A DNA stretch of 62,273 nucleotides from Burkholderiales bacterium. Lineage in GTDB: Bacteria > Pseudomonadota > Gammaproteobacteria > Burkholderiales > JAEUOS01. Positions 1 to 62,273 of this stretch are shown here, piece after piece (the first letter of the stretch is position 1; every line of letters begins with the position of its first letter). The notes beneath the pieces were generated by a model. The model was not told the DNA's origin, made no database searches, and saw nothing but the letters and a program-made list of their open reading frames with translations. Location of the stretch: the NCBI GenBank assembly GCA_947473125.1, contig CANJDH010000018.1:1-62273 (forward strand). The letters are read 5' to 3'. Both the position numbers and the translations under genes were made by a program.

Positions 1-201
1 CACGAGCGCCTGTGCGGCGCTCGCGCCGGCCTGCAGCGGCTGCCAGGCCGGGGCCGGGGCCGCGCCGGGGTGGTAATCCGGGCCCAGCGTGTCGAACAGG
101 CCGCCAGCCATCGCGCAGCCACCGAGCACCGACGCGAGCGCGACAATCAACACTGTGCGCTTGCACGGAGCGGGTGCGGTGGTGGACGGAATCAAACGCA
201 T
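1..201 (-). CDS. Efflux RND transporter outer-membrane lipoprotein (NodT family), N-terminal fragment
   Basis: The gene runs off the left edge; only the first 67 codons are present. The start has a hydrophobic stretch ending in a lipobox (VLGGC, Cys at residue 29), so a lipidated outer-membrane protein is expected. The mature part begins with a GPDYHP motif followed by an Ala/Pro-rich stretch and a W, the hallmark N-terminus of OprM/NodT-type outer-membrane factors that pair with RND pumps and membrane-fusion proteins. The partner genes would lie outside the window. The family assignment rests on this short signature only; substrate unknown. Confidence 0.72.
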   Translation of the reverse strand, partial: MRLIPSTTAPAPCKRTVLIVALASVLGGCAMAGGLFDTLGPDYHPGAAPAPAWQPLQAGASAAQALV

Positions 202-424
202 CGGGACAACCTTACTCGAAAGCGGAGCGCCGACGCGCGGCACCTGCCTGAAGCATGCGGACGCAGCCTGCCCCCCGGATTGGGGGTACCGGTTTCGACT
301 GAGGCGGGGCCGGAAAACCGGGCCCCACGTCCTGCTACCCGAACTTTAAAGCATTCAGTCCATCCCCTCGCAATGTCCTGGCGAATTCCCGGGCAACGGC
401 CGGGCGCACCCGGTGCGGCAGGCG

Positions 425-1561
425 TCAGCCGCCCAGCTTCGGAATCAACCGCTGCGCGTTCCGGTGCTCGATTGCATCGACGACCGAACGTTCCAGCCCC
501 TGCTCACCGAGCGCCTTGACCTGCACATCCATCGGCACATAGGGGTAGTCGCTGCCGTACACCACCTGGCTTGCCGGCACCAGCTTGAGCAGGGCGGCCA
601 TTGACGACGGATGGGTGGCGTTGGCGGTGTCGTAAAACAGGCGCTTCAATTCCGCTTCGATGCCGTTGGGCGCGATGTCGGCGATGTTCTTGGCATTGCG
701 ATGGAAATAATTGATGCGGCCCGCGAGCATCGGGATGGTGCCGCCCGCATGCGAGAACAGCCACTTGATATCGCGCAGGCGCGCGAAGCTGCCCGACAGC
801 AGCAGGCTCACCACCGCGCGCGTCGTGTCGTGCGGTACTTCGATCACGGCGGGGAAGGTGCCGACGCTGAGACGGCCGCAGCAGGTCGCCACCAGCGGAT
901 GGAAATAGACCAGGGCCTTGCGCCGGTTGAGCTCTTCGAAGATCGGCTTGTAGGCGGGGTCGCCCGGCCATTTGTCGCCATAGTTGGTCTGCAGGCCGAC
1001 GCCGTCGGCCTTCAACACGTCGAACACGTAGGCGATTTCCTTCAAGGTGCTCTCGACATCGACCATCGGCAGCGTGGCGAACAGGCCGAAGCGGCCTGGA
1101 AAATCCTTGACCATTTGCGCGCCGTAATCGTTGGCGGTACGCACCATTGTCAGGATCTCGGGCAGCGCATGGTCGAACCAGACACCGGGCGTGGACGCGA
1201 GCGACAGCATCGCGGTGCGCACGCCGGCACGATCCATGTCGGCCACGGCCTTTTCGCGGGTCCAGCCTTCCTGCTGGGTGAAATGCGGAATGTTGCGCTT
1301 GTCTTCCCAGGCGAACCAGGCCTTCTGGTACTCGGGTGGGTAGAAGTGGTGATGCGTGTCGATCACGCGGCCCGACGCTTGACCTGGTGACTGTGCCTGC
1401 GCCGCGAACGGCCCGGCAAGGCCGGCAGCACCAAGCGCACCAAGCGTCTTGAGAAAGCCTCGGCGCAACTCGCCGTTGTTGACCAGCAGCATGTCGTCTT
1501 CGGCAGTACCGCAGGCGTAGGCGCCGTGACCGGCGCCATGTTGGCAGGTGTAGCGGGGCAT
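425..1561 (-). CDS. Amidohydrolase family protein (ACMSD-like decarboxylase/hydrolase) with twin-arginine leader
   Basis: A 378-residue metal-dependent amidohydrolase of the amidohydrolase_2 type. It has the N-terminal metal motif DTHHHF, a central HPL motif, SHAGG, and YGSDYP near the C-terminus, as in 2-amino-3-carboxymuconate-semialdehyde decarboxylase and 6-methylsalicylate decarboxylase relatives. Ahead of the barrel lies an [10 protein letters not shown] segment and a hydrophobic Ala-rich run ending AAQAQ, which looks like a Tat leader. The start at 1561 is preferred because AGGAAGAG sits just upstream; an in-frame ATG at 1645 has no such support. The leader is preceded by an odd 23-residue stretch with two Cys and two His. 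The next gene upstream (toxin) ends at 1645. Substrate cannot be read from the sequence. Confidence 0.82.
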
Positions 1562-1644
1562 TTGTCTCTTCCTGATATTGTTTTGGGAAGCGCCAGTGTA
1601 GCGCTGCTCAGCACTACCGGCGCGCCAGCGCCATTGCCCGCACA

Positions 1645-1947
1645 TCAGTGAAAGTCATCCTCACGCTGGTGGCGTACGGCAAGCACGGTCACCGTGCGTG
1701 CATCGTCAATCTCGAACAGCGCAACATAGCCGGCATTGCCAAAGGGAATCACCAACTCACGCAGCAGCGGTAGGCCGGCTTTGGCCTTGCGGCAGGAAAA
1801 CGGGGAGAACTTCAGGAGATCAAACCCGGAGTGGATTGCAGCCAATGCATGTTCTGCCGCCGCCAAGTCCTTTTCGAGCAGGAAGTCATACAGCCGCAAC
1901 AAATCCTGTTCCGCCCCAATGGTAAGGCGGACCCGGTAACCCGTCAT
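1645..1947 (-). CDS. Type II toxin, RelE/ParE superfamily
   Basis: A 100-residue protein with the ParE/RelE toxin pattern: N-terminal [20 protein letters not shown] helix, [20 protein letters not shown] core strands and a [15 protein letters not shown]-terminal strand with the typical conserved Arg. It overlaps the upstream antitoxin gene by 4 bases (ATGA), indicating translational coupling. ParE-type toxins poison gyrase and RelE-type ones cut mRNA on ribosomes; which applies here cannot be told from the sequence. Confidence 0.85.
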
Positions 1948-2216
1948 GCAGCCTGATTCACCTTGGCCGCATCCAGACGCCGCTTGAGCTTGCGCAGCAC
2001 TGCATTCGCAGTCACATATCTGCCGGTGCGGCGTGCCTCGGCGCCGCTGGCCAGTCCACGCTCAATGAACTGTTCGCGCGCACGCCTTGCTTCGATCTGC
2101 TGCTCGACGGAAGCGAGCACGAACGCAGACAAGGTCTCGCCCTGTTCGAGGACGGCTTCAGCCTCGCGGCGCATGGCAGGCGTGACGCGTAGTGGAGGTA
2201 GCGTGGTGGATCGCAT
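1944..2216 (-). CDS. Antitoxin of the ParE/RelE pair (YlcI/YnfO-like, helix-rich)
   Basis: A 90-residue charged protein: LPPLRVTPAMRREAEAVLEQ, then GETLSAFVLASVEQQIEARR and a Lys/Arg-rich tail. This resembles YlcI/YnfO-family antitoxins, in which an N-terminal ribbon-helix-helix-like part binds DNA and the C-terminal part binds the toxin. The start at 2216 is chosen over 2318 because AAGGA lies at the right distance; the extra 34 residues of the longer form look non-coding. It precedes the toxin with a 4-base overlap, the usual antitoxin-first order. Confidence 0.8.
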   Translation of the reverse strand: MRSTTLPPLRVTPAMRREAEAVLEQGETLSAFVLASVEQQIEARRAREQFIERGLASGAEARRTGRYVTANAVLRKLKRRLDAAKVNQAA

Positions 2217-2251
2217 TGCAAATTCCTTCGGCGCGGACAATGACTGGACGC

Positions 2252-2260
2252 ACAATTGTA
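2252..2260 (-). promoter_or_regulatory. Candidate promoter -10 and operator of the toxin-antitoxin operon
   Basis: The perfect 8-bp palindrome ACAATTGT (2252-2259) overlaps a TACAAT hexamer on the minus strand (2255-2260), about 40 bases before the antitoxin start. GATGCA is repeated directly a few bases further upstream. This is consistent with autoregulation by the antitoxin. No convincing -35 element was found, so this is a candidate only. Confidence 0.35.
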
Positions 2261-2408
2261 TTGCAAATGCGATGCAGACCGATGCATTGGTTGAGTTTGA
2301 TTGATGCTGTCCACCCATAACCGGATCCCAAGCTTTGAAGTAGTTGTATCGCGTCCAAGTTCTTTCGAATACCTTTTGTAAGGGCGTGACCGGTGTCCGT
2401 GGTGAGGA

Positions 2409-2690
2409 CTAGCCGGTCAGGTTGGCGCAGGAGAGGGTCTCCAGCTTGCCGAGGATGGCCTGGTAGATGAAGTTGGCAGTGGCGGCGTTACCGGCCGTGT
2501 CTACGGCGGAGAGGGTGACGCTGTTGGCGCCGAGACTGGCGGTGACCGGGAAGTTGAAGCTGCCGCTGGTTTGCGGGTTGGCTGCGGCGGTCTGCGCCGG
2601 GCTTTGCAGGATGATCTGCGCCTTGGGGGTCGTTCACCGTGCCGGCGATGATGGCCGGGCCGGTTGTTCCGTACGGGACAAATGAGCGAA
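2409..2690 (-). pseudogene. Decayed C-terminal end of a bacterial Ig-like repeat protein
   Basis: On the minus strand the region reads as an Ig-like/cadherin-type repeat: TTGPAIIAGTVNDP, then after a one-base frame change KAQIILQSPAQT, SGSFNFPVTASLGANSVTL and SAVDTAGNAATANF, ending in a stop at 2409. The frame break falls in a run of five G (2625-2629), so a one-base insertion in a homopolymer explains it. No start or signal region is left. Large repeat adhesins and cell-surface proteins carry such domains; this is a remnant, and its parent gene is not in the window. Confidence 0.6.
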
Positions 2691-2695
2691 GAACG

Positions 2696-2718
2696 TTGGT
2701 GGGAGCGAGTTTCAGGGC
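2696..2718 (+). repeat. REP-like intergenic repeat, copy A
   Basis: First of four copies of a 23-bp element: TTGGTGGGAGC, three variable bases, then TTTCAGGGC. The other copies are at 2735, 36981 and 43258. All lie between genes. The core TGGTGGGAGC resembles the head of Pseudomonas-type REP sequences. Confidence 0.6.
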
Positions 2719-2734
2719 AATACCCCGAAAACCC

Positions 2735-2757
2735 CTGGTGGGAGCTGGTTTCAGGCC
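2735..2757 (+). repeat. REP-like intergenic repeat, copy B
   Basis: Second copy, 16 bases after copy A and in the same orientation: CTGGTGGGAGC, three variable bases, TTTCAGGCC. It is preceded by CCGAAAAC, and copy C is preceded by the closely similar CCGAAAAT, so the element extends some bases to the left. Confidence 0.6.
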
Positions 2758-2786
2758 GGCGTTCGTTGTGCGTCTGGGGGAAGGGC

Positions 2787-3506
2787 CTAACGCTTGCGCA
2801 ACCCCGCCACATAAGCCTCGATCCGCCCCTTCAACCCCGGCCGCGAAGCGGACCGCACCAACTCGGCCATGTCGCGGTCTGACTGGTCTTTGCGGGTGAG
2901 GGCCCGAATAGCGGCGCCGGTGTCACGATCGACGGCTTGCGAGACGGACGCAGCCACAACAGCAGTGCGTTCGCTCTCGTTGATGACGCACGTGGCAAAG
3001 CCCGTCGTCAGTGCCGCCTCTGCCGCGGCCTCGGCGCCATCAAGAATCCAGCGTCGCGCGGTGTCGGTACCGACCCTCTCTGCCAGCCGGCGGCTGCCTA
3101 GCACGATGCCGAAGCGCGCGCCGGGAAAGCGAAAGGTGGTGTCTTGCGCGCACAAACGCACTTCGCACGACGCAAAAATGTCGGCACCGGCGCCCCAGGC
3201 GCGGCCCTGCACCACGGCCACGGTGCGGATCGGCGCGGTCCAGAGCAACTGCAATAGCTGCTCGACACGCACGAAGCGCTGCAACAGGTCGCCTTCGCTG
3301 CTGGTTGCCAGGGTCGAGAGGTCAAAGCCGGTGCAAAAGTGTGCGCCGTTGGCGTTGATGACCAGGGCGGCAACGTGTTGATCAGCGACGGTGCGAGTAA
3401 CCCCCTCGATCAGAGCGTCGACCAGCTCGGCCGAGAGGGCGTTGCCTTTTTCGGGGCGGTTCAGGGTCAGGGTGGTGACGCCGTCAACGGTTTCATGCTG
3501 CAGCAT
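2787..3506 (-). CDS. Enoyl-CoA hydratase/isomerase family protein
   Basis: A 239-residue crotonase-fold protein. Visible motifs are TLTLNRPEKGNALS at the N-terminus, the oxyanion-hole region GAHFCTGFDL (about residue 55) and GRAWGAGADIFASCEVRL (about residue 102). The RFGIVLG segment follows, where many hydratases carry a catalytic Glu; that acidic residue is not evident, so isomerase, dehalogenase or thioester-hydrolase activity is as likely as hydration. It is slightly shorter than typical hydratases (about 255-260). It stands alone, divergent from the Bug gene at 3617, so its pathway is unknown. Confidence 0.85.
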   Translation of the reverse strand: MLQHETVDGVTTLTLNRPEKGNALSAELVDALIEGVTRTVADQHVAALVINANGAHFCTGFDLSTLATSSEGDLLQRFVRVEQLLQLLWTAPIRTVAVVQGRAWGAGADIFASCEVRLCAQDTTFRFPGARFGIVLGSRRLAERVGTDTARRWILDGAEAAAEAALTTGFATCVINESERTAVVAASVSQAVDRDTGAAIRALTRKDQSDRDMAELVRSASRPGLKGRIEAYVAGLRKR

Positions 3507-3616
3507 GGCTTCCTTTCTGGTTCGAGAGGTGCACCGGCATCGGGGTCAACCGCAGCGCCGGTCAGCGCGGGGAATCTATACTGCGCATTACACAACACAA
3601 ACATCCCGGAGACACC

Positions 3617-4612
3617 ATGCATCAACCAGCACGCCGCCGCTTTGGCGCCGCATTGCTCGCCACCACCGGCGCCCACCTGTTGCCGGGCACGTTGACAGCC
3701 GCCTGGGCCCAGGCCTACCCGGCCAAGCCGCTGAAACTGATTGCGCCCTACCCGGCCGGCGGCGGCGTCGACACGGTGGCGCGCCTGATCGCCGAGCGCC
3801 TCGCGCCGCGCATCGGCCAGCCGATCACCATCGAGAACCGTCCCGGCGCGGGCGCCACCATCGGCGCCGATGCCTTGGCCAAGAGCCCCGCCGACGGCTA
3901 CACGCTGATGCTCGGCAGCATTACCGACTACGCGATTGCGCCGCACGTGCACAAGAACCTCGGCTTTGACATGCGTCGCGATTTTGTTCCGATCGTCGAG
4001 GTCGGCTTCGGTACGGTGGGGTTGGTGGTCACGGCCGATTTGCCGGTCAAGAACGTGCAGGAGCTAATCGCGCTGGCCAAATCCAAACCGGGGCAGTTGA
4101 GCTACGCCTCGTCGGGCATCGGCGGCCTGCAGCACCTCAACGCCGAAATGTTCAAGCAGATGGCCGGGGTGGACCTGGTGCACGTGCCGTACAAGGGCAC
4201 GACGCAGTTTTTGCCCGACCTGATGTCGGGCCGGGTGCCGATGTCGATCGACAGCATGCCGGCGCACCTGCCGCACATCAAGTCGGGCAAGCTGCGCGCC
4301 CTCGCCGTGGCCACCAGGGCGCGCGTGCCGATGCTGCCCGATGTGCCGACCATGGCCGAAGCAGGGCTGCCCGGCTACGAGACCGCGACCAACTACACGC
4401 TGTTCGCGCCCACCGGCACGCCGCGCGAGGCGGTAGCGATGCTGAGCCGCGAAACCAACGTCGTGTTGCAGCAGGCCGACGTGCGCGACAAGCTGCTGGC
4501 CATGGGCATCATCATCGTCGGCGGCAGCACCGAGGCAGCGCAGGCGCGCGTGCCGGCCGAAATGGCCAAGTGGGCCAACGTGATCAAGACCGGCAACATC
4601 AAGCTCGACTAA
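3617..4612 (+). CDS. Bug/TctC family periplasmic substrate-binding protein
   Basis: A 331-residue extracytoplasmic solute receptor of the tripartite tricarboxylate transporter (TTT) family. It has an N-terminal signal with an RRR start and an AWAQ cleavage region, then the family hallmark YPAKPLKLIAPYPAGGGVDT, ENRPGAGATIGAD, the VHVPYKGT motif and the C-terminal LPDVPTMAEAGLPGYE. A CGGAG element precedes the ATG. No TctA/TctB membrane genes are nearby, as usual for orphan Bug proteins. The RraA-family gene follows after 71 bases on the same strand, so co-transcription is plausible and the ligand may be an oxo- or hydroxy-acid. Confidence 0.92.
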   Translation: MHQPARRRFGAALLATTGAHLLPGTLTAAWAQAYPAKPLKLIAPYPAGGGVDTVARLIAERLAPRIGQPITIENRPGAGATIGADALAKSPADGYTLMLGSITDYAIAPHVHKNLGFDMRRDFVPIVEVGFGTVGLVVTADLPVKNVQELIALAKSKPGQLSYASSGIGGLQHLNAEMFKQMAGVDLVHVPYKGTTQFLPDLMSGRVPMSIDSMPAHLPHIKSGKLRALAVATRARVPMLPDVPTMAEAGLPGYETATNYTLFAPTGTPREAVAMLSRETNVVLQQADVRDKLLAMGIIIVGGSTEAAQARVPAEMAKWANVIKTGNIKLD

Positions 4613-4683
4613 GGGCGCACGCCGACTGCCGCAAACCCGTTTCGTTTTTCAACCCTCCACTGCCACACTACTGAAAGCACCTC

Positions 4684-5355
4684 ATGGCCAATATCGGTTT
4701 TCGCATCCTCCCCGCTCCCAAACGCGCCCCGGCAGCACTGCTCAAGCAGTTTCGCAATGTGGTGGTCGCCCATCTTTCGGATTGCATGAACCGGCTGCCC
4801 GGGGCCGACGGACTCGACCCGATGCATCGCGGCGACCACATGGTCGGCGTGGCGCTCACGGTACGCGTGCCGCCCGGCGACAACCTGATGGTGCACAAGG
4901 CGATCGACATCGCCCAGCCGGGCGACGTGATCGTGGTCGATGCCGGCGGCGACCTGTCGCAGGCGATCATCGGCGAGATCATGAGCACGCTGGCCGCGAA
5001 GCGCGGCGTGGCCGGCATGGTGATCAACGGCGCGATCCGCGATTCGGGCGCCCTGGCGGCGTCGCGCTTCCCGGTTTACGCGCGCGGCGTCACGCACCGC
5101 GGGCCGTACAAGAACGGCCCGGGTGAAATCAACGTGCCAGTGTCGGTCGGCGGCATGGTGGTGTGCCCCGGCGACATCATCGTCGGCGACGAAGACGGGG
5201 TCGTTGCGGTGCCGGTGGACATTGCGCCGATTGTTCTGAAGGCCGCGAAAGCCAAGGCCAAGGAAGAGGATGCCGTGTTGAAGGGCATCCGCAAGGGCAA
5301 GGTCGACCGCAGCTGGGTCGACAAGGCGCTCAAGGAAAAAGGCTGCGACTTCTGA
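4684..5355 (+). CDS. RraA family protein (probable 4-hydroxy-4-methyl-2-oxoglutarate / oxaloacetate aldolase type)
   Basis: A 223-residue member of the RraA/dimethylmenaquinone-methyltransferase-like family. It shows the signature GDVIVVDAGGDLSQAIIGEI (about residues 80-100) and MVINGAIRDSGAL with the conserved Arg-Asp pair that in class II pyruvate aldolases contacts the metal-bound substrate, then VCPGDIIVGDEDGVVAVP. True RraA (RNase E inhibitor) is about 160 residues; the extended length and the catabolic neighbour Bug gene favour an aldolase/decarboxylase acting on an oxo-acid. The 3' half is overlapped antisense by the ORF from 5759. Confidence 0.8.
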   Translation: MANIGFRILPAPKRAPAALLKQFRNVVVAHLSDCMNRLPGADGLDPMHRGDHMVGVALTVRVPPGDNLMVHKAIDIAQPGDVIVVDAGGDLSQAIIGEIMSTLAAKRGVAGMVINGAIRDSGALAASRFPVYARGVTHRGPYKNGPGEINVPVSVGGMVVCPGDIIVGDEDGVVAVPVDIAPIVLKAAKAKAKEEDAVLKGIRKGKVDRSWVDKALKEKGCDF

Positions 5356-5759
5356 GGCACCGGCGAAATGCGAGTCGAAGCGTAGGGCGCCTCGGCTTCG
5401 CGCGCTGAATACGACCCCGGGGCGGGGCGGCGCCGGGCGCGGCGCCATGCCTCGCGCAGTTTCGCAACCAGGAGCGCGCGGTCGCCGAACACCTGGGCAT
5501 TGGTGATGCGCAACACGGTGATGCCCTGTGCTTCGAGCTCGATGGTCTTGCGCTGGTCCCTGCGCCAGCGAGACTGCGCACGGTGGTAACCGCCGTCGAC
5601 TTCGATCGCGAGCCGGACTGCGGGGAAATAAAAGTCGATGCGCCATTGGCCCACCGGCCACTCGCGCTTGAATTCACCGGCAAGAGCACCGCCGCCGAGC
5701 TCGTTGAGCAGCCGTTCGAGCGCGGCTTCGGCAGGGGTGGGCTCGGTGAACGGGTCCAC
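5076..5759 (-). CDS. DUF559 (endonuclease-like) protein with anomalous C-terminal extension
   Basis: The first 115 or so residues are a DUF559 domain, a very-short-patch-repair-like endonuclease fold: PTPAEAALERLLNELG, FKREWPVGQWRIDFYFP, LAIEVDGGYH (acidic centre), QGITVLRITNAQVF and a Arg-rich end. Translation starts with GTG three bases after the TRAP large-permease stop codon, so it is coupled to that operon. The usual family end falls near 5400, but no stop is met until 5076, so the last 90-odd codons are antisense to the RraA-family gene. The native stop was probably lost; the tail is doubtful. Confidence 0.6.
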   Translation of the reverse strand: MDPFTEPTPAEAALERLLNELGGGALAGEFKREWPVGQWRIDFYFPAVRLAIEVDGGYHRAQSRWRRDQRKTIELEAQGITVLRITNAQVFGDRALLVAKLREAWRRARRRPAPGSYSAREAEAPYASTRISPVPQKSQPFSLSALSTQLRSTLPLRMPFNTASSSLALAFAAFRTIGAMSTGTATTPSSSPTMMSPGHTTMPPTDTGTLISPGPFLYGPRCVTPRA

Positions 5760-5762
5760 GAC

Positions 5763-7079
5763 CTACTTGAGCACGCTCGGCAGCCACATCGCCAGCTGCG
5801 GGAACAGCACCAGCGCGACGAGCAGCACGCAATCGGCATACAAGAACGGCATCACGCCGCGGAAGATCTTTTGCAGCGGTATCTCCGGGTTCTGGCTTTG
5901 CACCACGAACACCGTCAGGCCCACCGGTGGGGAAATCAGGCCAACGGTGGACATCACGGTGACAAACACACCGAACCAGACCGGGTCGTAGCCGATGCCC
6001 TTGACCACCGGCAACAGCACCGGCACGGTGATCAGCAGGGTGCTCACTTCCTCAAGGAAGGTGCCGAGCAGCAGATACAGGGCGACGATCGCGAGGATCA
6101 CCATCCAGGGCGTGAGGCCCATCTCCTTGACCCACACGGTGAGCGTCAGCGGAAACTGCGTGAGCACGATCAGGCGCGAAAAGATGAACGCACCGATCAC
6201 GATGATGAACAGCATCGCGGTGGTCTGCACGGTCTCCAGGCCCGCTTCCCACAGACCGCGCAGCGTCAGCGTGCGCGTAACGAAACCGATGCCGATGGCG
6301 GCAAACGATGCTACAGCGGCCGCTTCAGTCGGGCTGAACCAGCCGGCGTAAATGCCGACCACCGCCAGCATGAACAGTAGCGCCAGCTTCCAGGTGCCGC
6401 TCAAGGCACGAATACGCTCGCGGAGCGGCAGGGCCGGCGACATCGGCATCAGGTGCGGTTTCAGGCGCGCCAGGATGGCGATGACCAGGATGTAACCGAT
6501 CGCGAGCAGGATGCCGGGGATCATCGCGGCGGCGAACAACTGCGATATCGACTCTTCGGCCACCAGCGAGTAGATCACCAGGATCAATGACGGCGGGATC
6601 AATATGCCGAGCGTGCCCGCCGACGCCACCGCGCCGGTGGCCAGTTCCATGTCGTAACCGTAGCGGCGCATTTCGGGGATCGCCACTTTCGAAAACGTTG
6701 CCGCGGTGGCGATCGACGAGCCGCAGATTGCCGCAAACGCCGCACACGAACCGATGGTCGCGGCGGCAAGTGCGCCGCGCACGCCGCTGAAAATCGCATT
6801 GGCCGCTTCAAACAGCTCGCGCGACATGTTGGCCCGTGAGGCCACTGCGCCCATGAAGATGAACAGCGGCACCACCGAGAACGAATATGCGGCCCCCGGG
6901 TTCGCGCCGGTCAGCTCATACGGCACCGATGCCAGGGTTTTGAAGGCGATTGCCCAGCCCTGCGCCCCGGCATAGCCCAACGTACCGCTGATGATCAGGG
7001 CGATGGCGATCGGCACGCGCAGCATCATCAACACCAGGAGGCCGATCACAGCCACGAGGCCGATGGCGCCGACGCTCAT
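5763..7079 (-). CDS. dctM: TRAP transporter large permease (DctM)
   Basis: A 438-residue, highly hydrophobic protein with about 12 membrane spans. It shows family features such as LRVPIAIALIISG near the start, SGSSIATAATFSKVAIPEM-like segment around residue 130 and PPVGLTVFVVQS near the C-terminus. DctM is the ion-coupled transport subunit that takes substrate from the periplasmic DctP. The start overlaps the small-permease stop by 4 bases. The DUF559 gene begins 3 bases after its stop. Confidence 0.95.
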   Translation of the reverse strand: MSVGAIGLVAVIGLLVLMMLRVPIAIALIISGTLGYAGAQGWAIAFKTLASVPYELTGANPGAAYSFSVVPLFIFMGAVASRANMSRELFEAANAIFSGVRGALAAATIGSCAAFAAICGSSIATAATFSKVAIPEMRRYGYDMELATGAVASAGTLGILIPPSLILVIYSLVAEESISQLFAAAMIPGILLAIGYILVIAILARLKPHLMPMSPALPLRERIRALSGTWKLALLFMLAVVGIYAGWFSPTEAAAVASFAAIGIGFVTRTLTLRGLWEAGLETVQTTAMLFIIVIGAFIFSRLIVLTQFPLTLTVWVKEMGLTPWMVILAIVALYLLLGTFLEEVSTLLITVPVLLPVVKGIGYDPVWFGVFVTVMSTVGLISPPVGLTVFVVQSQNPEIPLQKIFRGVMPFLYADCVLLVALVLFPQLAMWLPSVLK

Positions 7080-7591
7080 GTGATCGACCCGCGCGGCAAG
7101 CCTGCCAGGGCGGGGTCTTCGCGGGCAGGTACCACCTCGCCGGCCAGCAACACGTACACCGCGATCAGCAGCGACACGGCGATGCCGAACCAGGCCGGCG
7201 CCATGAACCAGATTTTCGGGATCTGCAAGTCGGCGCTGGTGTCGCCGTAGCTGATGATGTCAAGCATCGGCTTCCACATGTGCCAGGTGAGCAGGGTCAG
7301 TGTTGCAATCGCTAGTACCGCCGCCACACGCTTGAGCGGCTTGCGCCAGGCCGGCAGCCACTCGTCGATCATGTCCACCGTGATGTTGGCGCCGCGCGCG
7401 AACACGCCGGGTGCGGCGAAAAAGAACGCAATGCCAAGGGCCAGCTCGACCAGCTCGGTCGCGCCGGTCACCGGCTGGTTGACGAGCTTGCGCAGCACCA
7501 CGTCGGTGGTGGTGGTCAGCATCATCGCCAACAGGGCCGCCACGGCAACGCTGTCGAGACAGCGTACCGTGATCAGAATGGCCTTGCGCAA
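7076..7591 (-). CDS. dctQ: TRAP transporter small permease (DctQ)
   Basis: A 171-residue protein with four predicted membrane helices, including a VTGATELVELALGIAFFFAA segment typical of DctQ. It forms the membrane complex with DctM. It lies 5 bases after the receptor gene stop and overlaps dctM by 4 bases, so receptor, small and large permease form one operon in order P-Q-M. Confidence 0.93.
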   Translation of the reverse strand: MRKAILITVRCLDSVAVAALLAMMLTTTTDVVLRKLVNQPVTGATELVELALGIAFFFAAPGVFARGANITVDMIDEWLPAWRKPLKRVAAVLAIATLTLLTWHMWKPMLDIISYGDTSADLQIPKIWFMAPAWFGIAVSLLIAVYVLLAGEVVPAREDPALAGLPRGSIT

Positions 7592-7596
7592 GGCGA

Positions 7597-8649
7597 TCAG
7601 GCCCAGAAGCTCTTCGAGGTCTTGGCGTGCTTCGCGGCCAGCGACTTCATCATGCCGTAGACCGCGCGGGCGGGCATGCCCTTGGCTTCCATCGCCTTGA
7701 GCGTTGACTCGGTGACGTCGGCGCCGATGCGGTGCAGCTTCTCGTCTTCAGTCTTGGCAAGGCGGATGCCTTCGCCGCCGCCGTCCATCATGGCTTTCTT
7801 GCCGGGCACGTCGAGCGCGTCCCAGCCGGTGCCGATGTCCTTTTCGATGCCGGTCACCGAATCGGTCACCATCTTTTGCAGGTCCGGCGGCAGCTTGGCG
7901 AACCAGGCTTCGTTGGCCACCACCGCAAAGCTCGACACGAAGCAATACATCTCGGTGGTGTACTTGCAGATGCCGCCGAGCTTCCAGGCGATGCCGGCCC
8001 CGCCATAGTCGGTAAAGGCGCCGTCAAGCGTGCCCTTTTGCAGTTGCTCGGCCACTTCGGTGGGCGGCACGCCGACCGGGGTGGCGCCCATCGCGGCAAT
8101 GAACTCGCGAATCGCCGGGGTCGAAAAGCGCAGGCGCAGGCCCTTGGCGTCTTCGAGCGAGCGGATCGCTTTTTTGGTGGTATGGACGCTGCCGGGTTGG
8201 TGCGTGAACAGGTACAGCACCTTGGTGCCCTTGTGTTCGGCGTCGAGATGTTTGGCGCGCAATTCGGGATCGTTCAGGATCTTGATGCCGTGCTCGGCGC
8301 TGGCGACCAGGTAGGGCATGTTGACCAGCTCGGTCAGCGGGAAGCGGCCGGGCGTGGCGCCGTGCAGGATGTAGGCGATTTCGGCGGTGCCGTCACGCGC
8401 GAAGTCAAAGTGCTTGGGCGTCGGGCCCATCTGCGCGCCGGGGAAATGTTTGAAAGTCAGGCGGCCGTTGGATTTTTTCTCCAGGTCTTCGCCCCACTTG
8501 ACCAGATACTGCGACTGGAAGTGCTGCGGGCCGACAAAGTTGGCGACCTTGACTTCAAACTTCTGCTGCGCGCGCACGATGGCGGGGAAACCGGCGAGGC
8601 CGCCGGCAGCGGCAGAACCGGCGAGGATGTTGCGGCGGGTAATTGTCAT
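7597..8649 (-). CDS. dctP: TRAP transporter periplasmic substrate-binding protein (DctP family)
   Basis: A 350-residue solute receptor. The N-terminus TRRNILAGSAAAGG with a hydrophobic run to IVRAQQ is a Tat-like signal. The mature part shows the DctP pattern: GLRLRFSTP with the conserved Arg that binds the substrate carboxylate, then GATPVGVPPTEVAEQLQKGT and GAFTDY. Start 8649 is fixed by AAGGAGAC upstream; an ORF start at 8736 is unsupported. The ligand is presumably an organic acid; the identity is not readable. Confidence 0.93.
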   Translation of the reverse strand: MTITRRNILAGSAAAGGLAGFPAIVRAQQKFEVKVANFVGPQHFQSQYLVKWGEDLEKKSNGRLTFKHFPGAQMGPTPKHFDFARDGTAEIAYILHGATPGRFPLTELVNMPYLVASAEHGIKILNDPELRAKHLDAEHKGTKVLYLFTHQPGSVHTTKKAIRSLEDAKGLRLRFSTPAIREFIAAMGATPVGVPPTEVAEQLQKGTLDGAFTDYGGAGIAWKLGGICKYTTEMYCFVSSFAVVANEAWFAKLPPDLQKMVTDSVTGIEKDIGTGWDALDVPGKKAMMDGGGEGIRLAKTEDEKLHRIGADVTESTLKAMEAKGMPARAVYGMMKSLAAKHAKTSKSFWA

Positions 8650-8674
8650 GTTTTGTCTCCTTGATGTATGGATC

Positions 8675-8697
8675 CGGCCTGGTAATCGGCCTGGTAA
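8675..8697 (-). repeat. Direct repeat in the dctP leader
   Basis: CGGCCTGGTAA occurs twice with a 12-base period (8675-8685, 8687-8697), about 25-50 bases before the dctP start codon. Placement suggests a regulator-binding site, but it may be a small duplication. Confidence 0.35.
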
Positions 8698-8801
8698 ACA
8701 CCTTGCGAGTGTAGCGCAGCGGGCTGGCGACGGCACGACGGCCCCGGCGCAAAGCGTTCCCCTCTACTTTCGTGTCCCCGAAAATGAAAGCCCCTGCATG
8801 C

Positions 8802-8822
8802 CGCGCAGTTTTCCACTGCGCG
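8802..8822. other. Perfect hairpin between dctP and the upstream Bug gene
   Basis: CGCGCAGT, five loop bases and ACTGCGCG form an 8-bp perfect stem in the 231-base gap after the Bug gene stop (8881, minus strand). No T-run follows on either strand, so it is not a canonical intrinsic terminator; it may stabilise the 3' end of the upstream transcript. Apart from this hairpin and the repeat at 8675 nothing else is visible in the gap. Confidence 0.35.
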
Positions 8823-8880
8823 GGCACGCCGCGCCTGGAGAGCGGTCGCACATGACGCTCCGGGCACGTTACAGCGCCGA

Positions 8881-9894
8881 CTACTCGGCCTTGATGTTGG
8901 CTTCCTTGACGACGCGCGCGTATTTGGCCAGCTGATCGCGTGTCGCCGCGGCCAGCTCGTCGGGCGTGGAACCGCGCGGTGTCAGGCCCTGGGCGGCGTA
9001 TTTTTCCTTGAGGTCCGGATCGGCCAACGCTTTGGCAATTTCACTTTGCAGCTTGTTGATGATGTCCTTGGGGGTGCCGGCCGGCGCCATCACGGTGAAC
9101 CACGAGTTGAACTCGAAGCCGGGCAGGCCGCTGTCCGAAATGGTCGGCGCGTCGGGGTAGGCCGGATGGCGTGCCTTCATCGGCACGCCGATCAGGCGCA
9201 GCTTGCCGCCGCGCACCAGCGAATTGATGGTAGCGAGGCCCTGCATCGTGACCGGCACGACGCCGCCGGCCACATCGACGGCAGCCGGGGTCGCACCTTT
9301 GTACGGCACATGGGTCATCGATATGCCGGCTTGCGAAGCAAACACCGCCATGCCGATGTGCTGCGGGCTGCCGTTGCCACCCGAAGCGTAATTGATCTTG
9401 CCCGGTGCGGCCTTGGCCGCAGATATCAATTCACCGGCGGTCTTGTACGGTGCATTCGGGCTGACCGCCAGGCCCCATTCGATGGTGGCGGCGAGCGACA
9501 CCGGCTCGAAATCTTTGAGGATGTTCCACGGCAGGTTAGGGGTGATCTGCGGCACCATGGTCATCACGCTGTCGTTGAAGCCACCGATGGTGTAGCCGTC
9601 GGGCGCGGACTTGGCGAGCTTGTCGGCGCCGATGATGCCGGAAGCGCCGGTGATGTTCTCAACCACGATCGACTGGCCCAGGTTGACCGACATCTTTTGC
9701 ACCAGGATGCGCGCCGCATTGTCGACCGCGCTGCCGGCCGCGAGCGGAATGATCATGCGGATCGTCTTGTTCGGGTAGGCACCTTGCGCGTGGGCAGCAG
9801 GGCTGAAACCGGCTCCCAGAGACGCTGTTATGGCAATGCCGCCAAGAATGGCTCCCAGAGCGGCTCTCGGCGCGGTGTTTGACTGATTTTTCAT
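8881..9894 (-). CDS. Bug/TctC family periplasmic substrate-binding protein
   Basis: A 337-residue TTT-family receptor. It has a signal peptide ending AAHAQ, then YPNKTIRMIIPLAAGSAVDN, ASGIIGADKLAKSAPDGYT, MTHVPYKGATPA and the C-terminal TISDSGLPGFE/APAGTPKDI motifs. A clear AGGAGAC ribosome-binding site precedes the ATG. It follows the Ldh-family dehydrogenase by 23 bases on the same strand, so the pair is probably co-transcribed and the receptor may supply the hydroxy-acid that the dehydrogenase oxidises. Confidence 0.92.
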   Translation of the reverse strand: MKNQSNTAPRAALGAILGGIAITASLGAGFSPAAHAQGAYPNKTIRMIIPLAAGSAVDNAARILVQKMSVNLGQSIVVENITGASGIIGADKLAKSAPDGYTIGGFNDSVMTMVPQITPNLPWNILKDFEPVSLAATIEWGLAVSPNAPYKTAGELISAAKAAPGKINYASGGNGSPQHIGMAVFASQAGISMTHVPYKGATPAAVDVAGGVVPVTMQGLATINSLVRGGKLRLIGVPMKARHPAYPDAPTISDSGLPGFEFNSWFTVMAPAGTPKDIINKLQSEIAKALADPDLKEKYAAQGLTPRGSTPDELAAATRDQLAKYARVVKEANIKAE

Positions 9895-9917
9895 TTTTGT
9901 CTCCTGGGGGTGTCGGT

Positions 9918-10973
9918 TCAGGCCAGCGCGGGAATGCCAAGGTCGGCCGCCAGTTTATCGAGATTGGCCTTGAGCGCCGGTGGCACCGGGATGCCGTTGG
10001 TGGTGTAGTCGATGCGTTTCTGGTGCGACTGCTCGCCCGGCACCCAGATGCGCTCCACGCCCGGCATACGCTCGCTGGCGCGCAGGTCGCGCACGACGGT
10101 GTCGACGCGCGCCTTGAAATCGGCCACGTCGCCGAACGCGGCCGGGTCGATCGCCACGATTGCCTGGCCGGTGTTGGTGGGCGTGGTGTCGTCGTGGTTG
10201 AAATCGACCACGTCGCGGCCCATTGCCGCGCCGTTGAGCGTGCCGGCAAGCAGGCCAATGATCAGCGACAGGCCGTAGCCCTTGTAGCCGCCAACCGGCA
10301 GCAGGAAGCCTTCGTCGGCACGCTTCGGATCGAGCAACGGGCGGCCGTCGCGCTCGACCATCCAGCCTTCGGGCATCATCTCGCCGCGCTGCGCCTTGGC
10401 TTTCACCTTGCCGAATGAAGCGACCGTGGTGGCCATGTCGAGCACCACCGGCACTTCCTGGTTGGCGGGGATCGCGCAGGCGATCGGATTGGTCGAGAGC
10501 AGCATCGACAAGCCGCCCCAGGCCGGCAGGTGATTGGCATTGCCGACCGCAAAGTAGAGCCCGAGCATGTCGTGCGCCAGCGGCATGCGCGCATACAACG
10601 ACGCCGGCCCGGCATGGTTCGAATGCACCGACCCGACCCAGGCCACGCCGGCGGTTCTGGCTTTCTCGATGGCGAGCTCGGTGGCGCGCTTCATCACCAG
10701 GTGGCCCATGCCGTTGTCGCCGTCGATCAGCGCCATCGCCGCGCGCTCCTGCACCACCTTGATGTTCGGCGTCAGATTGACGGCGCCGGCCTTGAAGCGG
10801 CGGATGTAGGGGATCAGACGGATCACGCCATGGCCGTCGGAGCCCTGCAGGTCGGCTTCGGCCATCAGGGACGCCATGGTCAGCGCATCGCCTTGCGGCA
10901 AGCCGGTTTTCTCGAATGCGACGCAGATGAAGTCGCGCAGGCTCGCGTAGCTTACGCGGGTGGAATCACTCAT
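9918..10973 (-). CDS. Ldh family oxidoreductase (type 2 malate/L-lactate/ureidoglycolate dehydrogenase family)
   Basis: A 351-residue NAD(P)-dependent dehydrogenase of the MDH2/Ldh family, unrelated to Rossmann-type malate dehydrogenase. Motifs are GSDGHGVIRLIPYIRRF (catalytic-His region, about residue 55), GDNGMGHLVM, VGSVHSNHAGPASLYARM and NPIACAIPA. Family members reduce or oxidise 2-oxo/2-hydroxy acids. It is the first gene of a minus-strand unit with the Bug receptor and is divergent from the NTF2-like gene, sharing a 76-base promoter gap with it. Confidence 0.9.
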   Translation of the reverse strand: MSDSTRVSYASLRDFICVAFEKTGLPQGDALTMASLMAEADLQGSDGHGVIRLIPYIRRFKAGAVNLTPNIKVVQERAAMALIDGDNGMGHLVMKRATELAIEKARTAGVAWVGSVHSNHAGPASLYARMPLAHDMLGLYFAVGNANHLPAWGGLSMLLSTNPIACAIPANQEVPVVLDMATTVASFGKVKAKAQRGEMMPEGWMVERDGRPLLDPKRADEGFLLPVGGYKGYGLSLIIGLLAGTLNGAAMGRDVVDFNHDDTTPTNTGQAIVAIDPAAFGDVADFKARVDTVVRDLRASERMPGVERIWVPGEQSHQKRIDYTTNGIPVPPALKANLDKLAADLGIPALA

Positions 10974-11049
10974 TTGATTGCCTTTGGAATGCCGACGGTC
11001 GGCGCGTATACTCGTGACCGCAATTTATCGATGGGAAAGCGCCAACATT

Positions 11050-11691
11050 ATGAACGACTCGATGCAGGACAAACTCGCCATCATTGAAAACGTGCAGAAC
11101 TGGGCCGTCTGGCGCGACGCCGGCGACTGGGAACGCTTCAAGACGGTGTGGCACGAAGAAGGCTGGATGTCGGCCACGTGGTTCCAGGGACCGGCGCTCG
11201 CCTTCATCGAGGTCAGCCAGAAGGGGTTCGACAACGGCGTGTCAATCCTGCATTTCCTGGGCGGCTCGAGCGTCGACCTTGCCGGCAACCGCGCCATCGC
11301 CCAGACCAAGATGACCATCAACCAGCGCGCCAGCGTCGACCACGTTGAAGTCGATGTGGTGTGCACCGGACGCTTTTACGATTTCTTCGAGAAGCGCCGG
11401 GTGGGCAATGAGGACCTCTGGAAGATCGTGCGGCGCCAGCCGATTTACGAAAAGGACCGCATGGACGTGGTCGATCCGTCCGCGACGCTGCAGCTCGACG
11501 TGGACCTGCTCGGCCAGTTTCCCGAAGGCTACCGGCACCTGGCCTACCTGCAAAGCAAGGTCGGCTTCAAGATCAAGCGCGACATGCCCGGGCTCAAGGG
11601 CGAGGTCGTGAAGGCGCTGTACGCGCGCGGAGCGAAATGGCTGGCCGGTGAGGCCGCCTGGGATGCGCCGCCGGTGCGCAGCGGGATCTAG
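11050..11691 (+). CDS. SnoaL/NTF2-like domain protein
   Basis: A 213-residue protein with a SnoaL-like/NTF2-like fold: NWAVWRDAGDWERFKTVWHE at the N-terminus, IAQTKMTINQRASVDHVEVD and TGRFYDFFEKR in the middle, WKIVRRQPIYEKDRMD after that. This fold is used by small cyclases, isomerases and the beta subunits of ring-hydroxylating dioxygenases. Start 11050 is preferred over 10978 because a GGGAAAG element lies upstream and the first residues match the fold. It is convergent with the FAD gene. The function is not known; it probably acts in the pathway of the neighbouring dehydrogenase. Confidence 0.75.
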   Translation: MNDSMQDKLAIIENVQNWAVWRDAGDWERFKTVWHEEGWMSATWFQGPALAFIEVSQKGFDNGVSILHFLGGSSVDLAGNRAIAQTKMTINQRASVDHVEVDVVCTGRFYDFFEKRRVGNEDLWKIVRRQPIYEKDRMDVVDPSATLQLDVDLLGQFPEGYRHLAYLQSKVGFKIKRDMPGLKGEVVKALYARGAKWLAGEAAWDAPPVRSGI

Positions 11692-11732
11692 AGGCCGGCC
11701 CTCGGGGCAGAGATCGGACGCCGAATCCTGAC

Positions 11733-13178
11733 TCAGTCGGGGGCAAGGTAGTAGCGCGTGAGTTTGAGTTCCGGATCGGAATGCGCCAGCAACATGTCGT
11801 AGAACCGGTGCTGATCCATCAGGAACAAGTCGCGCGCCAGCGCCTGGCCCAAGCGCGTGGCGCCCACCCCGAGCCCGGGAATATCGCCCGCCAGCTGGCC
11901 ATGGCTCATGGCACAACCCCAGTTGAAGATGTGCACATTGCCGGCAGCCGGCGTCGCACCTGTTTCCCGCTGCATCAATTCGAACCCCGACCCCAGATAC
12001 GGAAACCGTGCCTCCTCCGGATAGCGGCGCGCCTGGTCTGCATCGACACGGTCTGCCCAGACCTGCACGTGTTCGCGAAACGCGCCAAGCTCGGCGCGTG
12101 CCATCAGGTCAACGTCGAATCCGGTCGCGAGGACCACCGCGTCAAACCGGTAGCTGCCCTTCGGTGTAATCGCTACGGGCAGGCCGTCTTTGATGGCGAG
12201 GTCGGTCCAGCCTTCGCCCAGGTGCAGCGTGAATGCTGCGTGCTTGTCGCAGCGCAACACCGATTCAAACGGCGGAGGTATCTGTGCCTCGAAAATATAG
12301 GTAAGAAATTTCCAGCGCATCGCGTCATCGAGGGCATAAAAGCCGTGAAAGAAGCCGGGAAAGGCGCTCCACTTGGACTTGTTGACCTGCGGCAGGATCG
12401 GCCGACGCGCAAACATGTGCACCTCGGCGGCGCCCGCTTCAAGCGCCGCACCGGCGTTATCAAACGCCGAAGAGCCGACGCCGAGCACGCCGACGCGCTT
12501 GCCCTTGAGTGCGGCAAAATCGATATCGTCGGCCGAATGAAAAATGCGCCCGCGCCACACTGCATCGTCGGCGTCGAGCGAGGCAAACCGCGGCAGGCGA
12601 TGCGCGCCGCTGCCTTCGCGACCGAGTGCCAGCACTACCTTGCGCGCGTAGACCGTTTCTGGACCCCGCGGCGAGTTCAGCTCCGCGAGCAGGTAGGGCC
12701 CTGCAGCGTCGAGCCCGGTCAACCTGGTCTCGTTCTGGATCGGCAATTGCGCCACGCGCCTCACCCACAACAGGTACTCAAGCCACTGTCGCGTCGGAAT
12801 CTTGTAGAGAGCATCCCAGCCGGTCGCGCCGTGCTGCGCCTCGTACCATGCGCGAAATGTCAGCGAGGGCACGCCGAGGTCCGGGCTTGTCAGGTGCTTG
12901 GGGCTGCGCAGCGTTTCCATGCGCGCGAACGTTGCCCACGGGCCTTCTTCGCCATGGCGCGCCTTGTCGATGGTGCGCAGGTTGCGAATTCCCTCCCTGA
13001 GCAAGGCGAAGGTGGCGGTTTGACCACACATGCCGCCACCCACCACCAGCACGTCGAGCAACGGCTTGCCGTCCGGCCCTGCGGTGGCGGGAACCCAGTT
13101 GGCCGTTGGGTAGTTGAGGCGCGCCAGATCGTGACGTGCCTGCTCTTCAAGTAGCGACAGCAGGTTCGGTGCGTTCAT
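11733..13178 (-). CDS. FAD/NAD(P)-binding protein, flavin-containing monooxygenase-like
   Basis: A 481-residue flavoprotein. It has a first dinucleotide fold at about residue 42 (DVLVVGGGMCGQTA) and a second one at about 228 (KRVGVLGVGSSAFDNA), plus ATGFD near residue 365. This two-Rossmann layout is that of class B flavin monooxygenases and related SidA/lysine N-hydroxylase-like proteins. The FMO fingerprint with FxGxxxHxxx is not evident at the usual place (GRIFHSADDID is the nearest), so Baeyer-Villiger or other oxidase activity is a guess. It is convergent with the NTF2 gene and divergent from the HCCA-isomerase-like gene. Confidence 0.8.
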   Translation of the reverse strand: MNAPNLLSLLEEQARHDLARLNYPTANWVPATAGPDGKPLLDVLVVGGGMCGQTATFALLREGIRNLRTIDKARHGEEGPWATFARMETLRSPKHLTSPDLGVPSLTFRAWYEAQHGATGWDALYKIPTRQWLEYLLWVRRVAQLPIQNETRLTGLDAAGPYLLAELNSPRGPETVYARKVVLALGREGSGAHRLPRFASLDADDAVWRGRIFHSADDIDFAALKGKRVGVLGVGSSAFDNAGAALEAGAAEVHMFARRPILPQVNKSKWSAFPGFFHGFYALDDAMRWKFLTYIFEAQIPPPFESVLRCDKHAAFTLHLGEGWTDLAIKDGLPVAITPKGSYRFDAVVLATGFDVDLMARAELGAFREHVQVWADRVDADQARRYPEEARFPYLGSGFELMQRETGATPAAGNVHIFNWGCAMSHGQLAGDIPGLGVGATRLGQALARDLFLMDQHRFYDMLLAHSDPELKLTRYYLAPD

Positions 13179-13239
13179 AATTGCGGATTATCGCGCTACC
13201 GAAGCGTTGTGCCACGCGCTCACCCCGAATCACACCATC

Positions 13240-13869
13240 ATGATGCCGATCACACTGCCCTGCTATTACAGCCTCTCGTCACCGTGGGCCTACCTGGGAG
13301 GCCCGAAGCTGCAGGACATCGTGCGCCGCCACCACGTGCAGTTGGTGCTCAAGCCCTACGATTTTCAGGCGATCGCCGGCGTCACCGGCAGCGTGCCGCT
13401 GCGCACCCGGCCCGAGCCGCGACGCACCTATCACACCGAGGAGCTCGAGCGCTGGCGCACCTATCTTGGCATGCCGCTGGTGTTGCAGCCCAAGTACTAC
13501 CCCTGGGTGGTCACCGACCCGGACTGGAACAAACGCCCCGGCTGGATGGTGATCGCTGCACAGGCGCAGGGGCTTGACGCGTTCCGACTTTCGCATGCCC
13601 TGTTGCGCGCACTCTGGGCCGAAGAGCGCAACACCGCCGACGCGGCAGTACGCAAGCAGATCGCCGAAGAAAACGACATGGATGGCGCGGCGTTGGTCGC
13701 TGCCGAAACCTCAACCGAGGTGCAGGCCTTGTACCAGCGCTACACCGACGATGCGGTAGTCGACGGCGTGTTCGGCGCACCCACCTTCATCCTCAACGGC
13801 GTGCGCTTCTGGGGCCAGGATCGTCTCGACTTTCTGGATCGGGCGCTGGACGCACTGCGCGCCGGTTGA
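13240..13869 (+). CDS. DsbA-family 2-hydroxychromene-2-carboxylate isomerase-like protein
   Basis: About 209 residues with the thioredoxin-fold HCCA-isomerase/kappa-GST pattern. CYYSLSSPWAYLGGPKL carries the catalytic-type Ser in SPWAY, and VFGAPTFILNGVRFWGQDRLDFL is the cis-Pro and C-terminal signature. Two adjacent ATG codons at 13240 and 13243 are possible starts; no strong ribosome-binding site is seen, and an upstream TTG at 13207 would add 11 residues. HCCA isomerases act in naphthalene-type degradation using glutathione; substrates of homologues vary. Confidence 0.83.
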   Translation: MMPITLPCYYSLSSPWAYLGGPKLQDIVRRHHVQLVLKPYDFQAIAGVTGSVPLRTRPEPRRTYHTEELERWRTYLGMPLVLQPKYYPWVVTDPDWNKRPGWMVIAAQAQGLDAFRLSHALLRALWAEERNTADAAVRKQIAEENDMDGAALVAAETSTEVQALYQRYTDDAVVDGVFGAPTFILNGVRFWGQDRLDFLDRALDALRAG

Positions 13870-13878
13870 AGCCATATG

Positions 13879-13897
13879 AATGGCTCCAGGAGCCATT
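13879..13897. terminator. Candidate hairpin between convergent genes
   Basis: AATGGCTCC and GGAGCCATT form a near-perfect inverted repeat around a single base, exactly in the 47-base gap between two convergent genes (isomerase-like and terC). The position suggests a bidirectional transcript end. The T-run is poor on both strands. Confidence 0.4.
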
Positions 13898-13916
13898 ATT
13901 GGGGGTTTCCTTGCCG

Positions 13917-14660
13917 CTATGGCTCGTTGCGATGCAGTTTGACCGGCGCACCACGCTTGCCGCGCATGCGAATGTTGAGCGCCTCGACGCCGAGTGAAAA
14001 GGCCATCGCAAAATAGACTGCCCCCTTGGGGATCTTGACTTCAAAGCCCTCCGCCAACAGCACCGTGCCAATCATCACCAGAAACGCCAGCGCCAGCATC
14101 TTGATGGTAGGGTGACGATCAACAAACTCGCCGATCGGTTTGGCTGCGAACAGCATGACGATTACTGATGCGATGATGGCAATCACCATGATCGAGACTT
14201 CATCGACCAGACCCACGGCAGTAATGACCGAATCGAGCGAAAACACGATATCGATCAGGGCAATCTGGATCAGTATGCCTCCGAAGGTTGCCCCGACTAC
14301 GACTCCGGCATTGGCCTGATGGTCTTCTCCCTCCAGCGAGTTATGAATCTCGTGGACGCTTTTCCAGATCAGAAACAGCCCGCCAAAAATCAGGATCAGG
14401 TCGCGCCCGGAAAACCCCTGACCAAACACATGAAAAAACGGATCCTTCAGGCCCATCACCCACGCTAGCGAGAACAGCAACCCCAAGCGGGCGCCGAGCG
14501 CGAGTCCCAAGCCAAGCCGGCGCGCGAGGTCGCGCTTCTCTGCCGGCAGGCGGCCCACGAGAATCGAAATGAAGATGATGTTGTCGATGCCGAGCACGAT
14601 CTCAAGCGCAATCAGGGTTGCCAGCGCCACCCAACCGGCCGGGTTACTCATCCATTCCAT
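13917..14660 (-). CDS. TerC family integral membrane protein
   Basis: A 247-residue membrane protein with about seven spans. TerC hallmarks are LIALEIVLGIDNIIFISIL at the N-terminus, with the conserved acidic D-N in the membrane, and IALIDIVFSLDSVITAVG in the middle. Such proteins export manganese or take part in metal handling at the inner membrane. Start 14660 is fixed by AGGAACAG; a longer ORF to 14897 lies antisense in the gyrB end and is unsupported. It directly follows the small ORF behind gyrB. Confidence 0.9.
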   Translation of the reverse strand: MEWMSNPAGWVALATLIALEIVLGIDNIIFISILVGRLPAEKRDLARRLGLGLALGARLGLLFSLAWVMGLKDPFFHVFGQGFSGRDLILIFGGLFLIWKSVHEIHNSLEGEDHQANAGVVVGATFGGILIQIALIDIVFSLDSVITAVGLVDEVSIMVIAIIASVIVMLFAAKPIGEFVDRHPTIKMLALAFLVMIGTVLLAEGFEVKIPKGAVYFAMAFSLGVEALNIRMRGKRGAPVKLHRNEP

Positions 14661-14674
14661 GTCTGTTCCTGGCT

Positions 14675-14827
14675 TTAACGCGCGGCGACATGCAGCAACG
14701 TGCGTTGGTAGTTGTCGCGTGCGTCGAGCTTTTCGCCACGCGCCGGCGGCACCTGGGCCTGCGCAGTTCCCGCGCTTCCAACGGCAAGGCCGAAAGCAGC
14801 CGCTGCGAGCAGGTTGCGCAGGCGCAT
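14675..14827 (-). CDS. Small ORF: signal peptide plus a single ankyrin-like motif (possible remnant)
   Basis: A 50-codon ORF. Its start codon lies 2 bases after the gyrB stop, and its stop is 14 bases before the terC start. Residues 1-25 form a signal peptide (hydrophobic Ala-rich, ending AQAQ). The end DNYQRTLLHVAAR matches the start of an ankyrin repeat. It looks like the N-terminal scrap of a secreted ankyrin-repeat protein whose remainder has been deleted, but a functional small coupled protein cannot be excluded. No ribosome-binding site is evident; coupling to gyrB would be needed. Confidence 0.45.
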   Translation of the reverse strand: MRLRNLLAAAAFGLAVGSAGTAQAQVPPARGEKLDARDNYQRTLLHVAAR

Positions 14828-14829
14828 GG

Positions 14830-17460
<2,631 letters not shown>

Positions 17461-17497
17461 TCAATCACCGGCCCGCGTCGGGCGGTTCCCGGCGGTA

Positions 17498-18598
17498 TCA
17501 AATACGCATCGGCATCACGACATATTTGAAATCGGCGTTGTCGCCCCCGGTGATCAGGGCACTCGAGTTGGCATCGCCCAGCGATATCCGGATCTTGTCG
17601 ACCCTGAGGTGGTTGAGCACGTCAAGCAGGTAAGTGACATTGAAGCCGATGTCGATGACGTCCCCCTTGTAATCGATTTCTGCCTCTTCCTGCGCTTCTT
17701 CCTGGTCGGTGTTGGTACAGCTGATCTTGAGGCTATTGTCGCCGACCACGCAGCGCACGCCCTTGAATTTCTCGTTCGTCAGGATTGCGGCTCGCGTCAG
17801 GCAACCAATCAGTTCTTCCCGCGAAATTTCGAACGAATTCTTGTATCCGGAAGGAATGACCCGGTTGTAATCGGGAAATTTTCCCTCGACCAACTTTGAA
17901 ATCAACTCGACGTTGCCGAACTGGAAGCGCACCTGGTTCGAGGCGATGTCGACACGAATCGATTCATCGCTGTCTTCAAGCAGGCGCTCAAGTTCGATCA
18001 CCGTCTTGCGCGGAATGATGACTTCCTGTTTTTCCACGTCTCCGTCGATCGGCAGGGAAGCAAAGGCCAGGCGGTGGCCGTCGGTGGCGACCACCTTGAC
18101 GCTGCCTTTTTCGACGATCAGAAGCAGACCGTTGAGGTAATAACGGATATCCTGCTGCGCCATCGCGTATTGCACCAGGGCCAATAGGCTCTTGAGCGCT
18201 TTTTGACCCAGCGAGAATCCGGCCTTGAAGTCGGTGGCCTGGGCCACCGTCGGAAAATCTTCTGCTGCCAGCGTTTGCAGCGCAAAGCGCGAACGCCCCG
18301 ACTTGATATTTAGTTTTTTGTTGTTGAGTTCAAGCGAGACCTGGCCCGGCGGCAGGGCGCGCAGAATGTCGAGCAGCTTGCGCGCCGCTACCGTGGTTGC
18401 CGTGTCCTGCCCGGGGCCGCCTTCAGCCTTGGTCGATATCTGTACCTCGATATCGGTGGCCAGGAACGTGAGCTCATTGCCGGTCTTGCGAATCAGCAGA
18501 TTGGAAAGGATGGGTAAGGTATGCCGGCGTTCGACGATGCCGCTGACAGTCTGGATTGGTTTGAGCAGCGCATCACGTTCGGCGGATACTAATTGCAT
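17498..18598 (-). CDS. dnaN: DNA polymerase III subunit beta (sliding clamp)
   Basis: A 366-residue clamp protein matching the standard length. Seen are RDALLKPIQTVSGIVERRHT, GRSRFALQTLAAEDFP, YLNGLLLIVEKGSVKVVATD and the C-terminal YVVMPMRI, part of the hydrophobic pocket that binds partner proteins. AAGGAATAG precedes the start codon. It lies between dnaA and gyrB; the oriC candidate occupies its upstream gap. Confidence 0.98.
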   Translation of the reverse strand: MQLVSAERDALLKPIQTVSGIVERRHTLPILSNLLIRKTGNELTFLATDIEVQISTKAEGGPGQDTATTVAARKLLDILRALPPGQVSLELNNKKLNIKSGRSRFALQTLAAEDFPTVAQATDFKAGFSLGQKALKSLLALVQYAMAQQDIRYYLNGLLLIVEKGSVKVVATDGHRLAFASLPIDGDVEKQEVIIPRKTVIELERLLEDSDESIRVDIASNQVRFQFGNVELISKLVEGKFPDYNRVIPSGYKNSFEISREELIGCLTRAAILTNEKFKGVRCVVGDNSLKISCTNTDQEEAQEEAEIDYKGDVIDIGFNVTYLLDVLNHLRVDKIRISLGDANSSALITGGDNADFKYVVMPMRI

Positions 18599-18813
18599 GA
18601 TCTATTCCTTTATATAACTAGTAATAACTAATAGGTGCCTGTGGATACGGGGATGGATTTAAATATTGCTTGGTGATCAATGCCTTGCGTGTTGCTTCCC
18701 GGTCCGGAATGTTGTGGGTAACTGTTCCGGTGTTTGTGGACAAGTTTTGCGGCAACGCAGGATTCGGGGCTTATCCACAATCGATACACAGGCTGTACAT
18801 GATTTTTCCCGGC
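18599..18813. other. Candidate chromosomal replication origin (oriC)
   Basis: The 215-base dnaA-dnaN gap holds a perfect DnaA box TTATCCACA at 18771-18779. It also holds one-mismatch boxes in the opposite orientation at 18640-18648 (TGTGGATAC), 18713-18721 (TGTGGGTAA) and 18735-18743 (TGTGGACAA), and a weaker one at 18782-18790. At the dnaN side (about 18601-18635) is an AT-rich stretch with TAG/TAA triplets next to the 18640 box, as expected of an unwinding element. The dnaA-rpmH gap has only one box, so this gap is the better origin. Confidence 0.75.
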
Positions 18814-20298
18814 TTATCCCTTGATGATCTGGTCGAGTACGTGCAGTTCGTGATTCAGTTGCGTATCGGTCTTGCGGTTTTCGGTAATTTTTCGAACGGC
18901 GTGAAGCACAGTGGTGTGGTCACGTCCACCAAAAGATTCGCCGATTTCTGGCAGTGACAGTGAAGTGAGTTCCTTGGCAAAGTACATGGCGATCTGGCGC
19001 GGCTTGACCAGGTCAGCCGTGCGTTTTTTGGAAAACAATTCAGGCACTTTGACGCGATAGAAGTCGGCAACGGTTTTCTGGATGTTTTCGAGCGAGATGG
19101 CGCGGGTCTGGATGCGCAGTAGGTCGCGCAATGCATCGCGGGCGACTTCGAGAGTGATTTCGCGTGCGTGGAACTGCGAAAACGCGATCAATTTGCGCAG
19201 GGCACCTTCGAGTTCACGTACGTTTGAACGCAGGTGTTTGGCAATGAAGAAGGCAACGGTTTCGTCGAGCTCGATTCCCTGGCTTTCCGCCTTCTTGAGC
19301 AGGATCGCGACCCGCATTTCGAGTTCGGGCGGTTCGATCGCCACGGTCAAACCCCAGCCAAAGCGCGAGATCAGGCGGTCTTCTATACCTGGAATTTCGC
19401 GCGGGTAGGTGTCGCACGTGATGATCACCTGCTTGTGTGCTTCGATGAGCGCATTGAAAGCGTAGAAGAATTCTTCCTGCGTGCGGTTCTTGCCGTTGAA
19501 AAACTGGATGTCGTCGATGATCAGCAAATCGAGCGAGTGGTAGTAGCGCTTGAACTCGTCGAACGCTTTTTTCTGGTAGGCGCGTACGACATCGGTTACA
19601 TACTGTTCGGCGTGGATGTAACGAATGCGCGCAGTGGGACGCTGTTTGAACAGTTTGTTGCCGATTGCTTGTACCAGGTGGGTTTTGCCGAGTCCGACCC
19701 CGCCATACAGGAACAGCGGGTTGTACGAGGTGCCCGGATTTTCGGCCACCTGAATTGCTGCCGCGCGCGCCAGCTGGTTGGCTTTGCCGGTGACAAAACT
19801 GTCGAAGCTATGGTCGCGGTTGAGGCGTGTGCGCTCGAATACCGATGCCGATTCGATAGCACTGTGCGCTTCTGCGGCGGCGGCGGCGGGCTGCTGTGCC
19901 GGCGTCGAGGGGGGGGCGTCGTTGGGGCGGGGCGTGGATTTTTTTGCCGGCGCCGTGTAACTGATGGTTACAGCGACAGGCGCGCCCCAGTATTCGGTGG
20001 CGAGGGATTCAAGGCGCGTCAGGAACCGATCCTTGACCCACTGTTGCGCAAAGCGGTTTGGCGCCATCAACGAGATGGCCGGGGGGCCGTAGGCGTCTTC
20101 GGGCAAGGCCAGCGGTTTGATCCAGGTGTCAAACTGCTGCCGCGACAACTCTTTCGCAAACAACTCCGAGCAGTGTTGCCAGAACGCAATGGCTGATAAG
20201 GGTTCGGCCTGGACGCGCGCGGTGTCACGTTCGGATTGGGCTGTCGGCATCAGGGAGGGGCGAAGGAAATTCGTTGGTGATTCGGGTTTGCGCGCCAT
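18814..20298 (-). CDS. dnaA: Chromosomal replication initiator protein DnaA
   Basis: Initiator ATPase that opens oriC. The conserved N-terminal domain I starts at [20 protein letters not shown], followed by a Pro/Ala-rich linker. The AAA+ core follows: Walker [11 protein letters not shown], Walker [11 protein letters not shown], and the C-terminal DNA-binding signature [15 protein letters not shown]. Homologues start close to the FWQ motif; here about 30-45 extra residues precede it. ATG codons at 20361, 20298 and 20250 are all possible and none has a good ribosome-binding site; 20298 is a compromise. It is transcribed away from rpmH. Confidence 0.96.
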
Positions 20299-20370
20299 CG
20301 CTGGCGCCAGCTTTTTCAGTCGTGCCCGGGTATCGCGGCAAACAAAAAGCTGGAGCCCCATTTTACCCGG

Positions 20371-20379
20371 TTATCCACA
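20371..20379 (+). promoter_or_regulatory. DnaA box upstream of dnaA
   Basis: A perfect TTATCCACA in the 146-base gap between dnaA and rpmH, just ahead of the dnaA coding region. A single box here fits autoregulation of dnaA by its product rather than an origin. Confidence 0.65.
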
Positions 20380-20420
20380 GGATGCCATTTGGCGGCAAGG
20401 GACGAAAACTGCTTTGTGCG

Positions 20421-20450
20421 TTGACGCGAAAGGCGAATTTGTAGTCTAAT
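20421..20450 (+). promoter_or_regulatory. rpmH promoter
   Basis: TTGACG (20421-20426), an 18-base spacer and TCTAAT (20445-20450) form a good sigma-70 promoter (5 of 6 matches in each box), about 57 bases before the rpmH start codon. It probably drives rpmH-rnpA-yidD-yidC. Confidence 0.65.
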
Positions 20451-20506
20451 AACCGGTTTCGCCAAAAACTTAATCAACCTGCATTTTTTGTTGAAGGACT
20501 TGTTCC

Positions 20507-20641
20507 ATGAAACGTACTTACCAACCCTCAGTAGTGCGCCGCAAGCGCACCCACGGCTTTCTGGTCCGCATGAAAACCAAGGGTGGCCGCGCGGTGATCC
20601 GCGCTCGTCGCGCCAAGGGTCGCACGCGCCTGGCAGTGTAA
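20507..20641 (+). CDS. rpmH: 50S ribosomal protein L34
   Basis: A 44-residue, very basic ribosomal protein with the textbook sequence: [18 protein letters not shown] at the start and [10 protein letters not shown] at the end. GAAGGA lies upstream. It is the first gene of the plus-strand unit rpmH-rnpA-yidD-yidC, divergent from dnaA. Confidence 0.98.
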
Positions 20642-20657
20642 GGCCGGCGGCACAACC

Positions 20658-21020
20658 ATGCTGTCCGGCGAAGCGTTCGCCGCCGTATTGAAAAGCCGGG
20701 ACCGCGGGCGGTCCAGCCATTTTTCCGTGCACTGGCTTGACGGGGCGACCGCTGAGGGACGACTTGGTCTGGTAGTGCCCAAACGTCTTGCGCGCACCTC
20801 GGTGCGCCGGAATCTCATCAAACGCCAGGCCCGCGCGCTGTTTGGAGCCTGGATCCGGCAGCGTGCCAACCAGGGCAGCGCCGGTGGTACAGTCAGTAGC
20901 AGTAGCGGCACCAAGGCGCCTGATGTGGTGGTCAAGCTGACCGCAGGAGTTGCCGGGCTGGGGCGGACAGCCCAATTTACCGAGCTCGGTGATTTGTTAC
21001 AAGCCTTGCCGCGCGCATAA
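20658..21020 (+). CDS. rnpA: Ribonuclease P protein component
   Basis: A 120-residue protein subunit of RNase P, which matures tRNA 5' ends with the M1 RNA. Seen are the LSGEAFAAVLKSR start, a FSVHW strand, and the RNR-type signature RTSVRRNLIKRQARALF that binds RNA. Between this motif and the C-terminal strand sits an unusual Gly/Ser-rich stretch (about residues 70-86, GSAGGTVSSSSGT). It starts 17 bases after rpmH. Confidence 0.95.
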   Translation: MLSGEAFAAVLKSRDRGRSSHFSVHWLDGATAEGRLGLVVPKRLARTSVRRNLIKRQARALFGAWIRQRANQGSAGGTVSSSSGTKAPDVVVKLTAGVAGLGRTAQFTELGDLLQALPRA

Positions 21021-21044
21021 GCGCGGCGCCCGGCCCCGAATCCC

Positions 21045-21263
21045 GTGAAATCCGTGTTGATCGTACTCATGAAGGCATATCGCTACGCCATCAGCCCGAT
21101 GCTGGGCCGCAATTGCCGGTTTGAGCCGTCATGTTCGGAGTACGCGATTGAAGCCTTGCAGACCCACGGTGCCTGTAAGGGGGTGTGGCTGTCGGGAACG
21201 CGACTTTGCCGGTGCCACCCCTGGGGTGCGGGCGGATTTGACCCGGTGCCGCCGCGCACTTGA
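21045..21263 (+). CDS. yidD: Membrane protein insertion efficiency factor YidD
   Basis: A 72-residue protein with the family core [34 protein letters not shown] and the Cys-containing [15 protein letters not shown]. YidD is a peripheral inner-membrane protein that assists YidC-dependent insertion. The start is GTG. It lies between rnpA and yidC, the conserved arrangement. Confidence 0.96.
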
Positions 21264-21329
21264 AGTATTTGACGGCCAATAGCGGCAACAATCGATTCAC
21301 CAAGCCATACATTCGGAAACACCAATACG

Positions 21330-23087
21330 ATGCCATCCATGGACACGCGCCGCCTGATACTGTTTTTCATCTTTTCCTTTTCGCTGGTGATGTTGTGGGA
21401 CGCCTGGCAAAAGCAGCAGGCCAAGCTCAACGCGCCAGCGCAGGCGACCGCCACCAAGAGCCCGGCAGCCGGAGTACCGACGCCTAGCGTTCCCCTGGCG
21501 GTGCCGGGGGCGGTACCGGTCGCGCCTGTGGTGGCGCCGGGTGCGGCAGGGGCGATACCTGTCGTGCCGGGCGCTATCGTGCCCGCCGCGATCAGCAAGG
21601 CCGTGGTCAAGACCGATGTATTTGTTGCCGAGATCGTGAGCGAGGGTGGCGACCTGCGTTACCTTGAGTTCCTGCAGCACAAGAGCACCCTCGACAAGAC
21701 CAAGACCTTCGTCATGCTTGGCCCGCAGCACAGCTACTTCGCCCAAACCGGGCTGCTGGCCGCCGGTGTGGACCTGCCGACGCACAAGACCCCGTTCGCC
21801 CTTGGCGGCGGCAACTACGCGCTCAAGGCCGGTGAAAACACGTTGGCGGTGCGTATGGAAGCACAGGCTGGCGCAATCAAGGTAGCCAAGATTTACACGT
21901 TTACGCGCGGCAGCTACGTGATCGATGTGGGTTACGAGATCAGCAACGGCAGCGCTGTGCCGATCGCACCGTCCGCCTATTTGCAGATGGTGCGCAACGG
22001 CAAGGCGCCGGATGGCGATTCGCAGTTCTTGCAGACCTTCACGGGCGCAGCGTTCTTCAATGAAAAGGAGAACTTCCACAAGCAGGACTTTTCCGACATT
22101 GAAAAGGCCAAGACGATCCCGGTCAAGGCCGCGCCCGATGGCTGGGCCGGCATGATCCAGCACTATTTCGCGGTCGCGTGGCTGCCGCCCAAGGCGGGGC
22201 CGGCGGCGAACTGGAACGGCGCGCAGCGCGAGTTCTATACCAAGAAAGTGTCGGAGAACTACTACTCGGCAGGCATGATCGTTCCAGCCGGCACGATTGC
22301 GCCGGGCGCGACCATGAAGTTTGATGCACGTCTGCTCGCCGGCCCCCAAGACCAGGATATGCTCGCCGCGATTCAGCCCGGGCTCAATCTGGTGGTCGAC
22401 TACGGCTGGCTCACCATCATCGCCCAGCCGATGTTCGAGCTGCTCAAGTGGCTGCACAAGATGCTCGGCAACTGGGGCCTCGCGATCATTGCGCTCACGG
22501 TGATCATCAAGGGCGTGTTTTTCCCGCTCTCGGCCGCGTCGTACAAATCGATGGCACGCATGAAGAAGGTGGCGCCGCGACTGGCCGCCATGAAGGAGCG
22601 CTACGGCAACGACCGCATGAAGATGAACCAGGCGATGATGGAGCTGTACAAGGAAGAAAAGATCAATCCGTTGGGCGGTTGCTTGCCGATCGTGATCCAG
22701 ATTCCGGTGTTCATTGCGCTCTACTGGACCCTGCTGGCATCGGTCGAGATGCGCCACGCCCCGTTCTACGGATGGATCACCGACCTGTCGGCCCCGGATA
22801 CGCTGTTCGGCACGATTCCCGGCATCAACATGCCGATCGGCCTCTTGCCGATCGTGATGGCGGCATCGATGTTCATCCAGACCAAGATGAACCCGACCCC
22901 GCCGGATCCGATTCAGGCCAAGATGATGGCGATCATGCCGATCGTGTTCTCGATTTTCTTTTTCTTCTTTCCGGCCGGCCTGGTGTTGTATTGGGTGGTC
23001 AACAACGTGCTCTCGATTGCGCAGCAATGGCAGATCACCAAGATGATTGAACGGGGCGAAGACCCGGACAAGAAGAAGAAAAAATAG
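21330..23087 (+). CDS. yidC: Membrane protein insertase YidC
   Basis: A 585-residue inner-membrane insertase. It has an N-terminal anchor ([20 protein letters not shown]), a Pro/Ala/Val-rich linker, a periplasmic beta-domain and the C-terminal insertase core beginning [20 protein letters not shown], with the conserved membrane Arg region [32 protein letters not shown] and a basic KKKKK tail follow. An ATG at 21339 gives the usual MDTRR start and may be the true one. An intrinsic terminator follows. Confidence 0.97.
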
Positions 23088-23102
23088 TTGGTCCTTTGTT
23101 CC

Positions 23103-23134
23103 AGAAAGCCGCCGTCGAGGCGGCTTTCTCTTTT
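23103..23134 (+). terminator. Intrinsic terminator after yidC
   Basis: AGAAAGCCGCC, loop GTCGA, GGCGGCTTTCT, then CTTTT: an 11-bp perfect stem followed by a T-run, 16 bases after the yidC stop and ahead of mnmE. The A-rich left arm means it could also work on the other strand. Confidence 0.85.
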
Positions 23135-23163
23135 CTGGAACCAGTTTGCGACACAATACGACC

Positions 23164-24504
23164 ATGTCATCCCATGTTCCGATTGCAGCAATTGCCACGG
23201 CGCCCGGCCAGGCCGGGATCGGCGTGGTGCGCGTCTCCGGCAAGGACATTGCATCCGTGATCCGGGGTGTGACTGCCAAGGTGCTGGCGCCACGCATGGC
23301 GACATTGGTGACGTTCCGCGATGCCGGTGGCAGCGCCATCGACGCCGGTATCGCGCTGTACTTCAAGGCGCCGCACTCCTATACCGGCGAGGATGTGCTC
23401 GAATTGCAGGGCCATGGCGGCCCGGTGGTGCTCAACGTCTTGTTGGGTCGTTGCCTGGAACTGGGGTGCCGGATTGCGGAACCGGGCGAATTCACGCGGC
23501 GCGCCTACATGAACGGCAAGATCGACCTGGCGCAGGCGGAAAGCGTTGCCGATCTGATTGCAGCGGCATCGGCGCAGGCGGCGCGTGCCGCGGTGCGTTC
23601 GCTGGACGGCGCGTTTTCGCGTGAAGTGCTTGCCTTGCGCGACGAGCTGGTCACCCTGCGCATGCTGGTCGAGGCGACGCTCGACTTTCCCGAGGAGGAG
23701 ATTGATTTTCTCAAGCGCGCGAACGCGTGGCACCGGGTGGATGCCGTGAAAACCTCTCTGGTAGCCATTCTTGGCCGTGCCACCCAAGGGGCACGCCTGC
23801 GCGCCGGCCTGTCGGTGGTGCTGGCCGGACGGCCCAATGTGGGCAAGTCGTCGTTGCTCAATGCCCTGGCCGGCGAGGAGGCCGCCATCGTCACGGCCGT
23901 TCCCGGTACCACGCGCGATCGCATTGAAAAAGCCATCCTGATTGACGGCATGCCGGTGAACGTCATCGATACGGCCGGGTTGCGCGATACGCTTGATGAA
24001 GTCGAGTCCCAGGGCATTGCGCGTACCCGTGAAGCGATCGGCAGGGCGGATCTGGTGTTGCACCTGATGGAGGCGTCATCTGGAGTGACGCCGGACGACG
24101 CACAGATTGCGGCGCAATTGCCGGCGGGCATCGATCGCTTGGCCGTGATGAACAAGGTCGACCTGGCGCAGTTGGCGCCGGGCGACGACCAGGCAACGTT
24201 GTATGTCTCGGCCAAAACCGGCGCCGGGCTTGATGCGCTGCGTACCGAGCTCAAGCGCCGCGCCGGGCTCGAGGCGGCCGGCGAAGATGTGATCCTGGCG
24301 CGTGCCCGCCAGCTTGATGCGCTCCGGCGGGCTGTCGGTGCAGTCGAGGCCGCAACCCTGCACCTGGAGGGGTCGGCGCCGGCACTCGAGTTGTTCGCGG
24401 AAGAATTGCGCCTGGCCCAGGAGGCGCTTAACAGCATCACGGGTGAATTCACACCGGATGATCTGCTCGGCGAGATATTTGGGCGATTTTGCATCGGCAA
24501 ATGA
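23164..24504 (+). CDS. mnmE: tRNA modification GTPase MnmE (TrmE)
   Basis: A 446-residue GTPase that with MnmG makes cmnm5 modification at tRNA wobble uridine. Seen are the N-terminal tetrahydrofolate-binding domain ([32 protein letters not shown]), the G domain with P-loop [12 protein letters not shown], switch DTAGLRDT and NKVD, and the invariant C-terminal FCIGK. Start 23164 matches the family; a longer ORF from 23047 overlaps the terminator. Its partner mnmG is 8 kb away at 32326. Confidence 0.98.
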
Positions 24505-24606
24505 CGTTGCGTCGCCAGGCAAGGGACGGTGCGAAAATCGCGGGTACCGGTGTTGGGTATTGGCGTTATCTGGTGCCCGCAAAGAGCCTGACAAAGGGAG
24601 TGGAAC

Positions 24607-25581
24607 ATGCGTATGGTGACGTTGCAAAAATGGCTGTGCGGTGTGCTCCTCTGGGTTGGAGCCGCGGCTGTCTGTGCGCAGAACTACCCGTCCAAGAATA
24701 TCACCCTGATCGTGCCCTATGCGGCGGGCGGCAGCGGTGACATACGCGGCCGCCAGCTGGCGCAAAAGCTCACGGCCATCCTCGGCAAGCCGGTGATCGT
24801 GGAAAACAAGGCCGGGGCGGGTGGAAACATCGGCACCGACTTTGTTGCCAAGGCAGCGCCTGACGGCTACACCATCGGCACCGGCAATTTCGCGCCGCTT
24901 TCGGTCAACGCGGCCCTGTTCAAGAACCTGCCGTTCAACCCCAGGATCGATGTGCTCCCGGTAGTGCTGATCGAGCGTGGCCCGCTGGTGCTGATGGTCA
25001 ACCCGAAATCCCCCTACATGAGCGTGAAGGACGTGGTTGAGGCTGCCAGGGCCAGGCCCGGCGCGCTGTCTGCCGCCAACGGCGGCATTGGCGGTTCGCA
25101 CCATCTTTCGGCCGAATTGTTCAAGCAGGCCGCCGGCCTGGACATCATCAGCGTGGCCTACAAGGGCGGGGCGCCCGGCGCAACCGACCTGATGGCCGGC
25201 AATGTCGACATGATGTTCGAGCAAATGTATGCCGCGGCGCCGTCGATCGCCAGCGGCAAGTTGCGCCCGCTGGCGATGACCGGTTCGCGCCGGCTGGCCC
25301 TGTATCCCGACATCCCGACCTTTGCCGAGCTGGGTTTTCCGCAGGTGGAAGTGCTGAACTGGCAAGGCATCATCGTTCCCAAGGGGACGCCGGCGGCGAT
25401 CATTGCCAGGCTCAACGAGGCGGTCAATCGGGCCCTCAATGACCCGGATCTGCGCGAGAAGATTACCTCCCAGGGAAATGAAGTGGCAGGCGGTACGCCG
25501 CAGGAGTTTGCGGCCCTGATTGCCAGCGAGTCGGAAAAATGGGGCCGCGTGGTGCGCGAGGCCAAGATCAAGCCGGAATGA
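24607..25581 (+). CDS. Bug/TctC family periplasmic substrate-binding protein
   Basis: A 324-residue TTT-type receptor with a signal peptide ending VCAQ, then YPSKNITLIVPYAAGGSGD, GAGGNIGTDFVAKAAPDGYT, VAYKGGAPGATDLMAGNVD and IPTFAELGFPQVE. An AAAGGGAG ribosome-binding site precedes the ATG. The AbrB-family permease gene follows 4 bases later, an unusual partner for a Bug receptor, and the two probably share a transcript with tam and the thioesterase. Confidence 0.92.
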   Translation: MRMVTLQKWLCGVLLWVGAAAVCAQNYPSKNITLIVPYAAGGSGDIRGRQLAQKLTAILGKPVIVENKAGAGGNIGTDFVAKAAPDGYTIGTGNFAPLSVNAALFKNLPFNPRIDVLPVVLIERGPLVLMVNPKSPYMSVKDVVEAARARPGALSAANGGIGGSHHLSAELFKQAAGLDIISVAYKGGAPGATDLMAGNVDMMFEQMYAAAPSIASGKLRPLAMTGSRRLALYPDIPTFAELGFPQVEVLNWQGIIVPKGTPAAIIARLNEAVNRALNDPDLREKITSQGNEVAGGTPQEFAALIASESEKWGRVVREAKIKPE

Positions 25582-25585
25582 GGGC

Positions 25586-26647
25586 TTGAGCGCGTTGCGA
25601 TTTCCCACGGGTGCCGGCCGGCCCGAAATCACGGCATTGCTGTTGTGCATCGTTGCGGGCGCCGTGTGTGCCTGGGCGCACACGCCGATTCCATGGATGC
25701 TCGGGCCGCTGTTTGTCATGGCGTTGGCCAAATGGCGCGGGCTTGAGGTCGATGCCCCGCGCGGTTTCCGAGAAGGCGGCCAACTCGTCATCGGTACCGC
25801 GCTGGGACTGTATTTCACCCCGGACATGCTGCGCCTGGTGGCGCACTTCCTGCCCTGGATGGTGGCATCGGGATTTTTTGCGATCGCGATTGCGTTTGCC
25901 TGCGCGTCGGTGCTGACCCGGCTGGCCGTACCCCTGAAACTCGACGCTACGACGGCTTTCTTCGCCTGCGTTCCCGGCGGGGCATCGGAAATGGCGAATC
26001 TGGCCGCGCGCCATGATGGCCGGCAGGACCTGGTGGCGGTTGCGCAAAGCCTGCGCATCCTGATCATCGTGGCCGCGATTCCCTTCGCCTACTCCTATTC
26101 GGGGATTCACGGTGCCGACGCCTACGCACCGGGCGCCAAGCTGGTGGAACTGGGCGGGTTGGTGCAATTGCTGGCGCTGACGCTGGCGAGCGCGTGGGTG
26201 GCCCAGCGGGTCGGCGTGCCCAATGGGTTTGTGCTCGGTCCGCTGTTCGCCACAATCGTGTTGACCGGCTCGGGGGCGCTTTGGTCTGCCGTACCGGCCT
26301 GGCTGATCAATTTTGGCCAGTTGATGATCGGCTGCTCGCTGGGCGCGCGCTTCGAGCAGGATTTTTTTCGCAGTGCGCCGCGCTTTCTGTGGGCCGCCGG
26401 GGTGTCTACGGTGTTGGCGCTGCTTCTGTCTTCGGCCTTTGCCATCGGCATGGGCTGGGTCGCCGGTATCCACTGGAGTACGGCGATCCTCGCGCTTGCG
26501 CCCGGCGGCATGCCGGAAATGAGTATCACCGCCAAGGTGCTGCAGCTGGGTGTACCGATTGTGGTGGCGTTTCATGTGACGCGCATGGCAATATTGGTGA
26601 CCATCAGCGGGCCGGTCTACCGCCTGCTTCTGAAAGGTCGTAGATGA
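25586..26647 (+). CDS. AbrB family membrane protein (putative ammonia-monooxygenase-type regulator/transporter)
   Basis: About 353 residues and roughly ten membrane spans, organised as two repeated halves. The duplicated motif is visible as CVPGGASEMANLA (about residue 130) and LAPGGMPEMSITA (about residue 310). This is the AbrB membrane family, not the AbrB DNA-binding protein. No ATG exists near the expected N-terminus; TTG at 25586 (or 25595) just after the Bug stop is the likely start. It ends in a 4-base overlap with tam. The transported molecule is unknown; pairing with a Bug receptor suggests an organic-acid role. Confidence 0.82.
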   Translation: MSALRFPTGAGRPEITALLLCIVAGAVCAWAHTPIPWMLGPLFVMALAKWRGLEVDAPRGFREGGQLVIGTALGLYFTPDMLRLVAHFLPWMVASGFFAIAIAFACASVLTRLAVPLKLDATTAFFACVPGGASEMANLAARHDGRQDLVAVAQSLRILIIVAAIPFAYSYSGIHGADAYAPGAKLVELGGLVQLLALTLASAWVAQRVGVPNGFVLGPLFATIVLTGSGALWSAVPAWLINFGQLMIGCSLGARFEQDFFRSAPRFLWAAGVSTVLALLLSSAFAIGMGWVAGIHWSTAILALAPGGMPEMSITAKVLQLGVPIVVAFHVTRMAILVTISGPVYRLLLKGRR

Positions 26648-27480
26648 GCTGGGACCCCGCGCAATACCTCAAATTCGGCAATCAGCGGCTGCGGCCGGCG
26701 CTGGACCTGCTGGCGCAAGTTCCGCTGGAGGCCCCGGCGTCTGTCGTCGATCTGGGGTGTGGTGCGGGCAATGTCACGCGCGCGATGGCCGAACGCTGGC
26801 CGCACGCGCGGGTGACAGGGGTGGACAGTTCCGCCGACATGCTGGCGCAAGCGCGTGCCGCAGCACCCCGGGTGCAATGGGTGGCATCCGGAATCGACGT
26901 TTGGAAACCCGAGGCGCCGGTCGATTTGATCTACTCCAATGCGGCCTTGCATTGGCTGCCGCACCACCAGGGCTTGCTGGCACGCCTGCTTGGGTTTCTG
27001 GCACCCGGCGGGGTCCTGGCGGTGCAGATGCCGCGCAACTGGGGCGCACCTTCGCACACCTCGATTGACGCGGCGCTCGACGGCCTGGGCCTTTCGCCTG
27101 TCGAACGCGCCGGCATCGACGCCGCCAAACTCAATACGCCGGTGTCCGACCCAGCTCAATACTACGACTGGCTCCAGCCCCAAGCCGAAACCATCGACAT
27201 GTGGGAAACGCTCTACACCCACGTGTTGTCCGGTGACAATGCCGTTGCCGAGTGGGTCAAGGGCACAGCGCTGATTCCGGTGATGAACGGCCTGAAAGCC
27301 GTGGGGGACAAGGGGCTTGGCGGCCTACCCAAGGAGAATGGCTTGCACCAACGGTTTTGGGCCGACTACTGCGCCAGGACCAATGCCGCCTATCCGCGTC
27401 GGGCGGATGGCACGACCTTGCTGCAGTTTCGTCGTCTGTTTTTTGTGGTTGCCACATCCGCAACCGCGCGCCGATCATGA
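26644..27480 (+). CDS. tam: Trans-aconitate 2-methyltransferase
   Basis: A 278-residue SAM-dependent methyltransferase that esterifies trans-aconitate, a by-product that inhibits the citrate cycle. It starts MSWDPAQYLKFGNQRLRPA, typical of Tam, with the SAM motif VVDLGCGAGNVTRAM, GVDSSADMLAQAR, the SNAALHWLP motif and the long C-terminal part PVSDPAQYYDWL. Overlapping ATGA junctions on both sides (AbrB before, thioesterase after) place it in a tight operon. Confidence 0.92.
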   Translation: MSWDPAQYLKFGNQRLRPALDLLAQVPLEAPASVVDLGCGAGNVTRAMAERWPHARVTGVDSSADMLAQARAAAPRVQWVASGIDVWKPEAPVDLIYSNAALHWLPHHQGLLARLLGFLAPGGVLAVQMPRNWGAPSHTSIDAALDGLGLSPVERAGIDAAKLNTPVSDPAQYYDWLQPQAETIDMWETLYTHVLSGDNAVAEWVKGTALIPVMNGLKAVGDKGLGGLPKENGLHQRFWADYCARTNAAYPRRADGTTLLQFRRLFFVVATSATARRS

Positions 27481-27893
27481 CGCCCGCCCAAGGCCAGGCG
27501 GTTCTTGCCGACAATTTTGCGCCATGGGTGCTCGCGCTCAACCTGCGCGTGACGGCTTGCGATGCAAACAGCGCCACTTTGCGCATGCCGTTCGACGACA
27601 AACTGTTACGCGTTGGTGGCATCGTCTGCGGGCAGGCCCTGATGGCTGCCGCCGACACGGCAATGGTGATCGCGATTTGCGCAGCGCTGGGCGGCATGCG
27701 TCCGATGGCGACGGTGTCGCAGAACATCAGCTTCCTGCGCGCCATCAGCGGCGCACCCGGCCAAGACGTGGAAATCACTGCGCGGGTGCTCAAAGCGGGC
27801 AAGTCGCTGGTGTTTGGCGAAGTCGAGATTCGCGTTGCAGGGGATGAACGGGTGGGGGTGCATGCGACCACCACCTACGCCCTGATGGGTTGA
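27477..27893 (+). CDS. PaaI-type hotdog-fold thioesterase
   Basis: A 138-residue hotdog-fold protein. It has the pattern LRMPFDDKLLRVGGIVCGQALMAAADTAM-like (residues 38-65) with the Gly-Gly loop and D/T helix of acyl-CoA thioesterases, and a central VSQNISFLRAI strand. Start 27477 overlaps the tam stop (ATGA). The longer in-frame ORF from 27252 is antisense-like sequence within tam and unsupported. A substrate such as an aryl- or short acyl-CoA is likely. Confidence 0.85.
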   Translation: MTPAQGQAVLADNFAPWVLALNLRVTACDANSATLRMPFDDKLLRVGGIVCGQALMAAADTAMVIAICAALGGMRPMATVSQNISFLRAISGAPGQDVEITARVLKAGKSLVFGEVEIRVAGDERVGVHATTTYALMG

Positions 27894-27937
27894 TTCCTGT
27901 TAGTCTTGCCGTTCCCTATTCTGTTTGTGCAGGCACC

Positions 27938-28624
27938 ATGGCCGATCAAGACCGCGTTCTCTATGAGCTGGTGATGCGCGATGACCGCCGTCCCTCACCG
28001 TTTTGCTGGCGCACCCGCATGGCGCTCGCGCACAAGGGTCTCGAGTACACGACCGTCCCGGTCAAGTTTACCGAGAAGGACAAGATCGCTTTCGCCAATA
28101 CCAAGCAGGTGCCGATATTGGTGGACTTCGGCGAGGTGGTGACGGACTCCTGGGCGATTGCGAAGTACCTCGACGAAAACTACTACCAGGAGCGGCCGCT
28201 CCTGATGGGCGGCGGGACGCGTTTCGTCAACCAGTGGGCCGACACCCAGCTGCACCCGGCGCTGGTGAAGGTGCTGCTCAAGGACATCTACGACCACGTT
28301 CATCCCGACGACCGCGAGTACTTTCGCACCAGCCGAGAGCAGCGCTTCGGCAAGACCATCGAGGCGGTGCACGCGGAGCGCGACAAGCATGAGCAGGACC
28401 TCAAACGTGTACTCGGGTTTGTGCGTGAAATGCTGCGGGCCCAGCCGTTCGTGAGCGGCAAGGCGCCGGCCTATGCCGACTACATCATCTTCGGGGCGTT
28501 CCAGTGGGCGCGTTCGATCAGCCCCTTCGTATTCCTGGACGCGGCCGATCCGCTTGCCGCATGGCGCGATCGCATGTGTCACCTGTACGGTAGTCTTGCA
28601 AACAGCGTTCCGCATTACGCCTGA
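27938..28624 (+). CDS. Glutathione S-transferase family protein
   Basis: A 228-residue GST-fold protein. The thioredoxin-like N-terminal domain has DDRRPSPFCWRTRMALAHKG and the cis-Pro/SNAIL-like region NTKQVPILVDFGEVVTDSWA. The helical C-terminal domain ends in a W-A-R-S helix segment. The SPFCWR motif places a Ser/Cys where catalytic residues of beta/omega-like GSTs lie. It begins 45 bases after the thioesterase stop, so it may be the last gene of the same operon. Confidence 0.85.
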   Translation: MADQDRVLYELVMRDDRRPSPFCWRTRMALAHKGLEYTTVPVKFTEKDKIAFANTKQVPILVDFGEVVTDSWAIAKYLDENYYQERPLLMGGGTRFVNQWADTQLHPALVKVLLKDIYDHVHPDDREYFRTSREQRFGKTIEAVHAERDKHEQDLKRVLGFVREMLRAQPFVSGKAPAYADYIIFGAFQWARSISPFVFLDAADPLAAWRDRMCHLYGSLANSVPHYA

Positions 28625-28710
28625 GGCGCGACCGCCGAGCCAGGCGTGGCGGGGGTTGTGGGCGCGCGCATTGTGTCGGCGCAAAGCGCTGAATCAATGC
28701 GTCCAAGCGG

Positions 28711-28773
28711 CGTTCCACATGGTGGAACGAAGTTTCATTGAACAGTCACAAATTATCGGGTTTGTGCTACAGT
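28711..28773 (+). promoter_or_regulatory. Candidate pckG promoter with upstream palindrome
   Basis: In the 342-base gap before pckG there is a perfect inverted repeat CGTTCCAC-ATG-GTGGAACG (28711-28729). It is followed by a weak -35 GTCACA (28745-28750) and an extended -10 TGCTACAGT (TACAGT at 28768-28773). A second possible pair is TTGAAC at 28786 and TGTAAA at 28808. The palindrome sits where an activator or repressor would bind. The rest of the gap is an untranslated leader ending in AAGGAGCG. Confidence 0.45.
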
Positions 28774-28966
28774 CGCGCACCTTTCTTGAACGGGGTTTTC
28801 CCTGGACTGTAAAGCGTGTCAAACCGGTGCGTTGCCGCGGGCCAGAAGCCTGATCCGACGCACTGAACGAAGCCAGCTCATCCCGCTCAGGGCTTCGGCG
28901 CCTCTCCCATCGAAAACCCGTTCTCCCTCCTCGACGCATTGCGGCGCATTTCGATAAGGAGCGCGG

Positions 28967-30805
28967 ATGAGCGCACAACTGAATAACCTTGGGCAGGCTC
29001 CTGCCTATGTCAAGCACGCCAAACTGAAGGACTGGGTAGCGTCTATCGCGGCGTTGACCAAGCCGGACCGCATCTACTGGTGTGATGGTTCCGACGAAGA
29101 GTACAGCCGCCTGATGGGCGAAATGTGCGCCACCGGCATGATCAAGCAGCTCAATCCCGCCAAGCGCCCCAACTCTTATCTGGCGCTGTCGGACCCGCAA
29201 GACGTTGCTCGCGTCGAAGAGCGCACCTTTGTCTGCTCCGAGACCCAGGTGGCCGCCGGGCCGATGAACAACTGGGTCGATCCTGCCGAAATGCGCGGCA
29301 CCATGAACCGCCTGTTTGACGGCTGCATGCGCGGCCGCACCATGTATGTAGTGCCGTTTTCGATGGGGCCGCTCGGCTCGCACATTGCGCAGATTGGCAT
29401 CGAGTTGTCCGATTCGCCCTACGTGGTGGTCAGCATGAAGCTGATGACACGCATGGGCCGAGCCGTGTACGACGTGCTTGGCAGTGATGGCTATTTTGTA
29501 CCCTGCGTGCATTCTGTCGGCGCCCCGTTGCAACCCGGCCAGCCGGGTGCGCGCTGGCCCTGTAACAACGAAGAAAAGTGGATCGTCCACTACCCGGAAA
29601 CCCGTGAAATCTGGAGTTTCGGCTCGGGTTACGGCGGCAATGCCCTGCTCGGCAAAAAGTGCCTGGCCTTGCGTATTGCTTCGGTGATGGCACGCGACGA
29701 AGGCTGGCTGGCGGAACACATGCTGATCCTCGGCGTGACCAATCCGCAGGGTGAAAAAACCTACGTGACCGGCGCCTTCCCGTCGGCCTGCGGCAAGACC
29801 AACTTTGCCATGCTGGTGCCGCCCGCAGGCCTGGAAGGCTGGAAGGTCACGACCATCGGCGAAGACATTGCCTGGATCAAGCCGCACAAAGATGGTCGCC
29901 TCTACGCGATAAACCCGGAAGCCGGCTATTTTGGTGTCGCCCCCGGCACCAACTATCACTCCAACCAGAATTGCATGAAAGCCATCGAGGCGGACACCAT
30001 TTTCACCAATGTGGCCGAAACGCCGGATGGGGATGTCTGGTGGGAAGGCATGACCGATAAGGCGCCGCCAAGATTGACCGACTGGCAAGGCAAAGAATGG
30101 ACCCCTGCCATCGGGAAAAATGAGGGGCGCCTGGCCGCCCACCCGAATTCGCGCTTCACCGTGGCGGCTACCCGCTGCCCGTCGCTTGATGCGCAGTGGG
30201 ACGACCCGAACGGGGTGCCGATCTCGGCGTTCCTGTTTGGCGGCCGCAGATCCGATACCGCGCCGCTGATCGTCGAGTCTCTGGATTGGGAAGACGGCGT
30301 GTACAAGGCTGCCACTTTGGGGTCGGAGACGACCGCAGCGATCGCCGGCAAACAAGGCGTGGTGCGGCGCGACCCGATGGCGATGATTGCGTTTGTCGGC
30401 TACAACATGGGCGACTACTTCAAGCATTGGCTCAAGATCGGCAAGTCGATCAGCCAGGCGCCCAAGATCTATCAGGTCAACTGGTTCCGCAAGAATGCCG
30501 AAGGCAAATTCGTGTGGCCGGGATTTGGCGAGAACATGCGTGTGCTCAAGTGGGTGGTCGAGCGCTGTCAGGGTAAAGCGGGCGCGAAAAACACCGCGTT
30601 GGGACACACTCCGGATTACACGGACCTGCAATGGCAGGGCCTGGATTTCAGTGCGGAAAAGTATGCAGTAGTAACGTCGCTCGACAAGGCGCAGTGGCAG
30701 GCCGAGCTGGCGATGCATGATGAGTTGTTCAAGAAGCTCGAAGGCTATGTGCCGGAAACGCTGCTTGAAACGAGGCGGGTGCAGGAGACAAAACTGGCGG
30801 CGTAA
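28967..30805 (+). CDS. pckG: Phosphoenolpyruvate carboxykinase (GTP)
   Basis: A 612-residue enzyme that converts oxaloacetate and GTP to phosphoenolpyruvate, the first step of gluconeogenesis. GTP-type signature: [16 protein letters not shown] (kinase-1a P-loop with catalytic Cys), [20 protein letters not shown] and [22 protein letters not shown] and the conserved [14 protein letters not shown] are also present. Length and motifs are complete. AAGGAGCG precedes the ATG, and a strong terminator follows, so it is monocistronic. Confidence 0.98.
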
Positions 30806-30840
30806 GACTGCCAGCGTATAAAGAGCTGAGAAACAAACCG

Positions 30841-30867
30841 AAAAAGCCGCCCACAAGGCGGCTTTTT
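30841..30867 (+). terminator. Intrinsic terminator after pckG
   Basis: AAAAAGCCGCC, loop CACAA, GGCGGCTTTTT: an 11-bp perfect stem with flanking A and T runs, 36 bases past the pckG stop. It is symmetric, so it could act on both strands. Confidence 0.9.
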
Positions 30868-31017
30868 CACTTTCACTTTTGGGCACTTTTGCCATGTCTC
30901 CGGTTTCGCTACGGCGGATGAAATGCTGCCCGTCGCACCTGCCCGCAGCCCCCGTATCTTCTTGCCGCACTGCTTACGCGGGCGCATACTGCACACCCGA
31001 TCAATGTTGCAGAACCA

Positions 31018-31033
31018 TGTTTCACATGAAACA
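31018..31033. promoter_or_regulatory. parS site 1 (15 of 16)
   Basis: TGTTTCACATGAAACA differs from the universal ParB-binding parS 16-mer TGTTTCACGTGAAACA in one central base. It sits directly ahead of the ribosome-binding site of the beta-propeller gene and about 4 kb before parA. Confidence 0.85.
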
Positions 31034-31045
31034 TCCGGAGGAGCG

Positions 31046-32185
31046 ATGAAAATAACAACTCTCGCCATCGCGCTAGCGTTGGCATTTCCGCAGGCCGCAC
31101 AGGCGCAACTGGCCGTCTCGGCCAACGACGGCAAGGTGCGCATGGAAAACGGGGCGGTCAAGACCGTGCCGAACAATCCCGATACCGTGGCGATCGTCGA
31201 TCTGGGGCAAAACCCGCCCCGGCTGATCGCGGAGATTGACGCCCCTGCCTCGATTGTCGGGCCACCAAGCTCGGTGGCGGTGGCGCCCGACCAGTCCTAT
31301 GCCCTGGTCACTGCCAACATGAAGCTTGATAATTCGACGCCACCGAAGCAGGTGCCGGACAACCGGATGTCGGTGATTGACCTTACTGCCAAGCCGCCGC
31401 GCGTCGCCGCTACCGTCGAGACCGGCTTGGGGCCGGCCGGCGTGGACATCAATCGCACCGGCACGCTGGCGCTGGTGGCCAATCGCGAAGACGGTACCGT
31501 TTCGATATACACCATCAACAAGGGTGCGCTGACGTCGGCAGGCAAGATTGATTTCGGCAACCCGAAATCCGGCCCCAGCGGTGTCAGCATCAGCCCCGAC
31601 GGCAAAACCGCGCTGGTCAGCCGCGATGGTGACAGCCGCGTATCGGTGCTGTCGATTGACGGCAACAAGGTGGAATACACCAAGCGCGATATCTTCCCCG
31701 GCCAACGCCCTTACGGCATCCAGATTTCCAGCAAGGGCGACATTGCCGTGGTCGCCAATATCGGTTTGGGGCAGGGCGATGCGGATACGGTGAGCATCAT
31801 CGACATGACGTTGCGGCCGCCGCGCGTGGTTGATACGTTTTCGGTTGGGCAAACGCCGGAGGGCATCGCCATGAGTCCGGACGGCAACTACATCGCGGTC
31901 ACCGCGATGAACGGCTCGAACAAACCGGCAAACTCGCCGTTCCACAATCCGCTGGGCCTGCTCAAGCTTTACAAGGTTGATGGCAAGAAAGCCGTCTTTA
32001 CCTCTGAAGTACCCACAGGCGTGTGGACCCAGGGCATTGCCTTTTCCGCCGACAGCAAGACCCTGCTGGTGCAGAACAAGGAGCAAAAGGAACTGCAGGT
32101 GCTACGGGTGCAGAATGACAAGGTGGTCGATGGCGGCGAACGCGTCAAAATGAAAAACGGCGGCGCGGGCATTCGCACACGCTAA
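31046..32185 (+). CDS. Secreted YVTN-type beta-propeller protein
   Basis: A 379-residue protein with a signal peptide (MKITTLAIALALAFPQAAQA). After it come repeated blade motifs of the YVTN/NHL or lactonase-like type: PSSVAVAPDQSYALVTANM, GPAGVDINRTGTLALVANRE, GPSGVSISPDGKTALVSRDG, RPYGIQISSKGDIAVVANIG and TPEGIAMSPDGNYIAVTAMN, about seven blades. GGAGGAGCG precedes the start. It is periplasmic or surface-exposed; no catalytic motif can be named. It is flanked on both sides by parS sites, so its own promoter region is overlapped by ParB-bound DNA. Confidence 0.85.
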   Translation: MKITTLAIALALAFPQAAQAQLAVSANDGKVRMENGAVKTVPNNPDTVAIVDLGQNPPRLIAEIDAPASIVGPPSSVAVAPDQSYALVTANMKLDNSTPPKQVPDNRMSVIDLTAKPPRVAATVETGLGPAGVDINRTGTLALVANREDGTVSIYTINKGALTSAGKIDFGNPKSGPSGVSISPDGKTALVSRDGDSRVSVLSIDGNKVEYTKRDIFPGQRPYGIQISSKGDIAVVANIGLGQGDADTVSIIDMTLRPPRVVDTFSVGQTPEGIAMSPDGNYIAVTAMNGSNKPANSPFHNPLGLLKLYKVDGKKAVFTSEVPTGVWTQGIAFSADSKTLLVQNKEQKELQVLRVQNDKVVDGGERVKMKNGGAGIRTR

Positions 32186-32210
32186 GCAGGCGTATCGCAA
32201 GTTGCTGATT

Positions 32211-32242
32211 CCCCATGCTGTTTCACGTGAAACAGCATGGGG
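32211..32242. promoter_or_regulatory. parS site 2 (perfect), within a 32-bp palindrome
   Basis: The perfect parS TGTTTCACGTGAAACA lies at 32219-32234. The flanks extend the inverted repeat to 32 bases (CCCCATGC on one side, GCATGGGG on the other). It is 26 bases after the beta-propeller stop and may also act as a transcript-end hairpin. ParB from 35761 is expected to load here. Confidence 0.93.
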
Positions 32243-32269
32243 GCAGCCGCTTCGGCCAGGACGCGCAGG

Positions 32270-32275
32270 TATAAT
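32270..32275 (+). promoter_or_regulatory. Candidate -10 element of the mnmG operon
   Basis: A perfect TATAAT lies 51 bases before the mnmG start and 36 bases after parS site 2. No good -35 hexamer is visible at the right distance, so it is tentative. It could serve mnmG-rsmG-parA-parB. Confidence 0.4.
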
Positions 32276-32325
32276 CCGCGCCTCGCCTCCATCCGATATC
32301 GGCTTCCCAGCACTGTCACAACGCC

Positions 32326-34278
32326 ATGCCCAGCGGCATTCATTACACCCATCCTGACCATTTTGACGTCATCGTCATCGGCGGTGGCCATGCCGGCACC
32401 GAGGCGGCGCTGGTCGCCGCGCGCATGGGGCAAAAGACGCTGCTGCTGACGCACAACCTTGAAACCCTCGGGGCGATGAGTTGCAACCCCTCGATCGGCG
32501 GCATCGGCAAGGGACATCTGGTCAAGGAAGTCGACGCACTTGGCGGCGCCATGGCGATCGCGACTGATGAAGCCGGCATCCAGTTTCGTATCCTCAACTC
32601 GAGCAAGGGCCCGGCGGTGCGTGCCACCCGTGCCCAAGCCGATCGCATGCTCTACAAGCAGGCGATCCGGGCGCGCCTGGAAAACCAGCCCAACCTCACC
32701 TTGTTCCAGCAGGCATGTGACGACCTGATTGTCGAGGGCGACAGGGTGGTCGGTGCCGTCACCCAACTCGGCGTTGCATTCCGTGGCCGCGCGGTGGTGT
32801 TGACCGCAGGAACATTTTTGTCCGGCCTGATCCACGTCGGGCTTGACCATTATGAGGCGGGGCGCGCCGGCGACCCCGCCGCCAAGTCACTCGGCGCCCG
32901 GCTCAAGGAACTGAAGCTGCCGCAGGGCCGGCTCAAAACCGGCACCCCGCCGCGTCTGGACGGCAGCACCATCGATTTTTCCGAACTCGGCGTGCAGCCT
33001 GGCGACGATCCGGTGCCAGTGTTTTCGTACCTGGGTCGCGCCGACATGCATCCGCGCCAGATGCCTTGCTGGGTCACTCACACCAACCAACGCACCCACG
33101 ACATCATTCGCGGCGGCCTCGACCGGTCGCCGATGTTTACCGGCGTGATCGAAGGCGTCGGACCGCGCTATTGCCCGTCGATTGAAGACAAGATCCATCG
33201 CTTTGCCGACAAGGCCAGCCACCAGATTTTTCTCGAGCCAGAGGGCCTCACGACCCACGAGATCTATCCGAACGGCATTTCGACCAGCCTGCCGTTTGAC
33301 GTGCAGCTGGCGCTGGTGCGCTCCATGAAAGGCTGTGAACGCACCAACATCCTGCGGCCCGGCTACGCGATTGAATACGATTTCTATGACCCGCGCGGCC
33401 TGAAAAGCTCGCTTGAAACCAAGGCAATCGAAGGGCTGTACTTCGCCGGCCAAATCAACGGCACCACGGGCTATGAAGAGGCGGCCGCCCAAGGCCTGCT
33501 GGCCGGGCTCAACGCCGCCCTCAAAACCCAGGGTCGCGACGCCTGGTGTCCGAAACGCAATGAAGCCTACCTGGGCGTGCTGGTCGACGACCTGATCACC
33601 CGCGGCGTGACCGAACCGTACCGCATGTTCACCAGCCGCGCCGAATACCGGCTCTCCCTTCGCGAAGACAATGCCGACACGCGCCTGACCGAAATGGGTC
33701 GCCATCTGGGCTGCGTCGATGACATCCGCTGGGACTTTTATTGTCGTAAACGTGACGCCGTGGCGCGCGAAGAAGAGCGCCTCAAATCCACGTGGGTAAA
33801 CCCTCACATTCTCGAAGAACATGAGTCACAGCGTGTCTTGGGAACCATGATTGAGAGAGAGTATTCCCTGCTGGATCTCCTCAAGCGCCCGGCAGTGGAT
33901 TACGCCGGTGTCACCGGCATGGTGTTCGGCGCTGCATCCCGACAGGCCATCGGGCCGGCCAATCTTGACCCGGACATTGCCGCGCAAGTGATCGCACAGA
34001 TCGAAATTGGTGCCAGGTACCAAGGTTATATCGGGCGCCAGGCCCAGGACGTCGAACGCCAGGCCGGGCAGGAAAACGCCGTGTTGCCCGATGATCTGGA
34101 CTATGCGCAGGTGCATGGCCTGACGCGCGAAGCCCAGGCCAAGCTGGCGCAGCAGCGGCCCGAAACCATCGGCCAGGCGTCGCGCATCCAGGGCATTACG
34201 CCCGCCACCATCGCGCTGCTGCTGGTATATCTGAAGCGGCGCGGCTTGAGCCATGCGCCGGCCGGAATCGCCGCATGA
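32326..34278 (+). CDS. mnmG: tRNA uridine-5-carboxymethylaminomethyl modification enzyme MnmG (GidA)
   Basis: A 650-residue FAD protein, partner of MnmE in wobble-uridine modification. Seen are the FAD motif [20 protein letters not shown], family signature [33 protein letters not shown] and the second signature [17 protein letters not shown]. The C-terminal helical part ends [17 protein letters not shown]-like. Standard length. It overlaps rsmG by 4 bases, the conserved mnmG-rsmG pair. Confidence 0.98.
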
Positions 34279-34943
34279 ACGTCATTGCCCATCCCTCACC
34301 CCTCGCCGCCGACCTCGAAGCAGGCCTTGACGCCGGCCTTGACACGCTCGGCCTGGCCATGCCGTGTGATGCCCGCGACAAACTGCTCGATTACGTGGCG
34401 CTGCTCGCCAAATGGAACGGCACCTACAACCTCACGGCGATTCGTGATCCGCAGGCGATGCTCGCCTCGCATTTGCTCGATTCGCTGAGCATTGCGCGCC
34501 ATGTCAAGCCGGGTTGTCTGCTCGATGTGGGCGCCGGTGGCGGCTTGCCGTCGATTCCGCTGGCGATCTGGGCCGCTGCCGCACTGCCTGACCTCAGGAT
34601 CACGGCGCTCGACTCGAACCATAAAAAGGCGGCGTTCCTGCGCCAGGCCAAGGCCGAACTTAAGCTCGCCAACCTTGAAGTGGCGGGTGAGCGCGTCGAA
34701 GCGTGGGAGCCCACGGCCCAATTCACCCAAATCGTGTCGCGCGCGTTTTCCGATTTGTACGAGTTCTTTCATCTCACCGCGCACCTGGCCACGCCCGAGT
34801 GCGAGTGGTTGGCGATGAAAGGCGTGCACCCGCATGAGGAGATCGCGCAGCTGCCAAAAGAATGCAAGCTCGATCGTGTTGTTGCGCTCAAGGTGCCGGG
34901 GCTGGATGCCGAACGCCATCTGGTGGTACTCAAGCGCCCATAG
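34275..34943 (+). CDS. rsmG: 16S rRNA (guanine527-N7)-methyltransferase RsmG (GidB)
   Basis: A 222-residue SAM methyltransferase acting on G527 of 16S rRNA. Seen are [29 protein letters not shown] motif [19 protein letters not shown] and the [15 protein letters not shown] motif. Residue VSRAFSDL lies in the RNA-binding region. It begins within the mnmG stop codon (ATGA) and is followed by parA after 47 bases. Confidence 0.97.
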
Positions 34944-34990
34944 TGCGTCGCGACAAGAAAAATAGCGAAAACAGAACGAGGGGAGAAGGT

Positions 34991-35758
34991 TTGGCTCACA
35001 TATTTGCCGTCGCCAATCAAAAAGGCGGGGTCGGCAAGACCACCACGACGGTCAACCTTGCCGCCGCGCTTGGCCAACAGGGCCAGCGTACGCTGCTGGT
35101 GGATCTCGACCCGCAAGGCAACGCCACCATGGGCTCAGGCGTCGACAAGCGCAAGCTGACGCAGAGCGTGTATCAGGTGCTGCTCGAGACTGCCGACGTG
35201 GCCGGGGCACGCCATGTGACCGAGCACGGCTACCACGTGCTGCCGGCGAATCGCGAGCTGGCCGGGGCTGAAGTTGAGCTGGTTGATCAAGATCATCGAG
35301 AAACGCGTCTCAAGGATGCGCTCGCCAAGGTCGGTAACGAATATGATTTCGTCTTGATCGACTGCCCGCCGTCGCTGTCGATGCTCACCCTCAACGGGCT
35401 GTGTGCAGCGCACGGCGTGATCATCCCGATGCAGTGCGAATACTTCGCGCTCGAAGGCCTCACCGACCTGGTCAACACCATCAAGAAGGTGCACGCCAAC
35501 CTTAACAAGGATCTGAAAATCATTGGCCTGTTGCGCGTCATGTTCGACCCGCGCGCGACCTTGTCGCTGCAGGTTTCGGCGCAGCTGGAGCAACACTTCG
35601 GCGACAAGGTGTTCAAGGCCATCATTCCGCGCAATATCCGCCTGGCCGAGGCCCCTTCCTACGGTCAACCGGGCGTGACCTTTGACAAGGCATCCAAGGG
35701 CGCGCAAGCCTACCTGCAGTTCGCTGCCGAAATGATTGAACGCGTGAAGGCCTACTAA
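34991..35758 (+). CDS. parA: Chromosome-partitioning ATPase ParA (Soj)
   Basis: A 255-residue ParA of the short chromosomal type, without an N-terminal DNA-binding domain. Deviant Walker A KGGVGKTTTTVNLAAALG, Walker A' LLVDLDPQGNATMGSG and Walker B FVLIDCPPSLSMLT are all present. TTG at 34991 is chosen as start because GGGGAGAAGG lies just upstream and homologues begin at this position (first residues AHIFAVANQKGG). It moves the origin region by acting on ParB-parS complexes. parB follows after 2 bases. Confidence 0.96.
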   Translation: MAHIFAVANQKGGVGKTTTTVNLAAALGQQGQRTLLVDLDPQGNATMGSGVDKRKLTQSVYQVLLETADVAGARHVTEHGYHVLPANRELAGAEVELVDQDHRETRLKDALAKVGNEYDFVLIDCPPSLSMLTLNGLCAAHGVIIPMQCEYFALEGLTDLVNTIKKVHANLNKDLKIIGLLRVMFDPRATLSLQVSAQLEQHFGDKVFKAIIPRNIRLAEAPSYGQPGVTFDKASKGAQAYLQFAAEMIERVKAY

Positions 35759-35760
35759 GC

Positions 35761-36636
35761 ATGGCAACCAAACCCAAATCGCGCGGCCTTGGCCGCGGCC
35801 TCGACGCCTTGCTGGCGGGCAATACCGAATCGGATCGTGCCGATGCGCGTGATGCCCTGACCTCCCTGCCGCTTGCGCAACTCCAGCCCGGCAAGTATCA
35901 GCCGCGCACGCGCATGGATCCGGCCTCGCTCAATGAGCTGGCCGAATCGATCAAGGCGCAAGGCATCATCCAGCCGATCCTGGTGCGCAGCGTCGGTGGC
36001 GACAAATATGAAATCCTGGCTGGCGAACGGCGCTTTCGCGCCGCGCAAATCGCCGGCCTCAGGGAGGTGCCGGTCGCGCTGCGCGACGTCCCCGATGAAG
36101 CGGCGCTGGCGATTGCCCTGATCGAAAACATCCAGCGCGAAGACCTCAATGCCCTTGAAGAAGCGCAAGGCCTCAAGCGCCTGGTGGACGAATTCGGCAT
36201 GACGCACGAGAAGGCGGCGCAGGCGGTAGGCCGTTCGCGCAGCGCTGCCACCAACCTGTTGCGCCTGTTGCAATTGCCCAAGCAAGTGCAGGACATGCTG
36301 CATAACGCCGAGCTCGACATGGGCCACGCGCGCGCGCTGCTGCCCCTCGATGCGGCCCGGCAACTGCAGGCTGCGCAGGAAATCAAGTCAAAAGGCCTGT
36401 CGGTGCGGGCTGCCGAGACGCTGGCCAACAACCTGCTGGCGGGGAAGGGCACTGCTTCCGGCGGAAAAAAGAAGACCGCAGCCAAGGCGTCCAAAGACAC
36501 ATTGCGCCTGCAGGAGGAACTATCGGAGCGCCTCGGTACCAACGTCACCATCCAGGTGGCGCGCAAGGGCGGCAAACTCGTCATCTCCTACTCCGACTAC
36601 GAGCACCTGGACGACCTGCTCAAGAGAATCAAATAG
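35761..36636 (+). CDS. parB: Chromosome-partitioning protein ParB (Spo0J)
   Basis: A 291-residue CTP-dependent clamp that loads at parS. The N-terminus has KSRGLGRGLDALLAG (ParA-stimulating). The ParB/Srx domain shows LAESIKAQGIIQPILVR and EILAGERRFRAAQIAG (CTP-binding GERRFRA), then NIQREDLNALEEAQ and the helix-turn-helix MTHEKAAQAVGRSRSAATNL. A C-terminal dimerisation domain follows. Cognate parS sites lie at 31018 and 32219. Confidence 0.97.
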   Translation: MATKPKSRGLGRGLDALLAGNTESDRADARDALTSLPLAQLQPGKYQPRTRMDPASLNELAESIKAQGIIQPILVRSVGGDKYEILAGERRFRAAQIAGLREVPVALRDVPDEAALAIALIENIQREDLNALEEAQGLKRLVDEFGMTHEKAAQAVGRSRSAATNLLRLLQLPKQVQDMLHNAELDMGHARALLPLDAARQLQAAQEIKSKGLSVRAAETLANNLLAGKGTASGGKKKTAAKASKDTLRLQEELSERLGTNVTIQVARKGGKLVISYSDYEHLDDLLKRIK

Positions 36637-36658
36637 CCACCCTGAGGAGCCCCACGAC

Positions 36659-36967
36659 ATGATCCACGTAATTGCCGTCATCACCGCCAAACCCGGTCAG
36701 CGCGACACCATCCTGCAGCATTTCCGCGCCAACGCGGCGGCGGTGAGGGCCGAGGACGGCTGCGTCGAATACGGTGCCGCGGTGGATGCGGAACACGCGC
36801 CGCCGTTCCAGACCCCGTGGGGCCCTGACACCTTCGTCGTGATTGAAAAGTGGGCCAGCATGGATGCCCTCAAGGCGCACGCCGCCGCACCGCACATGGC
36901 CGCCTACGGCGCCCGCACCAAGGAGTTCATCGCCGCCCGTGTGATCCATATCATGCAGGGCGCCTGA
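36659..36967 (+). CDS. Putative quinol monooxygenase (ABM domain)
   Basis: A 102-residue antibiotic-biosynthesis-monooxygenase (ABM, YgiN-like) ferredoxin-fold protein. The pattern is MIHVIAVITAKPGQRDTILQ, DGCVEYGAAVD, FVVIEKWASMDALKAHAAAP and HMAAYG. Such proteins oxidise quinols or similar aromatics without cofactors. GAGGAGC precedes the ATG. It begins 23 bases after parB but is not a usual member of that operon; it marks the left edge of the accessory region before atpI. Confidence 0.85.
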   Translation: MIHVIAVITAKPGQRDTILQHFRANAAAVRAEDGCVEYGAAVDAEHAPPFQTPWGPDTFVVIEKWASMDALKAHAAAPHMAAYGARTKEFIAARVIHIMQGA

Positions 36968-36980
36968 TAGCCGAAAATCC

Positions 36981-37003
36981 TTGGTGGGAGCGGCGCTCAG
37001 GCC
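36981..37003 (+). repeat. REP-like intergenic repeat, copy C
   Basis: TTGGTGGGAGC, three variable bases, then CTCAGGCC-type end, matching copies A, B and D. It lies 14 bases after the ABM-domain gene stop. A GGGA...TCCC complementarity with the sequence after it (CCGGTTCCC) allows a hairpin. Confidence 0.55.
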
Positions 37004-37056
37004 GGTTCCCGGTGGCCGCGCGCAGCCCTTGAGGGGCTGACGCGAAACTTCTCGCG

Positions 37057-37233
37057 CTAATCGTGCGGCGTCATCCCGGTGTGCGCGCGAAACAGGCGGC
37101 GGAATGAGCTCATGTCGGCGTAGCCGACGCGGTCGACGATCCTTTCTGCCGCCAGGTTGCCGGTAGAAAGCAGCGACTTTGCCTCCTCGACTCGCGCCTT
37201 TTGCACATAGGCCAGCGGCGTCAAGTCAGTTGA
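37057..37233 (-). pseudogene. C-terminal remnant of an AraC-family transcriptional regulator
   Basis: Only the second half of the AraC DNA-binding domain is left: LTPLAYVQKARVEEAKSLLS, ERIVDRVGYADMSSFRRLF and RAHTGMTPHD, in the style of GlxA/FtrA regulators. Upstream of about 37233 the frame enters unrelated, AT-richer island sequence, so the gene was cut by an insertion or deletion. It also stops shortly after TPHD, before the usual tail. It cannot be functional. Confidence 0.8.
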
Positions 37234-37303
37234 TAAGAGGCAAGCTGATCCAACTGCGGGATTTGTTAGACAGACGTCTGACTTGGACGTACCACTGAAG
37301 TTG

Positions 37304-38839
37304 CTATCTCGCCGGTTCAACCCGGAGATTGTCCATAAACGACGCGCAATTGTTCGGCCACACTGGTTTTCCAGCGTCGTCAAACCAGCAAATGCCTATT
37401 TCACGATCATCGCATAAATATTCAGTTACCCAAGGTATTGAAATGGGCTTACCTGGCAGCACGAGGCAAAGCGAAATATGTTCGTCATTGATTACCGCCC
37501 TATACCTATAGCGATACTCGTAGAGTTGGCTCAGGCCTTTTCGAATTTGATCAAGTAAGCTATCGCCACCGCTTTTCATTTCGAAAATGAAAGACCCATC
37601 GTCCGGGATTTTTGCGAACAGGTCTACATGCTCGTTCTCTTTCGGACTCGCGCCAATTGAACGTAGCCAAGCATCCATTTTGTCCACAAGTTCCTTGTGC
37701 AACAAATTTCTGCGCTGTAGTTTGATTCGAGTTACCTCGGGGTCGGCCAATTCTCTCGTTCGGCTGTACGGCCCTATCCGTAGAGGTTCGACAGCGCGAT
37801 CGCGAAACTCGTAGCGCTCGGGGCGGAGTGGGGGCGCAGCAGTTAGATTTTCAATGGCACTCGGCGTGGGTGCTGAAATAGCCGAATCTTGCCCTAGGAC
37901 CTCCACGGTTTGCGCAGACAGGGTCATTACGGCATCAAAGTACTTACCCCAGCTACCGCTGCCAATAACGTCTTCCAAATCGGTGCCACGGCTACAACCG
38001 TCGAAATCGGCAAATTCACTGGAAAGTGCAGCCATTTCGCTAAGTTGGCGCCGCAACTGGTCTTTGTCTGCTCTGTTCACACCATCGCGAATCACTACGT
38101 GGCGATTTCGCAAAGCAAAAAACTGAGTGTGGCGGAGAATATGAAATCTACTTTCGAACACTGTTGGCGTTGGAAGCTCGCCATTGCGTATTTTGCGGAG
38201 AACGCGCACAACATTGGTTTTGGTCGGCAATGCCCTCGTGTTAACGGCTGGGGAATTCGCCAGAGCATAGATTTCCTCGAACGAAATTGACGCAGAAAGT
38301 GGATCGATGTTCCTTAGTTCTGCGTCAGCTAAGAGGCCGACTACGATCATTCTTATTGGCGAAAAGTGCATTCCCTGGCGAACAAAATCTAACGTTCGAT
38401 CCCGCGCGTTTGCTTGGATATTTAGCGTCTCTGTAAAGGGGGTGTATCTCGCTCCCATCGCGTTCGGGTATTGAAACAATACGAGCTGCAACCGGAGAAA
38501 TGAGGCGACGTCTGGCTCTTCGCAAAGTAAAAATCGTCTGGCCGTCTCGCTTACTCTTACCACCCAGCCGCGTACCGATTTTTGCAAATAGTAAAGCCCT
38601 AGATAGGCCGGATACGCGCTTATCTCATCTCTAAATTTTGATGCATCTCGTCCACTTGAAACTGCGTCGTGAGCAATGTAGGAGACACGGGGACTGATGG
38701 CTTGGAGTCGGTGTTCGAACGCGTCGCGATCAAAAAGTTGACCGTCAAATTCACCAAAAATCGCCGCTAACTCGGAAAGCTTTTCAGGCCATTCATCAGG
38801 GCTTGAATGGATTTTGTGGCTAAATAAATCGCGAATCAT
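37304..38839 (-). CDS. Putative type II restriction endonuclease (PD-(D/E)XK-like C-terminus)
   Basis: A 511-residue protein next to a DNA methyltransferase. The C-terminal third carries a PD-(D/E)XK-like nuclease pattern: an acidic strand in ENEHVDLFAKI (Asp), then FIFEMKSGGDS (E-x-K), then LLDQIRKGLSQLYEYRYRYR, a helix common in such nucleases. The N-terminal two-thirds (YLQKSVRGWVVRVSETARRF, QYPNAMGARYTPF) resembles no family I can name and may read the DNA target. It starts 17 bases after the methyltransferase stop; no good ribosome-binding site. Specificity unknown. Confidence 0.7.
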   Translation of the reverse strand: MIRDLFSHKIHSSPDEWPEKLSELAAIFGEFDGQLFDRDAFEHRLQAISPRVSYIAHDAVSSGRDASKFRDEISAYPAYLGLYYLQKSVRGWVVRVSETARRFLLCEEPDVASFLRLQLVLFQYPNAMGARYTPFTETLNIQANARDRTLDFVRQGMHFSPIRMIVVGLLADAELRNIDPLSASISFEEIYALANSPAVNTRALPTKTNVVRVLRKIRNGELPTPTVFESRFHILRHTQFFALRNRHVVIRDGVNRADKDQLRRQLSEMAALSSEFADFDGCSRGTDLEDVIGSGSWGKYFDAVMTLSAQTVEVLGQDSAISAPTPSAIENLTAAPPLRPERYEFRDRAVEPLRIGPYSRTRELADPEVTRIKLQRRNLLHKELVDKMDAWLRSIGASPKENEHVDLFAKIPDDGSFIFEMKSGGDSLLDQIRKGLSQLYEYRYRYRAVINDEHISLCLVLPGKPISIPWVTEYLCDDREIGICWFDDAGKPVWPNNCASFMDNLRVEPAR

Positions 38840-38856
38840 TGAATCTTGGTAAGTGG

Positions 38857-40020
38857 CTAACTACGCAAAAAATCTAGCTCAAGAATATTCACTAGTTCGT
38901 CGTAAGTCTTCTGAGATTTTGCGCCAAAAATGTGCTTTTTTATGTGCTCAGCAAGAATAGCAGCGAACAGAGGGGGGACTGCGTTTCCGACCTGACGGAT
39001 TACATGTCGTCCGGTTCCATGAAATTCCCACCAATCGGGAAAGGTTTGCATACGCGCCGATTCTCTAGGGGTCACTTCACGTGCTGTGTGGGGGTGCACG
39101 TGGCCTTTTCCTCCGCCTTTGTCCGAACCAACAATGATTGCAAAACTAGGCCGCTTGGGATCGAGCTTATTGATGCGCGTTTTTGGGTCCCGTTCGCCAA
39201 ACGCCAAGTCCCGATATCTATCGACTATCCTCTGACTATGCTCTCGCCCCAGATGGTTGGGTGGGCTGTGCGCATGACCCGGCTCCTTCAGTCCGCGCAA
39301 CGCTTCCCCAGCAGTTCGATAGGGTCTGCATGAAAACAGGGATTGTTTGCCATGGGTTGGTTCCATTGGAGGCACCGAAGTACCATTTTTTGCGCCAATG
39401 AAAAAAACTCTATCGCGAAATTGTGGAATTCCAAATTCAGCAACTTGATACCGATGCGCGGAGACCGTGTACCTTCCACCCAACGATAGTTCCTCAAGGA
39501 TTTGTCCATAGAGCTTGCCGCCATGGATAGACAGCAGGCCGGCAACGTTTTCAAAGACGAACGCTTTAGGTTCGACCTCGCGAATGATTCGAAGGTATTC
39601 CCAAACCAAATTGCCACGGGGATCTTCGAGACCTTTTCTTTGGCCAAATATCGAAAATGCTTGGCACGGGGGTCCGCCAATTACGATATCAATATTAGAA
39701 GCCACCAGATTGGCTGGACTAAGCAAATCCGTAGAACGAACTTTGGTTATGTCTGCTGCGAAAGAATGTGCGTGCTTGTAGAAGCGCTTCCTCCCGCTAT
39801 TTAGCATCAATGTGTGGCAGGAAAAAGCATCTATGTCGCTGGACGCGCCTATGCGAAAACCGGCTGCAGAAAACCCGAGATCAAGACCTCCGCCGCCAGA
39901 GAAGAGTGAAAGTGCGGTCAATGTGCGCGAGGGAGTTTCGCGCGCGTCTCGTCGGGGAGCAATGGAATCGCCAGTTTCCTGAGAGCCCTTTGTCTCCAAA
40001 ACCAATGTGTCGTATTTCAC
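38857..40020 (-). CDS. DNA (cytosine-5-)-methyltransferase
   Basis: A 387-residue C5-methyltransferase with motifs in standard order. Motif I is LSLFSGGGGLDLGFSAAGF, motif IV is GGPPCQAFSIFGQRKGL with the catalytic Cys, and motif VI is FVFENVAGLLS. QVAEFGIPQFRDRVFFIGAK is motif VIII, RESARMQTFPDWW is motif IX, and QVGNAVPPLFA is motif X. The target-recognition segment lies between VIII and IX and is short. It should protect host DNA against the neighbouring nuclease by methylating the same site. Confidence 0.95.
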   Translation of the reverse strand: MKYDTLVLETKGSQETGDSIAPRRDARETPSRTLTALSLFSGGGGLDLGFSAAGFRIGASSDIDAFSCHTLMLNSGRKRFYKHAHSFAADITKVRSTDLLSPANLVASNIDIVIGGPPCQAFSIFGQRKGLEDPRGNLVWEYLRIIREVEPKAFVFENVAGLLSIHGGKLYGQILEELSLGGRYTVSAHRYQVAEFGIPQFRDRVFFIGAKNGTSVPPMEPTHGKQSLFSCRPYRTAGEALRGLKEPGHAHSPPNHLGREHSQRIVDRYRDLAFGERDPKTRINKLDPKRPSFAIIVGSDKGGGKGHVHPHTAREVTPRESARMQTFPDWWEFHGTGRHVIRQVGNAVPPLFAAILAEHIKKHIFGAKSQKTYDELVNILELDFLRS

Positions 40021-40038
40021 GGAACCCCCAACAGATTT

Positions 40039-40239
40039 CTATCGCTGACTGAACAATGGGTATTGTTCAGCAAGATATTTCTCGGCAGCTTCACGTACTA
40101 CCCACGCTACGGAAACCTTTTTCTGCTCCGCCAATCGTTCTAAATCAGCATAAGTCGCAGACGGAAAGCTCACCGAGGCGCGCGCACTCTTAGGCGCCTT
40201 AACGCCTTTCGCAGATTTGACCTTCTTTGAAGTATTCAT
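40039..40239 (-). CDS. Small ribbon-helix-helix-like DNA-binding protein
   Basis: A 66-residue basic protein: a Lys/Ala-rich N-terminus (NTSKKVKSAKGVKAPKSA), a beta strand (ARASVSFPSATYADL) and two helices (ERLAEQKKVSVAWVVREAAEKYLAEQ). This is the CopG/MetJ-Arc layout of dimeric repressors. It is the first gene of the minus-strand unit, 18 bases before the methyltransferase. A role as controller of restriction-modification expression is inferred; classic C proteins are helix-turn-helix, so this would be another type. Confidence 0.7.
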   Translation of the reverse strand: MNTSKKVKSAKGVKAPKSARASVSFPSATYADLERLAEQKKVSVAWVVREAAEKYLAEQYPLFSQR

Positions 40240-40250
40240 TTATGTGCACC

Positions 40251-40301
40251 ACTTTACACCACAATGGTGAATATCTTACTGTGATTTCACAGACGTTACA
40301 A
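40251..40301 (-). promoter_or_regulatory. Promoter and operator-like repeats of the restriction-modification operon
   Basis: Read on the minus strand: TTGTAA (40296-40301), a 17-base spacer, TAAGAT (40273-40278). The spacer contains the palindrome TGTGAAATCACA (40280-40291). Just downstream, GTGGTG occurs twice (about 40251-40266), bracketing TAAA. Both sites suit a small dimeric repressor such as the ribbon-helix-helix protein made from this transcript. Confidence 0.5.
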
Positions 40302-40430
40302 GCATGCTGTGCCAATGTAATCGTGAAACAAGCCGCGAATTTAGCGATCGGCAGTGAGGCACACAGGCTAGCGATGGGGCGTAAGTGTCGTGCTCTGGTC
40401 TGATGTACTCTCCCAACCGCGACATCTTTC

Positions 40431-40444
40431 CTACCAACTGAGCT
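40431..40444 (-). other. tRNA D-arm-like 14-mer at the island edge
   Basis: On the minus strand AGCTCAGTTGGTAG equals the D-stem/D-loop of many tRNAs. The expected pairing strand (GAGC) and the rest of a cloverleaf are missing, so it is a fragment at best. Its position at the right end of the acquired region makes an old tRNA-associated integration possible. Confidence 0.3.
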
Positions 40445-40494
40445 CCGGCCGTCATCCTGTGAGGTGAACCCGGTGCACCCCAAGGCGCCACAGC

Positions 40495-41697
40495 ATGTCC
40501 TCTGCACTACTCGATGGGCTTACCGTGCTCGACTTCACCCGCGTGCTTGCGGGCCCCTATTGCACGCGCCTGATGGCCGACCTGGGCGCGCGCATCATCA
40601 AGGTCGAGCGCCCGGGCGACGGCGACGATACGCGCGGCTTCTACTACCAGCTCGAGGAAGGCCGCACCGACCAGAGCAGCTACTTCGTCCGCTTCAATGC
40701 CGGCAAGGAAAGCGTGGCGATCGACCTTGCACACCCGGAGGCGCGCGCGATTGCCCTTGACCTGGCGTGCAAGGCGGACGTAGTGATCGAGAATTTCGTG
40801 CCCGGCGTGATGGCGCGCCACGGGCTGGATTACGCCGCCGTCGCCGCAGTCAAGCCGGACATCGTCTATTGCTCGATCAGCGGCTATGGGCAAACCGGGC
40901 CCTTGCGCGACCGGCCGGCATTTGCCCACCTGGTCAACGCCGCCTCCGGTGCGATGGACCTGGACCGTCAGGGCGACCCGCAAGCGCGCGTCGCCTATTT
41001 GCAGTCGGCAGATGCATTGGCCGGCGTGCATGCGTTCGGCCTGGTGCTGGCTGCCGTACTGCGGCGCGAGCGCACCGGGGCCGGCGCTTACCTTGATGTG
41101 CCGATGCTGCAGTCGCTCTGGGGCGCGGAAGATCTGGGTATCGCTGCCGCGCTCAACAACGCGCCGGTGATCAAGGGGCCGCGCGTAGGCATGGTGATCC
41201 ACACCATCGGGGGGCGGCAGATCGCGGCGCAGTTCATCGGCTCCGGCCCCACCTGGGACCGCATGCTTGCGGCAATGGCGCAGGACAGTCCGGCGCGCGG
41301 TGAACGCTTCTCAACACCCGCAGGCCGGCGCGCGCACTGGCCCGAGCTGCATCAGCACATTTGCGACTGGCTCGATGGATTTGGGTCGGTCGATGCCGCT
41401 GTCACTGCCCTGACCGCCGCGCGCGTCCCGTGTGCGCCGGTGTTGACGATTGAAGAGGCGATGGCCCACCCGCACATGGCCGAGCGCGAGGCCTTCACGA
41501 CAGTGACCCATCCCACGCGCGGACAGGTTCGCGTCACGGCGGCGCCATTTCACGTGGATGCAAAACCGATTCCGGCGCGCGGCCCGGCACCGTATCGGGC
41601 CGGGGAAGACACGCGTGCCGTGCTGGCAGATGTGCTTGGTTATCCGGCCGAGCGCATAGCAGCGCTACTCAGGTCGGGTGTGATTGCTGCACCGTAA
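40495..41697 (+). CDS. CaiB/BaiF family CoA-transferase (class III)
   Basis: A 400-residue family III CoA-transferase. Seen are DGLTVLDFTRVLAGPYCTRLMADLG-type start, KVERPGDGDDTR, NAGKESVAIDLAHPEA and VVIENFVPGVMARHGLDY. The ISGYGQTGPLRDRPAFAHLV region carries the loop leading to the catalytic Asp (MDLDRQGDP). It moves CoA between acids, activating a carboxylate for degradation. It stands alone, transcribed toward the minus-strand Bug remnant. The acceptor acid is unknown. Confidence 0.9.
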   Translation: MSSALLDGLTVLDFTRVLAGPYCTRLMADLGARIIKVERPGDGDDTRGFYYQLEEGRTDQSSYFVRFNAGKESVAIDLAHPEARAIALDLACKADVVIENFVPGVMARHGLDYAAVAAVKPDIVYCSISGYGQTGPLRDRPAFAHLVNAASGAMDLDRQGDPQARVAYLQSADALAGVHAFGLVLAAVLRRERTGAGAYLDVPMLQSLWGAEDLGIAAALNNAPVIKGPRVGMVIHTIGGRQIAAQFIGSGPTWDRMLAAMAQDSPARGERFSTPAGRRAHWPELHQHICDWLDGFGSVDAAVTALTAARVPCAPVLTIEEAMAHPHMAEREAFTTVTHPTRGQVRVTAAPFHVDAKPIPARGPAPYRAGEDTRAVLADVLGYPAERIAALLRSGVIAAP

Positions 41698-41706
41698 CGA
41701 CAAGCG

Positions 41707-41961
41707 TCAGACTGTTGGCCGGTGCCGCCGGCACCTGGCCGGTTGTCCGACCACGAACTGCCGGCCGAGGAGCTCGCTCATCTTGGCGGCCGGCAAGCGC
41801 GCGGGGATGTCGTCGCCCGCGCCGGCTGCGGAGGCGACGATGATGCGCACCGGGCGGTTCGGGTAGGGCTGTTGCGCCCGCGCGGCGAACGGTGTGGACA
41901 AGGCACCGGCACCCAAGGCCAGGACAACTTTGCGGCGATTGCTCTGGTGAAGATGCGTCAT
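41707..41961 (-). pseudogene. Truncated Bug/TctC receptor (N-terminus only)
   Basis: 84 codons with a signal peptide (RRKVVLALGAGALSTPFAAR) and the beginning of a mature Bug protein (QQPYPNRPVRIIVASAAGAG, then PARLPAAKMSELLGRQFVV), after which the family sequence breaks off at about residue 70 in unrelated codons and a stop. About three-quarters of the gene is missing. It lies 18 bases after the M20 hydrolase on the same strand, so it was probably once in its operon. Confidence 0.8.
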
Positions 41962-41979
41962 GGCTTCACTCCCGATTGG

Positions 41980-43161
41980 TCAAACGGCTGCGAGGCGTGT
42001 TTCGACGATTCGGGCAAAGACGCTCGCTCCCAATGCCAAGGCGCCATCATTGAAATCATACGAGGGATTGTGCACTTCGCACGCCCCCGCAGTGCCACCG
42101 TCAGCGGAACCATTGCCGATGTTGAAGTAACAGCCCGGCACTTTCTCGAGCATGAAGGAGAAATCTTCGGAGGCAACGATCAGGTTCGGATTCCGGTTCA
42201 CATTCTCTTCACCCACCACCGCAGCACACACCGAAGCGACGAAGTCGGCTTGTGCCGTATCGTTGATCGTCGGCGCAAAAATCACCCGGAAGTCCACCTC
42301 GGCGGTTGCCCCGAACGCCTCCGCCGTGCCCTTGACGATGCGCTGCATGCGCTCTTCGACCAGTTTCATCACCTCGGGGGTGAAGGCGCGTACGGTGCCG
42401 GAGAGTTGCGCGGTTTGCGGGATCACGTTGTAGGCGTCGCCGCCGTGGATCTTGGTAACCGACAACACGGCAGCATCCACCGGGCGCACATTGCGCGAGA
42501 CGATGCTCTGCAGCGCAATCGTAATGTGCGCGGCCACCATCACCGAATCCACGCCCGTCTCAGGACGTGCCCCGTGCGCGCCGCGGCCGGTGACATGAAT
42601 GTCGAAATAGGCACCCCCGGCCATCATCGGGCCGGCACGCACGGCAAACTTGCCCAGCGGCAGGCCGGGCCGGTTGTGCATGCCGAATATGTTGTCGCAC
42701 GGAAACTTCTCGAACAGGCCGTCAGCAATCATGGCGCGCGCGCCGCCGATGCCCTCTTCGGCCGGCTGAAAAATGAAATTGACAACGCCATCGAAGGCGC
42801 GTGTCTCGGCCAGGTACTGCGCGGCGCCCAGCAGCATGGTGGTATGGCCGTCATGGCCGCAGGCGTGCATGCGCCCCGGCTGGGTGGACCGGTGCGCGAA
42901 GGTATTGGCTTCGACAATCGGCAGGGCATCCATGTCGGCACGCAGTCCCACCGAACGCTTGCTGCTGCCGACACGCAAGACACCGACTACGCCGGTCTTA
43001 CCGATGCCGCGATGCACTTCCAGGCCGAAAGCTTCAAGCTTCTTGGCAACGATGTCGGCGGTGCGCGTTTCCTCGAAGCCGAGCTCCGGATGCGCGTGGA
43101 TGTCGCGCCGCCAGCGCGTCAGTTCTGGTTCGTTGCTGGCGATACGGTCGATGATTGCCAC
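41980..43161 (-). CDS. M20 family amidohydrolase (hippurate hydrolase / N-acyl-amino-acid deacylase type)
   Basis: A 393-residue metallopeptidase-like amidohydrolase of the M20D/HipO group. It shows RRDIHAHPELGFEETRTAD, GLRADMDALPI, HACGHDGHTTMLLGAA with metal ligands, and FQPAEEGIGGARAMI with the catalytic Glu. VASEDFSFM is near the C-terminus. It releases an acid from an N-acyl or aryl-amide conjugate. On the minus strand with the Bug remnant behind it, it may belong with the adjacent aromatic-acid cluster (inference). Confidence 0.92.
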   Translation of the reverse strand: MAIIDRIASNEPELTRWRRDIHAHPELGFEETRTADIVAKKLEAFGLEVHRGIGKTGVVGVLRVGSSKRSVGLRADMDALPIVEANTFAHRSTQPGRMHACGHDGHTTMLLGAAQYLAETRAFDGVVNFIFQPAEEGIGGARAMIADGLFEKFPCDNIFGMHNRPGLPLGKFAVRAGPMMAGGAYFDIHVTGRGAHGARPETGVDSVMVAAHITIALQSIVSRNVRPVDAAVLSVTKIHGGDAYNVIPQTAQLSGTVRAFTPEVMKLVEERMQRIVKGTAEAFGATAEVDFRVIFAPTINDTAQADFVASVCAAVVGEENVNRNPNLIVASEDFSFMLEKVPGCYFNIGNGSADGGTAGACEVHNPSYDFNDGALALGASVFARIVETRLAAV

Positions 43162-43257
43162 GGTAGAGCCCCTCCGGTTATGCGGTCTGCCGATTCTAGC
43201 GCTGATGCCCTTCTACCGAACGTTCCATTGACTGACTTGCCCATCGCCCCACAATCG

Positions 43258-43280
43258 TTGGTGGGAGCGGATTTCAGGGC
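43258..43280 (+). repeat. REP-like intergenic repeat, copy D
   Basis: TTGGTGGGAGC, three variable bases (GGA), TTTCAGGGC. It is nearly identical to copy A (2696) and lies 10 bases beyond the stop of the decarboxylase-like gene, between it and the M20 hydrolase. Confidence 0.6.
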
Positions 43281-43289
43281 ATCGACAGC

Positions 43290-44282
43290 TCAGATCTTGA
43301 AACTCTCCAGGGTCTCCGGCGCAAACAACTCATCGGGTTTGACCAGCCGCTTCGACAACCCCTGTTCGTGGTGATAGCGCAAGAAAGTCTGCAGGGTCTC
43401 GACATTTGGCTTGAGCCCATAGGGCCAGAAGTCTTCACCCATCTCGCGCACCGTGTCTTCCACATGGGCATTGAGCCACGGCAGCATGGCTTTGAGGGCT
43501 GCCGTTTCGCGCAGCGCTTGATAGGTGCGTTGCTGGGCTTCGACAAACGCTTTCATCAGCGTGCCGGCGATCCAGCGGTTCGCTTCATACACCTCGCGGC
43601 GCATCGCGACGACGTGCATGATCGGGAAGCGTTTGGTCTCGCGCCAGTAGGTGCGCTCTACTTCGGGGTAGTCGGGGAACAGCCGCACCACCTTGCCGTC
43701 ACCCTTCAAAAAGCTGGACGGCATGCGTGCGGTGTACAGCGCGTCAATCTCTCCCGTGTGCAGCATCTGCGTCAGCGTCTGGGTCGGGCCGATCGGCTGC
43801 ACCTTGATGTTGGGCGGCAGGTCGAGCTTGAGCTTTTCGTCGCGATTTGGCTCTTCTTCACCGCCGGTGAAGTACGTCACGCTGTCGGCCGGCACACCGT
43901 AGTGGTCCGAGAGGATGCCGCGAATCCACACCGGCGCGGTCATCTGGTATTCCGGGTTGCCGATGCGTTTGCCAATCAGGTCTTTCGGCGTCTTGATGCC
44001 GGCATTGGCGTTGATGTAAATGCATGAGTGGCGAAAGAAGCGAGAGGGGAACACCGGCAGCGCGACAAACGGCCGCTCCGGTTTTTGCATCGACACCGTG
44101 TACGACGAGAGCGACATCTCGGCGACGTCGAACTCGCGGTTGCGCAACATGCGAAAGAACGTCTCCTCGACCGGCATGTTGAGGTAATTCAGGTCGATGC
44201 CGTCCGGCTGCACCGAGCCGTCCATCAGGGCACGGGTGCGGTCGTAATCCCAGCAGCCGAAGGTCAGTTTGAGTTTGGACAT
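43290..44282 (-). CDS. 4,5-dihydroxyphthalate decarboxylase-like protein (Pht5 family)
   Basis: A 330-residue protein with the periplasmic-binding-protein-like fold used by 4,5-dihydroxyphthalate decarboxylase. The start is KLKLTFGCWDYDRTRALMDG, then VEETFFRMLRNREFDVAEMS, FPSRFFRHSCIYINANAGI and LGLxxxx-type EIDALYTARMPSSF. There is no signal peptide, which argues for a cytoplasmic enzyme rather than a transport receptor. It is 3 bases downstream of a Bug receptor gene and near the Rieske oxygenase. In phthalate pathways this enzyme makes protocatechuate. Substrate here is inferred. Confidence 0.78.
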   Translation of the reverse strand: MSKLKLTFGCWDYDRTRALMDGSVQPDGIDLNYLNMPVEETFFRMLRNREFDVAEMSLSSYTVSMQKPERPFVALPVFPSRFFRHSCIYINANAGIKTPKDLIGKRIGNPEYQMTAPVWIRGILSDHYGVPADSVTYFTGGEEEPNRDEKLKLDLPPNIKVQPIGPTQTLTQMLHTGEIDALYTARMPSSFLKGDGKVVRLFPDYPEVERTYWRETKRFPIMHVVAMRREVYEANRWIAGTLMKAFVEAQQRTYQALRETAALKAMLPWLNAHVEDTVREMGEDFWPYGLKPNVETLQTFLRYHHEQGLSKRLVKPDELFAPETLESFKI

Positions 44283-44285
44283 GGT

Positions 44286-45260
44286 TTATTCGGCTTTGAG
44301 GTTGGCGGTGCGAATCGCCTTGGCGTCGCGTTCGGCTTCGCTGGCGAGCACCTTGGCGTAATCGGCCGGGCCGCCGCCGATGCCCTCGATGCCGGCGGTG
44401 GTGAAGGTCTGGATCACGTCCGCTTCCTTGACCAGCTTGGCCACCTCATCGCTGATGCGCACGATGACGCTGGCAGGTGTTTTAGCGGGCGCGAATATGC
44501 CGATGTTGGGGGCAAAGTCAAAACCCGGCACCAGTTCGCCCATGGCCGTGACACCGGGCGCAAAGATCGAGCGCTTGGCGGTGTTGCTGACCAGCAGCTT
44601 GACCTGGCCGGATTTGACAAACCCGGTCAGCGACGGGAAAGCGGAAAACACCATGGCCACCTGGTTGCTGACCACGGCCGGCACTGACTGGCCCGTTCCC
44701 TTGTAGGGGATATGCCGGATATCGAGTCCCAGAGCGGCTTTCATGGCCTCGGAGCACAGGTGGTGGGTGCTGCCGATGCCTGACGACCCATAGGCAAACT
44801 CACCGGGTTTGGATTTGATCAGCGCGATCAGTTCCTGAAACGTGTTGGCCGGCACCGACGGGTGCACCGCCAGGAACAGCGGCGCCGTTGCGATCAGGGA
44901 AACCGGCAGAAAGTCTCTTTTCGGATCGTAGGAGATCGTCTTGTAGATCAACGGATTGACGGTCATCATCGAATCGTCGGTGAGCAGCAGGGTATGGCCG
45001 TCGGGCGCCGCCGACGTGACCGCCGACGCTGCCACCACGCCGTTGGCGCCCGGGCGGTTATCTACCACCACGGATTGGCCGATGCGCTCCGAAAGTTTTT
45101 TGGCCACGACGCGAGCCACCGTGTCCGGCAGGCCCCCGGGGGAGTAGGGCACGATGAACTTGATCTGTTGTGAGGGGAATGCCTGTGCCCATGCTCGGCT
45201 CACGGGCAGGGCCGCGAGCGTCGAGGCGGCAGCGCCGGCCAAAACGCGACGTCGATTCAT
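44286..45260 (-). CDS. Bug/TctC family periplasmic substrate-binding protein
   Basis: A 324-residue receptor. The signal peptide RRRVLAGAAASTLAALPVSR ends in AWAQ, and family motifs FPSQQIKFIVPYSPGGLPDT, NRPGANGVVAASAV, GSSGIGSTHHLCSEAM and IRHIPYKGTGQSV follow. Start 45260 is set by CTGGAGAC; the ORF extension to 45335 is unsupported. It sits between the Rieske oxygenase and the decarboxylase-like gene on the same strand, like the TphC/IphC receptors in terephthalate and isophthalate clusters, so it probably captures an aromatic dicarboxylate. Confidence 0.92.
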   Translation of the reverse strand: MNRRRVLAGAAASTLAALPVSRAWAQAFPSQQIKFIVPYSPGGLPDTVARVVAKKLSERIGQSVVVDNRPGANGVVAASAVTSAAPDGHTLLLTDDSMMTVNPLIYKTISYDPKRDFLPVSLIATAPLFLAVHPSVPANTFQELIALIKSKPGEFAYGSSGIGSTHHLCSEAMKAALGLDIRHIPYKGTGQSVPAVVSNQVAMVFSAFPSLTGFVKSGQVKLLVSNTAKRSIFAPGVTAMGELVPGFDFAPNIGIFAPAKTPASVIVRISDEVAKLVKEADVIQTFTTAGIEGIGGGPADYAKVLASEAERDAKAIRTANLKAE

Positions 45261-45344
45261 CTTGTCGTCTCCAGGTTGTGTACGCATCCACTGCAAAAAA
45301 GAGGCGCTGGAGTTCCAGCGCCCATTTTGTCGCACGGGGATATC

Positions 45345-46694
45345 CTAAGCTGCTGATACCGCAGCGGCGATGTCGCCAGCGCTTTGAATGGTACGCCAGT
45401 CAACTGTTTTAGGCATCACGGCCTGGAACGAGCACACTTCTTTGCTGACGCGCGCCGTGCCGGTACCAATGGCCGGCCTGCCTTCGGCAAAGGCGCGCGC
45501 AGAGGCAACCATCTGCTTGCGAAACTCCACGACGGCTTGATCGCTGGCGCCGAGGCGTTCGAGCGAGCGGTCTGCAATCGGCCCCATGGTGACCCACATG
45601 GCGATATCCTGGTTCGGAAACCCTTTAATGCCGGTGAAGTTGCCGTCTTTCATTGCCTCCCGGTCCTGGCCAAACCGGTTGTCGAAATGGGCCTTGATGC
45701 GGTAGTACTGGTCGAGCGTGTTTTCCCTGCCTACATTGAGGAACGCGCGCCACTCGTCGGCGTCGGGTGTCGTGGCCGGGTCGCCCCAGGCCAGGAAATA
45801 AAAAGCAGTGTGGGTGTCGTCAACCGGCACATTGATGTTGGCAACGTTGTACAGGTTGTTTGGCGGCACGAGCACCGTGAATGGCGCCACAAATACGGTG
45901 CTGCGCACATAGTCATGCGTAGCAGCGTTGCTGATCGGGCGACGCAGCGCGGCGTAGCGAAAGCCGTAGTCGGTGTGCTGAACCTGCAGGCGCGGCGATT
46001 TGTCGGTGGACGGGCGCAGCCATTGTTTGGCGTTGGCTTCGCCAGCCGACACGCGCGCCGGCACAAAATCGGACGAATGCAGGCTTGAACTGTGCGCCGA
46101 ATCAATCGCCCCTTCGAGAATCTGTGCCCAGTTGCAAGGGATGATCGCTTTGGCGATCGACACGCGCACATCAGCTGACGGGGCGTATGGGGGCGGTACA
46201 AAGGCCGGTACCCCGTCGCCCGCCAAGCCGTCATGTGCGGCGCCGGCGGCGGCAGCGGCAGACAACGAAGACGAGCGCGGACCCAGGTAAGACCAGACCC
46301 AGCCGCCCCATTCGTGCACCGGGTAGGCGCGGTGCTTGACCTTTTGTTTCAAGGCGCTGCCGGCAGGTTCCGACGACATGTCCACCACATTGCCTTCAAC
46401 GTCCATCTTCCAGCCGTGGTACAGGCAGCGCAGGCCGCACTCTTCGTTTCGGCCCAAGACCAGCGACACACGCCGGTGCGGGCAGTATTCGTCCATCACG
46501 CCAACCTTGCCGTTGGTATCGCGAAATACCACCAGGTCTTCGCCCAGAATGCGCGCCTTGACCGGCGTGCCGTCAGGTTCGGCCACCTCTTCGGTCAGCG
46601 CCACCGGAATCCAGTGGCGCCGCATCAGTTGGCCCATCGGCGCATCGCCCTCGACCCGGCACAGCAAATCGTTCTCTTCGTGCGTCAGCATCAT
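45345..46694 (-). CDS. Aromatic ring-hydroxylating dioxygenase, Rieske oxygenase subunit (phthalate-dioxygenase type)
   Basis: A 449-residue Rieske oxygenase. The [2Fe-2S] site is CPHRR (about residue 71) and CLYHGWKMD (about residue 90). The catalytic iron site is seen as EGAIDSAHSSSLHSSD (about residue 195). The short, single-subunit layout and motifs around it match phthalate 4,5-dioxygenase and related demethylases. It is first in a minus-strand unit with a Bug receptor and a Pht5-like decarboxylase, divergent from its reductase. It adds oxygen to an aromatic acid; the exact substrate cannot be read. An in-frame second ATG lies at 46691. Confidence 0.93.
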   Translation of the reverse strand: MMLTHEENDLLCRVEGDAPMGQLMRRHWIPVALTEEVAEPDGTPVKARILGEDLVVFRDTNGKVGVMDEYCPHRRVSLVLGRNEECGLRCLYHGWKMDVEGNVVDMSSEPAGSALKQKVKHRAYPVHEWGGWVWSYLGPRSSSLSAAAAAGAAHDGLAGDGVPAFVPPPYAPSADVRVSIAKAIIPCNWAQILEGAIDSAHSSSLHSSDFVPARVSAGEANAKQWLRPSTDKSPRLQVQHTDYGFRYAALRRPISNAATHDYVRSTVFVAPFTVLVPPNNLYNVANINVPVDDTHTAFYFLAWGDPATTPDADEWRAFLNVGRENTLDQYYRIKAHFDNRFGQDREAMKDGNFTGIKGFPNQDIAMWVTMGPIADRSLERLGASDQAVVEFRKQMVASARAFAEGRPAIGTGTARVSKEVCSFQAVMPKTVDWRTIQSAGDIAAAVSAA

Positions 46695-46738
46695 GGTTTC
46701 CCGAAACAGAAAAGCAGCAAGAATGCGGCAGAAAAGGC

Positions 46739-46768
46739 TTGCCGATTCCTTAGATCTCTAAGTAATAT
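46739..46768 (+). promoter_or_regulatory. Promoter with spacer palindrome in the divergent control region
   Basis: TTGCCG (46739-46744), an 18-base spacer and TAATAT (46763-46768) face the reductase gene. The spacer ends with the inverted repeat CTTAGA-TC-TCTAAG (46749-46762), where a bound repressor would block RNA polymerase. The MarR protein at 49153 is the obvious candidate. The 101-base gap serves both directions. Confidence 0.55.
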
Positions 46769-46795
46769 GGCGAGCTTATTTGAAAGCGGGGCCCC

Positions 46796-47896
46796 ATGTC
46801 AATTGCGGTCAATTGCAGTCAATTGCAGTCAATTGCGCGCCCCGTGTCATTCACCGTTATCTCCCCTCGCTGCCCAGTGACAACTCTGGATACAGACCTT
46901 TCGGCCCTGCGCGTGGTTCGCCGCACCCAGCGGGCGGCCGCTATTGTCGAGTTCGAGCTGGTGGCGCCTGATGGTGCGCCGCTCCCACGCCATGCGCCGG
47001 GTGCGCACCTGCCGGTGGTGGCGCCCAACGGCATGCGCCGCAACTATTCAATCGTCAACCCGCCACCTGCGCCGGATGCCGGCGGACCAGATCAATACTT
47101 GATCGCGGTCAAGCGTGAAGCGGATGGCGTTGGTCGTGGCGGCTCGGCCAGCATGGTCGATGAACTGGTCGAAGGCAGCACGCTGATGGTTGGCAAGCCT
47201 GTTGATGGCTTCCCGCTGGTCGACGATGCGCGCGCGCTGATCCTGATTGCCGGCGGCATCGGCATCACGCCGATCCTGTGCATGGCCCGCACCCTGTTGC
47301 AGCGGCACGCATCCGGAGAGTGTGCCGCGCTTCCCTTCCAGCTTCATTACTTGGCGCGCGATGCGGCCACGGCGGCGTACGCCGATGAGGTGGCTGCGAT
47401 GGGAACAAAAACCGCGACGGGCAGCCAGGCGCAGGTGCACTTTGATGGGGGTGACCCAGCCGCTGGTTTGGATCTTTGGCCATTGCTCGAGGCGCCGCGA
47501 GCCGGCACGCACGTCTACTGCTGCGGCCCCACAGGCCTGATGGACGCCGTGCGTGACATGACCGGGCACTGGAATCCCAGCACGATCCATTTCGAGAGTT
47601 TTGGCGTCGGTGACGCCACCCAGTTCGAGCCCAACCAGGCATTCCAGGTGCGCCTGGCACGCGCCGGCGACATCATTCCGGTGGCTGTCGATGAGTCGAT
47701 TCTCGAGGCCCTGCGCAACCACGGCCATCGTGTGCAAAGCTCGTGCGAATCGGGTACTTGCGGTACCTGCCGCTCGGTCTACCTGGAGGGCGATGTGGAG
47801 CATCGCGACATGGTGCTGGCCGAAGAAGAGAAAGCCGAGCAGCTGATGGTGTGTGTGTCGCGCGCACGCGGCGGTGAATTGGTGCTCGACCTGTGA
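46796..47896 (+). CDS. PDR/VanB family oxidoreductase (phthalate-dioxygenase-reductase type)
   Basis: A class IA-type electron-transfer protein for Rieske oxygenases. The FMN-binding domain has MRRNYSIVNPPP, the NAD domain has LILIAGGIGITPILCMAR and the C-terminal plant-type [2Fe-2S] domain has SCESGTCGTCRSVYLEGD. The first 27 codons from ATG 46796 cross the 10-bp repeats and look unlike the family; GTG at 46877 (VTTLDTDLSALRV) is the other possible start. It passes electrons from NADH to the divergently encoded oxygenase. Its stop overlaps the next gene. Confidence 0.92.
   Translation: MSIAVNCSQLQSIARPVSFTVISPRCPVTTLDTDLSALRVVRRTQRAAAIVEFELVAPDGAPLPRHAPGAHLPVVAPNGMRRNYSIVNPPPAPDAGGPDQYLIAVKREADGVGRGGSASMVDELVEGSTLMVGKPVDGFPLVDDARALILIAGGIGITPILCMARTLLQRHASGECAALPFQLHYLARDAATAAYADEVAAMGTKTATGSQAQVHFDGGDPAAGLDLWPLLEAPRAGTHVYCCGPTGLMDAVRDMTGHWNPSTIHFESFGVGDATQFEPNQAFQVRLARAGDIIPVAVDESILEALRNHGHRVQSSCESGTCGTCRSVYLEGDVEHRDMVLAEEEKAEQLMVCVSRARGGELVLDL
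46798..46837 (+). repeat. Four tandem 10-bp repeats at the reductase start
   Basis: GTCAATTGCG, GTCAATTGCA, GTCAATTGCA, GTCAATTGCG follow each other without gaps; each has the palindrome CAATTG. The 10-bp period places each copy on the same face of the helix. They begin at the second base after the ATG at 46796, in the transcript start region. Confidence 0.85.
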
Positions 47897-49152
47897 ACGC
47901 CGGCCCAGGGCAACCCGTGAAGCCACTCAAGATCGGCGTTGCCGGCCTCGGCCGGGCATTCACGTTGATGCTGCCAACGTTCGTGGACGATGCACGCGTG
48001 CAGCTGGTGGCCGCGACCGACCCGCGCGCCGACGCCTGCGAGCGGTTTCGTGCCGATTTCGGCGGGCACACTTACGATACGATCGATGCGCTGTGCGCCG
48101 ATCCGGACGTCGAGGTGATCTATCTGGCGACGCCGCACCAGCTGCACGCCGAGCACGTCAAGATTGCCGCAGGGCATGGCCAGCACGTGCTGGTGGAAAA
48201 GCCGTTGGCCATCAGCCTCGCCGAGTGCGATGCCATGATCGAGGCAGCTGCCGCTGCTGGTGTACACCTCATCGTGGGTCACAGCCATAGCTTTGATGCG
48301 CCGGTACTGCAAGCGCGCTGCATCATCGAAAGCGGCGAGGTGGGCGCAGTACGCATGATCACCGCTCAGATGTATACCGATTTTCTGTATCGTCCGCGCC
48401 GGCCGGAGGAGCTCGACACCGCGCAAGGTGGCGGTGTGGTGTTCAGCCAGGCCGCGCACCAGATCGACATCGTGCGCTTGCTCGGCGGCGGCAAGGTGAC
48501 AGCCGTGCGCGCCCAGACCGGCGCATGGGACCCCTCACGCGGCGCCGAAGCCCCCGGGGGAATCCGTCCTGCCGAAGGCGCCTATGCGGCCATGCTCTGG
48601 TTTGAAGGCGGCGCGTTTGCCAGCGTCACCTACAACGGCTACGGCTTTTACGACAGCGACGAAGCTTGCGAATGGGTTGGCGAACTCGGTGCGCCCAAGA
48701 ATCCTGAGGTGTATCAGAGCGGCCGCGCCCGCCTTGCTGCAACAAAACACGCGGCGGCCAAGGATGCGCTGCACGAAGCGCAACTCAAGGCGGCGCGCAA
48801 CTATGGTGGTGCCACTTACGTGCCGCCGGGCGCAGCGCCACCGCACCACCAACACTTCGGCCCGATGGTGATCTCCTGCGAACGTGCCGACCTGCGCCCC
48901 ACGCCGCGCGGGGTGATGGTCTACGGTGAGACGGGAAAGGCGCTGCGACCCGCTCCCAGAGCCGCTGTCCCGCGCATCGAGGTGATCGATGAGCTGGTCG
49001 CGGCAGTGCGCGAGGGAGTAGCGCCCTTGCACAACGGCGCCTGGTCGCGCGCCACCATGGAGGTGTGCCTGGCGTTGATCGAATCGTCGCGTACCGGTCA
49101 GGAAGTGCGCATGCAGCACCAGATCGCGCCGCGCCGCATAACGGGGGTCTGA
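47893..49152 (+). CDS. Gfo/Idh/MocA family oxidoreductase (phthalate dihydrodiol dehydrogenase-like)
   Basis: A Rossmann-fold dehydrogenase of about 411-419 residues. The dinucleotide motif is KIGVAGLGRAFTLML, followed by the family EKP motif HVLVEKPLAISLAECDAM and GGGVVFSQAAHQIDIVRLLGG with the catalytic His. Pht4-type cis-dihydrodiol dehydrogenases of phthalate degradation belong to this family and share the long C-terminal part. GTG 47893 overlaps the reductase stop; GTG 47917, with CAGGG before it, gives the tighter N-terminus (KPLKIG). It would rearomatise the diol made by the oxygenase. Confidence 0.87.
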   Translation: MNAGPGQPVKPLKIGVAGLGRAFTLMLPTFVDDARVQLVAATDPRADACERFRADFGGHTYDTIDALCADPDVEVIYLATPHQLHAEHVKIAAGHGQHVLVEKPLAISLAECDAMIEAAAAAGVHLIVGHSHSFDAPVLQARCIIESGEVGAVRMITAQMYTDFLYRPRRPEELDTAQGGGVVFSQAAHQIDIVRLLGGGKVTAVRAQTGAWDPSRGAEAPGGIRPAEGAYAAMLWFEGGAFASVTYNGYGFYDSDEACEWVGELGAPKNPEVYQSGRARLAATKHAAAKDALHEAQLKAARNYGGATYVPPGAAPPHHQHFGPMVISCERADLRPTPRGVMVYGETGKALRPAPRAAVPRIEVIDELVAAVREGVAPLHNGAWSRATMEVCLALIESSRTGQEVRMQHQIAPRRITGV

Positions 49153-49821
49153 GTGGCCAGGAAACTTGCGGATCAGTCCGGCACGAAGCGCCACAATTTG
49201 CCGGTGGGCAAGCACGCAGGTAAGCACGCAGGTAAGCACGCAGGCAAGCACGTAGGCAAGCCCACGGGCAAGCGATCTGTGGCCGTGCCTGCTGCCAGGA
49301 ATCACCCGCGGGATGATCCTCAGGCGATCTTGCACCACTGGCGCGAGGCGGTGCCGAACGACCGACTCGCCCATCTGGTCAAGGATGCCACGCGCGTCTT
49401 CATGCGTGCTTTGCAACTGCGACTGACCGAGCACGGCGTCTCGTTTGGGCACTGGACGTTCCTGCGCATCTTGTGGGAGCACAATGGCCTGACGCAGCGA
49501 CAACTCTCCAATGCGGCCGGTGTAATGGAGCCGACCACCCACGCCGCACTCAATGCCATGGAACAATTGGGTTTGGTCGAACGCCGCCGGCTTGAGGGTG
49601 ACCAGCGCAACCTGCACATCTTTCTCACACCGGCTGGAAAGCGGCTCAAGTCCAAACTGGTGCCCCATGCCGTTGCCGTCAATGATGAGGCCGTCCTTGG
49701 CATAAAGGCGGAGGACATTGCCACCACGCGCCGCGTTTTGCTTCAGATCATCGAAAATCTTGCCAACCCACCCACAACGGAACAAATCCATGAGCGAATG
49801 GACCCAAGTAGCCAAATCTGA
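49153..49821 (+). CDS. MarR family transcriptional regulator with Lys/His repeat tail
   Basis: A 222-residue regulator. The winged helix is clear: LRLTEHGVSFGHWTFLRIL, LTQRQLSNAAGVMEPTTHAALN and the wing VERRRLEGDQRNLHIFLTPAG. The N-terminal 55 residues are an unusual basic extension containing a tandem repeat of GKHA-type units (residues 19-38). The GTG start immediately follows the dehydrogenase stop. MarR proteins typically sense an aromatic ligand and repress their own cluster, which fits the neighbourhood. Confidence 0.9.
   Translation: MARKLADQSGTKRHNLPVGKHAGKHAGKHAGKHVGKPTGKRSVAVPAARNHPRDDPQAILHHWREAVPNDRLAHLVKDATRVFMRALQLRLTEHGVSFGHWTFLRILWEHNGLTQRQLSNAAGVMEPTTHAALNAMEQLGLVERRRLEGDQRNLHIFLTPAGKRLKSKLVPHAVAVNDEAVLGIKAEDIATTRRVLLQIIENLANPPTTEQIHERMDPSSQI
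49207..49266 (+). repeat. 12-bp tandem repeat inside the MarR gene
   Basis: Four near-identical units GGYAAGCACGYA (49207-49254) and one diverged unit (49255-49266). They encode GKHA three times, then GKHV and GKPT. The in-frame 12-bp period allows expansion or loss by slippage without breaking the gene. Confidence 0.9.
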
Positions 49822-50101
49822 CGACGTGCCCGCAGACGGCACCTTTCCCGCCACCCTGAACGGCGAGCCGGTATGTCTCTACAACCTTGATGGCGAGATA
49901 TTTGCCACGCACGATGTATGCACCCACGGTAACGCCAACCTGTCGGAAGGCTTTGTGGTGAACGGCTACATCGAATGCCCGTTTCACCAGGGCATGTTTG
50001 ACATTCGGACCGGCGAGGCGAGCGCTGCACCGTGCACGGTGGCCTTGAAAACCTACCCGGTCAAGGTTGAGGCCGGCGTGGTGTGGCTCAGGCAGGCTTG
50101 A
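49790..50101 (+). CDS. Rieske-type [2Fe-2S] ferredoxin (non-heme iron oxygenase ferredoxin subunit)
   Basis: A 103-residue Rieske ferredoxin with CTHGNANLSEGFV and IECPFHQGMFDIRTG, the C-x-H and C-x2-H ligand pairs, and the AAPCTVALKTYPVKVE C-terminal strand. It overlaps the end of the MarR gene by 32 bases, so it is translated from the same message. Such ferredoxins shuttle electrons between a reductase and a Rieske oxygenase in three-component systems. Here a reductase with its own [2Fe-2S] domain is also present. Confidence 0.93.
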   Translation: MSEWTQVAKSDDVPADGTFPATLNGEPVCLYNLDGEIFATHDVCTHGNANLSEGFVVNGYIECPFHQGMFDIRTGEASAAPCTVALKTYPVKVEAGVVWLRQA

Positions 50102-50187
50102 CCCGTCCCGGAGACGAGGACGAGAGCATGACCATGGAGGATATGACCACGAACTACGTCGGTCTCTCGCCGCGGGTGCGGCGCGGC

Positions 50188-50535
50188 GCTGCACTGACTG
50201 ACTTGATCGGCGGCCAGGTGCGCGGTCTGGCCGTCTCGACGGCAAAGCGCTCGGCCACCGCACCCGAATTGCCGACCATTGGCGAAACCGTTCCCGGTTA
50301 TGAGGTAACCACCTGGACCGCGCTGTATGCACCAGCCGGCACGCCGCGTGAAATGGTGCAGCGACGCGGCGCCGAAATGGCCAAGCTGCAAAAGTTGCCT
50401 GACTATGCAGAGCGCCTGGGCAGGATCGGCTCCGGTGCCTCTTAGTCTTCACCAGAACACCTTGTCGCCTTCATGCAGACCGAGATAGCCAAGTGGGGCA
50501 AAATCGTGCGTGATACACGCGCGAAGGTTGATTGA
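50188..50535 (+). pseudogene. Decayed Bug/TctC receptor (C-terminal half)
   Basis: The reading frame shows ALTDLIGGQV joined directly to RGLAVSTAKRSATAPELPTI, a deletion of about 20 residues usually found between them, then VPGYEVTTWTALYAPAGTPRE. An in-frame TAG follows GRIGSGAS, and the same frame continues SSPEHLVAFMQTEIAKWGKI to the proper family end at 50535. The N-terminal half is absent. It sits between the Rieske ferredoxin and the FAH-family gene. Confidence 0.8.
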
Positions 50536-50560
50536 ACAATCCCCGGATCAAGGACTCGAA

Positions 50561-51448
50561 ATGAAACTATGTCGCTATAACAACAACCAACTTGGCCTGG
50601 TCGAGGGCGATCAGATCATCGACGTCACGGCCGCGCTCGAGTTGATCCCGCCGATGCGTTACCCGGCTCCGCTCGGGGACCAGCTGATTGCCAACCTCGG
50701 CGCCGTTTTGGCCCGTGCGAATGCGCTCAAGGCAAACGCGCCACGCCTGTCCCTGGCAAGCGTGAAGCTGCTGCCGCCGGTCGGCAACCCCACCAAGATC
50801 ATCAACGCGCCGATCAATTACGTAAAGCACATTCAGGAGTCGAATGCTGATCCAGGCATCAAGCATGGCCGAACCACGATCACGCACATTTCCGACTGGG
50901 GCCTGTTTCTGAAGGCCACTTCCAGCCTGGTGGGTTTTGGTGACGAAGTACGCCTGCTTTACCCCGAGCGTCGCAACGACCACGAACTGGAGTTGGCCAT
51001 CATCATCGGCAAGCAGGGCAAGAACATTGCGCGCGAAAACGCGCGCCAGTACATCGCCGGCTACGCGATGGGGCTGGACATGACCACGCGCGGCAAGGAG
51101 TTGTTGTCGTGGCGCAAGTCGGGCGATACGTATGCCCTGCTCGGCCCCTGGTTTACCACCGCAGACGAAATTGCCGACCCGAACGCGCTTGACCTGGAGC
51201 TCAAGGTCAACGGTGAGACGCGCCAGAAGGCCAACACCCGTGATTTGGTCTACAACGTCGACCGGCTGATCGAATACGCGTCGGACAAATACACGCTCTA
51301 TCCGGGCGACATCATTTTGACCGGCACGCCCGAAGGGGTCGGACCGGTAGTACCCGGGGATGTGATGCAGCTTTACATCGCGGGCCTCGGGCGAGCTGAA
51401 GTACGCATCGCCCCGGCCTATGCGGGCCCTCCGGAGCGTCCTGCCTGA
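50561..51448 (+). CDS. Fumarylacetoacetate hydrolase (FAH) family protein
   Basis: A 295-residue FAH-fold enzyme. Metal and active-site motifs are seen as ERRNDHELELAIIIGKQGKN (E-x-E), YAMGLDMTTRGKEL and DIILTGTPEGVGPVVPGD. The fold includes hydrolases, decarboxylases and isomerases of meta-cleavage routes for aromatic acids. AAGGA precedes ATG 50561. It is the last gene of the plus-strand aromatic cluster; a role in splitting or isomerising a ring-cleavage product is inferred. Confidence 0.9.
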   Translation: MKLCRYNNNQLGLVEGDQIIDVTAALELIPPMRYPAPLGDQLIANLGAVLARANALKANAPRLSLASVKLLPPVGNPTKIINAPINYVKHIQESNADPGIKHGRTTITHISDWGLFLKATSSLVGFGDEVRLLYPERRNDHELELAIIIGKQGKNIARENARQYIAGYAMGLDMTTRGKELLSWRKSGDTYALLGPWFTTADEIADPNALDLELKVNGETRQKANTRDLVYNVDRLIEYASDKYTLYPGDIILTGTPEGVGPVVPGDVMQLYIAGLGRAEVRIAPAYAGPPERPA

Positions 51449-51462
51449 GACTGTGTCGGGCG

Positions 51463-52125
51463 CTAATGGGTGTAGGCGCCCGGAACCCGTTCGGCATCCG
51501 GTTTCGGCTCTTCGAGAAGCGAGCTGAGCAATAGCAGCTCGCTGATGACACCCGGGTCGAAACCGCTGCGATCGCTGCGGTCATCCACCAGCAGCTTGTG
51601 CAGATAGGCGCGCGCTACCGGTGTGCGCCACGTGGCGGTGATTCTCTGCAGGATGCTCGGGTGCTGGTCTTCGAGCACGGCGTGGGTATCAAAGTCGTCT
51701 GCGGCAGGCCGGCAAGCGGAGCCGCCCAACAGGCCCGGGTCGATCTCGAGAACCGGTGCGTCGCTGAGCCTGATCGGCGCGATCATGCACTCTTCGGCAC
51801 TTGCCGCTTCCACCTTGGCGTCGAGGCCGGCAAATGCGGCGGTGATCCCCATATTGTCGAGCAACGTCGACATCGACTCCTGGTGTTGTGCGGTTTCGGC
51901 CGGCTTCGATGCAACCACCCTCGACAAGGGCTGGGTACGCGCCATGGAGAGCGGGGTTTGCAGGTGCGATCGGGCTGCCCCTGACGCAAGTGACACTGGT
52001 GCACGTCGCGCAGGCGGTTCGCCGAGCAGCTGTGCAACTGCCGATTCAAGCCACCCGATACGTGCTTCCAGGTCCGCAAGGCGCTGGTCGTTGGGGGAAT
52101 CGCGATGGGGGTCAAGCGGGGGCAT
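51463..52125 (-). CDS. Uncharacterised protein with N-terminal coiled coil
   Basis: A 220-residue protein of unknown function. Residues about 10-35 (NDQRLADLEARIGWLESAVA) form a SlyX-like short coiled coil. A Ser/Ala/Pro-rich linker follows, and the C-terminal half is helical (LEDQHPSILQRITATWRTPV, ISELLLLSSLLEEP). No signal or membrane segment. Start 52125 is preferred to 52173 because GGAGACG lies directly upstream. It stands between the aromatic cluster (convergent) and the HIT gene. The shape suggests a small adaptor; no function is proposed. Confidence 0.6.
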   Translation of the reverse strand: MPPLDPHRDSPNDQRLADLEARIGWLESAVAQLLGEPPARRAPVSLASGAARSHLQTPLSMARTQPLSRVVASKPAETAQHQESMSTLLDNMGITAAFAGLDAKVEAASAEECMIAPIRLSDAPVLEIDPGLLGGSACRPAADDFDTHAVLEDQHPSILQRITATWRTPVARAYLHKLLVDDRSDRSGFDPGVISELLLLSSLLEEPKPDAERVPGAYTH

Positions 52126-52209
52126 GGTCGTCTCCAATTGGGCAGGGCCTCTGGAAACGACTACGGCCGGCACGCCCTAATCTTGAGGCGCGGACCGAGA
52201 TGCCCCGAA

Positions 52210-52614
52210 TCAGGGCATGCGGATTTGCGCCGCCAATGCCAGCAAATGTTCCATGCCAGGCTGCTTGCGCGGCCAGGTCAGCTCGACGCCGTCGCCCTCA
52301 TGGCGTGGCAACACGTGCAGGTGCAGATGCGGCACGGTCTGCCAGCCGGCAGGTTTGTTGGCCTGCAGCAGCGTCAGGCCGGCTGGGGCAAACGCTGCCT
52401 GCACCGCCCGTGCAATGCGATGCGCTGCGGCCATCAATGCGCACGCCGACGCTTCGTCGGCATCAAGCAGGGTTTCGAACGGTTTTCTGGTGGCGACGAT
52501 CACGTGGCCCGGGTTGACCTGCCCTGCGTCCATGAAGGCAAATACATGCTCGTCCTCATATACTTTGGCGCAGGGCAGTTCCCCTGCGATGATGCGCTCA
52601 AAAATCGTTGCCAT
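52210..52614 (-). CDS. HIT family (histidine triad) hydrolase
   Basis: A 134-residue HIT protein: IFERIIAGELPCAKVYEDEH and VNPGHVIVATRKPFETLLD, then the histidine triad HLHLHVLPRHEGD. HIT proteins hydrolyse nucleoside phosphoramidates or dinucleotide polyphosphates. Start 52614 has AAGGA at the right distance; the ORF extension to 52674 is not supported. It is divergent from the XRE gene. Confidence 0.93.
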   Translation of the reverse strand: MATIFERIIAGELPCAKVYEDEHVFAFMDAGQVNPGHVIVATRKPFETLLDADEASACALMAAAHRIARAVQAAFAPAGLTLLQANKPAGWQTVPHLHLHVLPRHEGDGVELTWPRKQPGMEHLLALAAQIRMP

Positions 52615-52663
52615 GCGGGTCCTTCGGGTCTTGTGGTCTCGGGGGTATCGCCGGTGCCGTGCG

Positions 52664-52689
52664 ATGGGTGACAATCAATGGGTGACAAT
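52664..52689. repeat. Short direct repeat upstream of the HIT gene
   Basis: ATGGGTGACAAT occurs twice with a 14-base period (52664-52675, 52678-52689), in the gap shared by the divergent HIT and XRE genes. Confidence 0.7.
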
Positions 52690-52741
52690 ATCACCTACCT
52701 CGTGATCTGTTCCCCTCTTCCCGGTGTTCCTACTGGCAATT

Positions 52742-52775
52742 GAGTCTACGCAGCCCACGAGTCTACGCAGCCCAC
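52742..52775. repeat. Perfect 17-bp tandem duplication upstream of the XRE gene
   Basis: GAGTCTACGCAGCCCAC is repeated exactly, head to tail, ending 25 bases before the XRE-type regulator start codon. This could be a fresh duplication or a paired operator. Confidence 0.85.
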
Positions 52776-52800
52776 GCCCGCCAACACCACCCACACTGAT

Positions 52801-53547
52801 ATGGCCCTGACCACCGCCCTGATCGAGGTTCTCAAGCGCGAACTCAAAAGCCGGGACATCACCTACGCCGACCTGGCCAGGAAGCTTGACCTGTCCGAGG
52901 CGAGCATCAAGCGCATGTTTTCGGCCAAGGATTTCATGCTGTCGCGCCTTGATGAAATTTGCGAATACGCAGGCATTGAGTTTGCCGACCTGGCGCGGGC
53001 TGTGGAGGCGCGCGACTCCTTGCTGATGCAGTTGACGCCCGAGCAGGAAAAGGAGCTGGCCAACGATGTCAAGCTGATGCTGGTGGCGGTGGCGGCGATC
53101 CATCACCTGACGTTCGAGCAGATCGTCCAGTCGTACCAATTTACCGAAGCGGAGCTGATCGGTCTGCTGGCGCGCCTCGACAAGCTCAAGATCGTGGAGT
53201 TGCAAGCGCACAACCGCATCAAGCCGTTGGTGGCAAAGGCATTTACCTGGTTGCCGCAGGGGCCGATCCAGATGTTTTTTTATGCCCAGGCACAGGCCGA
53301 CTTTTTCCGTTCGCGCTTTGACGGCGAAGGCGAGGCGCTGGTATTTGCGAGTGGCCGCCTGCCGCCGGCGGCCAGTGCGCAGCTGGCCGACCGTTTGCGC
53401 CGTACCGTCCAGGAGTTTCGCGATGCGCACCATGAAAACCTCAAGCTGCCTCTCGACAAACGTCCGGTAATGAGCATCCTTGTTGCGATGCGGCAGTGGG
53501 AGTTGGGGGCCTTTCGGGAGTTGCGGCGCAAATTGCCGAAAACCTGA
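52801..53547 (+). CDS. XRE-type helix-turn-helix regulator with C-terminal domain
   Basis: A 248-residue regulator. Residues about 22-46 form the Cro/CI-type helix-turn-helix (TYADLARKLDLSEASIKRMF). The rest is a helical domain rich in Leu and charged residues, with no known ligand motif seen. It ends 87 bases before atpI. Similar XRE proteins in betaproteobacteria often sit alone; whether it affects the atp operon is unknown. Confidence 0.85.
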   Translation: MALTTALIEVLKRELKSRDITYADLARKLDLSEASIKRMFSAKDFMLSRLDEICEYAGIEFADLARAVEARDSLLMQLTPEQEKELANDVKLMLVAVAAIHHLTFEQIVQSYQFTEAELIGLLARLDKLKIVELQAHNRIKPLVAKAFTWLPQGPIQMFFYAQAQADFFRSRFDGEGEALVFASGRLPPAASAQLADRLRRTVQEFRDAHHENLKLPLDKRPVMSILVAMRQWELGAFRELRRKLPKT

Positions 53548-53574
53548 GTCTTATATAAGACCAGGCAGTTGAGA

Positions 53575-53604
53575 TTGACCCTGTGCCCTTGATTTATATA
53601 TAAT
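53575..53604 (+). promoter_or_regulatory. Main promoter of the ATP synthase operon
   Basis: TTGACC (53575-53580), an 18-base spacer and a perfect TATAAT (53599-53604) lie 29 bases before the atpI start. AT-rich flanks support strong melting. It should drive atpI through atpC. Confidence 0.75.
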
Positions 53605-53633
53605 GCGGGGCTTTGCGGCAGCGGGAGCTTGAA

Positions 53634-54023
53634 GTGTGGCGGCAATTTCGCCCGATCTTCGGGTTTCAGGCACTGGCGACCGCAGTCATGGCGATGCTGG
53701 CGGGTGGGCTCGCGGGTAACCATGGCGCGGCATCGGCCGGGTTGGGTGGATTGGTGAGCATCATCGCGGGCTTCGGTTTTGCGCTGATGGTGGCCAAAAA
53801 CAAGACACGGACAGCAGGGGAAGTATTGCGGGATGCGTTTCGGGCCGAGGCGGTCAAGATTGCGCTTGGGTTTGGATTGCTCTGGCTGGTGTTTCGGGTG
53901 TATCAGGACGTGGTGGCAGTGGCGCTTGTTGGCGCATTTTGCGTGACCATCCTGATTTTTAGCATGGCGATTTTCGTGGGCGACCCGAATTCGTCGAAGC
54001 AGGTAACAGATAAAGAATCGTAG
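53634..54023 (+). CDS. atpI: ATP synthase subunit I (AtpI)
   Basis: A 129-residue membrane protein with four spans: IFGFQALATAVMAMLAGGLA, GLGGLVSIIAGFGFALMVAK, KIALGFGLLWLVFRVYQDVV and ALVGAFCVTILIFSMAIFVG. It helps assemble the c-ring and is the usual first gene of the operon. The start is GTG, with GGGAGC upstream; a start at 53613 is unsupported. Confidence 0.88.
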   Translation: MWRQFRPIFGFQALATAVMAMLAGGLAGNHGAASAGLGGLVSIIAGFGFALMVAKNKTRTAGEVLRDAFRAEAVKIALGFGLLWLVFRVYQDVVAVALVGAFCVTILIFSMAIFVGDPNSSKQVTDKES

Positions 54024-54038
54024 AGCGGGTTGAATGCC

Positions 54039-55210
<1,172 letters not shown>

Positions 55211-55247
55211 GCGCCTTTCCTGAGATGTCCCATTCAGGGGAGAAACC

Positions 55248-55718
55248 ATGAATATCAATTTAACGCTGCTGTCGCAAGCGGTCGCGTTCGGCATTTTCAT
55301 CTGGTTCACCAAGGCATTCGTGTGGCCGCCGCTGCTCAAGGCCATCGAAGACCGCCAGAAGACAATTGCCGACGGACTCGCCGCCGCTGAAAAAGGCAAG
55401 GCGGCAGAGGCCGATGCGAAACAGCGCATCGAAGCCGAACTGGCCGCCTCACGCACGCAGAACCAGGGCCGTCTGGCAGATGCCGAGAAGCAGGCGCACG
55501 CGCTGATCGAGCAGGCCAAGAAGGATGCCGAGACCGAGAAGGCGCGCATTGTCGCTCAGGCCAGGGCAGAAGCCGCACAGGAAGTGCAGCGCGCCAAGGA
55601 GCAGCTGCGCAATGCGGTGGCTGACCTGGCCGTCAAGGGCGCAGAGCAAATCCTCAAGCGTGAAGTCAACGCCGGCGCGCATGCCGACCTGCTGACGCAG
55701 CTCAAGGCGCAACTTTAA
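55248..55718 (+). CDS. atpF: ATP synthase F0 subunit b
   Basis: A 156-residue stator subunit: an N-terminal membrane anchor [20 protein letters not shown] followed by a long charged coiled coil ([20 protein letters not shown]). It has the standard length. AGGGGAGA precedes the ATG. It lies between atpE and atpH in conserved order. Confidence 0.97.
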
Positions 55719-55738
55719 GACCCGACCGAAGAGCACAT

Positions 55739-56278
55739 ATGGCCGAACTTTCCACCATCGCCCGTCCCTACGCTGAAGCGGCGTTTCGCATCGCCCGGGA
55801 CGGAGACCTGAATGCCTGGAACGCCCTGATTGCCGAATTGGGCGCGGTTGCCGATCGTCCGGAAATGCGCGCGCTGGTGCTTGATCCGAACGTGGGCGCC
55901 GACAAGCTGTATGGCGTCTTCGCCGGCGTACTCAAGTCGCCGTTGCCCACCGAAGGCCAGAATTTCCTGCGCTTGCTGGTGGAAAACGACCGCGTTGCGG
56001 CGCTGCCGGAAATCGCCAGCCAGTTCGTGGCGCTCAAGAACAAGCTCGAAGGTTCGGCCGAAGCCGAGATCACCACGGCGTTTCCGATGAGTGACGCGCA
56101 AGTGGCTGATCTGGTCTCCGGCCTTGCCAAGAAATTCGGCGGCCTCAAACTCAAATCGCATGTCAACGTCGATGCCAGCCTGATTGGCGGCGTGCGCGTG
56201 GTTGTCGGCGACGAAGTATTCGACACTTCGATCAAGGCACAGTTGGAGCGCATGCGCATCAGCCTGCTGGCGGCCTGA
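55739..56278 (+). CDS. atpH: ATP synthase F1 subunit delta
   Basis: A 179-residue peripheral-stalk subunit: ELSTIARPYAEAAFRIAR at the N-terminus and the C-terminal GGVRVVVGDEVFDTSIKAQL motif. It links subunit b to the alpha3beta3 head. It follows atpF by 20 bases; a 99-base gap precedes atpA. Confidence 0.97.
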   Translation: MAELSTIARPYAEAAFRIARDGDLNAWNALIAELGAVADRPEMRALVLDPNVGADKLYGVFAGVLKSPLPTEGQNFLRLLVENDRVAALPEIASQFVALKNKLEGSAEAEITTAFPMSDAQVADLVSGLAKKFGGLKLKSHVNVDASLIGGVRVVVGDEVFDTSIKAQLERMRISLLAA

Positions 56279-56377
56279 CCGGCCGCGGCGATTTGCGCAG
56301 CTTCCTGATTCAGATACATATTGACCCGTCCAGAGCAGCATTTGCGTCCCCAGATTACGTAATTCCAGGAGTCCACC

Positions 56378-57925
56378 ATGAATCTCAATCCTTCCGAAAT
56401 CAGCGAACTGCTCAAGAGCCGCATCGCCGGCCTGAACACGACGACTGACCTGCGCACCCAGGGCACCGTGGTGTCCGTGACCGACGGCATCTGCCGCGTA
56501 CACGGCTTGTCGAGCGCGATGCAGGGCGAAATGCTCGAATTCCCGGGCAATACCTTCGGCCTTGCCTTGAACCTCGAGCGCGACTCGGTCGGTGCCGTGG
56601 TGCTCGGCTCCTACGAACACATCTCGGAAGGCGACACGGTCAAAGCCACCGGGCGCATTCTGGACGTGCCGGTCGGCCCCGAGCTGCTCGGTCGCGTCGT
56701 CAACGCGCTGGGCGAGCCGATCGACGGCAAAGGCCCGGTCAACGCCAAAGAGCGTGACGTGGTCGAAAAAGTTGCACCGGGCGTGATGTCGCGCAAATCG
56801 GTGTCGCAGCCGGTGCAGACCGGTTTGAAGTCGATTGACGCCATGGTGCCGGTCGGCCGCGGCCAGCGCGAACTGATCATTGGCGACCGCCAGACCGGCA
56901 AGACTGCCGTGGCGGTGGACACCATCATCAACCAGAAGGGCAAGGACCTGATGTGCATCTACGTCGCGGTCGGCCAAAAGGCCTCGACCGTCGCCAACGT
57001 GGTGCGCAAGCTTGAAGAACACGGCGCCCTGTCGTACACCATCGTGGTGGCGGCTACCGCGTCCGACTCGGCAGCGATGCAGTTCATCGCCCCGTACGCC
57101 GGCTGCACCATGGGCGAGTATTTCCGCGATCGCGGCCAGGACGCCCTGATCATTTATGACGACTTGACGCGTCAGGCCTGGGCCTATCGCCAGATCTCCC
57201 TGCTGCTGCGCCGCCCGCCGGGCCGCGAAGCGTATCCCGGCGACGTGTTCTACCTGCACTCGCGCCTGCTGGAACGTGCCGCGCGCGTCAATGAAGAGTA
57301 TGTCGAGAAATTCACCAAGGGTGCGGTCAAGGGCAAGACCGGTTCGCTCACCGCCCTGCCGGTGATCGAAACCCAGGCCGGCGACGTGTCCGCCTTCGTG
57401 CCGACCAACGTGATTTCGATTACCGACGGCCAGATCTTCCTCGAGACCGACCTGTTCAATGCCGGTATCCGCCCCGCCATCAACGCCGGCGTGTCGGTGT
57501 CGCGCGTCGGCGGCGCGGCCCAGACCAAGATCATGAAGCGCAAGGACACCGGCGCCGGCGTGCGTCTGGCGCTCGCGCAGTATCGCGAGCTGGCCGCGTT
57601 TGCCCAGTTTGCCTCCGATCTCGACGAAGCCACCCGCAAGCAGCTCGAGCGTGGCCGCATGGTGACCGAGCTGATGAAGCAGATCCAGTACGCGCCGATG
57701 GAAGTGTGGGAAATGGCGTTGACCCTGTTCGCGGTCAACAACAATTACATGGACGACGTCGAAGTCAAACAGGCGCTTTCGTTCGAGAAAAACCTGCGCG
57801 AATACGTCAAGTCCAAGCACGGCGCGCTGGTCGAATCGATTGCCAAGGCCGCGAACCTGTCGGAAGCGGATGAAAAAGCGCTGCACGCGGCAGTTGCCGA
57901 ATTCAAGAAAAACGGCACGTTCTAA
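56378..57925 (+). CDS. atpA: ATP synthase F1 subunit alpha
   Basis: A 515-residue non-catalytic nucleotide-binding subunit. P-loop [38 protein letters not shown] and the signature [17 protein letters not shown]. Full length. A good AGGAGT element lies upstream. Confidence 0.99.
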
Positions 57926-57949
57926 GCATCGGCGTCACGGAGAACGGTC

Positions 57950-58828
57950 ATGGCAGGTTCCAAGGAAATCCGCACCAAGATCAAGAGCGTGCAAAACACG
58001 CGCAAGATCACCAAGGCGATGGAAATGGTCGCCGCATCGAAAATGCGGCGTGCCCAGCAACGCATGCGCGCGGCGCGTCCGTATGGCGACAAGATCCGCA
58101 ATATCGCGGCGCACATGTCGAGCGCCAACCCGGAGTATCGCCACCCGTTCCTGGTCAAGCGTGCACAGGTCAAGAACGCCGGCATCATCGTCGTCACGAC
58201 CGACAAGGGCCTGTGCGGCGGCCTCAACACCAATGTGCTGCGCATGGTCACGGCCAAGCTCAAGGAACTTGAGGCCGCCGGCGTCGGCATCGAGACCACC
58301 GCGATCGGCAACAAGGGTTTCGGCTTCCTCGGTCGCATCGGCGCAAAAGTGGTGTCGCACGCGATCCAGATCGGTGACAAGCCGCACCTTGACAAGCTGA
58401 TCGGCCCGGTCAAGGTGCAGCTCGACGCCTACGCGGCCGGCAAGATCGACGTGGTGTACCTGGCCTACACCGGCTTCATCAACACCATGAAGCAGGAGCC
58501 GCAGATCGAGCAGCTGTTGCCTTTGACGGCGGACAAGTTCAAGCAATCCGATACCGAGAAAGGCGCCTACGGCTGGGACTACATCTACGAGCCCGATGCC
58601 AAGGCGGTGATCGACGAACTGCTCACGCGTTACGTCGAGGCGATTGTCTACCAGGCCGTGACCGAGAACATGGCGTCCGAGCAGTCGGCGCGCATGGTGG
58701 CGATGAAGTCGGCGTCGGATAACGCAAAGAAAGTCATTGAAGATCTGCAACTGACCTACAACAAGGCGCGTCAGGCGGCGATCACCAAGGAATTGTCTGA
58801 AATTGTCGGCGGCGCAGCAGCAGTCTGA
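57950..58828 (+). CDS. atpG: ATP synthase F1 subunit gamma
   Basis: A 292-residue central-stalk subunit: [20 protein letters not shown] with [13 protein letters not shown] at the N-terminus, [10 protein letters not shown], and the C-terminal helix [19 protein letters not shown]. It turns inside the alpha3beta3 head. It starts 24 bases after atpA. Confidence 0.99.
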
Positions 58829-58866
58829 TCAGCGGCCGTTTGTTCGAATTTAAAAGTACGAGGTAA

Positions 58867-60294
<1,428 letters not shown>

Positions 60295-60335
60295 GCAGCC
60301 CATCGCGAAAAGTACGGAAAAGGCGGTAAAGCCAC

Positions 60336-60749
60336 ATGTCCACCATCCACGTAGACGTCGTCAGCGCCGAGGAAGCGATTTTCTCGGGTGACGCAAAGTT
60401 TGTCGCGCTGCCGGGCGAAGCGGGCGAGCTCGGGATCTACCCCAAGCACGCGCCGCTGATCACCCGCATCAAGCCGGGCGCGGTGCGCATTCACAAGGCC
60501 GACGACACCGAGGAGTTCGTGTTTGTCGCCGGCGGGATTCTCGAAGTCCAGCCGAACGTCATCACGGTGCTTGCCGACACGGCAATCCGCGGCCATGACC
60601 TCGACGAAGCCAAGGCCAGTGAAGCATTGAAACTGGCCGAAGAAGCGCGTGCCAACGCCAAGAACGAAATCGATTTTGCCAAGGCAACTTCCGAGTTTGC
60701 CATCATGGCGGCGCAGATTGCCGCGATTCGGAAACTGCGCGGCAAGTAA
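60336..60749 (+). CDS. atpC: ATP synthase F1 subunit epsilon
   Basis: A 137-residue rotor subunit: [20 protein letters not shown] and [19 protein letters not shown] in the beta-barrel domain, then a C-terminal two-helix regulatory part. It is the last gene of the operon, followed by an intrinsic terminator. Confidence 0.98.
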
Positions 60750-60770
60750 CGCTCGTCTCAAGAAAAACAA

Positions 60771-60795
60771 AGCCCGCACAGTGCGGGCTTTTTTA
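60771..60795 (+). terminator. Intrinsic terminator of the ATP synthase operon
   Basis: AGCCCGC, loop ACAGT region, GCGGGCT followed by six T, 22 bases after the atpC stop. The A-run on its left lets it also end the convergent DUF2442 transcript. Confidence 0.9.
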
Positions 60796-60804
60796 TTAAT
60801 CCAC

Positions 60805-61239
60805 TCACACTTCTTGAACCAGTCGCGGCCGTCCGCCTTTCGCGCCATTGGCGCGCGCCGCGACCGCTTTCCGCTCCGACACCGCTTTACCACCGGTGGA
60901 AGCAAGTTCGCGTATCCACATACGTGAGCCGAATATCCCTGCCAGCAATCCCGCGACGGTCAAGTCGGCATCCAGCTTGGGCCAATGCAGCCCCGTGCCT
61001 TTGGGTGAGACGACGATCTCTTTGAGGTCGGCTTTCTTTGCGCGCGCCAGTCCTTGCGCTATTTGCGGAGGGAAAGCGAATTGCGTGCCGTTGGTCAAAT
61101 CGACCACGATGCGTCCCGCCTTTTCATCGTAGTGTGCGGCGCGCGCGTGCGGCTCGTTCGACAACACGCGAGTGCCGCGCTTGGCTGCCAGCGGTGCGTT
61201 GCGCGCGATTTCCAGCTCGATCCATTTTTCAGTAGCCAT
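60805..61239 (-). CDS. DUF2442 domain protein
   Basis: A 144-residue protein with the DUF2442 core: AHYDEKAGRIVVDLTNGTQF, FPPQIAQGLARAKKADLKEI and GLHWPKLDADLTVAGLL. The C-terminal tail is Lys/Arg/Gly-rich. DUF2442 proteins often lie beside toxin-like or DUF4160 genes; here it follows the BrnA gene by 27 bases on the same strand and may be co-transcribed. Role unknown. Confidence 0.82.
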   Translation of the reverse strand: MATEKWIELEIARNAPLAAKRGTRVLSNEPHARAAHYDEKAGRIVVDLTNGTQFAFPPQIAQGLARAKKADLKEIVVSPKGTGLHWPKLDADLTVAGLLAGIFGSRMWIRELASTGGKAVSERKAVAARANGAKGGRPRLVQEV

Positions 61240-61266
61240 GAATCTTTCTCCAACGGCCGGGGAAGC

Positions 61267-61623
61267 TCAGCCACTTGCATGCGATATACGGCGGCGGCGC
61301 GATGCAGGCTGATGTGCAATCAGCCACTCCTTGAGGATGGTGTTTATCCGGGTTTGCCAACCCGGTCCGTCGGCCCGGAATGCTGCGAGAACTTCGGGGT
61401 CGAGCCGGATGGCGACCTGCTCTTTGGTTGGATTTTTGTTTTTCCCGCGTGCCTTCCGCAGCGCGCCGATGGTGGCGGCGACGCCGCCACCGGGTGTGAC
61501 AACGCCACGCTTCCAGTCGATTTTGTCGGCTGTATCTGAAGGCGCGGCGGCCGCCTTGGCGGCGGCGACTTGCGCAGGGCTAAAGACTTTCGAAGTAATT
61601 TTGGATTTGCGAGCGGTCTGCAT
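61267..61623 (-). CDS. brnA: BrnA family antitoxin
   Basis: A 118-residue antitoxin. The BrnA signature DWKRGVVTPGGGVAATIGAL and the C-terminal ribbon-helix-helix KEQVAIRLDPEVLAAFRADG with GWQTRINTILKEWL are clear. The N-terminus is Lys/Ala-rich. It overlaps the toxin gene by 44 bases, in the toxin-first order usual for brnTA. It neutralises BrnT and represses the operon. Confidence 0.9.
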   Translation of the reverse strand: MQTARKSKITSKVFSPAQVAAAKAAAAPSDTADKIDWKRGVVTPGGGVAATIGALRKARGKNKNPTKEQVAIRLDPEVLAAFRADGPGWQTRINTILKEWLIAHQPASRRRRISHASG

Positions 61624-61846
61624 AGCGGCACGAGATCAAATGGGCGGCGTCTTGCCGCGCGGTCCAAACCAGAAAGATGACGCGTCCACGCCACATCGCC
61701 AAACTCTGCAACCGCAGTTCACCGTAGGCTTCGCGATCATCTTCCACCGTGATCATCGGGAAATCGAAGGCGCTCTCAAGTTCGGCAAGGTCAATCCGGT
61801 GTTTCCTGAGATTGATCTTGCGCTTGGGCTCGTCCCAGGTGATCAT
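61580..61846 (-). CDS. brnT: BrnT family toxin
   Basis: An 88-residue RelE-fold ribonuclease toxin: MITWDEPKRKINLRKHRIDL, LESAFDFPMITVEDDREAYG, MWRGRVIFLVWTAR and the C-terminal ISCRYADRSQIQNYFE with conserved Arg. BrnT blocks translation by RNA cleavage. Here it lies behind the atp operon with its own promoter region. Confidence 0.92.
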   Translation of the reverse strand: MITWDEPKRKINLRKHRIDLAELESAFDFPMITVEDDREAYGELRLQSLAMWRGRVIFLVWTARQDAAHLISCRYADRSQIQNYFESL

Positions 61847-61854
61847 TAGTCATA

Positions 61855-61866
61855 ATGTATATGCAT
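61855..61866 (-). promoter_or_regulatory. Candidate brnTA operator/promoter region
   Basis: ATGTATATGCAT (61855-61866), a near-palindrome, lies directly before the brnT start in an AT-rich patch; the minus strand offers -10-like CATTAT and TATACA hexamers. It is a likely binding site for BrnA. The remaining 130 bases up to the next gene show nothing recognisable. Confidence 0.35.
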
Positions 61867-61997
61867 TTTGATATGGGGTCAAGCACTGAAATTTACCGCA
61901 CTCGCATTTGCCCAAGCAGGTGCGCGGGCCGGCGCCCTGCCGATCCAGCACGGGCCTCAGTGGCCCTTTTGGGTGGCGACTACAGGTTGATGCAGCT

Positions 61998-62273
61998 TTA
62001 TGCGTGCATCAACTCCCACATCCTTGCCGACGTGAGCGGCATCTGCAGCTTGGGTGCGCGATCCTGCATGCCGTTGCGTGCCAGGGCATCGGCGACCGCA
62101 TTCACCACCGAAGGCGTAGCCCCGATGGTGCCCAGCTCGCCCACACCCTTCACGCCCAGCACGTTGGTGAGGCAAGGCGTGGACTGGTCCATTTGCGTGT
62201 TGAACAGTGGCGCCAAGTCGGCGCGCGGCAGCGTGTAGTCCATCAGGCTGCCGGCCAATGCCTGGCCCGACTC
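61998..62273 (-). CDS. Xanthine dehydrogenase family, molybdopterin-binding large subunit (C-terminal fragment)
   Basis: The gene runs off the right edge; the last 91 codons are present. SGQALAGSLMDYTLPRADLA, NVLGVKGVGELGTIGATPSV and VNAVADALAR are the C-terminal signature of CoxL/XdhB-type molybdenum hydroxylases, including the E-L-G-T near the active-site Glu (GVGELG). These enzymes hydroxylate aldehydes, purines, CO or aromatic heterocycles. The substrate cannot be inferred from this end alone. Confidence 0.88.
   Translation of the reverse strand, partial: ESGQALAGSLMDYTLPRADLAPLFNTQMDQSTPCLTNVLGVKGVGELGTIGATPSVVNAVADALARNGMQDRAPKLQMPLTSARMWELMHA

What the first reader, a model, noticed from the sequence alone, without database searches (positions are those of the whole stretch)
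37057..40444. Restriction-modification island inserted beside a beheaded araC gene
AT-richer DNA carries a C5-methyltransferase, an unfamiliar endonuclease-like protein and a small regulator. The left end cuts an AraC gene to its last 55 codons and the right end shows a tRNA D-arm 14-mer. No integrase is present, so the mode of entry is open. The endonuclease N-terminal two-thirds match no family I recognise, so a new restriction type is possible.
Basis: partly seen in the sequence, partly recalled or inferred. Interest (0 to 1): 0.6.

Follow-up and report, generated by a model that had tools for sequence, protein, structure and literature searches.

The report
Laterally acquired restriction-modification operon, BpuJI-like nuclease
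A small foreign gene cluster that probably marks the bacterium's own DNA with methyl groups and cuts unmarked invading DNA; the cutting enzyme joins a known style of DNA-reading domain to a nuclease in a combination that the family libraries searched do not list, and relatives pair the same kind of reading part with a different cutting machine.

Summary
The island is real. A three-gene operon (RHH regulator, C5-cytosine methyltransferase M, 511-aa protein R; about 50% GC) sits in 62% GC DNA between abm and caiB, beside an AraC remnant. The tRNA-like 14-mer is genuine as a string but marks no tRNA, att site or repeat; the mode of entry stays open.

In a low-confidence model R's first ~300 residues match the recognition domain of restriction enzyme BpuJI (Z about 10); its last ~140 carry a PD-(D/E)XK nuclease core (D406, E420-x-K422, Q438). 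No Pfam, NCBIfam or PADLOC model claims R at cut-off. M-R pairs recur in five other loci (two methanotroph MAGs, two cyanobacteria, one viral contig).

Best reading: an NTP-independent restriction-modification system that works like a Type IIS enzyme with one methyltransferase. The extra result is modularity: sister lineages keep methyltransferase plus reader but attach either such a nuclease or a McrB/LlaJI-type pair, with at least two changes on the methyltransferase tree. A 41-kb viral contig carries M (70% identical) with no R detected, perhaps counter-defence. Target and activity are untested. A new variant of a known kind, of moderate interest.

The parts
37036..37233 (-). AraC-family remnant: C-terminal ~60-66 codons, with an in-frame TAG at 37057-37059 close to the original C-terminus; the N-terminal part was not found on the right of the island
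   Evidence: HTH_18/HTH_AraC hits; tblastn with ORFs from 4 loci, start of homology 37218-37233, end 37036-37045; best other match in 200 genomes of the order 53% identical
37304..38839 (-). R: putative restriction endonuclease, 511 aa, intact frame
   Evidence: homologues over the whole length in L002, L003 (broken), L004 (broken), L005, L038
37931..38800 (-). R residues ~14-303: predicted recognition domain with two winged-helix units (residues ~17-96 and ~161-250)
   Evidence: AF2 model, low overall confidence, second unit pLDDT about 70-90 in its core; VIA-align to BpuJI recognition domain Z 9.9-10.2; Foldseek Nt.BspD6I E 4e-4; BpuJI_N below cut-off
37322..37741 (-). R residues ~367-506: PD-(D/E)XK nuclease domain, D406, E420-x-K422, Q438
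   Evidence: Residues conserved in 8 of 8 sequences aligned; helix-strand-strand-helix-strand-helix-strand order in the model; XisH-family structures 2inb/2okf Z 7.1/6.8; hhalign to L006/L034 C-termini E 9e-18
38857..40020 (-). M: C5-cytosine DNA methyltransferase, 387 aa, GTG start, 17 bp upstream of R
   Evidence: PF00145 E 2.8e-63; M.HaeIII aligned over profile positions 35-362; GPPCQ invariant in 5 of 5
40039..40239 (-). RHH/CopG-type small regulator, first gene of the operon, 18 bp upstream of M
   Evidence: RHH_1 25.5 bits, cut-off 20.5; spacing
40279..40292 (.). Candidate operator: 14-base inverted repeat CTGTGA-AA-TCACAG, starting 53 nt before the RHH start codon (inference)
   Evidence: Scan of 121 bases upstream, no chance control run; no sigma-70-like promoter found
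40257..40269 (.). Second candidate operator CACCA-N3-TGGTG (inference)
   Evidence: no chance control run
40431..40444 (-). 14-mer identical to the D-arm of the genome's tRNA-Thr and tRNA-Gly; no tRNA here

Best explanation
The operon is a horizontally acquired restriction-modification system of the NTP-independent kind. M methylates one cytosine in a short target (shown by family: it is a C5 methyltransferase; the target is unknown). R binds unmodified copies of that target through an N-terminal two-winged-helix recognition domain of the BpuJI/BspD6I style, and cuts DNA, probably near rather than inside the site, with a C-terminal PD-(D/E)XK nuclease domain that must pair with another copy to cut both strands (inferred from the architecture). 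The RHH protein most likely controls the operon from the inverted repeats just upstream, so that M is made before R (inferred). A single methyltransferase protects both strands either because the site is palindromic or because it is quasi-palindromic, as described for BbvI and MlyI. In related lineages a methyltransferase and recognition domain of the same kind are coupled to a McrB/LlaJI-type AAA-nuclease pair instead, so the recognition domain behaves as a portable specificity module.
For: M family. M directly upstream of R in the window and in 5 of 5 other loci whose R match spans the length (L002, L003, L004, L005, L038). R fold: Foldseek ranks 1-8 all Nt.BspD6I, best E 4.3e-4; VIA-align's first four rows all BpuJI recognition domain, Z 9.9-10.2, 236-239 residues aligned, model 14-303, then Nt.BspD6I Z 7.7-7.9 over 17-511, then XisH-like proteins Z 7.1/6.8 on 395-502. 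PD-(D/E)XK residues conserved in 8 of 8. Weak, colinear BpuJI_N hits in R, L005, L002 and L007 (E 0.014, 0.014, 0.064, 0.0038); of four stand-alone specificity proteins in the sister group one (L039) passes the BpuJI_N and RE_AlwI cut-offs, the other three (L035, L040, L041) hit RE_AlwI below it. Swap: L007 and L038 are sisters in the M tree (98/97), M 62% and N-domain 50% identical, but carry McrB+LlaJI-type nuclease versus PD-(D/E)XK. Foreign origin. Type IIS layout and single-MTase precedents from PMC4081073 section 34.
Against: The R model is of low confidence (mean pLDDT 57, pTM 0.47, 7 alignment rows); rmsd to BpuJI is 7.4-7.5 A, Foldseek TM-scores to Nt.BspD6I are only 0.17-0.24, and the tool warns that Z under 8 may mean a common arrangement, which touches the BspD6I and XisH rows. 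FokI matches weakly (Z 4.0 and 3.8; Foldseek E 1.0 and 1.6). BpuJI_N is below its cut-off for R (15.1 against 25 bits) and gave no match for L038 at E <= 0.5. hhalign of the R N-domain with the stand-alone specificity proteins gives probability 34 only (E 4e-4). R is broken in L003 and L004, M in L003. Most Type IIS systems have two MTases. RHH has no counterpart in 8 of 8 related loci (best tblastn E 0.95). No promoter-like site (0 found, 3.3 expected in shuffles). No activity, target or methylation data.
Confidence: 0.74

Rival explanations
1. R is a strand-specific nickase, or needs an unlinked second nuclease subunit, like Nt.BspD6I, and is not a self-sufficient double-strand cutter.
For: Nt.BspD6I is the best Foldseek match of the whole chain and aligns over almost all of R by VIA-align.
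Against: No second nuclease gene lies in the operon, and I saw no gene other than M and R shared by the 5 related loci, by reading their ORF and feature lists (L003 holds only 3.4 kb and L038 ends at R). BpuJI rows score higher in VIA-align.
Confidence: 0.11
2. R recognises a plain palindrome as a homodimer and cuts inside it (Type IIP behaviour), the BpuJI-like domain notwithstanding; one C5 methyltransferase is then sufficient.
For: A single M in the window and next to R in the 5 related loci; the M profile aligns over most of its length with M.HaeIII, which methylates the palindrome GGCC (specificity recalled).
Against: Recognition and cleavage lie in separate domains with a long low-confidence linker (residues ~318-378), the Type IIS layout.
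Confidence: 0.12
3. R is a modification-dependent (Type IV-like) nuclease and M is a neighbour by chance or a marking enzyme.
For: The same kind of N-domain is fused to a McrB-type AAA domain in L007; E. coli McrBC itself is methyl-specific.
Against: M-R linkage in the window and in 5 of 5 related loci; McrB-like systems with their own MTases are known as R-M systems for unmethylated sites (LlaJI).
Confidence: 0.06
4. The island is a decaying relic without activity.
For: The adjacent araC is a pseudogene; R is broken in L004 and L003; no promoter-like site found.
Against: All three genes in the window are open with short gaps of 17 and 18 bp, and the catalytic residues are conserved.
Confidence: 0.06

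Closest known systems
BpuJI (recognition domain PF11564, PDB 2vla/5hnf)
   Same: N-terminal two-helix-turn-helix recognition domain (fold match Z ~10); separate C-terminal PD-(D/E)XK nuclease (BpuJI's nuclease part recalled)
   Different: R is below the Pfam cut-off; recognition residues, target and MTase set unknown; R has one C5 MTase
Nt.BspD6I / AlwI family (PF09491)
   Same: Overall order, recognition domain then nuclease; sister-group specificity protein L039 matches RE_AlwI above cut-off
   Different: R itself has no RE_AlwI match; no evidence of nicking
LlaJI / BsuMI / LlaI McrBC-like R-M systems
   Same: Relatives of the R recognition domain are fused to a McrB-like AAA protein next to a LlaJI-type nuclease (L007), or, in the sister clade, encoded just before such a pair (L035, L039, L040, L041; 4 of 4 with AAA_5 and RE_LlaJI above cut-off)
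   Different: The window operon has no AAA or McrC gene; cutting is predicted to be NTP-independent
XisH-family PD-(D/E)XK proteins
   Same: Fold of the R C-terminal domain (Z 7.1/6.8); XisH is a listed PD-(D/E)XK member (PMC1189080)
   Different: The XisH-family structures are small proteins (128-129 residues); no sequence family match to R
Tolypothrix sp. PCC 7712 plasmid unnamed13 M-R pair (L005)
   Same: M 66%, R 62% identical, same order and close spacing
   Different: On a mobilizable plasmid, no RHH counterpart; R annotated 'hypothetical protein'

Membership tests
C5-cytosine DNA methyltransferase (PF00145) | Family score above curated cut-off and catalytic PCQ motif | tested here: met
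   214.7 bits against 22; G-P-P-C-Q invariant in 5 of 5
BpuJI_N (PF11564) | Sequence score above the curated cut-off | tested here: not met
   15.1 bits against 25; so not filed as a member
BpuJI-like recognition fold | Two HTH units arranged as in the BpuJI recognition domain | tested here: met
   VIA-align Z 9.9-10.2 over 236-239 residues, above all other rows; caveat: low-confidence model, rmsd 7.4-7.5 A
RE_AlwI (PF09491) | Sequence score above the curated cut-off | tested here: not met
   No match for R at E <= 1; in the sister group 1 of 4 passes (L039, 34.4 against 23.1; the others 18.0-21.1)
PD-(D/E)XK nuclease superfamily | Catalytic D ... E-x-K residues on a core of strands flanked by helices | tested here: met
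   D406, E420, K422, Q438 in 8 of 8; element order; XisH structures. Pfam models of the superfamily: no hit for R, L038 PDDEXK_9 below cut-off, 21.5 against 25.5
Type IIS restriction endonuclease | Separate N-terminal recognition and C-terminal cleavage domains | tested here: met
   Predicted domains; model of low confidence
Type IIS restriction endonuclease | Cleavage at a fixed distance outside a (usually asymmetric) site | not testable with these tools
   Needs a cleavage assay
Type IIS R-M system | Usually two MTases, or one acting on a quasi-palindrome | tested here: inconclusive
   One MTase; target unknown; precedent BbvI, MlyI
McrBC/LlaJI-type restriction | AAA/GTPase subunit and McrC-like nuclease | tested here: not met
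   No AAA or RE_LlaJI match in R, M or RHH; no further long ORF between 37.2 and 40.5 kb except frames overlapping these genes
Controller of R-M genes | Small DNA-binding protein that regulates the operon | tested here: inconclusive
   RHH fold family met and upstream inverted repeats exist; regulation untested; no RHH counterpart in 8 of 8 related loci
Integrative element at a tRNA gene | Integrase and duplicated att site | tested here: not met
   No integrase ORF seen in the island; longest exact repeat between the flank stretches 37150-37330 and 40230-40500 is 8 nt, as in shuffles (6-9 usual); no tRNA

The most novel reading that the evidence does not exclude
The methyltransferase plus the BpuJI/AlwI-like recognition domain form a self-contained specificity cassette that evolution plugs into two different cutting engines: an NTP-independent PD-(D/E)XK domain (window, L002, L005, L038; separately L034) or a McrB/LlaJI-type motor with its nuclease (L007 fused; L035, L039, L040, L041 as a stand-alone subunit). 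At least two changes are needed on the 13-row methyltransferase tree. If so, the 'unique' N-terminal part or extra ORF of some LlaJI/BsuMI-type systems is a Type IIS-like reader, and their targets could be read off from simple relatives such as this one.
Probability: 0.5. Interest if true: 0.55.

Novelty: new variant of a known kind. Interest (0 to 1): 0.42.

Why it matters
The R-type proteins seen in annotated records are labelled 'hypothetical' (L005, L007), and R is missed by Pfam, NCBIfam and PADLOC at cut-off, so this R-M kind is hard to see by routine defence annotation. The engine swap links simple restriction enzymes with GTP-driven restriction machines and offers a direct way to learn what the latter recognise: the same MTase lineage and reader occur with a simple nuclease that can be assayed easily. 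A viral contig carrying the methyltransferase with no R detected suggests that phages meet this system in nature (inference).

Tried and rejected
tRNA or att origin of the right edge: ARAGORN, Rfam, genome-wide 14-mer search, folding and a flank repeat test give only an isolated 14-nt match. The 5' stem GCCGG of tRNA-Thr also lies next to it with three bases missing (seen by eye), so a relic of a tRNA 5' end is possible, but nothing ties it to the island.

Empty site: the four same-family genomes were examined around parB (10, 7.1, 10 and 10 kb). parB matches in all four and nmt/ttt in three, but abm, the araC remnant, R, M, caiB and the M20 peptidase gene give no tblastn match there at E 1e-3; caiB's best hits elsewhere in those genomes are 36-43% identical. 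So no one-step empty site can be shown. The N-terminal part of araC was not found right of the island (40.2-40.7 kb), so insertion came with loss of DNA or was followed by it. No other genome of the window's genus was among those searched.

More relatives of R: viral scans with R, the L007 N-domain, alignment A3 and L005 R found none; E. coli genomes none, by DNA only; Pseudomonadota 1 of 398, the window's own. PDB sequence searches with R, A2 and the L007 N-domain gave only weak hits that I take as chance. The first AF2 model (6 rows) was poor; its Foldseek ranks 1-7 were Nt.BspD6I but none reached E 0.001. BpuJI_N in 398 Pseudomonadota genomes: only the window's own R at E <= 0.01, below cut-off.

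M target: not inferred. The best PDB relatives (3g7u, M.HaeIII) do not fix it.

In print: searches (search listings); passages of PMC1459862, PMC11779793, PMC9240713, PMC12839542, PMC10853773, PMC4081073 and PMC1189080; PMC1459862 section 5 and PMC4081073 section 34 read in full.


Full report
What is there. Between abm (36660-36967, +) and caiB (40495-41697, +) the window holds three minus-strand genes in operon order: a 66-aa RHH protein, the 387-aa methyltransferase M and the 511-aa protein R, with gaps of 18 and 17 bp. Their GC3 is 0.47-0.49, against 0.68-0.82 in the nine neighbouring genes measured. Left of R lies an AraC remnant: homology to long AraC ORFs covers about 37036-37233, with an in-frame stop at 37057-37059. 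The window is one whole contig (C18) of a draft genome (209 contigs, 97% complete) whose only family relatives in the search were four genomes of two other genera.

Limits and entry. GC falls between about 37.1 and 37.3 kb and rises again at about 40.3-40.4 kb. No integrase ORF (ORF list), no tRNA and no repeat between the flanks beyond chance was found. The D-arm 14-mer is real and equals that of tRNA-Thr and tRNA-Gly in the same genome, but the exact match extends no further. The four family genomes keep parB, but the 7-10 kb around it give no match to abm, the araC remnant, R, M or caiB, so the neighbourhood is variable and no clean empty site was found. R has no match in the other 59 of 60 close genomes nor in the other 397 of 398 Pseudomonadota.

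Relatives. A genome-contig scan with R gave three loci: L002 (record titled Methylumidiphilus), L003 (Methylococcaceae) and L004 (Nostoc), 59-61% identical. Plasmid tblastn gave L005 (Tolypothrix plasmid, mobilizable; 62%) and a C-terminal match L006 (Azospirillum). A viral scan with M returned the best 80 of 144 confirmed loci; of these 80, tblastn with R finds a homologue in one, L038 (33%, over the whole length), behind an M about 50% identical. In 5 of 5 loci whose R match spans the length, M lies directly upstream of R. R is broken in L003 and L004 and M is broken in L003, which may be decay or, in these MAGs, sequence error.

What R is. Pfam, NCBIfam, PADLOC and PHROGs give nothing above cut-off; BpuJI_N appears weakly. 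The same weak, colinear BpuJI_N signal appears in L005, L002 and L007 (E 0.014, 0.064, 0.0038), but not in L038. An AF2 model from seven rows (pLDDT 57, pTM 0.47) shows two winged-helix units at about 17-96 and 161-250 and an alpha/beta C-terminal domain. Foldseek ranks Nt.BspD6I in the first eight places, two below E 0.001, with low TM-scores of 0.17-0.24. VIA-align, which re-ranks Foldseek's own candidates and is thus no independent search, puts four BpuJI recognition-domain chains first (Z 9.9-10.2, rmsd 7.4-7.5, model residues 14-303), then Nt.BspD6I over nearly the whole chain (Z 7.7-7.9), then XisH-family proteins on 395-502 (Z 7.1, 6.8); the best row outside these is Z 5.1. The model is of low confidence, but sequence hints, fold and residue conservation point the same way: D406, E420, K422 and Q438 are kept in 8 of 8 C-terminal sequences. 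[quoted passage not shown]).

The engine swap. In phage NatCom_21982 (L007), M is followed by a 1026-aa protein whose first ~300 residues are homologous to the N-domain of R (30%, E 3e-41) and whose rest has an AAA_5 domain, followed by a LlaJI-family nuclease (RE_LlaJI, E 1.8e-52). Among the five N-domains compared, L038 has the one closest to L007 (50%), and its M is the closest of 12 (62%; sister in the tree, 98/97), yet it carries the PD-(D/E)XK C-terminus. A parallel case lies in the neighbouring M clade: L034 (Nostoc plasmid) has M and a 484-aa protein whose C-terminus matches that of R (tblastn E 4e-5; hhalign of A8 with A9, which holds L006 and L034, E 9e-18) and whose N-domain is 29-35% identical to stand-alone 292-304-aa proteins in L035, L039, L040 and L041. 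In 4 of 4 of these, two C5 methyltransferase genes precede that protein, and an AAA_5 gene and a RE_LlaJI gene follow it. One of the four, L039, passes the Pfam cut-offs of RE_AlwI and BpuJI_N. L034 groups with them in the M tree (97/95). The N-domains of the two clades are themselves only weakly comparable (hhalign E 4e-4, probability 34), so their common origin is likely but not shown. The tree has one long branch (L033, engine not examined), and the tool warns about it; the two groupings used here do not include it. The minimum of two engine changes was read off the tree by eye.

How it most likely works. M marks a cytosine in the target; R reads the unmarked target through its winged helices, and the tethered nuclease cuts nearby after pairing with a second copy. 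This is the Type IIS layout as reviewed in PMC4081073 section 34, which also lists systems with one MTase that see a quasi-palindrome. Shown here: the gene families, the linkage and the conserved putative catalytic residues; supported by a low-confidence model: the fold resemblance. Inferred: activity, target, cut position, dimerisation and the role of RHH. RHH has no counterpart in the eight related loci tested, so it may be a local addition; two inverted repeats just upstream of it are plausible operators, without a chance control.

Relation to known kinds. R works like BpuJI but is not filed as a member of PF11564, because the cut-off was tested and not met. The window operon is not a McrBC/LlaJI system, since no AAA or McrC gene is present. 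LlaJI uses two C5 MTases, a reader-GTPase subunit and a nuclease subunit on an asymmetric site, and LlaI and BsuMI cassettes have three restriction ORFs (PMC1459862, passages and section 5). The relatives found here suggest that part of that group uses a Type IIS-like reader.

Counter-defence. L037, a viral contig of 41 kb, carries an M 70% identical to the window's, the closest of the 12 compared. No R was found in the 12.7 kb held nor in the whole 41,336-base record (the record may be a fragment, and that search had no positive control of its own). A virus that methylates its own DNA at the same target would escape this system; this is inference.

Verdict. The finding is a real, laterally acquired R-M operon. 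The nuclease is unlisted by the family models searched but understandable, and the modular link to GTP-driven restriction is the part worth following up.

Noticed in passing
L037 (IMGVR_UViG_3300047471_000084) 5541-6755: Viral contig with a methyltransferase 70% identical to M and no R found in its 41 kb; perhaps self-protection of a phage against this R-M kind.
   Followed up: partly
L007 (phage NatCom_21982) 3861-9529: Phage-borne R-M system: M, N-domain of the R kind fused to a McrB-like AAA protein, and a LlaJI-type nuclease.
   Followed up: yes
L035, L039, L040, L041: Two C5 methyltransferases, a stand-alone ~300-aa AlwI/BpuJI-like specificity protein, an AAA_5 gene and a RE_LlaJI gene: a candidate reader subunit for BsuMI/LlaI-like cassettes.
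   Followed up: partly
L004 7108-8863: Next to the broken R of a Nostoc MAG lies a second likely R-M pair: HaeIII-type endonuclease (PF09556) and a convergent, overlapping D12-class adenine methyltransferase.
   Followed up: no
L034 6927-8381: 484-aa hypothetical protein on Nostoc plasmid pCENA543e, probably another unannotated restriction enzyme of this modular kind, beside a methyltransferase.
   Followed up: partly
L006 4194-5411: Azospirillum plasmid gene with the same PD-(D/E)XK C-terminus; its N-terminal part matched none of the loci compared. It follows a WYL-domain gene, with a large ATP-binding protein gene on the other strand: perhaps another defence island.
   Followed up: no
L005 2246-4135: A NO VEIN (DUF3883) protein with TPR repeats and a site-specific integrase lie near M-R on the Tolypothrix plasmid.
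   Followed up: no
window 17001-19000 and 53001-55000: Two further stretches with GC 0.54-0.59, below the window mean of 0.62.
   Followed up: no
window 37057-37059: The AraC remnant has a late in-frame stop in addition to its lost N-terminus, so it is decaying.
   Followed up: yes
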